A DNA stretch of 40,620 bases from Methanolinea sp. (GTDB lineage: Archaea > Halobacteriota > Methanomicrobia > Methanomicrobiales > Methanospirillaceae). Under the pieces are notes generated by a model. It did no database searches and had not been told where the DNA came from. It saw only the letters and a list, made by a program, of their open reading frames with translations. The number at the start of each line of letters is the position of its first letter. Within the stretch, counting starts at the first letter, position 1. Location of the stretch: the NCBI GenBank assembly GCA_018263335.1, contig JADFCY010000016.1, positions 1 to 40,620 of the forward strand. The letters are read 5' to 3'. Shown one piece after another: positions 1 through 40,620 of the stretch. The translations under genes and the position numbers were made by a program.

Positions 1-101
1 TTGGTTGTGTCACAAGATCGGCTAAGATCTCACCGGCAACAATAGTAATGAGTTATCCCATCTCACAAGCATTTCGGTAATCAGAGAAGAGAACCAGTGG
101 G

Positions 102-135
102 GCCGCCGCGGGGGCGCCCCGTCGGGGGCGGCGGC
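102..135. repeat. GC-rich inverted repeat
   Basis: A 7-bp stem (102-108 with 129-135, GCCGCCG/CGGCGGC) encloses a 10-bp perfect palindrome at 111-120 (GGGGCGCCCC). It sits in the non-coding stretch 1-209, just beyond the 3' end of a transposase remnant. It could be a terminator-like hairpin or part of a mobile-element end. No gene is visible in 1-209. Confidence 0.4.
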
Positions 136-209
136 GTCTATCCTAATCGGAGTGTGGGGTGAAGTCCCCCTTCTGCACTATCCAATTTGTTCAAGATGGT
201 ATTGAGGAG

Positions 210-518
210 CTAATAAGAACGTGATTCAATCGAGATTTGAATTGCAATTGATGTAAGCCCATGGAGTCCCATGTATTCATGGCGAAATCGTCGATATAAC
301 CAGGGACTGGTATACCGTACGAGGATGAATCTCAATATAGCTTCAAGTCCCTGAGTGGTCCATCGCATCCATTTGTGCTTTACCCGTTTCGATATCTCAC
401 CCATCAACCGTTCAATCATGTTGGAGTTCCAGGGAACATCAATGCCGAATAAAGATAATCGGGCGAATGTTACCAGTGTATTTGAATAGGTATTGATCCC
501 AAACTCCTCACATATTAG
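210..518 (-). pseudogene. transposase remnant (C-terminal part)
   Basis: The reading frame runs without a start codon from about 518 down to a TAG at 210-212. From memory it reads like the C-terminal end of an archaeal transposase: the residues WNSNMIERLMGEISKRVKHK are followed by a basic, Trp/Arg-rich segment and a conserved-looking tail. The phrase with N, E and R spaced around the last acidic residue suits a DDE catalytic domain. The N-terminal two thirds is absent, because upstream the frame runs into the 3' end of the IS1634-type transposase gene and meets a stop. It is therefore a truncated copy, probably cut by insertion or recombination with the neighbouring element. The exact IS family was not assigned. 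Confidence 0.6.
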
Positions 519-1932
519 GGAATATATCGAGTTTGAGTTTCTCGGCGATATTCTTCACCTTCTTTGGCACCTCGGTAATCCATCTATTCTGGTCGGTGGA
601 AACAGCATACACCTTTGACAATAGCAGGAGGAGGCCATGGGGAGAGAGGTGTGCGGAGAGTCCTGCCTGCTTGATCCGGTTCAGGATCTGACAGTACAGA
701 TAGAGGCAGAGAAACCCGATGAACAAATGCCCAAAGACCGCGGTAGAATCCCGAAGATAGAGTTTATCTGCCTGGATCAGGCTCTTGAACGCGGCGAAAT
801 GATTTTCAACCAGATTTCGGGACTTATACAGTTCGTAGATCTTCTGTGAGGGTGCTGTGATCGAAGAGAGGATCAGGATCCTGCCGGCACGCTTCAGCCG
901 CTGGTTCAATGTCTCCCGGTCGATTGCTCCCTCTTCCAGCAGGTGGTAGAGGGTCTTTTGCTCTTCCACCGCAAGATCGGCGTCTTCGTAGAGATAGAGC
1001 GTCAGACCGTCGAGTTCTCGCTTTCCGGCATGAATGAGCCGTTTGTGGTAGAAGAAATGGTCAGTGAGATGGATCCGTGTCGTATACCTGGTGCTGTTTC
1101 GGCGCTGAGGGAGGACGAACGGGATCTTCGCCTCGGTCAGAATCTTTTCATTTCTCTCCGAGACGAAACCCCGGTCGAGGACGAGAGTCGTTCTGGCGGT
1201 ATCGATCTCGGCGAGGGATCCGACGAGGGTGGCGACATCCCTGACCGAGCCTGGCAGGGCGCGGATCATCACGGGAAGACCGGTGTCCGTCGCGCTGAAG
1301 AGCGCGATGTTGACCTGCGGGAGCCAGACGCCTTCGGCGTTGTAGCCGAACTCGGCGAGATTGATGGTATCGGAGTGGGAGAAGATGAACGAGAGATCGT
1401 AAACGAGCTGCTGCGTCTCCGAGGAGAGATGCCGAAACACCGCCTGCTGGGCGGTGCGGTCGCCGCCGACAGCGGTGAGGACGCGGGTGAGGCTGCGGGG
1501 GTTGCAGTCTGCGGAGATGGTAAGGATATTGTCGAGTTTCTCCCAGGCATCCCCAATCCGGGAGAGCGGGGTATATCCAGAGATCCGGGTGAAGACCAGG
1601 GCGACGATCTCCTGCCAACAGGCCGGGAACGCCTCCTGGAGAACCGGGAGCACCTCGCCGAACTCTTCGGCCATCAGGGCGGCATTCCCGTATTCATGAA
1701 TGCTACGGGGATTCATCGGGATGCTCTGTACTTTTCTTCCTTTGGCGATGAGACCCTGGTCTTTCGTGAGTCTGCCGAGATACTTGCTGACCTTCTTTGG
1801 CGATTTGGTTGCCTTGTCGTAGATGCTTGTCGACCGGTAGACGTAGGGTTTGCCCTGGATCTCCTTGATCTCAAGACACTTCTCTCCCTTCTGCCTCTGC
1901 TCCTCCAGCCACGCCCGAACCCACTCTTCCAT
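508..1932 (-). mobile_element. IS1634-type transposase (IS4 superfamily)
   Basis: A 474-residue DDE transposase of the IS1634 group of the IS4 superfamily. It cuts and re-joins the ends of its own element. The N-terminus (about 20-60) has the typical stretch of short beta strands and Lys-rich turns ending in YLGRL. Candidate catalytic residues are D179, D253 (in VLDRGF) and E376. E376 lies inside the IS4 signature Y369-x2-R372-x3-E376-x6-K383. The length is normal for the family and there is no internal stop, so the protein may be functional. Clear terminal inverted repeats were not found. A 10-bp direct repeat (ATATTAGGGA) occurs at 512-521 and 1941-1950, but the left copy lies inside the end of the coding region. 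Long open frames on the opposite strand are shadows. Confidence 0.9.
512..521 (+). repeat. 10-bp direct repeat, left copy
   Basis: ATATTAGGGA occurs here and at 1941-1950 in the same orientation, bracketing the transposase coding region. The left copy overlaps the last codons of the transposase, so it cannot be read simply as a target-site duplication. Confidence 0.4.
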
Positions 1933-1940
1933 ATGTGATA

Positions 1941-1950
1941 ATATTAGGGA
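1941..1950 (+). repeat. 10-bp direct repeat, right copy
   Basis: Right partner of the ATATTAGGGA repeat at 512-521, lying 9 nt upstream of the transposase start codon on the minus strand. The stretch 1951-2215 beyond it holds no recognisable gene. Confidence 0.4.
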
Positions 1951-2215
1951 TTATAAATATATAGATCTTTCCCTTCTTCTTCAGGGGATGCTGAAAAGGA
2001 GAACAGAATATGAAGTATATGCCCTAAATCATGCGGAATTCTGGATCAAGATAACCTTTGGATACCTGGAACGGCTTTTGATTGGACACGGGATTGCCAT
2101 ATTCACCCCGTATCGTTTGCCCCGGGCATATACCGCACGTATCAGCTGTCAGAACGAAATATGAATGCCATGGTTCATCGAACCGTCTGCTCCATGGACC
2201 ACACAGACTGGATTT

Positions 2216-2404
2216 ATGATAAATAACCGCGTAAAACCCACGGTAAATGGGACCAGGTCAGGGTATACCATACGCTTTACCTGTCCCAATTGTGCAAAAG
2301 AGAACACGATTGTGTACAACATGCCCAAGGCCTTTTACAAGGAATCAAGGGACGCGGTCTGCGGAAAGTGCAGGAAGCACTACACCGTGCTGACACCGGA
2401 TTGA
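2216..2404 (+). CDS. small zinc-ribbon protein, paralogue A
   Basis: A 62-residue protein with two knuckles, CPNC and CGKC, spaced as in a zinc ribbon, and the end HYTVLTPD. A near-identical paralogue of the same length lies at 4661-4849. The two agree from VKPTV onward and share VYNMPKA and YKESR. This fixes the start at 2216, because homology does not extend into the 17 extra codons available upstream. The role is unknown. Proteins of this size with two CxxC motifs often bind nucleic acid or act as adaptor subunits, but nothing here shows which. No clear Shine-Dalgarno sequence precedes the start, so the transcript may be leaderless or nearly so. Confidence 0.75.
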   Translation: MINNRVKPTVNGTRSGYTIRFTCPNCAKENTIVYNMPKAFYKESRDAVCGKCRKHYTVLTPD

Positions 2405-2504
2405 TATGCTGAGATGCAGGTGTGAAAAGAAGGGTTTTCACCTGTGTTCTCCCATTTTCTTTCCTTTTTAAGAGATCCCTCCTGACTGAGAGCGGGTGGA
2501 CTTT

Positions 2505-4022
2505 TCACACCATCGTGACATTCGTCGTCCAGTAATCTACAAGCAGGATTTCCATGTCCGTGGTACATGTATCGCAGGCAATCTTCGGGTTCTGCACTGC
2601 CAGGCGGAACATCAGTTCATCGCCGGGATCAGGGGTGCGAGGGGCATCCACGTCTTTCTGGATAATATACCGTTATGGATCAAGGCTTCCGAAGTAGTAT
2701 CTCCTGTAGCGCCGGCGCTCCTCTTCCGTCGCATTATGGGATTAGTCTGCAGCCTCTGCTACCGTGACGTCGACCGGTATCCAGCCATATCCTTCAAGGT
2801 AATATTCTGCCCAGAAGTGTTCACCCGCAAGTCCCGGGACGAGTTGGAACCCTCCCGTGGACCGTGCGGGGATATCAAGTGATCGGCACAGGGCGGCAAA
2901 TTACATGCTCTGCGACCCACAGTCGCCAAACCCCGTCTCAAGGACAAAAGTGGATTCAGGTATCCCTGCAGTCTCCAGCATGAAATGCGGAACGTGGCTG
3001 TAGGGGAGGGTGTCCATGATGTGCCAGTAGATCTTCTCTGCCGGGATCTGGGGTTTTGTCTCGCCTCCCACGATTTCGAGTGCCTTTTTCGTTATTCCGG
3101 GTGTGATTGCTATGTTCTTTCCGGACGCCATGTAGTGCAGGTATTCGTGATTGCCCGTGTCCTAATTTTCGACTTTGGAAGGATCAATGACAAACCGCAC
3201 CTCGTGCTGGGTGAACCTGAATTGTGTCGAGATATTGAGGAAACCCCCGTTCACGTCCGCGAGAGGGATCTCCAGATATGCATGCCCGATGTCGGCGGAG
3301 GTATCCGGCCAGGAACGGACGTACTGTGCCGGCTCGACCGAGAGGATTGCAACATCTGACTGGGAACCGGACTCTATGGGGGCCGGGACCCATATCCGCA
3401 TGGTGCCAGTCTCCGGGAGAAGTTGCGTGGGAAGCAAGAGGCGCTGGGTTATTTCAAATACGACCGGTTCGCCCTAGGGCCCCTTGTTGGGAAGCGGAGG
3501 GGCGAACGCAAGGCTGCTCGTCTCATCAAAGAAAGGTGAATAATTGAACTCTTTTGTCATTCTCCGGGCCAGTGTGAGATTATGAAACATGATATTGCTG
3601 ACTGTATCGGAGAAGTAGAGGTGTTCGCCGTCACTCACTCGGCGGATACTCTTCTCTTCCGAGAGGAGATCGGCGATCTCCCTGGCTGAAAATTCCGGAT
3701 ACGCTCGCATTATCTCTGATTCGGCGGCCGAGCGGTTGAGAGGGAACTCTAATATCATTCACTCCGATACAAGTGCTTCTTTCAGGGCTTTCCGGGCAGA
3801 GACAGTATCACCCCTGGCCTGGGAATCGCTGTATGCCTGCATGGAGAGTTCAGCTGCAGAACGGTAATTCGATGCACCCTACGCCGCTGCGGCCTTTGCG
3901 GCGAGGTCACAGGCGGCCAGGTTGTCATAGTCAGAACTCTTCGAGATGCACCCGGGAGATGTCGCAATAAAAACGAACATCACGATAAAGAGAGGATAAA
4001 TCGCCCCAGGGAAATCCTGCAT
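2505..4022 (-). pseudogene. transglutaminase-like lipoprotein gene with seven in-frame stops
   Basis: A single uninterrupted frame of 506 codons from ATG 4022 to TGA 2505-2507, broken only by stop codons. TAG is at codons 48, 183 and 287, TGA at 88, and TAA at 374, 427 and 450. Ignoring the stops, the product is a secreted lipoprotein: hydrophobic leader at 8-22 with lipobox Cys about 25, an N-terminal repeat-like helical region, a beta-rich middle, and a transglutaminase-like core. The core keeps C368 in GFGDCGSQSM, H402 in EHFWAEYY and D418 in WIPVDVTVAE. Such proteins are usually extracellular thiol proteases or transferases. With ordinary decoding the gene cannot make its enzyme, so it is called a pseudogene. 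The absence of any frameshift over 1.5 kb is unusual. Segments between stops read as intact protein. Confidence 0.8.
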
Positions 4023-4103
4023 AGTATTCCCATTACGAGAACAGGACGATAATGGTTTGTCCCTGGTGATACTGGACACTTCAGGAAAAAATTCCGCGCG
4101 GAA

Positions 4104-4117
4104 GGAAAAAATTTAAA
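4104..4117 (+). promoter_or_regulatory. TATA-like promoter element
   Basis: An A/T-only run upstream of the CxxC protein at 4223. It resembles an archaeal box A, but the implied leader of about 80 nt is long, and a second AT-rich candidate (TTTATTATCTAT) lies at about 4163-4174. Confidence 0.3.
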
Positions 4118-4222
4118 AAATATCGAAGGATATAGCGATTTTTGTATGGGACGAAGCTGCCCTTTATTATCTATCGCAACAGAATAGTAATTACAGTTTT
4201 TCTAGACTGTTTGAGTAAAGAT

Positions 4223-4390
4223 ATGTTTCGATCAAATTTTGGCGGCCCGAGAAATATGGGACCCCGTGAAATGACAAAGGTAGTCTGTTCTGACTGCGGA
4301 AAAGATTGTGAAGTACCGTTTAAGCCGACCGAGGGCAGGCCCGTCTATTGCCAGGAATGCCTTCCGAACCACAGGCGGCCCCGGTTATAA
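4223..4390 (+). CDS. small CxxC-CxxC zinc-ribbon protein
   Basis: A 55-residue protein. The first 20 residues are Gly/Arg/Asn-rich. Residues from about 25 form a zinc ribbon, with CSDC followed by another Cys three residues on, then CQEC and a basic tail (HRRPRL). This arrangement is widespread in archaea and in candidate-phyla bacteria, usually in very small proteins of unknown function with an RG-rich head and a ribbon tail. The ATG at 4223 was chosen because the upstream in-frame codons (from 4142) encode an unrelated hydrophobic stretch across the likely promoter. It is transcribed divergently from the broken transglutaminase gene. Nucleic-acid binding is plausible but only inferred. Confidence 0.7.
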   Translation: MFRSNFGGPRNMGPREMTKVVCSDCGKDCEVPFKPTEGRPVYCQECLPNHRRPRL

Positions 4391-4660
4391 TTCTCTCTTT
4401 TTTTAGCCCGATCGTCCCTGTTGGCGGCAGGCTCATATTCTGACACCTGTATCCTACGTCTATTTACCCTCATACATCCTATACTCGTGGAGCCAGGCAC
4501 TTGACTGGACACAAGGAAGCGCCTTTTTATGGGATACGATGCATGGAAATCCCGTCATCAAATGTATTCCCTGCGCATACCATATGCTTGAGAATATGAG
4601 AATATGAATCATGCAATGCGGCAATCTTCGCGAAGAGGCCGTATCGTATATATTGAAATC

Positions 4661-4849
4661 ATGATGAAGAGTGTTGTTAAACCGACGGTAATAGGGACGA
4701 GGTCCGGGTATGTCATCCGTTTCACCTGCCCCAGTTGTTTCAAAGAGAACTCAATTGTGTACAATATGCCAAAGGCCTATTATAAAGAGTCCAGGGAAGG
4801 GACGTGTATTCAATGCAGGAAGCACTACACCGTGCTGACACCGGATTAA
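4661..4849 (+). CDS. small zinc-ribbon protein, paralogue B
   Basis: A 62-residue paralogue of the protein at 2216-2404, with knuckles CPSC and CIQC, shared YNMPKA and YKESR segments and the identical C-terminus HYTVLTPD. Differences are mostly conservative, so both copies look like maintained genes. The start may be 4661 or the next ATG at 4664. An upstream in-frame ATG (4604) would add 19 residues not shared with the other copy. An AT-rich run lies immediately upstream (about 4648-4655), too close to the start to be a normal TATA box for it. The preceding gap 4391-4660 holds nothing else recognisable. Confidence 0.75.
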   Translation: MMKSVVKPTVIGTRSGYVIRFTCPSCFKENSIVYNMPKAYYKESREGTCIQCRKHYTVLTPD

Positions 4850-4990
4850 CCTAAAAAGTCACACAATCGAAGAAGAGTGAATACACTCTTCCTCTTTTCC
4901 TTTTCCGAATGAAAATCACTTCCTGATTTTCATCGTTTAGGTCCGACGGCAGGGCAGTCATGTATGCTTCCAATGAAATTGCCACCGGCA

Positions 4991-5085
4991 GTTTCATGCG
5001 TCAGGACTGTTGCGAGGCGCATCAGGGGTGTGTTCATTTTGTATGCGTGTCTCTCGACCAGTGAATCATGTAATTTTCTCTTTTG
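4991..5085. repeat. dispersed repeat, copy 1
   Basis: The part from 5034 to about 5082 matches 34451 to about 34498 with few mismatches; both contain TATGCGTGTCTC followed by a GAC and an AATCAT. A second block at 4991-5022 matches 34379-34412 only in reverse complement. In the second copy that block is bounded by GCGTC/GACGC arms, so it could be the inverted loop of a hairpin. The small open frame covering this region (4930-5133, minus) is best read as part of the repeat. The rest of 4850-5446 holds no gene. Confidence 0.55.
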
Positions 5086-5446
5086 ATAACCTGGTATCTC
5101 TCCCTGGAATAGAGGTTGCCTTACGCTACTCATTCATCCTGTGATTGTAGCCAGGTGACGGGACAGGAGCATACCTTTTTTCTTGTAATGATGTGCAACG
5201 GGATGGGTCCCGCTTTCTGTAAGGTGTTTCCTGGGCGCGGGATTCCGTTCCCCCTTCACCTGACTTCTCCTTGATCCGGGTCTTCCATTCGAATCACAGG
5301 GTCGGGGGAATCTTCATCTCGCGCGAGGCAGAGTCGACTTTTTTCCCCTTGCAGTACTACACTCCGCTCGTAGTTCATTTCCGAGATTTTTGGATCTTTT
5401 TGGTGTAAGCGAACCTTTTTCAAGTCATAAACCTTCCTCAACAACT

Positions 5447-5845
5447 ATGCCAAACATCTCTTACTTTGAGGTTCCTGCAGATGACGTTGCGCGGGCAAAG
5501 AGGTTCTACGTTGAGGTACTTGGATGGGATTTCATGCGGACCCAGGTGCCGGGGATACCGGTGGAATACTGGAATATCACGACAGGGAAGTCCCGCAAGG
5601 ATACCCTGAACATGGGGGGACTGTACCAACGGAAGGACCCATCATCCCGCATGATGATGTATGCGGTCGTCAGGGAAATCGACCAGACGATCTCAAAAGT
5701 CAAGGAGATGGGGGGTGACGTTATATCCCCGAAAATGACGATTGACACCGTGGGAACCCTTGTCACCATCCTCGACAGCGAAGGGAACATGCTCGGCCTT
5801 TGGGAGCAGGAAAAGAAAAAACCCCCCTACCCCCAGTCACGCTGA
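5447..5845 (+). CDS. VOC/glyoxalase-fold protein
   Basis: A 132-residue protein of the vicinal-oxygen-chelate superfamily. The N-terminus PNISYFEVPADDVARAKRFY is the typical first beta-alpha unit, followed by YVEVLGWDF. A second half-module includes MMYAVVREIDQTISKVKEMG and ends TILDSEGNMLGLWEQ. This two-module layout is found in glyoxalases, dioxygenases and resistance proteins, but also in many family members without known substrate. Metal ligands are not obvious at all four usual positions, so no reaction is assigned. The start at 5447 matches the usual family N-terminus, and the in-frame ATG at 5390 would add a non-homologous extension. It appears to be a single-gene unit. Confidence 0.85.
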   Translation: MPNISYFEVPADDVARAKRFYVEVLGWDFMRTQVPGIPVEYWNITTGKSRKDTLNMGGLYQRKDPSSRMMMYAVVREIDQTISKVKEMGGDVISPKMTIDTVGTLVTILDSEGNMLGLWEQEKKKPPYPQSR

Positions 5846-5916
5846 AATAGACTGCGAATTACCCCTATCTTTGGAGATTCGGGGGCGTGGATCCTGAGAA
5901 ACAACAAAGTCGTATC

Positions 5917-6264
5917 ACAGGGGTTGACCTGCAGATCCTGATCGTCGGTATCGCGGAGAGGTTTTTTATTCCGGAAGGGAGAACCTCGTTCGCATCCCTG
6001 GAAACGGGTTGGATAATGGCATCAATCCCGCGATCATCTCATGCCTCGTTGCCACGTTCCCCGGTCCACTTGCAGGTATCGGCCGTGCGGAAGGGTCCCC
6101 CCTGGCACCCAGAATAATCACCGGGACCGTCGTCCCCCATTATCTCTCCTATCGGTGTCTCCATCGGGGACCTGGTCCAGGGAGCAATCACTGAGAAGAG
6201 AGGCGGTTTTCCCGGCATTACATTTTTATCTGCAGGGGGACCTCCTCACCGCAGCATACCCTGA
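5917..6264 (+). pseudogene. possible frameshifted gene remnant
   Basis: Between two clear genes one frame reads a coherent hydrophobic, Gly/Pro-rich segment (5985-6137, including DNGINPAIISCLVATFPGPL). It appears to continue after a +1 shift near 6140 as a similar segment (IISPIGVSIGDLVQGAI) ending at TGA 6262-6264. No start codon in frame and no family recognised. It may be the tail of a decayed gene; the evidence is only that both pieces look like real protein and abut. Otherwise 5846-6312 is empty. Confidence 0.25.
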
Positions 6265-6312
6265 AAACAGGCGTTGCGTTCCTCTTTATACCCGGCCACC
6301 AGAGTACCCGCC

Positions 6313-6474
6313 ATGAAGACGCAGCAGGAACAGAAGACAAAAGGACACAAGGCCCCGGAAAGCCCGGCTCCCGCATCCCCTGTCCAGAAAAAGACCGAAG
6401 AATCGCTTGATGCCAGGAAGATCGCCTCCCTGAAAGATAAAAATGCGGCGAAGGCAAAGAAGAAGCGGCACTGA
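6313..6474 (+). CDS. small basic Lys/Ala-rich protein, copy 1
   Basis: A 53-residue protein, rich in Lys, Ala, Pro, Gln and Glu, with no hydrophobic segment and a very basic end (AAKAKKKRH). It is probably disordered. It resembles the 53-residue protein at 6705-6866, which has the same length, a Pro/Gly-rich middle and a KIAxxxxNxxxKR-type tail. The two may be an old duplication. The in-frame ATG upstream (6274) was rejected because the extra residues do not resemble the paired protein. Function unknown. The charge suggests binding to nucleic acid or the ribosome, which is inference only. Confidence 0.5.
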   Translation: MKTQQEQKTKGHKAPESPAPASPVQKKTEESLDARKIASLKDKNAAKAKKKRH

Positions 6475-6704
6475 TCTTTTCTGTCTCATCAACTCTCCAG
6501 GTTTTCGCGTTGAGCCGACTTTTAAGACTGAGACAGATCCCGTGAGAGCACATCATCACTTCCTGCCTTGGCCATACCAATCCCTGCAGCCTCATATGGA
6601 ACGTTCGAAAATACGTGGTTTCCTTGAGAGAAAAGTTCAAAAAACCCCATGAAATTCGTTATCTCCAGCCAAGGTATATCATCCCCTGCACCGTATCATC
6701 CCTC

Positions 6705-6866
6705 ATGAGAGATATAGACAACCCGAAAGGCAAAGGGAAAAAATCTGAAAGTGCCAGGGACACTCCAGTACGCGGGGCAGGATCCGGGGCTGTCGGCACA
6801 AAACCCGCGCCATTAACCGCAAAAGAGAAGATCGCAGCAAACCAGAGGAATAAGCGAAGAAAATAA
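6705..6866 (+). CDS. small basic Lys/Gly-rich protein, copy 2
   Basis: A 53-residue basic protein beginning MRDIDNPKGKGKKSE, with a Gly/Ala/Pro-rich middle and the end EKIAANQRNKRRK. Same size, composition and tail pattern as the product of 6313-6474, about 230 nt upstream. The longer frame from 6615 includes a stretch with no resemblance to its partner, so the internal ATG at 6705 is preferred. Low complexity makes the call uncertain, but two such genes of identical length side by side argue against chance. Confidence 0.5.
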   Translation: MRDIDNPKGKGKKSESARDTPVRGAGSGAVGTKPAPLTAKEKIAANQRNKRRK

Positions 6867-6923
6867 GCGTCCCGGCCGCCGTCCATGGAGACAGTCGGAC
6901 GAAAAGTGGTTTTTTTATTGCGT

Positions 6924-7208
6924 TCAGGCAGCCGGGTCTTTTAAGGTGATCCGGTATATGCACCGGTTTCCGGAAGACTTCTTCCGGTTCACCCTGAACC
7001 GGTTCCTCTGCATGGTCTCGGCCCGTTCGAGGTATTTTGCCATCTCATGGCCTGTTGTCCTGGATCCGCAGCGTTCGATGATCTCTCCTACCTGCCCGTT
7101 CAGGACCATGCCGTCTTTGAGACAGGATAGGAGCGATTCACTGATCTCCCACTGCTTACTCCGTATACTCTTCTCCATCCTGTAACAATTGTCCCTTATA
7201 GTAGTCAT
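6924..7208 (-). CDS. small hypothetical protein, possible helix-turn-helix
   Basis: A 94-residue basic protein (start ATG 7208; the frame is open further upstream to 7391 but that part is low quality). Helical segments around 17-35 and 38-60, followed by a basic strand-like end (RVNRKKSSGNRCIYRITL), are compatible with a small winged-helix fold. No family was recognised and no catalytic motif is visible. It converges with the preceding small basic gene. The following stretch 7209-7687 contains no other supported gene. Confidence 0.45.
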   Translation of the reverse strand: MTTIRDNCYRMEKSIRSKQWEISESLLSCLKDGMVLNGQVGEIIERCGSRTTGHEMAKYLERAETMQRNRFRVNRKKSSGNRCIYRITLKDPAA

Positions 7209-7675
7209 AGCTGTGGGATAAGGTACCGCAATGTTGACATGGGAGATTGCCCGGGGGCGTGATATTAAACCTCGGGAATACTCTTTCTTATCACGCCTCC
7301 TCCCAGAGGAAATAATGGATGCGGAAGGAACATGAGAAGAATTGCAATAACTCCCGGAACAGGGTTGCACCCTGTTATATCTTTCCGGCATTATATCCTG
7401 GTCTTCTGCACAAAATCCAAACGCTCATCGCCCGAATCCTCACACTGCCACTCTTATGAAGGTGGGAATTGTCCCCCGCCCAAAGACAGAGGGCCTCTGC
7501 CAGGGGAGCATGACTTTCGCGTGACTGCCGAGGGAAAGGGAGCGTTTACAGATGCCGGCCAGGTCGAGATCGTCGGCTTCGTGAGTTGCGGGGAGGTGCC
7601 CGGTCAAACGGGCAATCCCGGGAGCAAAGATGCTCATGGAGAGGGGGTGCGCAGGCGATTCCACCGGGAGTGAGC

Positions 7676-7683
7676 GGGGGAGG
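7676..7683 (+). promoter_or_regulatory. ribosome binding site deciding a GTG start
   Basis: A G-rich Shine-Dalgarno-like run (GGGGGAGG at about 7676-7683) lies 5 nt before GTG 7688 and supports that start over the ATG at 7586. Confidence 0.5.
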
Positions 7684-7687
7684 ATTT

Positions 7688-8260
7688 GTGCCCGAGGATG
7701 TCTTCGAGCAATACGCGGATGACTACGACCGCTGGTTCGAGGAACACCCGGCAGAGTACCGGGCAGAACTTGCCCGGGTTCGTGTACTGCTCCCTCCAAT
7801 TGTCCCCTCTTCTGTCGAAGTGGGGGTGGGCTCCGGGAGGTTTGCGGCACCGCTCGGTATACCCCTCGGGATCGAGCCCTCCCCGGCGCTCTGCCGGATG
7901 GCGCGACAGAGGGGGATCGAGGTTATCCGGGCAATCGGCGAGGCGATCCCCTTCAGGGACGCATCCATCCCGTCAGTCCTGATGGTGACCGTCATCTGCT
8001 TCCTTGAAGACCCACCCCGGGTGCTCGCCGAACTGCGCCGAATCCTCGTCCCTGGGGGCGCTGTCGTGCTCGCATTCATCGAACGAGGCGGCCCAACACA
8101 CAAAAAATATCTCCATGAAGGAGGGAAGGGACGATTTCTCTCCCGTGCACGCTTTTATTCAAAAGAGGAAGTGCAGGCTCTGCTTGAGACTGCCGGATTT
8201 CGAATCACTGCTGTGGATCCCCGGGCAGGGTTCTGTGTCATCGCAGCGCAGAAGAGCTGA
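7688..8260 (+). CDS. SAM-dependent methyltransferase, class I
   Basis: A 190-residue Rossmann-fold methyltransferase of the Methyltransf_11 type. It opens with VFEQYADDYDRWFEEHP, the usual N-terminal helix. Motif I is VEVGVGSGRFAAPL (SAM binding), an acidic residue follows in GIEPS, the motif II/III area is AEAIPF-like (GEAIPFRDASIPSVLMV), and LRRILVPGGAVVLAFIERGG is the post-motif strand. The C-terminal YSKEEVQALLETAGF is typical. The substrate cannot be told from sequence. The GTG start at 7688 follows a strong ribosome binding site and begins exactly where family members begin. It is followed by the STAS-kinase fusion after 171 nt, on the same strand. Confidence 0.9.
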   Translation: MPEDVFEQYADDYDRWFEEHPAEYRAELARVRVLLPPIVPSSVEVGVGSGRFAAPLGIPLGIEPSPALCRMARQRGIEVIRAIGEAIPFRDASIPSVLMVTVICFLEDPPRVLAELRRILVPGGAVVLAFIERGGPTHKKYLHEGGKGRFLSRARFYSKEEVQALLETAGFRITAVDPRAGFCVIAAQKS

Positions 8261-8431
8261 TCAGAGAGGAATAGGGTTTTTGCACAGATTGTCATTGGCT
8301 CCGGAATCAATCGTCGATATTCAACTTCAATCCCATAATACCCCCCTTTTTTGCCGGCCGATTTTATCGAGGCATTTATCCGCACCTGAAACGTTGATAA
8401 GAGTATTGTTGCCAATGAATGGTGAGTCCCG

Positions 8432-10789
8432 ATGAAGTGTGTGGCGATTCGTGAAAGGGAGGTCCTGGTCCTCTCTCTCGAAGGGAGGCTCGATGCGCAG
8501 GGGGCCATGGAGATCGAGGCATTGCTTAAAGGCCTCATCCTTGAGAGCGACAACACGATGGTCTTTGACATGTCGGGAGTCACCTATATGAGCAGCGCAG
8601 GGATCAGGACGATTGTTGCAACCGAGAAGCGGATGAAGGGGAAGGGTGGGCGCATCCACCTCTGCGGCCTCCAGCCCTACCCCCTCTCGGTCCTCGATAT
8701 GACAGGGTTTGCCAAGGTCCTCTCCATCCTCCCCACGCGGGATGATGCTGTCCTTGCCGCGGGGGCAACTGCAGCCTGTGACAGGGTGGCAGGAGACCAT
8801 ACCCCACTCAGGATTCGCACCCGCGGTGCGGAATTTGTGGTGGCCTTTACGGGGCAGAATGGCACAACGCTCTCGATTACCGGGTTTCCCCCAAATGGCG
8901 GGGTGCCCGGCAGAGGAGGGGGATCGGCAATTCCCGTCACGGTCTCAACATCCGCATGTTCTGTCGGGCAGGGTGCGCCGGGCCTCTTGGCCGACACGGA
9001 AGGGAGCCCGATGGGGGACCTGCTCACCATAGGAAATGCCGCTGCATGGCTTCTTCCCGGTGACCGGGATACCGTTGATTACCTGGTACTTGAAAAAAAA
9101 GTCGCCGATATCCCCATCACCGCTTCGTTTCTTCTCTCTCCTTTGGGACCCCCTGTAGCCGAAGTGCAGGTGAGGTCCGATACGCCAGAAGGAATTGCCC
9201 TTACCGATCTCTTCGATTCCCTCCATACGATCGCAAAAGAGGCGAGACCACACTACCTGGGTATTCTCTGCTTCTCGTTCTGTGCGGATTCACCGGACGT
9301 CCGGGTTCTTGGTCCCCGGACTGCAGATTCCAGCGTGGGGAATTTTCCCTCTGCAGCCTTCCTGGCCGGATGTGCCGTGGTGGTCGATACCGCCTTGTTC
9401 CCCCCAGATTTCAACGGCGTAATCGCCGACGCACTGGTCCGCCGCATGCCCGGCTTCCCGGACACGGTGCCAAGAGTGACCGCCCTGGTGTTTTCCGATC
9501 TCCCGGCAGAAGAGGATGCGGCCCCCGGCTCCTTGCTCGAACGAGGTCTCTCTTCGGGTGCGCCCGCCCTCCTCCGCCATCTCTCGCCCCGCACAAGGAT
9601 CAGCAGGGCAACACTTCGCCTCTTCGTTATCTCCGGTGTCCGGCTTCACACCGGCACAAGGATTGTTTTTGAAGGGGATGTCAGGGGATGGAACGCCGAC
9701 TATGAACGGATCACAAAGAGCGTTCATATTGACTGCTCGGAGGTGCATCTCCACCCGATATCAGGAGGCTATTCCGGGTCGCTTGTCTTCCGCGACGACG
9801 CATATGACCATACTGGCAGAAGGGAGATGCCGTTTGTCTTAAAGCTTGACCGATGGGAGAACATACAGGCGGAGATAGAGGGGTACGAGGGCCACGTGAA
9901 ACGGTATATCCAGAACAACGCTACCCAGGTTATCCAGAAGGCGCGAAGTGGCGGGTACGGTGGTATCCTCTATACCTTCGTTGGAATCGGGGGACCGCAG
10001 AGCCGCATCTTCTCGCTCGAGGAGTATTACCGGACCCATCCGACCGACGAGGTGCTGGCAATCTTCGATATCCTGTTCCGAAAGGTGCTCAGGTCATGGT
10101 ATGGCCAGCCACGGCTCCGGGACCTTCCCCTTTACCGGGTATACGGCGACATCTTCCGGTACGAGGACGTCTGCAATTGGGCGGAATCGCGCTATGGCAT
10201 CACCGCAGCCGATGAGGCAATCGATCTCCCATATGGACTGGGCAAGTCGGCAAACCCCCTGTACTTCATGGAACACACCCTCCCTGAACGCCGATCGCAG
10301 ATGTGGAGCGTGTATGAAGGGTCTGTTCACGGAGACCTGAACATGAGAAACGTGCTGATGGACGATGAGCGGAACCTGTGGCTCATCGACTTTGCGATGA
10401 CCGGGCATTCGCACATACTCCGGGATATTGCAAAGCTCGAATCGGTGCTGATGTGTGAGATGCTTCCCATCGAGACCGAGGAGCGCCTGCGCGACCTTGT
10501 CGCGCTGGAACGCCTACTTCTCGGCCCAAAAAGGCTTGGAGAGATCCCGGAACTCCCCAAAGGGGGTACTGACCCGGATATTGAAAAGGCGTTCAGGGTG
10601 GTCCAGCAGCTCAGACGGTACGCCGACACCATCACGCTGCTTGATGAAGACATCCACCAGTACTACCTTGCACTCCTCTATTACACCCTCTGTGTCCCGG
10701 CATTCGTCAGCGTAAATGAGTTCATGCGGGAGTTTGCCTGGATATCCTCCTCTTTCATGTGCGAGTCACTCATGTCGCACGGCGAATGA
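8432..10789 (+). CDS. STAS domain fused to an APH-like kinase domain
   Basis: A 785-residue multidomain protein. Residues 1-110 are a STAS domain of anti-sigma-factor-antagonist type (VFDMSGVTYMSSAGIR, including the Ser-Ser-Ala-Gly site where partner kinases phosphorylate). Residues about 115-410 are an unassigned alpha/beta region. Residues about 430-785 form an aminoglycoside-phosphotransferase-like kinase: Gly-rich loop GGYSGS at 445-450, Lys471 in FVLKLDR, catalytic loop VHGDLNMRNVL with D635 and N640, and Mg-binding D653 in LIDFAM. The kinase part resembles the 'ternary complex associated' kinase-like domains, by memory. The combination suggests a signalling scaffold in which a phosphorylatable STAS module and a kinase are on one chain. 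Targets are unknown. It is cytoplasmic, with no membrane segments. Confidence 0.8.
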   Translation: MKCVAIREREVLVLSLEGRLDAQGAMEIEALLKGLILESDNTMVFDMSGVTYMSSAGIRTIVATEKRMKGKGGRIHLCGLQPYPLSVLDMTGFAKVLSILPTRDDAVLAAGATAACDRVAGDHTPLRIRTRGAEFVVAFTGQNGTTLSITGFPPNGGVPGRGGGSAIPVTVSTSACSVGQGAPGLLADTEGSPMGDLLTIGNAAAWLLPGDRDTVDYLVLEKKVADIPITASFLLSPLGPPVAEVQVRSDTPEGIALTDLFDSLHTIAKEARPHYLGILCFSFCADSPDVRVLGPRTADSSVGNFPSAAFLAGCAVVVDTALFPPDFNGVIADALVRRMPGFPDTVPRVTALVFSDLPAEEDAAPGSLLERGLSSGAPALLRHLSPRTRISRATLRLFVISGVRLHTGTRIVFEGDVRGWNADYERITKSVHIDCSEVHLHPISGGYSGSLVFRDDAYDHTGRREMPFVLKLDRWENIQAEIEGYEGHVKRYIQNNATQVIQKARSGGYGGILYTFVGIGGPQSRIFSLEEYYRTHPTDEVLAIFDILFRKVLRSWYGQPRLRDLPLYRVYGDIFRYEDVCNWAESRYGITAADEAIDLPYGLGKSANPLYFMEHTLPERRSQMWSVYEGSVHGDLNMRNVLMDDERNLWLIDFAMTGHSHILRDIAKLESVLMCEMLPIETEERLRDLVALERLLLGPKRLGEIPELPKGGTDPDIEKAFRVVQQLRRYADTITLLDEDIHQYYLALLYYTLCVPAFVSVNEFMREFAWISSSFMCESLMSHGE

Positions 10790-11112
10790 TCTCCCCTTGG
10801 GGTGCCCGCGAATCCCGGGAGGAAAGGGTGAATGGGATCAGGAACAGAGAGTCACCTTCGACGAAGGGCCCCTGGCGCGGATGAAATGGGATGCCGGGTC
10901 TTTCCCTTCAGCCAGGAAAGATACCTCAACGATACAGTTTTCCAGCCCTCCTGGCTGCAAAAGGAGACGGGAAACGCTCCCGCAGTGGTATATTCCAGTT
11001 GCCCTGAAACGGCTTTTCGTACCTGTCTGCCCCGCCATGGTCATGTGGTCTGCAGAATAGACATTTCCATTTGACGTCTTCCGAATGGCATTCTGTTCAT
11101 TTTCGCAAAAAT

Positions 11113-11120
11113 TCTTATAA
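11113..11120 (+). promoter_or_regulatory. TATA box for the DUF350 gene
   Basis: TCTTATAA lies 37 nt before the start codon at 11157, the right distance for archaeal box A. A Shine-Dalgarno run (GGTGAGGTG, 11142-11150) lies between. The preceding gap 10790-11112 has no recognised gene. Confidence 0.55.
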
Positions 11121-11156
11121 CCCCTCTGACTGAATGAATCAGGTGAGGTGTAACAG

Positions 11157-11639
11157 ATGGACATCGTGAATGCATTCGTTGGCCTAATACAGCTCCTCAT
11201 TGCCATCCTCATGGCAGTGGCAGCCCTCTACATCGGGTATTCCACGTTCTCGAAGATCACCAGGGGAATGGACGAGGCCGCTGAACTGAAAAAAGGCAAT
11301 GTGGCGGTGGGAATCATCATCGCATCCATCCTCTTTGCAATCGCAATCGTGGTCCAGGCCGGAATCGCCGGGATCTCGATCGGCATCATGAATGCCCTCC
11401 AGGGGGACTGGTTCTCGCTTATCGCCGCAGTGATCCAGCTGATCCTCGGCATCATCCTGGCGGTCGCGGTCAGCTACTTTGCCCTGAACGTCATGGACAA
11501 GCTCACGAAGGGGATCGACGAGTTCGAGGAATTGAAGAAAGGAAATGTCGCGGTAGCCCTGCTGATGGCAGGCGTCATCATTGCAACCGCCGTGATCATC
11601 CAGTCCGGGGTCATCGGTATCACATCGGCGCTGATTTAA
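11157..11639 (+). CDS. DUF350 integral membrane protein, duplicated
   Basis: A 160-residue membrane protein made of two tandem DUF350 units. Each unit has a long hydrophobic helix, then an amphipathic stretch (FSKITRGMDEAAELKKGNVA; DKLTKGIDEFEELKKGNVAV), then a second hydrophobic helix, giving four membrane spans. The repeated ELKKGNVAV motif marks the duplication. The family is widespread in bacteria and archaea and has no firmly known function. It is preceded by its own TATA box and ribosome binding site, so it is probably transcribed alone. Confidence 0.85.
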   Translation: MDIVNAFVGLIQLLIAILMAVAALYIGYSTFSKITRGMDEAAELKKGNVAVGIIIASILFAIAIVVQAGIAGISIGIMNALQGDWFSLIAAVIQLILGIILAVAVSYFALNVMDKLTKGIDEFEELKKGNVAVALLMAGVIIATAVIIQSGVIGITSALI

Positions 11640-11900
11640 CTCAACAAATTTTTCTGACGCAAATCATCACATCCCGGGTGACACCGGGGCCGGTGGCCGT
11701 TTTCGACCACCCCTCCCCACCTGGATTGTCCAAGGTTTTCATTGAGGTGAATCTGCTTTTTTAGTATCTATCACAATCCAGGCCTCATGAAAGGATATCC
11801 ATCATCCGCATGAGGCGACAGGGAAGTGAGGAATTGCCCGGGTATGAGAGATGATGAGCGCTGCGACAAGGGTGAAAAGAGGAAATTTTCTGGCCTGTTA

Positions 11901-12476
11901 TTATTTCCCGAGGAATTTTTTGAGGACCCCGGGGACACCGGCCGCATCCTTCTGCGATCCCAGGACCCGCTCTGCCAGGCGTGAGGCATCCGGTGACGAC
12001 TGCATCGCCATCTTCGACTGATCCCCAAGGAGACTGGCGAGGCCCTGCTGGTCCACCTGTTTTCCACCCATGCTCTTCGTGACGTACCCCATGATCATCG
12101 GGGTCGCAATGGCAAGGATCTTCTCGACAACTGCCGGGGGAAGCCCGGTCTTCTGTGCAATCGCATTCGAGATCGGCGCCATCTGGCTCCCGAGAATACT
12201 GTGTGCCATCCCTGAACCGCCGGATGCGGCGGAACTGCCGAGAAAGCCGCCCAGGTTGTCAAGCGGGTTGCTCCCCCCCATCTGCCCCATCATTGACGTG
12301 ATCATGTCTGCTCCACCCGGTTTCTGTGCGGTCTGTGCCATGGAGCCCATGATCATGGGAAGGCCCATGTCAAGTGCGGATTGCACACTCTTCTCATCAG
12401 AGCCGACAGATTTGCTGATCAGCGAGAGGTTGTCCCCTGTCGCCACCTGTTTCATGAGATCTGCGATGATGTCCAT
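11901..12476 (-). CDS. DUF937 family protein
   Basis: A 191-residue protein matching the DUF937 pattern. The N-terminal helical domain has LISKSVGSDEKSVQSALDMG and PMIMGSMA. A Gly/Ser/Met-rich linker follows (about 55-95), then a second related helical domain (LPPAVVEKILAIATPMIMGY). The twin PMIMG motifs show an internal duplication. No signal peptide or membrane span is present, and function is unknown. It is convergent with the DUF350 gene. The gap 11640-11900 holds nothing else recognised. Confidence 0.75.
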   Translation of the reverse strand: MDIIADLMKQVATGDNLSLISKSVGSDEKSVQSALDMGLPMIMGSMAQTAQKPGGADMITSMMGQMGGSNPLDNLGGFLGSSAASGGSGMAHSILGSQMAPISNAIAQKTGLPPAVVEKILAIATPMIMGYVTKSMGGKQVDQQGLASLLGDQSKMAMQSSPDASRLAERVLGSQKDAAGVPGVLKKFLGK

Positions 12477-12620
12477 ACTGCATGTGAATCAGCAATGGTG
12501 TAGATATAGGTATGCAGCAGTCATTCGGGCAGTGAATAATCCATGGGAAAAAGGAGGATCGATCAGATCCCAGTGGCAACCCGCGAACACTCTTTAAAAA
12601 AAAGAGGGGTATGAAACCCT

Positions 12621-13659
12621 TCACCTCACGTACACACGGCGCGAGGCGGTGCTCTTCCCCGCGGAGTTCTCGACCATGAGGGAGACTGTGTATGCCCCCG
12701 GCGTCGTGAACGTGTGTGTGGGGTTCCTGATGCTCGAGGTTTCACCATCACAAAAGTCCCATTCCCATGAGTTCGGGGCATTGAAGGACATGTCGGTGAA
12801 CGAAACGGTCAACGGTGCAACGCCCATGCTCCTGCTCATCGCAAAGAATGAGATTGGAGCCATGCCGGGTCTTGCGGGCACGGGGGGAGATTGCATGCCA
12901 GTAGGTGTAGGGGTTGCGGTCGGGGACGCTTTGACGGGCTTGTAAATGGCAGCAGCCCCTCTCACCCATACAAAGGACGAATGCGTGCTGCTCCCCCCGT
13001 GGTTTTGGACCTTCAGAGTGACGGTATATGTCCCGGTCCCGGTATAGGTATGCTCGGGGTTCTGGTCGGTTGAATTACTCCCATCACCGAAATCCCCCTG
13101 CCATGCGAGGGGTGTACCCATTGAGCGATCGGTGAACAAAACGGTCATTGGTGAGATCCCTGACATCGGAGAACGTTGTCATGGCGCGGTACCCGATCCC
13201 TTCAGGATAGGGATACCCATTCGGGGGGTTTATGAACGTGGTGGCTTGGTGCACGCGTTCCCGGGGGGCCTTCTGAATACCTCCATATCTCCGCACGCAT
13301 GTCATTCGACCATTCGATCACCTCCTCCTGGGAAGGCGGTGTGTGGTTGGGAAGCACAAGCGGTGGCGGCGGCGATCCCGACGGCGAGGTCAGGAACGAG
13401 AGTGTCCAGTTTTCAGCGAATACCCCCCGCGCCTTCATGGCCTGCACGACGAAATACAGGATATTCCGGCCTGTCCCCACATTCAGGTCGCCGTGAAACG
13501 CCGGGACGGACCATGCATAGTTGTTCTGGGGGTCACCAAACCCGCCATCGCTTATTTTCACTCACTCCGGGCAGGAGAGTCCTCGCCTGCAGATGCTCCC
13601 GTGCAGGCGAGGAGAAGGATCCCAGTAAGCATTACCGCATACCAGTGTCCTTTGTTCAC
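12621..13659 (-). pseudogene. propeller-like/PKD secreted protein, frameshifted and deleted
   Basis: Minus-strand pieces in three frames join into one broken gene. A GTG at 13659 starts a lipoprotein-like leader (AVMLTGILLLACTG) that ends at TGA 13558-13560. The next frame takes over at once and encodes KISDGGFGDPQNNYAWSVPA and GDLNVGTGRN, typical of the first blade of a large archaeal secreted propeller family. A second shift lies in the G-run near 13263-13268. A third, around 13160-13190, jumps to the last frame, apparently after loss of the middle of the gene. The final open part (13166-12621) carries two PKD domains (FGDGSNSTDQNPEHTY; FCDGETSSIRNPTHTF) joined by a TPTP linker. The PKD part alone has no leader and is unlikely to be exported. 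Confidence 0.75.
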
Positions 13660-13693
13660 GTTCAGGTGCAAGTGTTGAACCATCGTGAGAAAA

Positions 13694-14319
13694 CCCCTTC
13701 CAATCGACAGTTGCGCATTCCGCAGGGGACTCTCTTCCGGTATCCGCATCAACTCTCCTTCCGGGGCCGACTGTGGCTGCAGGAAAACCCATCGATGGGG
13801 TATTCAACATTGCGATCTTTGCACCTGTACCTCGTCACCGCCCGTAACTAGCGCCACGTGGCAGCTTGCAAATCCTGGTGTGATGAATCCTCACTTCGGT
13901 TCCCTGACTCTCCCACCCCTTTCCCTTCAGGACACTGGGCGTTACTGGACGCTCAATTCCGCACTGTTTCGTTCCTTGCCACCTTGATCGAAAACAGGTA
14001 ATCGTTTTTTTTCAGATTACCCGGAATAAAGTTTTCGCCGTTCCCTCTCCCCTCGCATTCGCATATTCTGCGTTTTTTCCCATTGGCAAGCGCTGTGTGG
14101 GGATCCTAAATTAAGAATGCAGAGGCATGCCCGGAAAAGATCAGTGCCGCACTCCCTCCCCGTTTTTATCGCATGGTGCAGGTGATCTGGCTATGCGATG
14201 ACAGTGAAACACCAGGTATGGGAAGAGCACCCCTGGTTTTCTCCTGCCAGGGATGCGCTCTCTCTTTTGCCTAGGTATTAAAGAAAAATATAGAACAGTG
14301 AGTCAGGAGGGGTAGGACT
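13694..14319. other. non-coding stretch
   Basis: Between the propeller/PKD pseudogene and the histone gene no supported coding region was seen. Only a 10-bp palindrome GCCACGTGGC near 13853-13862 stands out. It may contain decayed upstream sequence of the pseudogene. Confidence 0.4.
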
Positions 14320-14526
14320 TCACATGGACTTTGTGGCAAGTATGACGTCCTCTTCCTTGATGGTCTTTCGTCCTGCATGCATCGCGAGCTTGTTCGCTTC
14401 CTTGACAAGTTCTGCAATGTAATCTTCTGCCTTTGCGACAAGAGCAGCGGCGGCGTCACTTCCGACACGCTCTGCTCCACTCTGCTTTGCAATTCTTACA
14501 ACTGCTGCAATAGGTAAATCTGCCAC
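14320..14526 (-). CDS. archaeal histone (HMf type)
   Basis: A 68-residue archaeal histone. The protein begins MADLPIAAVVRIAKQSGAER, the usual first helix and loop, and the rest follows the single histone fold: a long central helix (AAALVAKAEDYIAELVKEAN) and the last helix with RKTIKEEDVILA. Dimers of such proteins wrap DNA and assemble into longer histone stacks. The length is normal, and no extension or tail is present. The start codon is GTG at 14524-14526, preceded by a GAGGT ribosome binding site about 10 nt upstream. It is a monocistronic gene with a clear TATA region. Confidence 0.97.
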   Translation of the reverse strand: MADLPIAAVVRIAKQSGAERVGSDAAAALVAKAEDYIAELVKEANKLAMHAGRKTIKEEDVILATKSM

Positions 14527-14552
14527 CTTGATTACCTCAAAAGTATAAAGAG

Positions 14553-14571
14553 ATTATATAGTATTTATAAA
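14553..14571 (-). promoter_or_regulatory. TATA region of the histone gene
   Basis: On the minus strand this reads as TTTATAAATA followed by CTATATAAT, 27-45 nt upstream of the histone GTG start. It is a strong archaeal box A and fits a highly expressed gene. Confidence 0.65.
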
Positions 14572-14819
14572 TTGCCGTCCCATTGCCTCAAAAGAGGGTG
14601 ATAATCACCGGGAAATCAGGGATGAACCCTTTTTGGACACATACACTGCCGGAGATCCCCATGCACATTCTCTCCCCTTTTCTCCTCTCTTCGGAACGTA
14701 TCTTCTCTCTCTCGACAATGAGATATCTCTTGGGGACGAGTGAAACGAGTTATCTTGTCCCCATCCTTTGATTGCAGGCTGCTTCACATGGTGACTTTTT
14801 GGCGCCCGCATCCTCTCAA

Positions 14820-15017
14820 TCATGCGGGCCCGGCGATGGTCATGCCTTGAAGAGAGGGCATGGGATGTCCATTGTCGAAGAAGGAAGGGACTTCACCTGG
14901 AACCGTGCCTGACCTTGTACCGGGAGTACTGACCATGACCGTGACTGTCTCTTGTCTGTGAGAGATCAGCATCGCATCCATTCCTAAAACCCGCACGATC
15001 ATCTTTATCCCTTCCAA
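14820..15017 (-). CDS. small hypothetical protein
   Basis: A 65-codon frame (or 60 from the second ATG at 15002) divergent from the GYD-domain gene, sharing its short upstream region. The first part (MIVRVLGMDAMLISHRQETVTVMV) is strand-like; the second is Gly/Pro/Ser-rich. No family is recognised. It may be a real small gene or a chance open frame. The stretch 14572-14819 beyond it has no supported gene. Confidence 0.25.
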   Translation of the reverse strand: MEGIKMIVRVLGMDAMLISHRQETVTVMVSTPGTRSGTVPGEVPSFFDNGHPMPSLQGMTIAGPA

Positions 15018-15033
15018 TCACCATCCACCCATC

Positions 15034-15324
15034 ATGCCATGCTTTATCATCCTTGGAAAACTGAGCGACCGGGCTATCGAGAGAATGAAAGACGCAAAAG
15101 AGCGGGATTCCCAGGCAAAGAAGATCATCGAGGACGCAGGCGGGACACTCATCTCCTACTATTACACGATCGGCCGGTATGATATCGTCGCAATCGTCAA
15201 CCTGCCATCAGAAGAGATCCTTGCAAAAGTCCTCATCGGGATCGGCAAATGCGGGACGATCAGCACTGAGACCATGACTGCACTCCTGCCCGAGCAGATA
15301 TACAGGATGGCGAAGGGGACATAA
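15034..15324 (+). CDS. GYD domain protein
   Basis: A 96-residue GYD-domain protein (ferredoxin-like alpha/beta fold). It begins with FIILGKLSDRAIERMKDA, then AKKIIEDAGGTLISYYYTIG, then the name-giving GRYDIVAIVNLPSEE, and ends LLPEQIYRMAKG. It is a stand-alone domain of normal length. Members are small, often homo-oligomeric and of unknown function; no cofactor ligand is evident. The ATG at 15034 matches family starts. Confidence 0.9.
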   Translation: MPCFIILGKLSDRAIERMKDAKERDSQAKKIIEDAGGTLISYYYTIGRYDIVAIVNLPSEEILAKVLIGIGKCGTISTETMTALLPEQIYRMAKGT

Positions 15325-15660
15325 AAAAATTTACAGTGTTTTCCGCAATAGCCGGGCCCCCAATCCCTGACCGGGGCTTCGCCCTTGTGCCCCTGTAATG
15401 GAATGGCAGGTCCATTCCCTTACGGGTCCCGCCGGGTGGACCGGTCCCTCTCAAGGTTCATTCATCCATCCAATTGAGTGTGTGGCCATAACACGCAATA
15501 ATCTCCCCTCCATGTCGGGGCGTTGCTATCCGGGAGAGGAGGAGAATCAGAGACAGATGTAGCAATGCGCGGGGTCGCGCAATTTCCCTCCGCTTTGCCC
15601 GGTAAACCCCAGAAACCTGATTACCTCTCACAGCTCCTGTTACGTGGAAGCGTTCGTGAA
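15325..15660. other. non-coding stretch with a weak inverted repeat
   Basis: No supported gene. An A-run follows the GYD stop. Near 15409-15445 a GGTCCA/TGGACC pair could form a stem around a GC-rich loop. Confidence 0.3.
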
Positions 15661-16533
15661 ATGAGAGCCAGGGCGGTGTATGCATTTCTTGTCAAATCAA
15701 TTGCATTCAACATTGTGCTCGGTGCAGCACTTGTCTCCCTTTTCATAGCCCCCGGGGTTCTCCTGCCGGGGACAAGGGTCGGCGGAGACCTCTCCTGCGA
15801 CGACTGCCGGGAGCTCCTTTCCGATTTCAATCAAGGCAGAGTGTGACAGGGGGCATTCCCCCCAGGAGGACACGATAGGAGGCGATCGGCATTCAACCAG
15901 GGCCCTGCGCTCCTTTTGATCACTGACTATATCCCGCGTGGGCCGCTTCTGTTTATCCGGTCAAACCAGACGGGTACCATGCGGAATATCTCAGTCGATG
16001 CGATCCCTGGCGAGGGGAGGGCCCCTGTCCAGACGACACCCCCGATGGGGATTGTCTTCCAGGAGGCGGCGAATACTCCGGTAGTGGTTGCCGTGGGGAG
16101 GACCGGCACTAATCTTGCGGGGAAGGATATCATATTTTCCATCGAACCGGGAGGGATGATCCCAACGGTCGATGGGGCAAGCGCGGGAGCCCTGATGACG
16201 ATCTTCGTTGAATCTGCCCTGTCAGGACGAGAGATCCGCCAGGATATCACGATCACGGGAACGATCAACGCGGATGGACGGATCGGCGCCATTGGAGGTG
16301 TGGTTGAGAAGGCATACGCATCAAAAGAGGCGGGAAAGACCCTTCTCCTCCTCCCCAAAGAGAATGCTGCCGTCACCAGGGTTCCGGAATGGTCGCGTAC
16401 CCTTCCCGGGATCACCGCGATGGATCCCGCCCCAGGTACAATTGATGCAAAAACACTGATCGAACAGGCGATTGGGATCCGGGTGGAATACGTGAACACC
16501 ATCGGAGAGGTGGAAGGCTTCTTGCTCACATGA
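15661..16533 (+). pseudogene. S16 (Lon-like) protease gene with in-frame TGA
   Basis: One frame is open from ATG 15661 to TGA 16531-16533 except for a TGA at 15844-15846. Before that stop lies a membrane anchor (about residues 7-35, SIAFNIVLGAALVSLFIAPG) and a short segment with CDDC. After it lies a complete S16 proteolytic domain: catalytic Ser in VDGASAGALMT (residue 89 counted from a possible TTG start at 15916) and Lys in GGVVEKAYAS (residue 132), the Ser-Lys dyad of Lon. Archaeal anchored S16 proteins usually have a long spacer between anchor and protease domain; here it is only a few dozen codons, suggesting an internal deletion as well as the stop. Alternatively the S16 domain is translated alone from TTG 15916; an AGGAGG run at 15876-15881 lies upstream. 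Activity cannot be excluded. Confidence 0.6.
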
Positions 16534-16668
16534 TCTTCGCCGGGTTCTCCTTGCAACCGCACTGCTTCAGTATCCCGAAAAGATTTTTTGCTTCCCAATG
16601 ACCCGGGATTCCCTCCGCCGTCCATTCGGTTCATCGGACACGTTCAATTCGCGAAAGACATATGATAT

Positions 16669-16779
16669 ATGGAGCAGGTAAAATTTGGTGAGGCACCTGC
16701 CTGCGGAAGCAGTTGCAGACAGTTCCCTGCCCTTCGCCTGCCATGCATCGACTGTCAGGGCGCACCCGTTCTTTCTTGA
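16669..16779 (+). CDS. possible Cys-rich small ORF
   Basis: A 36-codon frame starting MEQVKFGEAPACGSSC and containing a CIDC pair, so four cysteines in a CxxxC...CxxC pattern. An AT-rich run lies just before the ATG. It may be a micro-protein or the head of a truncated gene. The rest of 16534-16875 has no recognised feature. Confidence 0.25.
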   Translation: MEQVKFGEAPACGSSCRQFPALRLPCIDCQGAPVLS

Positions 16780-16875
16780 CAGGATACCCCCAATCAGAGT
16801 AGTCCCTTCATGACATCTCTTGGTCGATCCTGATCACTATACGGCGAGGGGATCAGAGTCCTCGTTCCGGATGCA

Positions 16876-17293
16876 TTAATTGGTGAGAGAGACCTGAACG
16901 ATCACCTTCACCCCGATGCACACCGTCGATAAAACCACGATCCCCTGCTCCTGTATTTCGACTTCGATCCGCGTGTTCACCTCGTTGAGTTCCGCATCAG
17001 GGATACCTGGCCCGGTGAACCGGAAGTTGACAACGTGTAGGGAGACCGGGAATGCGATCTCGAGTTCCGGGCAGACTCAACCTGCCGGGCAAGGGAGTGC
17101 GCCTGGTCGATGTTCTGGCGGATAAGTCGCCCGTATTTTGCCGTCTCGTGCTCCCTGAAGGCAATCCACGCCCTGGGGGCGTGGAAATCGCGCGAGAGCC
17201 CGGACCCGTAATCTGAGAGCAATGGCACGTCGACGCCCTTCAGGCGACAAACGCCCTGTCTGCGTGGAACCACCACTGCTCTATTTCAGCAAT
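16876..17293 (-). pseudogene. unidentified gene remnant with two frameshifts
   Basis: On the minus strand three frames succeed each other without a gap. A short stretch (EIEQWWFHADRAFVA) ends near 17240. Then comes a clear protein-like stretch with LKGVDVPLLSDYGSG and AWIAFREHETAKYGRLIRQN. After a second shift near 17060 a beta-rich end (PELEIAFPVSLHVVNFRF ... VKVIVQVSLTN) reaches TAA 16876-16878. Two independent frameshifts and no start codon mark it as decayed. The helical middle followed by a beta-rich end resembles an extracytoplasmic domain, but no family was recognised. Confidence 0.55.
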
Positions 17294-17306
17294 ACTTCGC
17301 AAGCGA

Positions 17307-17658
17307 ATGCATGTCGCGTATGGCGCGATGCCGACGTTCATCTGCCACGGGACATTACCTCTCGTGGTGAAGGAGGCACACAAGAAAGGGACTGCGCTCG
17401 TTGAGGTCACGTGGCCGGATGCGGGAACGGTATCCGGCAGCGGTGACATAAAGGTCTATACCCTTCGGGGAGGAGTGATGGTGCGGACCATCCACAAGGG
17501 GTCGTGCGAGGCCTGCGAGCCTGCCTGCCTTGCACTCTTCTCCTGGAAAGAGTTACATCACCTGCTTCGCAGGGCGGATTCGGGTGGTGGACCCACATGA
17601 CCCCAATGAAGTGATACCCGAAGATATCCTCACAGAGATCCTGATGCCGGCACGCTGA
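17307..17658 (+). pseudogene. GyrI-like small-molecule-binding domain, frameshifted
   Basis: The frame from 17307 reads KKGTALVEVTWPDAGTVSGS and GDIKVYTLRGGVMVRTIHKG, followed by LALFSW, the core of a GyrI-like (SOUL/BacR effector) domain. After about 17555 that frame becomes nonsense, while the next frame gives GRIRVVDPHDPNEVIPEDIL and TEILMPAR to TGA 17656-17658, the usual end of the domain. A single frameshift therefore splits it. The N-terminal part is also eroded and runs into the oppositely oriented remnant. Intact relatives bind small amphipathic or cationic molecules and are often the effector half of a regulator. Confidence 0.75.
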
Positions 17659-17718
17659 GGGCCAACCATTCAGAGACTGGGGCCACGAAGAACCCCCCCC
17701 TTGGGGAACCCGGCTCCT

Positions 17719-18264
17719 TCACCTGCCGTGGTCCTTTCCCCGAAGGGAACCCATGACCTTTTCGAGCGCCTTCTGTTTCCGGACGTTCTTCTTGTACTCG
17801 CGGACGCTCCTCAATGAGACTTGCCACTTTCTGCAGAGCGACCGGATCTCTTCTGCGACCGCATCCGGGTCCGCCCCGTTCCTCCCCAGCATGCGGAAGA
17901 TGACGAGCCTTGGCGAATCGGTCGTGTTCAGGACCTGCACGGCGAGCCTCTCGCAGTCAACGTTTCGCGCCGCAAGGTCGATGATGCCAAGCGACAGGAA
18001 CCCTGCCTCAGTTGGCTCGACGATGAACTGGAGATAGAAGCAGCCTTCCGGTGCAGGGTTCTCGCGGCCCCCCTCATCGGGGTGCCCCCCGCAGGAGCTG
18101 CAGGTGTACACGTCAGGGAGGTCATTGAGCGTCTCGACGAGTGTTCGCATCCGCACGTCGCACTCGACCGGGAGGGAGAGGACTGCATAAATCAATTCCT
18201 CCCGTGTCCGGTCGGCCGAGACCTTCTCGTATGTGCGCCTTTCTCTCTCATCCCGGGATGTCAT
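17719..18264 (-). CDS. conserved hypothetical protein with CSSCGGH motif
   Basis: A 181-residue soluble protein. Its N-terminus is charged and helical (SRDERERRTYEKVSADRTREE). A core includes LVETLNDLPDVYTCSSCGGH around residue 50-60, then FYLQFIVEPTEAGFLSL and a C-terminal Lys/Arg-rich helix. The CxxCxGH motif with surrounding strands is distantly reminiscent of the Cys/Gly motif in TYW3-type tRNA-modifying proteins, but the similarity is too weak to assign. Codon use and composition look like a normal gene. It is convergent with the GyrI-like pseudogene. Confidence 0.65.
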   Translation of the reverse strand: MTSRDERERRTYEKVSADRTREELIYAVLSLPVECDVRMRTLVETLNDLPDVYTCSSCGGHPDEGGRENPAPEGCFYLQFIVEPTEAGFLSLGIIDLAARNVDCERLAVQVLNTTDSPRLVIFRMLGRNGADPDAVAEEIRSLCRKWQVSLRSVREYKKNVRKQKALEKVMGSLRGKDHGR

Positions 18265-18425
18265 TGTTCACCGCAATGCCCATTCTGTGTGTCCAGCAGT
18301 CCAGTACTCACGATCGTATAAGGGTATTTTGAGACTTCAAACCCACTCGATACTTCGCGCATCCCACATGAAAGATAGTGGATTCCTTTATTTTTACTCA
18401 GCGCACACCCTCACGTAAGAATTTC

Positions 18426-18692
18426 ATGCACATTGCGACGTACTTCCCTCTGCGCTATCTGCCAATCGTACTCTGTGGGATGGGAGTCTCTCTTTTCACA
18501 CTGTTGTTCCTGTTCGTCACCTATCCTGCGACCTGCGCACAACTTGCGCTGCTTTCAGGGGGTGCCTTCACGTGCGGTCTTGGGCCCGGCGTCTATCTCC
18601 TGGGATTTGCCATTGCATTGAGCGTCATTGTCTGGGCATATCTCCTCTATTCGGCATTGATGAGTTCCCTTGAATATTCCTGGGAACACTAG
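18426..18692 (+). CDS. small membrane protein, two spans
   Basis: An 88-residue protein with two hydrophobic segments (about 12-32 and 52-77) separated by a short Cys-containing loop (TCAQLALLSGGAFTCG), in which the two cysteines could form a disulfide or bind a ligand. No family recognised. The ATG at 18426 puts the first membrane segment near the N-terminus; the earlier in-frame ATG at 18378 lies in AT-rich likely promoter DNA. Confidence 0.5.
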   Translation: MHIATYFPLRYLPIVLCGMGVSLFTLLFLFVTYPATCAQLALLSGGAFTCGLGPGVYLLGFAIALSVIVWAYLLYSALMSSLEYSWEH

Positions 18693-19273
18693 GAGGACTG
18701 GGGGGTTCCCAAAAAAACAGCTCACAGGAACTGTCCTCCCGTCCGGTCTGCATCCGCCGAAGGTGTACCCTCCTCTCCGGCACAGGAAGAAACAGGGGGG
18801 TCCCGGGCAGTATAAACGATTGGAACAGTCCTAATCGAACGGACCTGCCATGAAATCGTGATATCGAATCACATCCCGGAGACCATGGCAATTCTTGAAG
18901 GAATGTTGCCTTCAGATCCATTGCAACGGTTATTCCTCTGGGCCCATTCTGCATTGACATAAATTATGCAATTGAACGTGGATGAGCACCAACCTAGGGA
19001 CATTTCCATCCACACACAATCCCTTTTTCTCAGGATGCCGGTTTGCGACTGGAACATCAATCAAATCCCAAAGCCGGAGTCACATGTGCAACCAGGCATC
19101 TGTCCCTTCGGATCTTAAAACCGCTTGTATACTGGTCAATATTTCCTTCTCTGTGAATTCTTCATACCACACATCAAAAATTCCGTGCTTTGGTATTCTC
19201 CGGGATCATTTTCCGAACGGAACGGGGGTGCCAATCCACGCTTTTTTTTGTTCAAAGGTGATACCCCCATAGT
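18693..19273. other. non-coding stretch
   Basis: About 580 nt without a supported gene between the small membrane protein and the ABC-class ATPase. A plus-strand open frame at 18982-19272 lacks any recognisable domain and was not accepted. Confidence 0.4.
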
Positions 19274-20656
19274 ATGACCGGGCAAGGGCCGGATGTCTGC
19301 CTTGATGCGATTCTTTCACTCTCCGGCAACGATTCATGGAGTGTCGACCGGGATCATGCGGTCAGGAATCTTTCGGCTTACGTTGTCCGTTCGTTTGACG
19401 AACATTCTCTCATCTTCGCCGTCCCTCTGCGTGTATCCCGCCCTCTCCTGTCAGAGATCCCACTCGACTGCCGGGGATCGGCGGGGGCGGTAGCCCTCAT
19501 CATCGAGAAGATAAAGCAGAACGCAGGATCTGACCCACGGCTTGGACCGCTTATCGGACGGGGCACCCGGTTTCCCCACCAGTTTTCGTCATTTACCGAG
19601 CCCTATACCCTGGTCGCCTCCCCCGCGGCACTGGCATGCGATCTATGGCATGCAGGCCCCCGGAACTGCGCAGACGCTTCGGGGATCCGCCTCCTCATCA
19701 ACGGGGCACTCCCCTGTCCAGGAGAGTTCTCTCCCCGCGAAGTTGCATCTGTCACCGAAGCGGTCGCTCACCTCTGCGATGCAATCGCTGAGATTGCATG
19801 TGCAGTCCCGGCCATGGTACTGGAAGAGGCATGGCTCTCCGCCCTTGACCAGCAGCTGCTCAGAGATGTACTGCCTGAACGTGGGCTTGTCTCTTTTATC
19901 GGTGATGGATCGCGGCTCGCGCGCAATTATACGCGTCACCGCTGCCACTTCCGGACCGCCGGGCCAAAAGAAGACGTGAATATCCCGTTCACCTGTCCCC
20001 TCGAGCTTGGCCCATGCGAGCTGGAGCTTCCTGCCAGCGGCAGGACGGTCACAGGTCTTGGGATCAGGAAGAAGGAGGTGTGTGCGGTTGCCGGTTCGAA
20101 TGCGCAGGGCAAGACCACTTTCCTCGAGGGGATCATTGCAGGCGTTGATGATCATGCTTCCGGAGACGGGAGGGAACTGGTAGTCACGGTTCAGGGGACT
20201 TCCATCGCGGAGGCTCTGAACTGCCAGCTGAATAGGGCCGACGTGAGCATGTTCTTCTCCTCGCTTCCACCTGGAATTCGCGGGACTGTCCGTGCCGCAT
20301 CCGGCATGGGCAGCGGTTCGATGAACATGGCCAGCCAGGTACAGCAGGCCATTGAGAGGCATGTCCCGCTCCTCATCATCGACGAGGACCGGGCTGCACC
20401 GAACTTACTCGTCCACAGTTGCATCCAGACCACAGAGATCACTCCCTTGTCAGAGATACTGGCCCGCGACCGACTGAGGATGGGGGAGACGACGATCATC
20501 TTTGCCGCGTGTGCGATGGATACGCTGGTAGCCCAGGCAGATCGTATCATGCTCCTTGACCAGCATGTCGCCCACGCAGTCGACAGAACAGTGTTCAGAA
20601 GGAGGGTGGCAGATTCGCTTGAAAAAATGGCCCGAGATTTGAGAATGGGAGGGTGA
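19274..20656 (+). CDS. ABC-class ATPase (PF09818 family)
   Basis: A 460-residue soluble ATPase of the 'predicted ABC-class ATPase' family. Walker A is AGSNAQGKTTFLEGI (about residue 274-288), followed by a conserved DDHASGDGRELVVT strand. A signature-like region is GSGSMNMASQVQQAIE, Walker B is PLLIIDEDRAAPN, and a switch region is GETTIIFAACAMD. The N-terminal 200 residues match the usual non-nucleotide part, including the IRLLINGALP stretch. The family usually exceeds 500 residues, so this copy is slightly short. Cellular role is unknown; the absence of membrane partners argues against transport. It is followed by a convergent DPH6-like gene. Confidence 0.9.
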   Translation: MTGQGPDVCLDAILSLSGNDSWSVDRDHAVRNLSAYVVRSFDEHSLIFAVPLRVSRPLLSEIPLDCRGSAGAVALIIEKIKQNAGSDPRLGPLIGRGTRFPHQFSSFTEPYTLVASPAALACDLWHAGPRNCADASGIRLLINGALPCPGEFSPREVASVTEAVAHLCDAIAEIACAVPAMVLEEAWLSALDQQLLRDVLPERGLVSFIGDGSRLARNYTRHRCHFRTAGPKEDVNIPFTCPLELGPCELELPASGRTVTGLGIRKKEVCAVAGSNAQGKTTFLEGIIAGVDDHASGDGRELVVTVQGTSIAEALNCQLNRADVSMFFSSLPPGIRGTVRAASGMGSGSMNMASQVQQAIERHVPLLIIDEDRAAPNLLVHSCIQTTEITPLSEILARDRLRMGETTIIFAACAMDTLVAQADRIMLLDQHVAHAVDRTVFRRRVADSLEKMARDLRMGG

Positions 20657-20723
20657 GAGATGTGCCGACGCGAAGAGATCGTTTCGCACCTCGCATTCGC
20701 CGGTGCGCAGGAGATCCGGACTG

Positions 20724-21416
20724 TTACTTTTCCTGCAACGTCCACCCGTGGATGTCCAAAAACCAGTATCCGTCCTGGAACACCCGGTCGGTTTGGGTAA
20801 GTATGACCTTCTTCCTGAAGATCGGCGCGTCGGTGACAAGGGTGTGGAATTCCCCGTTCTCCCCGCAGTGATCGATGGATGCGTCAAGCCGCTCAAGGTC
20901 CCAGATGAACTCCCCGTCAATTCTCCGGCCAAGCCATTCCTCTCCCATCAGGTCCCCTTTCACGCTGACTACCACGATCTCAAGCCCGGAGGCGATCATG
21001 TCCCACAGGAGTCTCTTCGAGTCCTGCGTCCAGAGCGGCATGACCAGCTCGAGGTCCAGCCCGCCGCAGATCCGGTCGACCAGGTTCCTGTGGGTCGCGA
21101 TGTGGCCAAATACCGCACCGTCGATCTTCTCTCCCCGGGCTCTCAAATACCGGATGACCGTCCTGAACTCCTCCTCGTAAGAGAAGAAGTCCTTCTGGAC
21201 GAGGGGGATTCCCATGGCCTCTGACTGTGCCCTGATGATTCCCGGGTTCATGTCGTGGGATCCCCTCTTCTTTTGGTTCGTGAAGTGCAGGAGATGGGTA
21301 ATCCGGTACCCTTCTGACATCGCCTTCAGGCAGGCAAGGCACCCGTCCTTTCCTCCCGTCCATGAGATTACCGCATTCCTGGTGGTATTGAACGCCATGG
21401 TACTGTCCATCTCCAT
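20724..21416 (-). CDS. DPH6/MJ0570-type ATP pyrophosphatase
   Basis: A 230-residue PP-loop ATP pyrophosphatase of the MJ0570 group, related to diphthine-ammonia ligase (Dph6), which makes diphthamide on translation factor EF-2. The PP-loop is SWTGGKDGCLACLKA near residue 18-30 (the usual SGGKDS with Gly for Ser). GAVFGHIATHRNLVDRICG and ELVMPLWTQDSKRLLWDMI follow, and the hallmark GENGEFHTLVTDAPIF is near the end. The enzyme adenylates a substrate before amide formation. Function as the true diphthamide enzyme is likely but not certain, since archaea carry several paralogues. Start may be 21416 or 21398. Confidence 0.85.
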   Translation of the reverse strand: MEMDSTMAFNTTRNAVISWTGGKDGCLACLKAMSEGYRITHLLHFTNQKKRGSHDMNPGIIRAQSEAMGIPLVQKDFFSYEEEFRTVIRYLRARGEKIDGAVFGHIATHRNLVDRICGGLDLELVMPLWTQDSKRLLWDMIASGLEIVVVSVKGDLMGEEWLGRRIDGEFIWDLERLDASIDHCGENGEFHTLVTDAPIFRKKVILTQTDRVFQDGYWFLDIHGWTLQEK

Positions 21417-21716
21417 GCAATTCCTGCCGGAGTATCAGGAATCACCCCCATTTTTGCCAGCCCTCCACATGTCTCCTGCTATTCCTTCTTCTTCCTGCAT
21501 AAATCAGTTCCGGCACGACTATTCATGGGGCGATCTCCCTAACCGGACGATCAGGATTGCCCTGGAGACCGCCCAAGCGAGTGGATATACACAGATCCGT
21601 ATAGAAAACAGGTAAGGTTTCACAGCCCTGCATCTTCAGAACCGGTGTATTAAACCGGTTCCTGTGGGGAACGCACTGCAGCATCTTATATCCAATCAAA
21701 AAATATCTGATATCAG

Positions 21717-22517
21717 ATGACAGGTGCCGGCACGTCTTCAACGGACATGGAAGATATCTCGCGTTTCTTCCGTGATCACGATATCGAGGAATACGCGGTT
21801 GTCTCAGCATCATCTCTCCATGCACCTGTCGGCCGTCGTCCCGGGGACTTTATACCTTCGGCCCAAACGATGATCCTCTTTGGCGCAGAGATGGATGAAC
21901 GCTTATTTTCCGGAACCAATGATGAGATCTCTTTGAAAGTCCGGGCATTTCTCAACAAGATCCGTAGAGTTGAGGATGATCTCTGTTCTGCTCTGCAGAG
22001 AGAGGGGTTCGAGGCAAGCCCAGTACGCTCGGTCATACTTCAGGGAGGGACCATCAAGGGTATGCTCTCGCTTGCACATTGCGCTGCGGATGCCGGCCTC
22101 GGCGTGATAGGCGATAACAGGCTGCTCATTTCTCCTCGTTTTGGTAGCAGGATTGGTCTTGGTGCGGTAGTAACCATCAAAAAAATGGAAGAGACATTGC
22201 GACCGGAATCTTCCATAGAAGGCTGTAACCACTGCAATAAATGCATCAGGGCATGTCCGGAGCATGCGCTTGCCCAGGGCACACTTGATATTTTTTCCTG
22301 CAGGAACGTGACCGGCTCTGTGCCGGGATTCATGCGCCCTGTCGTATTCCGCTTCATCAGGTTCGGAGAACGGTTCCCTTTCTCACGCCAGATCCTGAAC
22401 TTCCTCGCGAGCCGAAAGGTCAACGCCTGCGCCGACTGCCTGGTATCCTGTCCCAGGTTTCACGGGGACGATTCAGACCGGGCCGATCAACGTGGAGGCA
22501 GACGAACGGTGGGGTGA
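21717..22517 (+). CDS. QueG-like 4Fe-4S protein
   Basis: A 266-residue protein resembling the catalytic/iron-sulfur part of epoxyqueuosine reductases and related archaeal proteins. An alpha/beta N-terminal domain (residues 1-150) includes AADAGLGVIGDNRLLISPRF, the conserved G-rich QueG segment. Two 4Fe-4S clusters are supplied by CNHCNKCIRACP and, after a helical insert, CADCLVSCP. It lacks the HEAT-like C-terminal extension of true QueG and probably the cobalamin contacts, so the substrate is unknown; it may be an electron-transfer or reductive-dehalogenase-like protein. It is followed after 4 nt by the YjbQ-family gene, and the two are probably one operon. Confidence 0.75.
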   Translation: MTGAGTSSTDMEDISRFFRDHDIEEYAVVSASSLHAPVGRRPGDFIPSAQTMILFGAEMDERLFSGTNDEISLKVRAFLNKIRRVEDDLCSALQREGFEASPVRSVILQGGTIKGMLSLAHCAADAGLGVIGDNRLLISPRFGSRIGLGAVVTIKKMEETLRPESSIEGCNHCNKCIRACPEHALAQGTLDIFSCRNVTGSVPGFMRPVVFRFIRFGERFPFSRQILNFLASRKVNACADCLVSCPRFHGDDSDRADQRGGRRTVG

Positions 22518-22521
22518 TTTG

Positions 22522-22923
22522 ATGAAATGGACACAGGTAGATGTTTCGACCGGCGCAAGGACCCAGTTCCTGGACATCACTGGCGCTGTTGCGTCCGAGG
22601 TGGCAAAGACCGGGATGAAAAACGGGATATGTTACGTGTACATGCCGCACACGACAGCCGGCCTCACCATCAACGAGAACGCCGACCCGGACGTGGCCCG
22701 TGACATCCTCGCGGGCCTCGCGCGGCTGGTGCCGCCGACGGGAGACTACCGGCATGCCGAGGGAAACTCTGATGCCCACATCAAGGCATCCCTGATGGGA
22801 TTCACTGTCACGGTCCCGGTCATCGAAGGCCGGCTTGCGCTCGGCACCTGGCAGGGGATCTACTTCTGCGAGTTCGATGGTCCCCGGAGACGCCATGTCC
22901 TGGTCGGCGTCATTGGGCAATAG
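22522..22923 (+). CDS. YjbQ/UPF0047 family protein
   Basis: A 133-residue single-domain protein of the YjbQ (UPF0047) family, some members of which have thiamine-phosphate synthase side activity. Conserved features include VYMPHTTAGLTINENADPDV, the metal/phosphate site in NSDAHIKASLMG, and GTWQGIYFCEFDGPRRRHVL. The length is typical and no extension is present. The ATG at 22522 begins in a GGTGATTTG context 4 nt after the stop of the QueG-like gene, so translational coupling is likely. The physiological reaction of the family is not settled. Confidence 0.9.
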   Translation: MKWTQVDVSTGARTQFLDITGAVASEVAKTGMKNGICYVYMPHTTAGLTINENADPDVARDILAGLARLVPPTGDYRHAEGNSDAHIKASLMGFTVTVPVIEGRLALGTWQGIYFCEFDGPRRRHVLVGVIGQ

Positions 22924-23115
22924 GACAGACGGAGCCCTGTGAATCCCCTGGGACAAAGGCCAGATGAGCCCCCCCTATCGAGTGTTCCCATATTGAGCAT
23001 GAGAGATCCTGCTACCGCGGTCCCCCCGTCAACGAGGCATGCAGTCAGTGACACTGCAGGGTGGAAAAATACCCTGCGAATAGTGACCGGGGGTGATACA
23101 GGCTATATGCAACCG

Positions 23116-23688
23116 CTACGTCGGCCTCGTCGTTGGTGAGATCGGGGTGGGGATCGTGGTCTGGTTGGCAGGGGGCAGCGGGAGCGGCGGGGTTATGGGA
23201 GCAGTGAGAGTCGGGGTCGGGGGGACAGGTGTTGGCAGGGCCGTGGTCGCGGAAGGGAACGGGGTGGCTGGAGGCGGCACCGAGGGAGGCACCAACGTCG
23301 TAACCGGAATCACAGGAGGCACCGGGATGACAATGCGTGCGGGAAGCGGAGATGGAATTGTGGGAGAGATCATGGGCGAAGTGGAGGGAACGCTCGGCGC
23401 GACGGTGATGGTTGGGGGGATCGATACAGTCATAGAGGGGGTTAAGGTGCTGGCAGGGAGACTCGTCACCACGGTCCCTGTTCCTGGGCCTGAAACGGAT
23501 GGTTCCCCTGGTCCGGTGGTTATGGATTCGTTTATTTCAGGGCCAGGGGAGGGAGTAACCTGGGGGGATTGCGAAGCGTCCTGACTGAACGCATCACCTG
23601 GACCGGTGGTGATCTCACCTTTCGGGGCAGTGCATCCCGCAACCGCGAGGATGAAGAGCAGTATCACGATGGAGATGAGATATTTCAT
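23116..23688 (-). CDS. Pro/Thr/Ser-rich lipoprotein
   Basis: A 190-residue secreted lipoprotein. The signal peptide MKYLISIVILLFILAVAGC ends in a lipobox (AVAGC, Cys19). After about 30 mixed residues the rest is an extended chain of Pro, Thr, Ser, Val and Ile in short PT/PP/TP units, with no folded domain visible. Such chains usually act as heavily glycosylated surface spacers. The usual C-terminal domain is missing, so the protein may be only a spacer or may have lost its distal domain. The mirrored plus-strand frame (23093-23584) is Gly/Val low-complexity and not a gene. It is divergent from the PDC-domain lipoprotein. Confidence 0.7.
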   Translation of the reverse strand: MKYLISIVILLFILAVAGCTAPKGEITTGPGDAFSQDASQSPQVTPSPGPEINESITTGPGEPSVSGPGTGTVVTSLPASTLTPSMTVSIPPTITVAPSVPSTSPMISPTIPSPLPARIVIPVPPVIPVTTLVPPSVPPPATPFPSATTALPTPVPPTPTLTAPITPPLPLPPANQTTIPTPISPTTRPT

Positions 23689-23990
23689 GCAAGAGCGACC
23701 TTGTGAGCGAAGGGTAAAAAACTATTGGAAGGATGCCGGCATCCCCACCCGCTCTATGTCCCAGCCGGAAAGACTTGCCGATGAAGGTCCCATTCCCGGA
23801 AGCGGCCTCTTCTTTTCCCCCTTCACCTGTTTTCCCCTATTTGGGAATGGAAGCGGGTAGGCTCCCTGGTGCTACCTTCGAAAGACTCCTCCTTGAAAGG
23901 TGGAGCCCTGATTGGGAGCTGTTCCCTCTCCCTCGTTGCAGCCTCATGATCCATAAAGCACAACATATTGTGTATCCAACCTCTTGCCTG

Positions 23991-24830
23991 ATGACCGGGT
24001 CGGGCCACTTCCTTCCTATTATCGTGATACTCGCACTCCTTGGCGCAGGTTGCGTCCATGCACCCGTCGCACCCGGTGAGATGCCAGCTGCTCGCCATCA
24101 CCTCATGCAGCAACTCCTTCACGGGGTGACGGGTCACCTCCAGGCATCCCTCTCCAGCCTCGATGACACCTGCTCCGAAGCTGCCGAAACCCTTGGTTCG
24201 ACGAGCCTCTCCGGCCCGCGAGCCGATGCGACCCTCGAAAGGGTGGTATCCTCACACCCGTCGATTCTCACCGCCATCACCTATGACATGAACGGCACGG
24301 TCCTTGCCGCAGAGCCCCCCAGCGCAAAGGTGATCATCGGCCGGAGCCTTCTTGACCAGGAACAGGTCCGCCAGGCCATCGGGACCAAAAAACCTCTGAT
24401 GAGCGGGTACTTCACGCTCGCCCAGGGAGGGGAAGGTGTCGCGATTGCCTGCCCGGTTCTCTCACGCGAGGGGAAGTTCCTTGGCGTCGTCAGCACTACC
24501 TTCTCACCGCGTATGCTGATCGCACCTGCGGCAGGCGAGGCGATGGCGTATGCACCTTTCATATTCAATATCGCCCAGGCAGACGGGCGCATCCTCTTCC
24601 ATCCCGACCCCTCCCTTGTGGGAAAACCGACCTTCAACGAGACAACGTTCGCCCGCTTCCCCGGGATACTCGATCTCGCCCACCGTTACTCGAGCGAACG
24701 ATCCGGGTATGCAACATTCTCGTTCTCCCGTACCGGATCGGACGTGGTGGTCGAGAAGGAGACCTTCTGGGACACGGTCTCGCTGCACGGGACCGAGTGG
24801 AGAGTGATGGTGATAGCAGAGAAAGAGTAG
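23991..24830 (+). CDS. PDC/Cache sensor-like lipoprotein
   Basis: A 279-residue extracellular lipoprotein. The signal peptide (HFLPIIVILALLGAGC, lipobox Cys near residue 19) is followed by a long helix (about 30-65) and a PDC/Cache-type sensor fold: LTAITYDMNGTVLAAEPPSA, then GRSLLDQEQVRQAI, KPLMSGYFTLAQGGEGVAIA, LGVVSTTFSPRML and ADGRILFHPDPSLVGK. These are the usual landmarks of periplasmic Cache sensors. Here there is no transmembrane helix or kinase downstream, so it may act as a ligand-binding receptor component. The ATG at 23991 was chosen because it starts the signal peptide; upstream in-frame ATGs (23733, 23946) would bury it. Confidence 0.8.
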   Translation: MTGSGHFLPIIVILALLGAGCVHAPVAPGEMPAARHHLMQQLLHGVTGHLQASLSSLDDTCSEAAETLGSTSLSGPRADATLERVVSSHPSILTAITYDMNGTVLAAEPPSAKVIIGRSLLDQEQVRQAIGTKKPLMSGYFTLAQGGEGVAIACPVLSREGKFLGVVSTTFSPRMLIAPAAGEAMAYAPFIFNIAQADGRILFHPDPSLVGKPTFNETTFARFPGILDLAHRYSSERSGYATFSFSRTGSDVVVEKETFWDTVSLHGTEWRVMVIAEKE

Positions 24831-24885
24831 GTGCGGGAATGGCCGAAGTTTCACCTCGTTCGCCGGTCCAAAAGGAGGGCTATCC

Positions 24886-25005
24886 ATGAGACCATTGCGC
24901 GAGTGCATCGACGAATACCGGGCACAGGGGGAGAGCCGGGTGATAAAAGAGGCGTCCCTGGGACTGATGGCAAACCTTATAAGTGTGAGATCTCCTGAAT
25001 ATTGA
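24886..25005 (+). pseudogene. truncated DUF7000-like N-terminus
   Basis: A 39-codon frame with a strong Shine-Dalgarno (AAAGGAGGG) 6-7 nt before its ATG. The product begins MRPLRECIDEYRAQGES and includes IKEASLGLMANLISVRSPEY. From memory this matches the first helix pair of a family (DUF7000-like) whose members start with a LxxYIxEYKxQ segment and a KxxYxGLMxY segment and are about 110 residues long. Here a stop follows immediately, so it is probably the remnant of a shortened gene or a tiny derived protein. Confidence 0.45.
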
Positions 25006-25124
25006 CAGAAGCCTGATCAGGGAAGAAAAGGGAAATGGCGTCCCGGGTTCCAGGCCTTTTTTGCGCAGGACACTAAAAAAGAGCAGGGCCAATATCTTCC
25101 ATTTCCCCCTGCACCCATTGGCAT

Positions 25125-26101
25125 TCACGAGGGGGACCGGGCAGGAGACTCCGCTGCCAGGCAGAGCAGCTCGAACATGAGGGTTGCCCCCGCAAGGGCG
25201 GTAATTCCTGAATGGTCAAAGGGAGGAGATACTTCCACAATGTCAGCCCCGATAATGTCGAGTCCTCTCAGTCCCCTCAGGGTCTGGAGCGCCTCGAATG
25301 TGGTCATACCCCCGACGACCGGAGTCCCTGTCCCGGGAGCGAAGGCCGGGTCGATGCAATCGATGTCAAACGGGGTATAAACCGGCCCGGTCCCCATCAT
25401 GCTCCTTCTCTCCCGGGCGACTTCCCTGCACCCAACCTCGTAGAACTCTTCGATGTGGACGACGCGCATCCCGCTCTCACAAGAATACTGCCAGAGCGGC
25501 TCGGTCCCGCCCCGTATCCCCACCTGTATGGTGCGTTCTGGATTTACGAGGCCGGATTCCACCGCGTTGCGGTAGGGGCACCCATGGTGCAGGCCGGACC
25601 CGCCATAGGAATGGGCAGTATCGCAATGGCTGTCGAAATGGACAAGGCCAACCCTCTCTTGCCGTGCAATACCCCTGAGTATGGGATAGGTGATGGAGTG
25701 GTCTCCTCCCGCGGTGATCGGGACGACGCCGGCGGACGCAATTTTTCTATAGAATGCCTCGATGTCCTGCAGGGCTTCTTCCAGGTTGCAGGTAGTCCGG
25801 AGGTGAACGTCCCCAATATCGGCCACCCTGAAATCGGCGAACGGGCTCATCTTCATGTAATGGTTGTAGGGTCCCACCATGCGTCACTGGTTCCGGATCT
25901 CGCGGGGGCCAAAGCGCGTTCCTCCCCGGATAGTCACCCCAAGGTCGAAGGGTGCGCCTGCGAGCGCATAATCAGGGTTTTTTGAGACCTCGTGGTACGG
26001 GATCCCAAAGAACGTCTGTGCCCGGTATACGGGGGGAGGAACTTGTCCGGGGAAAAAGTCTTTTTTTTCCTGATGATCTCGTCATCGATCAGTTCGGCCA
26101 T
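25125..26101 (-). pseudogene. speB: agmatinase (SpeB) gene with frameshift and nonsense codon
   Basis: Agmatinase hydrolyses agmatine to putrescine and urea with two Mn ions. The conserved body (25880-25125, 251 residues) has GGDHSITYPIL, HFDSHCDT (family usually HFDAHxD) and FDIDCIDPAFAPGTGTPVVGG, so all metal-binding segments are present. The N-terminus is encoded upstream but broken. From ATG 26101 the frame reads a normal start (MAELIDDEIIRKKKTFSPDK). A one-base deletion lies near 26018-26026 (a G short in GGGGCA). The restored frame (GIPYHEVSKNPDYALAGAPF, TRFGPREIRNQ) then meets TGA at 25884-25886, two codons before MVGPYNHYMK. A shortened protein from ATG 25880 would lack about 70 conserved residues including part of the fold. 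Confidence 0.85.
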
Positions 26102-26242
26102 CGTTGAACCTCAACGTTCTTTCAGGCATGGAAAAATACCCATGAAATCATCGGTATGTGGACCCCGGTTCACGGATCAACCGATGAAAGAACTTTCGAA
26201 AATGTGGAAGTGTGCATATCTATTTCTTTCTTTTTCGTCCGG

Positions 26243-26812
26243 CTACTGGAAAGATGAATGAAAATCAGTACGGTTCCCCATCTTCACCCACTCGATCCTC
26301 CGCCTGCACCGGAAGCAGAACTCCGGACCCTTCCGATCGGTGTCCGCGATCGAGTTTGAGAAGAACATCACGCAGCCGGGATGCTCGCAGTGGGGCAGAC
26401 CGAGGGCGTGCCCACACTCGTGGACCGCCTCGGTGAGGACCCGCCAGCGGTACACCCTCGGGTTTGGAGGCATCCCGTATGCTTCGGGCCGGAGACGGAA
26501 GGTGGAGATGAGGGCCCTCCCAGTGGCTGCAATGCCGAACACGAAGTTCAGGCCAGCTGTGTAGATATCTGCATCTGTAATGCCCAGGGAGAGGGTGTTT
26601 TTATCGTGAATGATGGGGGATAAATTCGCGAGAAGATCGTCTGCCAGGTACTGGTTCCGGTCGCGCCTGAAAGCATGGGAAAAGAGGGGCAGGGGGTGGG
26701 ACTCTGTCACGGGAAGGGAGAGGATCTTCGGGATATCTTCCTTGAGCCATTGGAGAATGATCGGATCCACACCCCCAATCGGGATGAGTGTGACCCCTGG
26801 GCATTCTGCCAT
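26243..26812 (-). CDS. amzA: archaemetzincin
   Basis: A 189-residue zinc metallopeptidase of the archaemetzincin family. The active site is VHECGHALGLPHCEHPGCVM, with three zinc-binding His, catalytic Glu, and the conserved Met of the metzincin turn. The extra structural zinc site is completed by Cys residues in HCEHPGC and the FCFRC pair near the C-terminus. The N-terminal part (VTLIPIGGVDPIILQWLKED) matches the usual start region. The ATG at 26812 is preferred; the same frame is open to 27010, but the extra 66 residues are low quality and unlike the family. Physiological substrate unknown. It is transcribed toward the broken agmatinase. Confidence 0.9.
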   Translation of the reverse strand: MAECPGVTLIPIGGVDPIILQWLKEDIPKILSLPVTESHPLPLFSHAFRRDRNQYLADDLLANLSPIIHDKNTLSLGITDADIYTAGLNFVFGIAATGRALISTFRLRPEAYGMPPNPRVYRWRVLTEAVHECGHALGLPHCEHPGCVMFFSNSIADTDRKGPEFCFRCRRRIEWVKMGNRTDFHSSFQ

Positions 26813-27082
26813 ATCTGGAATAACGCATGGATCAGGCTTATCCTTTCGGTGTGCATGCACACGGCCTGGCACGAGGATTCCATGACCAAAGGAAAAAGAG
26901 GAAATGACATAATCCGGGTCCCTAAAGAGATGCTCCCGGACGATCTCGCCGTCATTTTTAAGACAAACAGGGCTGGTACGAAAGAGTCTGCATCTCTTCT
27001 CCGCCCGCAATTAATGACCATATCATCCCTCAGCCAGGAATGAAGGTGAAATTCCGGGCTTTTTAAAAAAAAAGAGCGCGGC

Positions 27083-27880
27083 CTACCTCTTTCCCTGCGC
27101 TTTCAGCAGCGTGACCCCGATTCCCGGGTGATGGTATCTCTTTCGCCCCTCCGTCTTCTTGGCCTGGATCGCGTTCGTGGGGCAGAGTTGGATACAGGCC
27201 ATGCACTGTTCGCAGTGGTGAAGCCAGGCTGGGCGGCCGTTCTCGAGACGTATGTTCCCGACTGGGCAGACATCGACACACGTGTTGCAGGACGTGCAAC
27301 GGTCGTCTGCTGCAAATTTCCGGTCTGCGTCGTGTACCCCCCTGACGAAACGTGGATACATCAGGTGGTGAACAAGGGAAGCAAACGGCGACCATCCTGG
27401 CATCTGCCGGACGCCGCCTTTCACCTTCTCAGCGATCTCATCTACCCGGCGATCTGCCGCCTGGATAGTCCTCTCGATGCGCTCCTGCCCAAGGGAGTCA
27501 TACATGAGGATATAGTTTCCCGGCATCCTGACCGAGAATCCGGCGTCAAGGCCCCTCTTCCCTGATCCATTCACCAGGATCCCTTCGAGCTGGCGGATCG
27601 CCGCAGATCCTCCTGATCCCCCCATGGTGATAACCGAGAAGACGTATGTTGTCCTGGAGAGGTCGAGGCGGCTTGCGAATTCCGCGACGATCGCCGGGAG
27701 GCCGAAGAAGTAGAGGGGGGATACAATCCCCACCCGGGCTGCATCCGGGATGATCGGTGCGGCGTTCTTTGCCAGGGAGGCCAGGGGAACGAGTTCACAG
27801 TCGCCAATACGGCTGCAAAGTCCCTGTGCAACCGCGAGCGAGTTACCCGTGCCCGTGAAGTAGTAGATGAGGGTCTTCAT
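27083..27880 (-). CDS. EFR1-type flavodoxin/ferredoxin fusion
   Basis: A 265-residue soluble electron-transfer protein. Residues 1-150 are a flavodoxin-like domain: KTLIYYFTGTGNSLAVAQGL is the FMN phosphate loop, and VGIVSPLYFFGLPAIVAEFA and FSVITMGGSGGSA follow. Residues about 195-245 carry two ferredoxin motifs, CTSCNTCVDVCP and CEQCMACIQLCP, for two 4Fe-4S clusters. This is the EFR1 layout common in anaerobes, where it passes electrons between donors and redox enzymes. No enzyme partner lies next to it. Strand and spacing suggest a separate unit from the archaemetzincin downstream. Confidence 0.9.
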   Translation of the reverse strand: MKTLIYYFTGTGNSLAVAQGLCSRIGDCELVPLASLAKNAAPIIPDAARVGIVSPLYFFGLPAIVAEFASRLDLSRTTYVFSVITMGGSGGSAAIRQLEGILVNGSGKRGLDAGFSVRMPGNYILMYDSLGQERIERTIQAADRRVDEIAEKVKGGVRQMPGWSPFASLVHHLMYPRFVRGVHDADRKFAADDRCTSCNTCVDVCPVGNIRLENGRPAWLHHCEQCMACIQLCPTNAIQAKKTEGRKRYHHPGIGVTLLKAQGKR

Positions 27881-28233
27881 GCTCGTCCTGGGATGATCTG
27901 TGGGAGTACTTGGGGAAAAGGGTGACGCTTCTCTGGATCGATACAGATCCCGGAGAGGTAAAATACGCGTGGGTGCAGAACCATTGCTTCCAGCAACCTG
28001 GTTCTCTGACAGATGGAAATCACCCGGTTCTTCTCTTTAGAGATCAGGGCGGCCCCTATTGTGGATCCAAACCCGGTGGCGAGAACAGGCAAGGCGACCG
28101 ACTTTAATCCACTGGCCATGTGAGAGGAGATGACAATTTCTTCCTATACCTTTGGTGCGACTGAAGGATTCCGGCTTGAAAAGAACTCGGTATGCGGGAT
28201 TTGGGCCGGGAAAAAAAGGAAGGGACGGATCTC

Positions 28234-30741
28234 TCACGCTGGTGAGAAGTGGATCGCCTGGTCGTAGAGGATCTCGGTGCAGGTAGGCCCTATCCCTGTC
28301 CCCGGCTCGACATAGGTCCGGTACGCGATGCGGATAGGGACATCCGCCGGGATTCCAAGGCCGCCACAGCAATACGGGACCTCGGTACATCCCGCTTCGC
28401 CGTTGCAGTGCCGTGCAAACTTCCAGACATAGAACAGACCTGCATTGGGGTTCCCCGGGAGGTATGAGTTGGCGGAACCTGCGATATCTTCGTCAGTGAC
28501 AGCAACCACGCCGTTCAGTGCCTCGGTTCCGTAGACCGCAATGTTTGTGTAGACCACTTTTCCGGTTGCCCTGTAGTTGACACCGTACACAATGATGAAA
28601 TCGTCATCAGAGAGGATGTAATCACCGTTCCGCAGGTATAATGCGTCCCGGTTATCCCCAAGCGCGTCGGATTCCCGCTGGAGCGAATCATACCCTTCAA
28701 GGATCCAGATATACGACTCGTTCGCGGTTGAGATCATCCCGCTCCCGTATCTTGCGAGGATGGTATCCTTGAGCGCCTCCTGGGTCTGCAGGAGGTCAAG
28801 CTCACGGGTGTCGCCTGTTCCCCTCACGATGAGCCGCGGCACACTATAGGGCTGTTGAGCGTCACGGGTGTTCGGTGTAAGCCTGAAGACGTAGCCCGGA
28901 GTGCCATTCAGATACTCAGTCTCCCGTGTCTTGTTGGCAAAGAAGGCCAATCGGTGAATGAATGTGATGGTGTCCGAAGTGTTCGAGAGGCCCATCCGGA
29001 TAAGCCCTGACGGGATGATATCGGTATTGATCATTCCCGACTGGTACCCGGCCTTCAGGGCTGCCTTCCGTACCAGCTCGTTCGTGCCCACGTCACCGGT
29101 AGTGATGATCATCACGGGCTTCTCGTATGGCCCCGGTGTGAACTGGCCTGGAATAGTCCCGACATTGATGCGGTAATTGTTAATCGTATCACCCAGGCTT
29201 GCAAATATCCGCTGGAAATCATCCAGTTCGGTGAACCAGCGGGTCCCGACATAACTCCGGTAGCTAAAGTATTTCACCTCGGGAGGGGTGGATCCTACGA
29301 AGACAATTGCCTCGTTTGGCTCCATGAAGTAATCCAGCCAGAGGCCTTTATTATCCGGCCTGATGGGTGCATCTGAGACTCTTCCCCCCTGTGCAAGACC
29401 GGGATAACCCGGAAGCTTGTAGACGAGGTAAGGGGTGCTCGGGTTATTGCCATAGCAGCTCGGGATGACACCGGCATCGTACATGGCGAGCACATCGAAA
29501 GCCTCGAACTTCCCCTGCTGGACAGTGAAGCCCTGCTCCTGGAGTGCAACGATGAAGGCGTCGATCTTGTCGGATCCATCAGTCTTTTTGGACAGCGCAA
29601 CAAAGAGGAGCTGCTCCTTTCCTGCGGTCACGGTCACCGTGCGGTTAGCGGTCTCGTATCCTTTCTTTGAGAGAGAGACTGCATACGACCCCGGTTCAAG
29701 ATCATTTACGACGAGAGGGGCGGACCCTATCGCGGTCCCGTTTAAGTGAACCTCTGCACCGGACGGCGTGGTCTGGACCCGCAGGCTCCCATAGGTCGCC
29801 GTGAGGGTCGCGGTCACCGTGGTCGGTCTTCCGGCAGAAATAGTCACGTCTCTCTCGTATGGCGTATACCCTTCCTTTTCAAGGAGAAGGGCATGCACCC
29901 CTGGCTCGATGCCGGAGATCGTCTTCGGGGTCGTTCCTTTTGCCACCCCGTCAAGGAGAATGGTTGCCCCGGAAGGGATTGAGGATACGCTCAGAAACCC
30001 GGTGGATACAGGGGTCCTCGTCGGGCAGGGTCCTGGTGCTCCCTGGTTGATGCGTGCGATGAAGACAGAGATTGGCTGGATACCTGACATCCCGGGCAGA
30101 GTATCGGGGCAGAGGTTTGCCGATGCCTGCCCTGAGACGAACGTGAGGGTAACGCCTGAACCGTCTTCAGGGTCCGTGCAGATGACCTCCTCCCCGGGGA
30201 GAAGCGTGACTGACATCATCTCAATGCCGTCGCGGGAGATGGTGACGTGTGCGGCACGTGCCTGGCAGACCGTGCCAGAGCAGTCTCCACAGTCAGGTTC
30301 CGTCTCTGTCTCCAGGCTGTACCTGGATGCCAGGGGGGCACGAAGAATGCCCAGGTCTCCGAAGAGATGGGTCGCGTGGAGGGGCTCGGACGAGTACGAG
30401 GGCGTCAAAACCCCGATGCCAGCCCATCGTTCGCCCTGCGAGCCGATGCTCCCTGCTTCAACAGACGATCCGATCCTGAGATGGTCAAAGACCTCAGGCG
30501 TGGGTGCGGTGCCGGTGAGTATCTGGGGGCTGATCGATCTCCAGCTGCATATCGCGGTGCCATCGACAAACTCGCAGCCCCACCTGTGTGTCACGAGGAT
30601 AGTGACAGTGTTGTCTGAACGCGACAGGTCAGTCACGGCGCCCCTGAAACAGTACGAGGGGAGGATGGCCCCCACAGGGAGAGCGCAGGCGCAGAGGGAC
30701 AGTACAAGGGATATGATGATGAGGACACGGTACGGATTCAT
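28234..30741 (-). CDS. secreted PEGA-domain protein with large unknown C-terminus
   Basis: An 835-residue exported protein. A signal peptide covers residues 4-25 (VLIIISLVLSLCACALPVGA). Residues 28-235 are a Cys-containing beta-rich domain (SYCFRGAVTDLSRSDNTVTI, CGDCSGTVC). Residues about 247-313 and 315-383 are two PEGA repeats (LSVSSIPSGATILLDGV; LRVQTTPSGAEVHLNG) of about 68 residues each, which usually sit on cell surfaces. Residues 390-835 form one long unassigned domain with PEVKYFSYRSYVGTR, DDDFIIVYGVNY and a Cys cluster near the end (ARHCNGEAGCTEVPYCCGG). Length, composition and lack of frameshift indicate an intact gene. The non-coding stretch 30742-31105 beyond it is AT-rich with no accepted ORF. 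Confidence 0.8.
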   Translation of the reverse strand: MNPYRVLIIISLVLSLCACALPVGAILPSYCFRGAVTDLSRSDNTVTILVTHRWGCEFVDGTAICSWRSISPQILTGTAPTPEVFDHLRIGSSVEAGSIGSQGERWAGIGVLTPSYSSEPLHATHLFGDLGILRAPLASRYSLETETEPDCGDCSGTVCQARAAHVTISRDGIEMMSVTLLPGEEVICTDPEDGSGVTLTFVSGQASANLCPDTLPGMSGIQPISVFIARINQGAPGPCPTRTPVSTGFLSVSSIPSGATILLDGVAKGTTPKTISGIEPGVHALLLEKEGYTPYERDVTISAGRPTTVTATLTATYGSLRVQTTPSGAEVHLNGTAIGSAPLVVNDLEPGSYAVSLSKKGYETANRTVTVTAGKEQLLFVALSKKTDGSDKIDAFIVALQEQGFTVQQGKFEAFDVLAMYDAGVIPSCYGNNPSTPYLVYKLPGYPGLAQGGRVSDAPIRPDNKGLWLDYFMEPNEAIVFVGSTPPEVKYFSYRSYVGTRWFTELDDFQRIFASLGDTINNYRINVGTIPGQFTPGPYEKPVMIITTGDVGTNELVRKAALKAGYQSGMINTDIIPSGLIRMGLSNTSDTITFIHRLAFFANKTRETEYLNGTPGYVFRLTPNTRDAQQPYSVPRLIVRGTGDTRELDLLQTQEALKDTILARYGSGMISTANESYIWILEGYDSLQRESDALGDNRDALYLRNGDYILSDDDFIIVYGVNYRATGKVVYTNIAVYGTEALNGVVAVTDEDIAGSANSYLPGNPNAGLFYVWKFARHCNGEAGCTEVPYCCGGLGIPADVPIRIAYRTYVEPGTGIGPTCTEILYDQAIHFSPA

Positions 30742-31105
30742 GGAATCATCTCCTCCGGAAAAACCCGGGTAGATTGTGCAATGATTCGCAGGAGAGTAAA
30801 TAGTTCTATGGAATTGCCTCAGGACACGCTACGACCTGATTGTAAGGAGAATGACGCCAGGGGAGGTGCAAAAACATAATGAGGAGAAGCGTTGAGGGCG
30901 AGTCACGGGAATAGAGAATAGCACAGTCCGGATCCCCCGGGTGTTCATTATCGTTTTTTCCCGGGGCGCCTTTATTTCAGGGCGAACTGGAAACAGGTGA
31001 GGAGATCGAACACATCGTCCTTTCCAAGGGCTGCGCGCCCCTCTTTTTCGCAGGATGTTCATGAGTGAAAGAAGGAGCGATCATCCGAATACACTGGAGA
31101 AAAAA

Positions 31106-31462
31106 TTATTCAAAAAGGATCCTCAACTTCCGTTCGATAAGTGGAGAGATCCGATACTGCCCCTGTTCAAATGTTCCACTTGATTCGTACTGGACTGCAC
31201 ATTCCAGATCATCGTCCGATATCGCCAGATGGGCGGGACTCATCGTTTCCGTGATGGATGGAGATCCCACCTTGCTCCTCGTCCGGCAGAGATCAATTGC
31301 GGTCCCGTGAAGTTCCAAAAAATAATACCAGTCCCCGATGGGTATCCAATTTTCCTGGGATTTTCGCTCGTCCATTCTCAGAAAGAGATCACCAGGCGCA
31401 TCCGGGGGGCCGGTATCGACCCGGAGCCAGTGCATCTTCCTCTCAATATTCTTCGTTGCCAT
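31106..31462 (-). CDS. hypothetical protein
   Basis: A 118-residue soluble protein. The N-terminal half has HWLRVDTGPPDAPGDLFLRM and GDWYYFLELHGTAIDLC, a strand-rich pattern; the second half is charged (AISDDDLECAVQYESSG) and ends in a basic helix. A GAGGTGA ribosome binding site touches the ATG at 31462, which supports this start. No family recognised. Confidence 0.6.
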   Translation of the reverse strand: MATKNIERKMHWLRVDTGPPDAPGDLFLRMDERKSQENWIPIGDWYYFLELHGTAIDLCRTRSKVGSPSITETMSPAHLAISDDDLECAVQYESSGTFEQGQYRISPLIERKLRILFE

Positions 31463-31580
31463 TCACCTCACCTCTCACTCTCCTCTCCAGGTTCGCACTC
31501 CGCTCATCGTCTGCTCGCGGTTCAGGAACAGGAAGGGAACCTCCAGTTTCAAGCTGGATGGAAGGAAATAGTTTTCCTAA

Positions 31581-31590
31581 TATATATAAT
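31581..31590 (-). promoter_or_regulatory. TATA-like element
   Basis: On the minus strand this reads ATTATATATA. It lies about 120 nt before the ATG at 31462, so if used for the 118-residue gene it implies a leader of about 90 nt. It lies between the GMC oxidoreductase gene and that gene. Confidence 0.35.
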
Positions 31591-31658
31591 TTTTGTGCTT
31601 ATTTTTGACGAGTTGAGAATCATTACGTTTCTGACACGAGGAAGATCCCAGAGTATGC

Positions 31659-32840
31659 TTACATCCGCTTCACTGCATACTTGGCAAGGGCGATGAGAGT
31701 GAGGATAGGGGGGGCGCCCGGTGTCGCGGGAAGGACTGAGGCGTCGCAGGCATAGAGGCCGGTGATCCGGGTCATGAGCCTGGCATCTACCGATACCCCG
31801 ATTCTCGCCGTGCCGCCGGGGTGAGAGCCCCGGAGAGGGAGGGTGACGAATGTCGAGGGATCTGCGCCAGCCTCCGCGAGGATCGCACCGGCGACCGAGG
31901 AACCTTCGGCGAGGCGCCGGGCATCGGTCCCGGTCACTCCTTTCTCGATCGTCTCGCCCACCGAGCCTGTGTCCTCGTCGGCAATCTTGACCATCATGCC
32001 GAGCACGTCCCCATCGCCCACGGCATGCCCTGCGCCTTGCAGGGCGGCCACGAGCTGCCGCGAATAATGTGTCAGGACAAGGCTGCTGTTCTGTGGCACA
32101 TAGGCGCCCATCGGGACATCCTGGTTGAACCGGATTCCCGGGCAGACGCCGCCGATGCTCGCGAAGGTGTCGCAGAAGAGCGGCGCGGTGGGGACCCCAA
32201 CGCTTCCGAGGAGCCGGGGGGTTTCCAGGGCTCCAGCGGCAACCACCACGAGGTCGTCATGATACTCCTGCGACCTGCACCGGACACCCGTAACCTGACC
32301 GCCCCTGGTAAGTATCCCGGTAACGGCCTTCTCAGTCAGCACCTTCGCACCGTGTCCGCGTGCTGCGTTGACGAACCGGGCCGCGTTCCACCGTGCCTGA
32401 ACAGGGCACCCGAAACTGCACCGCCCGTCCTGGCAGCACCTGCCGGGATCGATGAACTTGGGCATCTTCCTGACCAGGAGCCCGAGCCGGGAGGCGGCAT
32501 CCATCAGCCGGCGGGTCCCTTCCCCGATGAGGGTATCGGGCAGTTCCTGCACCCCGAGCTCCTGCTCCGCTTCGGTGAATTCCGAAGCAAGATCGATCCC
32601 GAATCCCCGCAGTTCGTTCTCCAGGCAGCGCATGGCATTGCCTGCAGAGACCATGGTCGTGCCGCCGAGGCAGCAGGTCCGCATCAGCTTCACCCCGGCA
32701 TCCACGTTCGCGTAGTGGCGGTAGGCATCCTCCTCAGAGATCTCCGGCCCCTTCTCGATCAGGAGGACCCGGTGGCCAGCCTCGGCAAGCTCCTTTGCCA
32801 CCGTTGCACCGCCAGCCCCGGAACCTACCACGATAGCCAT
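31659..32840 (-). CDS. GMC family oxidoreductase
   Basis: A 393-residue FAD-dependent oxidoreductase of the glucose-methanol-choline family, cholesterol-oxidase-like subgroup. The FAD site starts at once: IVVGSGAGGATVAKELAEAG, then RVLLIEKGPEI and LGGTTMVSAGNA. CCQDGRCSFGCPV is the conserved Cys segment of this subgroup. VVVAAGALETPRLL is the second nucleotide-contact strand, and GSHPGGTARIG near residue 345 is the C-terminal signature. ATG 32840 is chosen because the protein begins directly with the FAD loop; an in-frame start at 32891 would add 17 residues. Substrate (alcohol or sugar) is unknown. Archaeal members with this motif are usually soluble. Confidence 0.85.
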   Translation of the reverse strand: MAIVVGSGAGGATVAKELAEAGHRVLLIEKGPEISEEDAYRHYANVDAGVKLMRTCCLGGTTMVSAGNAMRCLENELRGFGIDLASEFTEAEQELGVQELPDTLIGEGTRRLMDAASRLGLLVRKMPKFIDPGRCCQDGRCSFGCPVQARWNAARFVNAARGHGAKVLTEKAVTGILTRGGQVTGVRCRSQEYHDDLVVVAAGALETPRLLGSVGVPTAPLFCDTFASIGGVCPGIRFNQDVPMGAYVPQNSSLVLTHYSRQLVAALQGAGHAVGDGDVLGMMVKIADEDTGSVGETIEKGVTGTDARRLAEGSSVAGAILAEAGADPSTFVTLPLRGSHPGGTARIGVSVDARLMTRITGLYACDASVLPATPGAPPILTLIALAKYAVKRM

Positions 32841-33085
32841 ACATGAAAGAGGGCGCCCGGGAGTGATAAGGTACTGGGAGGCCTGATGCATCCCCCCGGA
32901 ATGGAGCCGAGGCCACGGAACATATCGCGTATTTCATCCCGGGACTACGGGTGAACGTGAAGTCCGGGGAGATGAGGGGGTGGAAGGTGTTTCTTTCCAT
33001 ACCACAGGCAACGGGTGGAAAAAGTTCCCGCCGATCTCCCGGTGAACCCATTTCTGGTGCAACGGGATGCCATGAAAAGGAAACC

Positions 33086-33619
33086 TCACCTCAGGGCCTG
33101 CACGATATCCTCAGGAACGATACGATCAAAGAGGTCATGAATCGCGGCATGGGCATCGTCAAACCATACCACCACGCGGTCGCAGGAGGCAAACCTGTGC
33201 TGCCCCTCAGTCTGCACGGAAAAAACCAGGGTCCATCCCGGTCTTTTGGGGCTGTTGCGAAGTGAACGGATTGTTCCTGCAGTGCCGGGGATGGATGTGC
33301 ATGAAAACACGACCTTGTCCCGCACAGTATGGCAATTGTATTCCCCTGAAAGGATCTGTTCGATATCTTTCGCTTCAGGCAGGGTCACCCCGGGCAGGAC
33401 AGGGAAGAGGTCGGTATATATGAGCATGGCCCCGGTAATCCGGGAGATATCCTCCACACTGTCGACCATCTCCCTGATTCTCTCCCTAATCTGCGGCCAG
33501 CCCGGATATGGTCCGACGATTGCCAGGGAGAGAGATTCGGCATTATATCCGAGTACACAGCGACAGACGACCTCTTCGACCGGTGAGCGGGAAAAGGAAT
33601 GTGGAGGGGGATGGTTCAT
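33086..33619 (-). CDS. TIGR04255-like protein, short form
   Basis: A 177-residue protein. The beginning PVEEVVCRCVLGYN, a helix SVEDISRITGAMLIYTDLFP and the ending FDDAHAAIHDLFDRIVPEDI match the pattern of TIGR04255 proteins from memory. Those are usually about 250 residues, so a central portion may be absent. Function of the family is unknown; members are sporadic and often near mobile DNA. No frameshift is visible. The preceding gap 32841-33085 is mostly non-coding. Confidence 0.55.
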   Translation of the reverse strand: MNHPPPHSFSRSPVEEVVCRCVLGYNAESLSLAIVGPYPGWPQIRERIREMVDSVEDISRITGAMLIYTDLFPVLPGVTLPEAKDIEQILSGEYNCHTVRDKVVFSCTSIPGTAGTIRSLRNSPKRPGWTLVFSVQTEGQHRFASCDRVVVWFDDAHAAIHDLFDRIVPEDIVQALR

Positions 33620-33765
33620 CGACAGAAGAAGTATAGTGGGGATCGTTCATCTCTCTTTGGTACCAACATTCCGGCATCCTGGATGGGGGGAACAGGAAAC
33701 TAAGGAATCTTCCGCCGAATTGTAGCGGGAGTGCAACACTCGCGAAGGTATACCCTTTGAAGGTG

Positions 33766-34014
33766 CTATTTGTGTCCCTTCCCCATGGTATTCAGAAGCG
33801 ACTCCATCAATTCCACGTTCCGGGCGACATTTTTGTCGATATTGTCCAGGGTGATCACATATCCCCATAACATGATGATCATGCTGACGATGAGGAAGAA
33901 TTGGGAGGAGGCCAACATCGTCGTATCTGGTACAAACATGCCTATGACCCCGATCACGACACCAATAAAAAGGACCAGCAGTCCAATCAAGAAGAAGGTG
34001 CGAATTTTCGACAT
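33766..34014 (-). CDS. small two-span membrane protein
   Basis: An 82-residue protein with two hydrophobic helices (about 6-28 and 36-57) joined by a short polar turn (VPDTTMLASSQ), then a cytoplasmic-type amphipathic tail (DNIDKNVARNVELMESLL). It resembles small archaeal membrane proteins of unknown function. The start ATG 34014 lies about 30 nt after an AT-rich likely promoter (34034-34050). Confidence 0.6.
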   Translation of the reverse strand: MSKIRTFFLIGLLVLFIGVVIGVIGMFVPDTTMLASSQFFLIVSMIIMLWGYVITLDNIDKNVARNVELMESLLNTMGKGHK

Positions 34015-34378
34015 GCATGGATACTATTCTTAAAAGGATTATTAATCTTATGGGATAAAATCCAATATTCAAGGCTTTTTCAAACCGGCTCCCCGGAACC
34101 CGGCCGGCCCAGGACACTCGCATCCTCTTCGAAGAGGATCGTATCAGTCAATTCTGCTGTTTTTCGTCGTATCAGGACACACCCCGGGAGCCTAATAAAA
34201 GTCCTCACATTCCGGGAGGACCGTAGACCGCGGGCAGGAATTTTCATGACTGGGCCTCAAAGGACTGGGCCAATATCCGCGTCATGGTATCGTGATCCTT
34301 CGATGGATTCCCCTTCTCCCGTCTTTGGGGGATTGTGAGAATTCAGAACCACCCTTTCTTCCCATTGAAAAGAAGAAT

Positions 34379-34500
34379 GATGCGTCATGCAACAGGCCCG
34401 ACGCACGAGAAAGCCTCGGGCATTTTCTGAGGAGATCGCATCCGCGATTCTCATTTTATATGCGTGTCTCTTGACGAGAATCATCTGATTTTCTTATAAG
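34379..34500. repeat. dispersed repeat, copy 2
   Basis: The counterpart of 4991-5085. 34451-34498 aligns in direct orientation with 5034-5082 (shared TATGCGTGTCTC, GAC and AATCAT blocks). 34379-34412 aligns with 5022-4991 only as reverse complement. The second block has arms GCGTC (34382-34386) and GACGC about 15 nt apart, so it could form a hairpin. Small open frames over it (34257-34484 and the one at 4930-5133) share RHAYKM only because of the repeat. The rest of 34015-34596 holds no accepted gene. Confidence 0.55.
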
Positions 34501-34596
34501 GGCGCTTCCTCGGAACACATTCCGATAATGCCCCCATCATGATTTTAGAGTGCGAATCCCACAACCCTTTTTCATTCTTCCCCTCAACACTCAGGT

Positions 34597-34815
34597 ATGG
34601 CATCGATAGATGGGTATACCGATTATCAGCGCCGGGAATACTGCAAAGATGTGAAATGCCCCATCCAGCTGCTCCTGAACAGAGAGGTGGAGAAATCTCC
34701 AAAATATGAAGAGATCCGGGCGATCTGCGCATCCAACTGCCTGCACACGACACACGAGTTTCACCACTGGCTGATCGAGAGGGGGTATCTTGTCGTAAAG
34801 CCAAAGGAACGGTAA
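34597..34815 (+). CDS. small four-Cys protein
   Basis: A 72-residue protein with cysteines in YCKDVKCP and ICASNC, followed by HTTHEFHHWLIERGY with several His. The pattern CxxxxC ... CxxxC plus His fits a small metal-binding domain. It is probably conserved in methanogens by its regular codon use, but no named family was recognised. It lies 49 nt upstream of the LsrF-like aldolase on the same strand, so it could be in the same transcript. Confidence 0.6.
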   Translation: MASIDGYTDYQRREYCKDVKCPIQLLLNREVEKSPKYEEIRAICASNCLHTTHEFHHWLIERGYLVVKPKER

Positions 34816-34864
34816 TCCCAACTTTTTTCCGGTTGCGTATCATTACTTCTCCTGAAGTGTCCCC

Positions 34865-35689
34865 ATGGCAAATGCATATCTTGATGTCGGGATCCAGAGC
34901 CGGATGAACCGGATCATCAATCCGAAGGACAACCGGGTCGTGATGCTCGCGGTCGACCATCCCTATTTCCAGGGGCCGACGACGGGTCTTCGGAACATGA
35001 GCGCCACGATAAAAACCCTCCTCCCCTATTGCGACTGCCTTATGACGACCCGCGGGGCGGTGCGAAGCAACATCGCCCGCGAGGATCTCGGGTCAAAGCC
35101 CATCATGCTGCGTGTATCGGGGGGAAACAGCGTCCTCTTCGACGAGCTGAGCGATGAACAGATCACGGTCTCCATGGAAGAAGCAATACGGATGGATGTG
35201 GCCGGCGTCGCGGTCAGCGTGTTCATCGGCTCTGCCAACCAGCAGCAAACGATCCTGAACCTGACGGATACGATCAACTGCGCCGAGGAATACGGTATCC
35301 CCGTCCTCGCCGTCACCGCGGTCGGCAAGAACATGGCCAGGGACCTGCGCTACCTGGGCCTTGCATCCCGCATCTGCCAGGACGCGGGAGCCCGGATAAT
35401 CAAGACCTATTACTGCGAGGAATTCTCAAAACTCGTCGACTGGGTCGCTCCCACTGCAGTCGTCGTGGCGGGAGGGAAGTATTCGAGTCCCCCCGACGCA
35501 CTCCAGATGGCCTATGACTCGGTCCAGGCGGGTGCCGCGGGAGTTGATTTCGGCCGGAACATCTTCCAGGATGAGAACCCTGTCGGCATGATCAAGGCAA
35601 TCGGCGCGATTGTCCATGGGAACCATACCGTAAAAGAAGCGCTTGATGTCTACAAGGCCTGCATGCCCGGTGCAAAAAAGCTCGAATAA
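34865..35689 (+). CDS. LsrF/DhnA-type class I aldolase
   Basis: A 274-residue class I aldolase of the LsrF/DhnA (FBA-like) family, TIM-barrel fold. VVMLAVDHPYFQGP is the first strand and active-site Asp. The Schiff-base Lys is K180 in ARIIKTYYCEEF. Phosphate contacts are VVVAGGK (about 199-205) and GVDFGRNIFQ. Family members cleave or thiolyse phosphorylated ketoses: archaeal fructose-bisphosphate aldolase, the ADH synthase of aromatic-amino-acid synthesis, and LsrF in AI-2 breakdown. The N-terminal sequence around LDVGIQSRMNRI looks closer to LsrF-like members than to the archaeal FBA/ADH synthase core, but sequence alone does not settle the substrate. A flavodoxin and an alcohol-dehydrogenase-like gene follow on the same strand. 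Confidence 0.8.
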   Translation: MANAYLDVGIQSRMNRIINPKDNRVVMLAVDHPYFQGPTTGLRNMSATIKTLLPYCDCLMTTRGAVRSNIAREDLGSKPIMLRVSGGNSVLFDELSDEQITVSMEEAIRMDVAGVAVSVFIGSANQQQTILNLTDTINCAEEYGIPVLAVTAVGKNMARDLRYLGLASRICQDAGARIIKTYYCEEFSKLVDWVAPTAVVVAGGKYSSPPDALQMAYDSVQAGAAGVDFGRNIFQDENPVGMIKAIGAIVHGNHTVKEALDVYKACMPGAKKLE

Positions 35690-35766
35690 AATGGGATATT
35701 CCTCGAATACCCAGTATTTTTGAGCCCATTGAATTCAGACGATATCGTTGTGCATACCAAGATGAG

Positions 35767-36246
35767 ATGACGAAGAGTCTCGTAATTGTGTACTCCTGCC
35801 ATCACCGCAACACAGAGCGAATCGCGCAGGTTATCGGACACGTCCTGGATGCCCCGGTGAAAAGGCCAGACGAGGTGACTCCCGAAGAGATTTCCGGGTA
35901 TGAACTCATTGGGTTTGGTTCAGGGATTTATCACGGAAGACATCATGAATCCCTGCTCTCCCTTGCCGACAGGCTCCCGGGAGGCACTTCAGGGACTGCG
36001 TTCCTGTTCTCAACCGCGGGGATTACTGGCGGGGCAAAGACCGCAAGAGATCATTCTCTCCTTCGGGAAGAACTACAGGCGAAGGGATATGTGATTGCAG
36101 GTGAATTCAGTTGCAAGGGGTTCAACACGAACAGTTTCCTGAAATATTTCGGCGGAATGAACAAAGGGAGGCCGAATGCAGAAGACATCCAGCGGGCTGA
36201 AAAGTGTGCCCGGGGCCTGGTGAAGGACTATCTGACTGAGCAATAG
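35767..36246 (+). CDS. flavodoxin
   Basis: A 159-residue single-domain flavodoxin. The FMN phosphate loop is VYSCHHRNTERIAQVI; IGFGSGIYHGRHHESL and AFLFSTAGITGG are the other two FMN-binding loops. It carries electrons at low potential. It is 77 nt after the aldolase and 53 nt before the dehydrogenase-like gene, all on the plus strand, which suggests a common transcript. The CHHRN variant of the phosphate loop is common in archaeal members. Confidence 0.9.
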   Translation: MTKSLVIVYSCHHRNTERIAQVIGHVLDAPVKRPDEVTPEEISGYELIGFGSGIYHGRHHESLLSLADRLPGGTSGTAFLFSTAGITGGAKTARDHSLLREELQAKGYVIAGEFSCKGFNTNSFLKYFGGMNKGRPNAEDIQRAEKCARGLVKDYLTEQ

Positions 36247-36299
36247 TCCTTATGGGGTAATTATTCAGAGTGTGAAATGCCATCGTTACGGGGAACCGC

Positions 36300-37352
36300 A
36301 TGAAAGCCGCAGTCTATTATTCGAACAGTGATATCCGCCTGGAAGAGTTCGACGACATTGGCGTGGGCCCGGGCGAGGTCAGGGTCAGGGTCATGGCCTG
36401 CGGGGTGTGCGGGTCGGATGTCATGGAATGGTACCGGAAAAAGCGTGCAGGCCGGCCCGGCGGCATCGGGGCGTTCGGGCACGAGTGCACGGGAGTCATA
36501 GACGAGGTGGGTCCCGGGGTCGATCCGAAATGGAAGGTGGGGGACAGGGTTGTCGTGACCCATCATGTCCCCTGCAACACGTGCAATGCATGTCTCCGCG
36601 GGCACGCGACCGCATGCGAGACACTGCAAAAGACCAAGTTCAAGAACGCATACGGGGCATTTGCCGAGTATGTGGTGCTGCCCCCCATCAACGTCGACCG
36701 GGGGATGCTTCACCTCCCTGATCCGGTCTCGTTTGATGCAGGGACCTTCGTCGAGCCCCTCGGGTGCGTGGTCCGCGGGCAGCGGTTCGCACCGACATCG
36801 GATGGCCGTTCCGTCCTGATCATCGGCGCCGGCATCACGGGGCTCCTGCATCTCAAGGCAGCCCGCCTGAACGGGGCGGGATTTGTTGCCGTCTCCAACC
36901 CGAGTCCGGAACGGCTGGAGATCGCCCGGAAATTCGGTGCCGATGCGACCATCTCTGCAACAGAGGATGTTCCGGAAAGGTTTAAAGAATTAAACGGGGG
37001 ATCGGGTGCAGACACCGTGATCATGACCGCACCGGTCCCTGTCTGCGTGAAGCAGTCTCTTGATGCGGTCGGACGCGGGGGCACGGTCCTGTTTTTCGCC
37101 CCTACAAACCCGGAAATCCAGTCAGGAATCAACCTATGGAGCCTGTGGCAGAGGGAGGTCACGATTACCCATTCCTACGCTGCCGATCTCCACGATCTTT
37201 CGACTGCACTCTCATGGCTCAAATACGACAGGATTGCGGTGACTGATATGATCACCCACGTGTTTCCCCTGCAGGACACGGTCGAAGCCTTTCAGATCAC
37301 TGCCAGGCACAGGGAAGGGAGCCTGAAAGCGATCGTGCACCCGCAGGAATAA
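36300..37352 (+). CDS. zinc alcohol dehydrogenase-like (MDR) oxidoreductase
   Basis: A 350-residue medium-chain dehydrogenase/reductase. Catalytic zinc ligands are Cys in ACGVCGSD and His-Glu in FGHECTGVIDEVG. The structural zinc lobe has all four Cys (PCNTCNACLRGHATACE). The NAD(P) loop is VLIIGAGITGLLHL, and SNPSPERLEIARKFGADATI follows. This set fits sorbitol, threonine and galactitol dehydrogenase-like enzymes rather than simple ethanol dehydrogenases. Its place after an aldolase suggests work on a sugar or polyol phosphate. The start ATG 36300 is directly followed by the family beginning KAAVYYSNSDIRLEEF. Confidence 0.88.
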   Translation: MKAAVYYSNSDIRLEEFDDIGVGPGEVRVRVMACGVCGSDVMEWYRKKRAGRPGGIGAFGHECTGVIDEVGPGVDPKWKVGDRVVVTHHVPCNTCNACLRGHATACETLQKTKFKNAYGAFAEYVVLPPINVDRGMLHLPDPVSFDAGTFVEPLGCVVRGQRFAPTSDGRSVLIIGAGITGLLHLKAARLNGAGFVAVSNPSPERLEIARKFGADATISATEDVPERFKELNGGSGADTVIMTAPVPVCVKQSLDAVGRGGTVLFFAPTNPEIQSGINLWSLWQREVTITHSYAADLHDLSTALSWLKYDRIAVTDMITHVFPLQDTVEAFQITARHREGSLKAIVHPQE

Positions 37353-37480
37353 CCTGCCATCTCTCAAATCTGGGTATTCGAAGCGATATCTATCCCCGGT
37401 ATCGTCCCGATTGCTGCAGGATTTTTCGCAGTTTACGCCAGATTGATGTGCTCATCACTCCAATGGCGTGGGTAGAGACA

Positions 37481-39592
37481 ATGTCACCCAGTCGCCGAAT
37501 CCTCCTGCTTTCCTCCTGCCTCCTCCTTGTCGCCATCATTGCCACAGGGTGTATGAGCATCCCTGCAGCGACACCCCTGCCCTCTTCCGGGGTAAAGAAG
37601 TTCAATTCGACTGCCGAGATCGAGCAGTACATCAGACAGTCGATGGAAACCGTCCCACAGGATGGCTACTACCGGACCTTTGTCCCGACGATTGCCGCCA
37701 GGACCGATTCGAAGGCCGAAGAACAGTCGTCCTCCGGTTTCGGCATCCATGTACCGGCCCCGATAGGTGGTGGGGGCGCGGGGAGTGCCGGCTACTCGAA
37801 GACCAATATCCAGGTTGCCGGTGTCGATGAGCCTGATATCATCAAGAATGACAACCGGTACATCTACGTCATCTCCGGTCCGAACCTTTTGATTGTCGAC
37901 GCGTACCCGGCAGCAGGCGCGTCGGTGATATCGAGGACTGAGATTGCCGAAACGCCAAGGGATATCTTCGTCAACGGGGACCGGCTGGTCCTTTTCAGTA
38001 CCGAGACAACGCCATACGAGACACGGCCGGAGACCTCAGATCCCTGGATAAGGCCGGTGCCCCCCTATTACCAGCCCTCCACACCCGTCACTCATGTGAC
38101 CATCTACGATATCCGTGACAGGACCACACCGAAAGTCCTGAAAGACTACTCGATCGAGGGCGAGTATGTCGACGCCCGGATGATCGGATCGCTCGTGTAC
38201 CTGGTCACCCAGGAGCAGATATACCCGTACCGCGATTATCCGGTGATCGTCCCGGTTCTCCGCGAGGGGACCCGGACGGTCGTCCAGCCCGATGTCTGGT
38301 ATTTTGACCATCCCGAGTCCCAGTATACGTTCACCACCATCACCTCCCTTGATGCCGCCACAGGGAGAGAGAGGGATGCCCAGACCTACCTCCTGGGCAG
38401 CGGGAACACCCTTTACGTGTCTGAAGATGCCCTCTACGTGGGTTACCCGCAGTACCGCCCTGTGATCTACCGTGTGCAGGAGGATCTTCCTGTCAGGGCC
38501 GTTGCCGTAAGCGATTCGGCCATCGGTTCGTCCGGCATCCCGGCTGATTTCAATACGCTCACCTCGCAGGAACGCGAGTCGATCATCGAGGGTCTCCGGA
38601 ACGCAGAACAGGACGCAATCCGCCGGAAAGAGGTCGACCAGACTACCACGGTCATCCACAAGATTGGCATCCGTAACGGAGCCATCACCTACCTTGCCAA
38701 GGGGGAGGTCCCCGGCACTCTCCACAACCAGTTCTCGATGGACGAATACAGGGGGAATCTCCGTGTCGCGACCACGTCAAGCCTCTACACGCCAAGGTTC
38801 GGGCAGTATACCTACAACAACGTATATATTCTTGACCGGGAAATGGCAACGATCGGCGGGCTGACCCACATCGCCGAACAGGAGACGATCTACGCAACCC
38901 GGTTCATCGGCGACCGTCTCTACATGGTGACGTTCAAGCGGATCGATCCCTTCTTCGTGATCGATCTCTCCACCCCGACGAGCCCGAAGATTCTCGGGAA
39001 GCTGAAGATCCCCGGGTACTCCGATTATCTCCACCCGTATGATGCAACCCACATCATCGGGATTGGAAAGGAGACGTTGACCAACGAGTGGGGTGGAGTC
39101 TCCACGAGCGGTGTCAAGCTCGCCCTGTTTGATGTCTCGGACGTCTCCAACCCCACACTTCTCGACAAGGTGCAGATTGGAGATGCCGGCTCCGACTCGG
39201 CCGCACTCGAGGACCACCACGCGTTTCTCTTTGACCGGGCAAAGAACCTCCTGGTGATCCCTATCAGGGCGGTTACCGCGGACCCGGTCGGAAAAGGAGA
39301 CTATTATTCCTATCGTCCGCAGGTATGGTACGGTGCATACGTCTTTGGGGTCACCCCCGAGACCGGGTTTGCCCTTCGCGGCACCGTCCAGCATGGTGCC
39401 AGCGACTCGGGTTACTATTCCTACGGCAGCTCGTCATCGGAGGTGAAACGTTCTCTCTATATCAGCGATGTGCTCTACACGATGTCCTCAAAACAGATCA
39501 AGGCAAATCCACTCGACGACCTCGAAAAGACACTCGCCATCATTCCCCTTCCTCCCGCGGGGGACATCTATTACCCGGACGTGGAAAAGTAG
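37481..39592 (+). CDS. secreted beta-propeller lipoprotein
   Basis: A 703-residue surface lipoprotein of the archaeal beta-propeller (PF09826) type. Signal peptide SPSRRILLLSSCLLLVAIIA with lipobox ATGC. A Pro/Ser linker follows, then AEIEQYIRQ. The propeller begins at about residue 105 with TNIQVAGVDEPDIIKNDNRY and contains repeated blades such as DIFVNGDRLVLFSTE, LYMVTFKRIDPFFVIDLSTP and YLHPYDATHIIGIGKET; the D-Y/H-H-A stretch (EDHHAFLFD) is typical. It probably binds a polymer or ion. ATG 37481 starts the signal peptide; the longer frame from 37448 would hide it. It is intact. Confidence 0.88.
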   Translation: MSPSRRILLLSSCLLLVAIIATGCMSIPAATPLPSSGVKKFNSTAEIEQYIRQSMETVPQDGYYRTFVPTIAARTDSKAEEQSSSGFGIHVPAPIGGGGAGSAGYSKTNIQVAGVDEPDIIKNDNRYIYVISGPNLLIVDAYPAAGASVISRTEIAETPRDIFVNGDRLVLFSTETTPYETRPETSDPWIRPVPPYYQPSTPVTHVTIYDIRDRTTPKVLKDYSIEGEYVDARMIGSLVYLVTQEQIYPYRDYPVIVPVLREGTRTVVQPDVWYFDHPESQYTFTTITSLDAATGRERDAQTYLLGSGNTLYVSEDALYVGYPQYRPVIYRVQEDLPVRAVAVSDSAIGSSGIPADFNTLTSQERESIIEGLRNAEQDAIRRKEVDQTTTVIHKIGIRNGAITYLAKGEVPGTLHNQFSMDEYRGNLRVATTSSLYTPRFGQYTYNNVYILDREMATIGGLTHIAEQETIYATRFIGDRLYMVTFKRIDPFFVIDLSTPTSPKILGKLKIPGYSDYLHPYDATHIIGIGKETLTNEWGGVSTSGVKLALFDVSDVSNPTLLDKVQIGDAGSDSAALEDHHAFLFDRAKNLLVIPIRAVTADPVGKGDYYSYRPQVWYGAYVFGVTPETGFALRGTVQHGASDSGYYSYGSSSSEVKRSLYISDVLYTMSSKQIKANPLDDLEKTLAIIPLPPAGDIYYPDVEK

Positions 39593-39800
39593 TGGGAGGA
39601 GATCCGAATATTTTTCTTTTGAAATTGCGGCGGGAGAGGTTTTTTTCTGGAATAACTGGGGGTCTTCCCTGACTCTGGGCCGGCCAGAGTCCATACTTGT
39701 GTCGGGATGTTGTTCCTTTAAGAGCCAGAAATCCATAAGGTTCCCACTCACATTTCAGCAGGGTTAAGACCAATTGGTGAGCACCTTTGAGAATGATCCT

Positions 39801-40292
39801 ATGCAAAAATCCTATGTACTTCTCCTTGCTGGCATCCTCTGCCTCCTCTTAATCGCGTCCGGCTGCACGAGTCCTTCTCCTGCGGGAACGACAACCCCCC
39901 TTCCCACGACCGCAGCTCAGGTTGAGACAACACCCATGGCGACAACTCCCACGGTTCCCTCGTGGGCTGGGACCTGGAACACCACCTGGCTTAACACGGA
40001 TGGGAACCTGACCGTCTCAGTCGTCACGATGACGCAGGCAGGGCAGGAAGTCTCCGGAAACTACAGTTATACCTATCCCGAGGAGGGGACCTTTACCGGA
40101 CGCCTGAATGGGACTGTGAAGGGACAGACTCTGTCCGGAATGTATGCTGAGAGTGACGATGATGCCGGGTACTTCATCTTCGATCTTTCCACGGACGGGA
40201 ACTCGTTTTCCGGCCGCTGGGTCCACGCCGAGAACCAGACTGAGCTTGACAATTCCACGCTCTTCTGGAACGGCATCCGCATAGCCCCATAG
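39801..40292 (+). CDS. surface lipoprotein with beta-sandwich-like domain
   Basis: A 163-residue lipoprotein. Signal peptide SYVLLLAGILCLLLIASGC, lipobox Cys near residue 22, then a Thr/Pro spacer (TTTPLPTTAAQVETTPMAT). The globular part begins WAGTWNTTWLN and continues with Gly/Ser/Thr-rich strands (VSVVTMTQAGQEVSGNYSYT; GTVKGQTLSGMYAESDDD) ending FWNGIRIAP, like small lipocalin- or META-like beta barrels seen in methanogen surface proteins. No ligand is assigned. Gap 39593-39800 has no other gene. Confidence 0.75.
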   Translation: MQKSYVLLLAGILCLLLIASGCTSPSPAGTTTPLPTTAAQVETTPMATTPTVPSWAGTWNTTWLNTDGNLTVSVVTMTQAGQEVSGNYSYTYPEEGTFTGRLNGTVKGQTLSGMYAESDDDAGYFIFDLSTDGNSFSGRWVHAENQTELDNSTLFWNGIRIAP

Positions 40293-40301
40293 AACCAAAA
40301 A

Positions 40302-40523
40302 TCAGGATTTCTTCTTTTTCTTCTTCTTCCCAACCCGTGGTTTGGCCAGCGGGACTCCACCTGATGCGAGATCTTCAATGGTGGGAGCAGTCGAGCCGGA
40401 AGAGAGGGCCGGGGTGATGAACCGGAAGAATTCTGTCGTGAACTGCGCGAAGGAGAACACCTGCGACTCGATCACCAGTCTCCACTTCTGTTCAAGGGAG
40501 ATGACCCCTATGAATAATTTCAA
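40302..40523 (-). CDS. small conserved hypothetical, Lys-rich tail
   Basis: A 73-residue protein converging on the preceding lipoprotein. EQKWRLVIES and FAQFTTEFFRFITPALSSG are helical; APTIEDLASGGVPLAKPRVG is followed by a run of seven Lys. The protein-like core with a Lys tail looks conserved, but no family was recognised. The start is unsure: TTG at 40521-40523 follows an A/T-rich run. The region 40524-40620 has no feature identified. Confidence 0.5.
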   Translation of the reverse strand: MKLFIGVISLEQKWRLVIESQVFSFAQFTTEFFRFITPALSSGSTAPTIEDLASGGVPLAKPRVGKKKKKKKS

Positions 40524-40620
40524 AGGATTAAAAAAAAAGAAGAATTAGCCCCCTCTTTTAGGCATGTTCAAAAAACACAAAATACATCATCCAAATAGCG
40601 ATTTGAAAAAAATCCACCGA

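Follow-up and report, generated by a model that had tools for sequence, protein, structure and literature searches.

The window, a 40,620-nucleotide stretch of a Methanolinea sp. contig (GenBank accession no. JADFCY010000016.1), contains on its minus strand a 506-codon transglutaminase-like frame that begins with ATG at position 4022 and closes with TGA at positions 2507 to 2505. The frame is interrupted by seven internal stop codons (TAG at codons 48, 183, and 287, TGA at codon 88, and TAA at codons 374, 427, and 450), while the other two frames over the same stretch contain 15 and 20 stops. It is plainly the frame of a real gene. When the stops were masked, a Pfam search returned a single domain, PF01841 (Transglut_core), at residues 314 to 418, with an E value of 1.9e-15, a match over the gathering cutoff. 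An earlier reading of the locus from the sequence alone (here, the sequence-only reading), which named no strand, had claimed that the catalytic residues Cys368, His402, and Asp418 are kept, and all three are present in the masked translation. No uninterrupted frame runs across the catalytic domain, as the stops at codons 48, 88, 183, 287, and 374 precede or interrupt it. The same reading described one frame with seven stops and no insertion or deletion. The stops are exactly as it stated, but the absence of indels applies only downstream of codon ~40: codons 42 to 505 align with the three nearest orthologues without any indel. The features of the locus are listed in Table 1.

Table 1. Features of the pseudogene locus and its surroundings (window positions; orthologue codons at the stop sites are given under remarks)
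Feature	Start	End	Strand	Remarks
IS transposase (DDE_Tnp_1)	508	1932	-	Intact; adjoins the downstream breakpoint
Remaining syntenic block downstream of the gene	2046	2504		Zinc-ribbon gene at 2217-2405 (+); homology to G004 ends at 2046
Chimeric transglutaminase-like pseudogene	2505	4022	-	506-codon frame with seven internal stops
Gene body, codon ~40 to 505	2508	3905	-	Intact syntenic orthologues: G009 (L006/L035), G004 (L007/L034), and G026 (L008)
Stop TAA, codon 450	2673	2675	-	TAC (Tyr)
Stop TAA, codon 427	2742	2744	-	TGG (Trp); two changes required
Transglut_core	2769	3083	-	Codons of Cys368 (2919-2921), His402 (2817-2819), and Asp418 (2769-2771)
Stop TAA, codon 374	2901	2903	-	TAC/TAT (Tyr)
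Stop TAG, codon 287	3162	3164	-	TAC/TAT (Tyr)
Stop TAG, codon 183	3474	3476	-	TAC/TAT (Tyr)
Stop TGA, codon 88	3759	3761	-	CGA, CGG, AGA (Arg)
Stop TAG, codon 48	3879	3881	-	TAC, TAC, TTC (Tyr/Phe)
Segment missing in G004 and G009 from between the orthologue and the neighbor upstream of it	3906	7394		Replaces the 5' end of the gene
First ~36 codons (start, signal peptide, lipobox Cys)	3916	4022	-	From another lipoprotein gene, fused in frame; homologue is G002 locus L087

We searched for homologues in 61 genomes related to the one under study, which belongs to a methanogen genus and comprises 2.03 Mb in 47 contigs (99% complete). Syntenic orthologues without internal stops were found in two species of the same genus (G009 and G004, 81% identity each) and in a member of another genus of the same family (G026, 75% identity). 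Further intact homologues are more distant, at 38 to 51% identity. A scan of the contigs recovered only these two congeneric orthologues; an orthologue at the 80% level is absent from 10 of the 12 other genomes of the genus that were compared, some of which carry the 51% form. The genome under study itself has an intact paralogue with 51% identity on contig C35.

Two comparisons that the sequence-only reading had proposed, of the residue opposite each stop in intact homologues and of the same positions in relatives, were carried out on these genes. All seven stop sites are sense codons in all three nearest orthologues, which makes the stops private to the genome under study; neither congeneric species shares any of them. 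The residue opposite the stop is aromatic at codons 48, 183, 287, 374, 427, and 450 and Arg at codon 88, and the Tyr residues that this reading gave for codons 374 and 450 were borne out by the aligned codons.

The codons of the orthologues also indicate how the stops arose. It had been suggested that a C-to-T change (from CAG, CAA, or CGA) explains each stop equally well. The alignment contradicts this, as only the stop at codon 88 (CGA to TGA) is a C-to-T change. Five stops lie at aromatic codons (TAC or TAT, but at codon 48 one orthologue has TTC) and are third-base transversions from TAY to TAR if the ancestor had Tyr at these sites. Tyr codons form the largest target for nonsense mutations in the gene, with 33 to 34% of the opportunities under uniform or own-lineage rates and 20% under the mutation spectrum of the L008 lineage. 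The placement of five of the seven stops at Tyr or other aromatic codons is a mild enrichment (P of about 0.04 to 0.05; 0.005 with the L008 spectrum). Changes from C to A or G make up 30 of 135 changes on this lineage versus 10 of 124 on that of L008, a raised bias that may partly account for the excess of Tyr-to-stop changes. The genome is a draft in 47 contigs, which could favor a sequencing or assembly error as the source of the stops. However, the substitutions are scattered, they include transversions and one double change, they occur alongside many other private replacements, and the neighboring genes are clean, so that we put very little weight on this explanation.

The alignment of five of the six TAA and TAG stops with aromatic, mostly Tyr, codons would be expected if TAA and TAG had been reassigned to Tyr in this organism. 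The Trp and Arg sites, however, do not fit such a reassignment, and neither does codon usage elsewhere. The 17 other genes in the window use 199 Tyr codons (TAC or TAT) and 50 Trp codons, all standard; they contain no in-frame stops and end on TGA (7 genes), TAA (5 genes), or TAG (5 genes). The 35 ABC-domain matches were likewise free of in-frame stops, and the typed tRNA genes include none with a CUA or UUA anticodon. The genes sampled give no indication that the genetic code has changed. A genome-wide reassignment to Tyr is refuted by the stop-free window genes and ABC-domain matches, and a reassignment in this organism has next to no chance of being correct.

The decoding machinery gave a similar picture. 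The tRNA model produced 43 hits; 41 tRNA genes could be typed (40 directly plus one intron-bearing tRNA-Met), and one weak contig-end fragment stayed untyped. None of the 41 typed genes has a suppressor anticodon (CUA, UUA, or UCA), with tRNA-Tyr, -Trp, and -Asp not being recovered in this set. A suppressor tRNA was rejected within this typed set; of the hits at first unresolved, one was the intron-bearing tRNA-Met and another the contig-end fragment. The release factor aRF1 is intact in the genome. The search for a suppressor tRNA or an altered release factor, as suggested in the sequence-only reading, thus yielded neither in the typed set or in aRF1. Pyrrolysine at the TAG codons was also rejected: PylS gave matches only below the cutoff, as it did in 12 of 14 control genomes, and pyrrolysine would leave the TAA codons unexplained.

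We then compared the 5' end of the gene with its relatives. Divergence from the orthologues is far higher over the first 40 codons than over the remainder. By BLAST, positions 2046 to 3905 match the orthologous loci at 84 to 85% and the match ends there, and positions 2383 to 3908 match G026 at 81%, with the homology break at about 3906 to 3915. Positions 3916 to 4402 are 84% identical (71% over the fused coding part) to a different locus, on contig C62 of genome G002, where the counterpart consists of the start of another lipoprotein gene and a neighboring zinc-binding gene. At the junction (3905 to 3916), a foreign lipoprotein start with its signal peptide and lipobox is joined in frame to the transglutaminase-like body, and the original start and promoter region of the gene are lost. 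By chance, such a fusion would be in frame in 1 of 3 cases; the lipobox has been retained. The homologous lipoprotein gene in G002 (L087; C62:7683-8878) is itself broken; its fragments are spread over several frames and contain TGA and TAG.

In G004 and G009, the orthologue is preceded by DNA that corresponds to window positions 7395 to 7659, and a segment of ~3.5 kb (positions 3906 to 7394) therefore occupies the place of the gene's own start and promoter. Terminal inverted repeats were looked for around the IS transposase gene next to the downstream breakpoint and were not found. The remainder of the ancestral neighborhood is on contig C35, where it resumes midway in the next gene, a lipoprotein gene whose 3' part has 89% identity. 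Taken together, the breaks at 3905/3916, 2046, and 7394 and the location of this remainder on C35 mean that rearrangement affected both sides of the locus and decapitated the gene.

Several other observations were made around these breakpoints. Positions 1523 to 2584 of L098, a locus on contig C35, hold the 3' part of the lipoprotein gene, whose orthologue is the downstream neighbor of the pseudogene's counterpart in G004. At the C35 junction, a stretch resembling the 3' end of the transglutaminase gene is joined to this lipoprotein gene, forming the other side of the rearrangement. Two copies of a small zinc-ribbon gene (2217 to 2405 and 4662 to 4860; 79% identical DNA) lie on either side of the pseudogene. 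Related loci in several relatives also have similar copies beside them, and such flanking copies may have helped the rearrangement. A short stretch at positions 4899 to 5094 has numerous counterparts, with 70 to 90% identity, both in this genome and in related ones and is probably a dispersed repeat family.

Next, we looked at selection on the gene body. Over codons 42 to 505, this lineage has gathered 70 nonsynonymous changes, 57 synonymous changes, and 7 stops, and the intact L008 lineage has gathered 69 nonsynonymous and 55 synonymous changes. The overall ratio of nonsynonymous to synonymous changes (N/S) shows no rise over the intact L008 orthologue, and most of the divergence therefore gathered under constraint. 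As the overall ratio did not differ from that of an intact orthologue, we used a site-wise profile test. Conservation of the replaced residues in 19 outgroup homologues averaged 0.37 on this lineage versus 0.23 on the L008 lineage, the nearest comparable intact one (P = 0.003). When replacement scores were treated as a profile mixture of a constrained and a neutral class, the neutral share was 0.37 (0.10 to 0.68), with LR values of 8.2 against a share of zero and 16.1 against a share of one; the intact lineages gave a neutral share of 0, but the same lineages formed the constrained reference. Part of the replacements on this lineage, ~37% (10 to 68%), looks unconstrained by this measure. The pattern fits a gene that kept its function along most of the branch before its constraint was lost.

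A neutral period of the inferred length would be expected to yield two to three stops at most, compared with the seven seen (P of about 0.01 to 0.04). The lack of indels is also unlikely if indels make up 5 to 10% of substitutions, a rate that was assumed and not measured; a few would then be expected. Because the gene was selected for showing stops without indels, the probabilities for both excesses should not be read literally. The combination of seven stops and no indel is a mildly unusual and unexplained excess, for which the choice of the oddest pseudogene can account.

The sequence-only reading had offered readthrough of the stops as its second option. In this scenario, near-cognate tRNAs would insert Tyr at UAA and UAG and Arg or Trp at UGA, which would bring back the ancestral residues and yield a small amount of full-length protein. 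Readthrough would agree with the aromatic, mostly Tyr, identity of the codons at five stops and with the Arg site of the TGA, which is Trp in some distant homologues, as well as with an N/S that is not raised, the lack of indels, and the retained catalytic residues. Frequent readthrough of in-frame stops has also been proposed for prokaryotes (PMC7918605). However, that proposal builds on in-frame stops whose positions coincide between orthologues, and the present stops show no such coincidence. The yield would be vanishing after seven stops in succession, conserved residues are being lost, and the gene's own promoter and start are gone. With stops private to one genome, no suppressor among the typed tRNAs, an intact aRF1, and other sampled genes free of stops, the option is unsupported, and we regard it as highly improbable. 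We see very little chance as well for trace expression of the fused gene through near-cognate decoding, in which selection would have kept stops at tolerated positions and purged frameshifts.

We conclude that the feature is most likely (probability of roughly 0.9) a recent pseudogene that has a chimeric 5' end and resulted from ordinary gene loss. This agrees with the first option of the sequence-only reading, a young pseudogene with an odd mutation spectrum, as the congeneric codons are intact at all seven sites and the gene's own start and promoter are lost. That reading expected a simple recent pseudogene to combine intact codons in close relatives with neutral substitution rates; the codons are intact in the congeneric species and part of the replacements looks unconstrained, so that this yardstick favors a recent pseudogene, although the overall N/S is not raised. 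The ancestral gene, still intact in sister species, encoded an exported transglutaminase-like lipoprotein. As the comparison with these species shows, a rearrangement deprived the gene of its promoter, its start codon, and its signal peptide, and the part from codon ~40 on became fused in frame to the opening ~36 codons of a lipoprotein gene unrelated to it; the locus is broken on its downstream side as well. The fused gene may then have fallen out of use, a loss perhaps eased by the intact 51% paralogue elsewhere in the genome. The seven nonsense changes would have gathered subsequently, together with the replacements P292H, I128R, G383D, and L462R, which are presumably damaging given the conservation of these residues. 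Standard termination at codon 48 would produce a lipoprotein stub of 47 residues.

The feature thus reflects gene loss of the usual kind instead of a novel mode of decoding, and it has little importance beyond annotation. A pattern of stops without frameshift and with retained catalytic residues was explained by comparison with relatives, which revealed private stops and a borrowed front end. Readthrough of seven stops would be very surprising if proteomics showed it to be true.

Compared with known systems, the gene resembles archaeal transglutaminase-like lipoproteins (PF01841) in its Cys-His-Asp triad, in a domain match over the gathering cutoff, and in its 38 to 81% identity to intact genes across the order. 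It differs from them in not being fully translatable under the standard code and in having taken its signal peptide from another gene. With the conserved stops for which readthrough was proposed (PMC7918605), it shares in-frame stops and an N/S under the neutral value, but those stops recur at the same positions across orthologues, whereas the present ones are private to one genome, number seven in a single frame, and lie in a decapitated gene. The gene also resembles prokaryotic pseudogenes with internal stops, in that the nonsense codons are private, the congeneric orthologues are intact, the promoter and start are lost, presumably damaging replacements are present, and an intact paralogue exists. 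In contrast to these, the mix of seven nonsense changes and zero frameshifts in 1.39 kb is uncommon.
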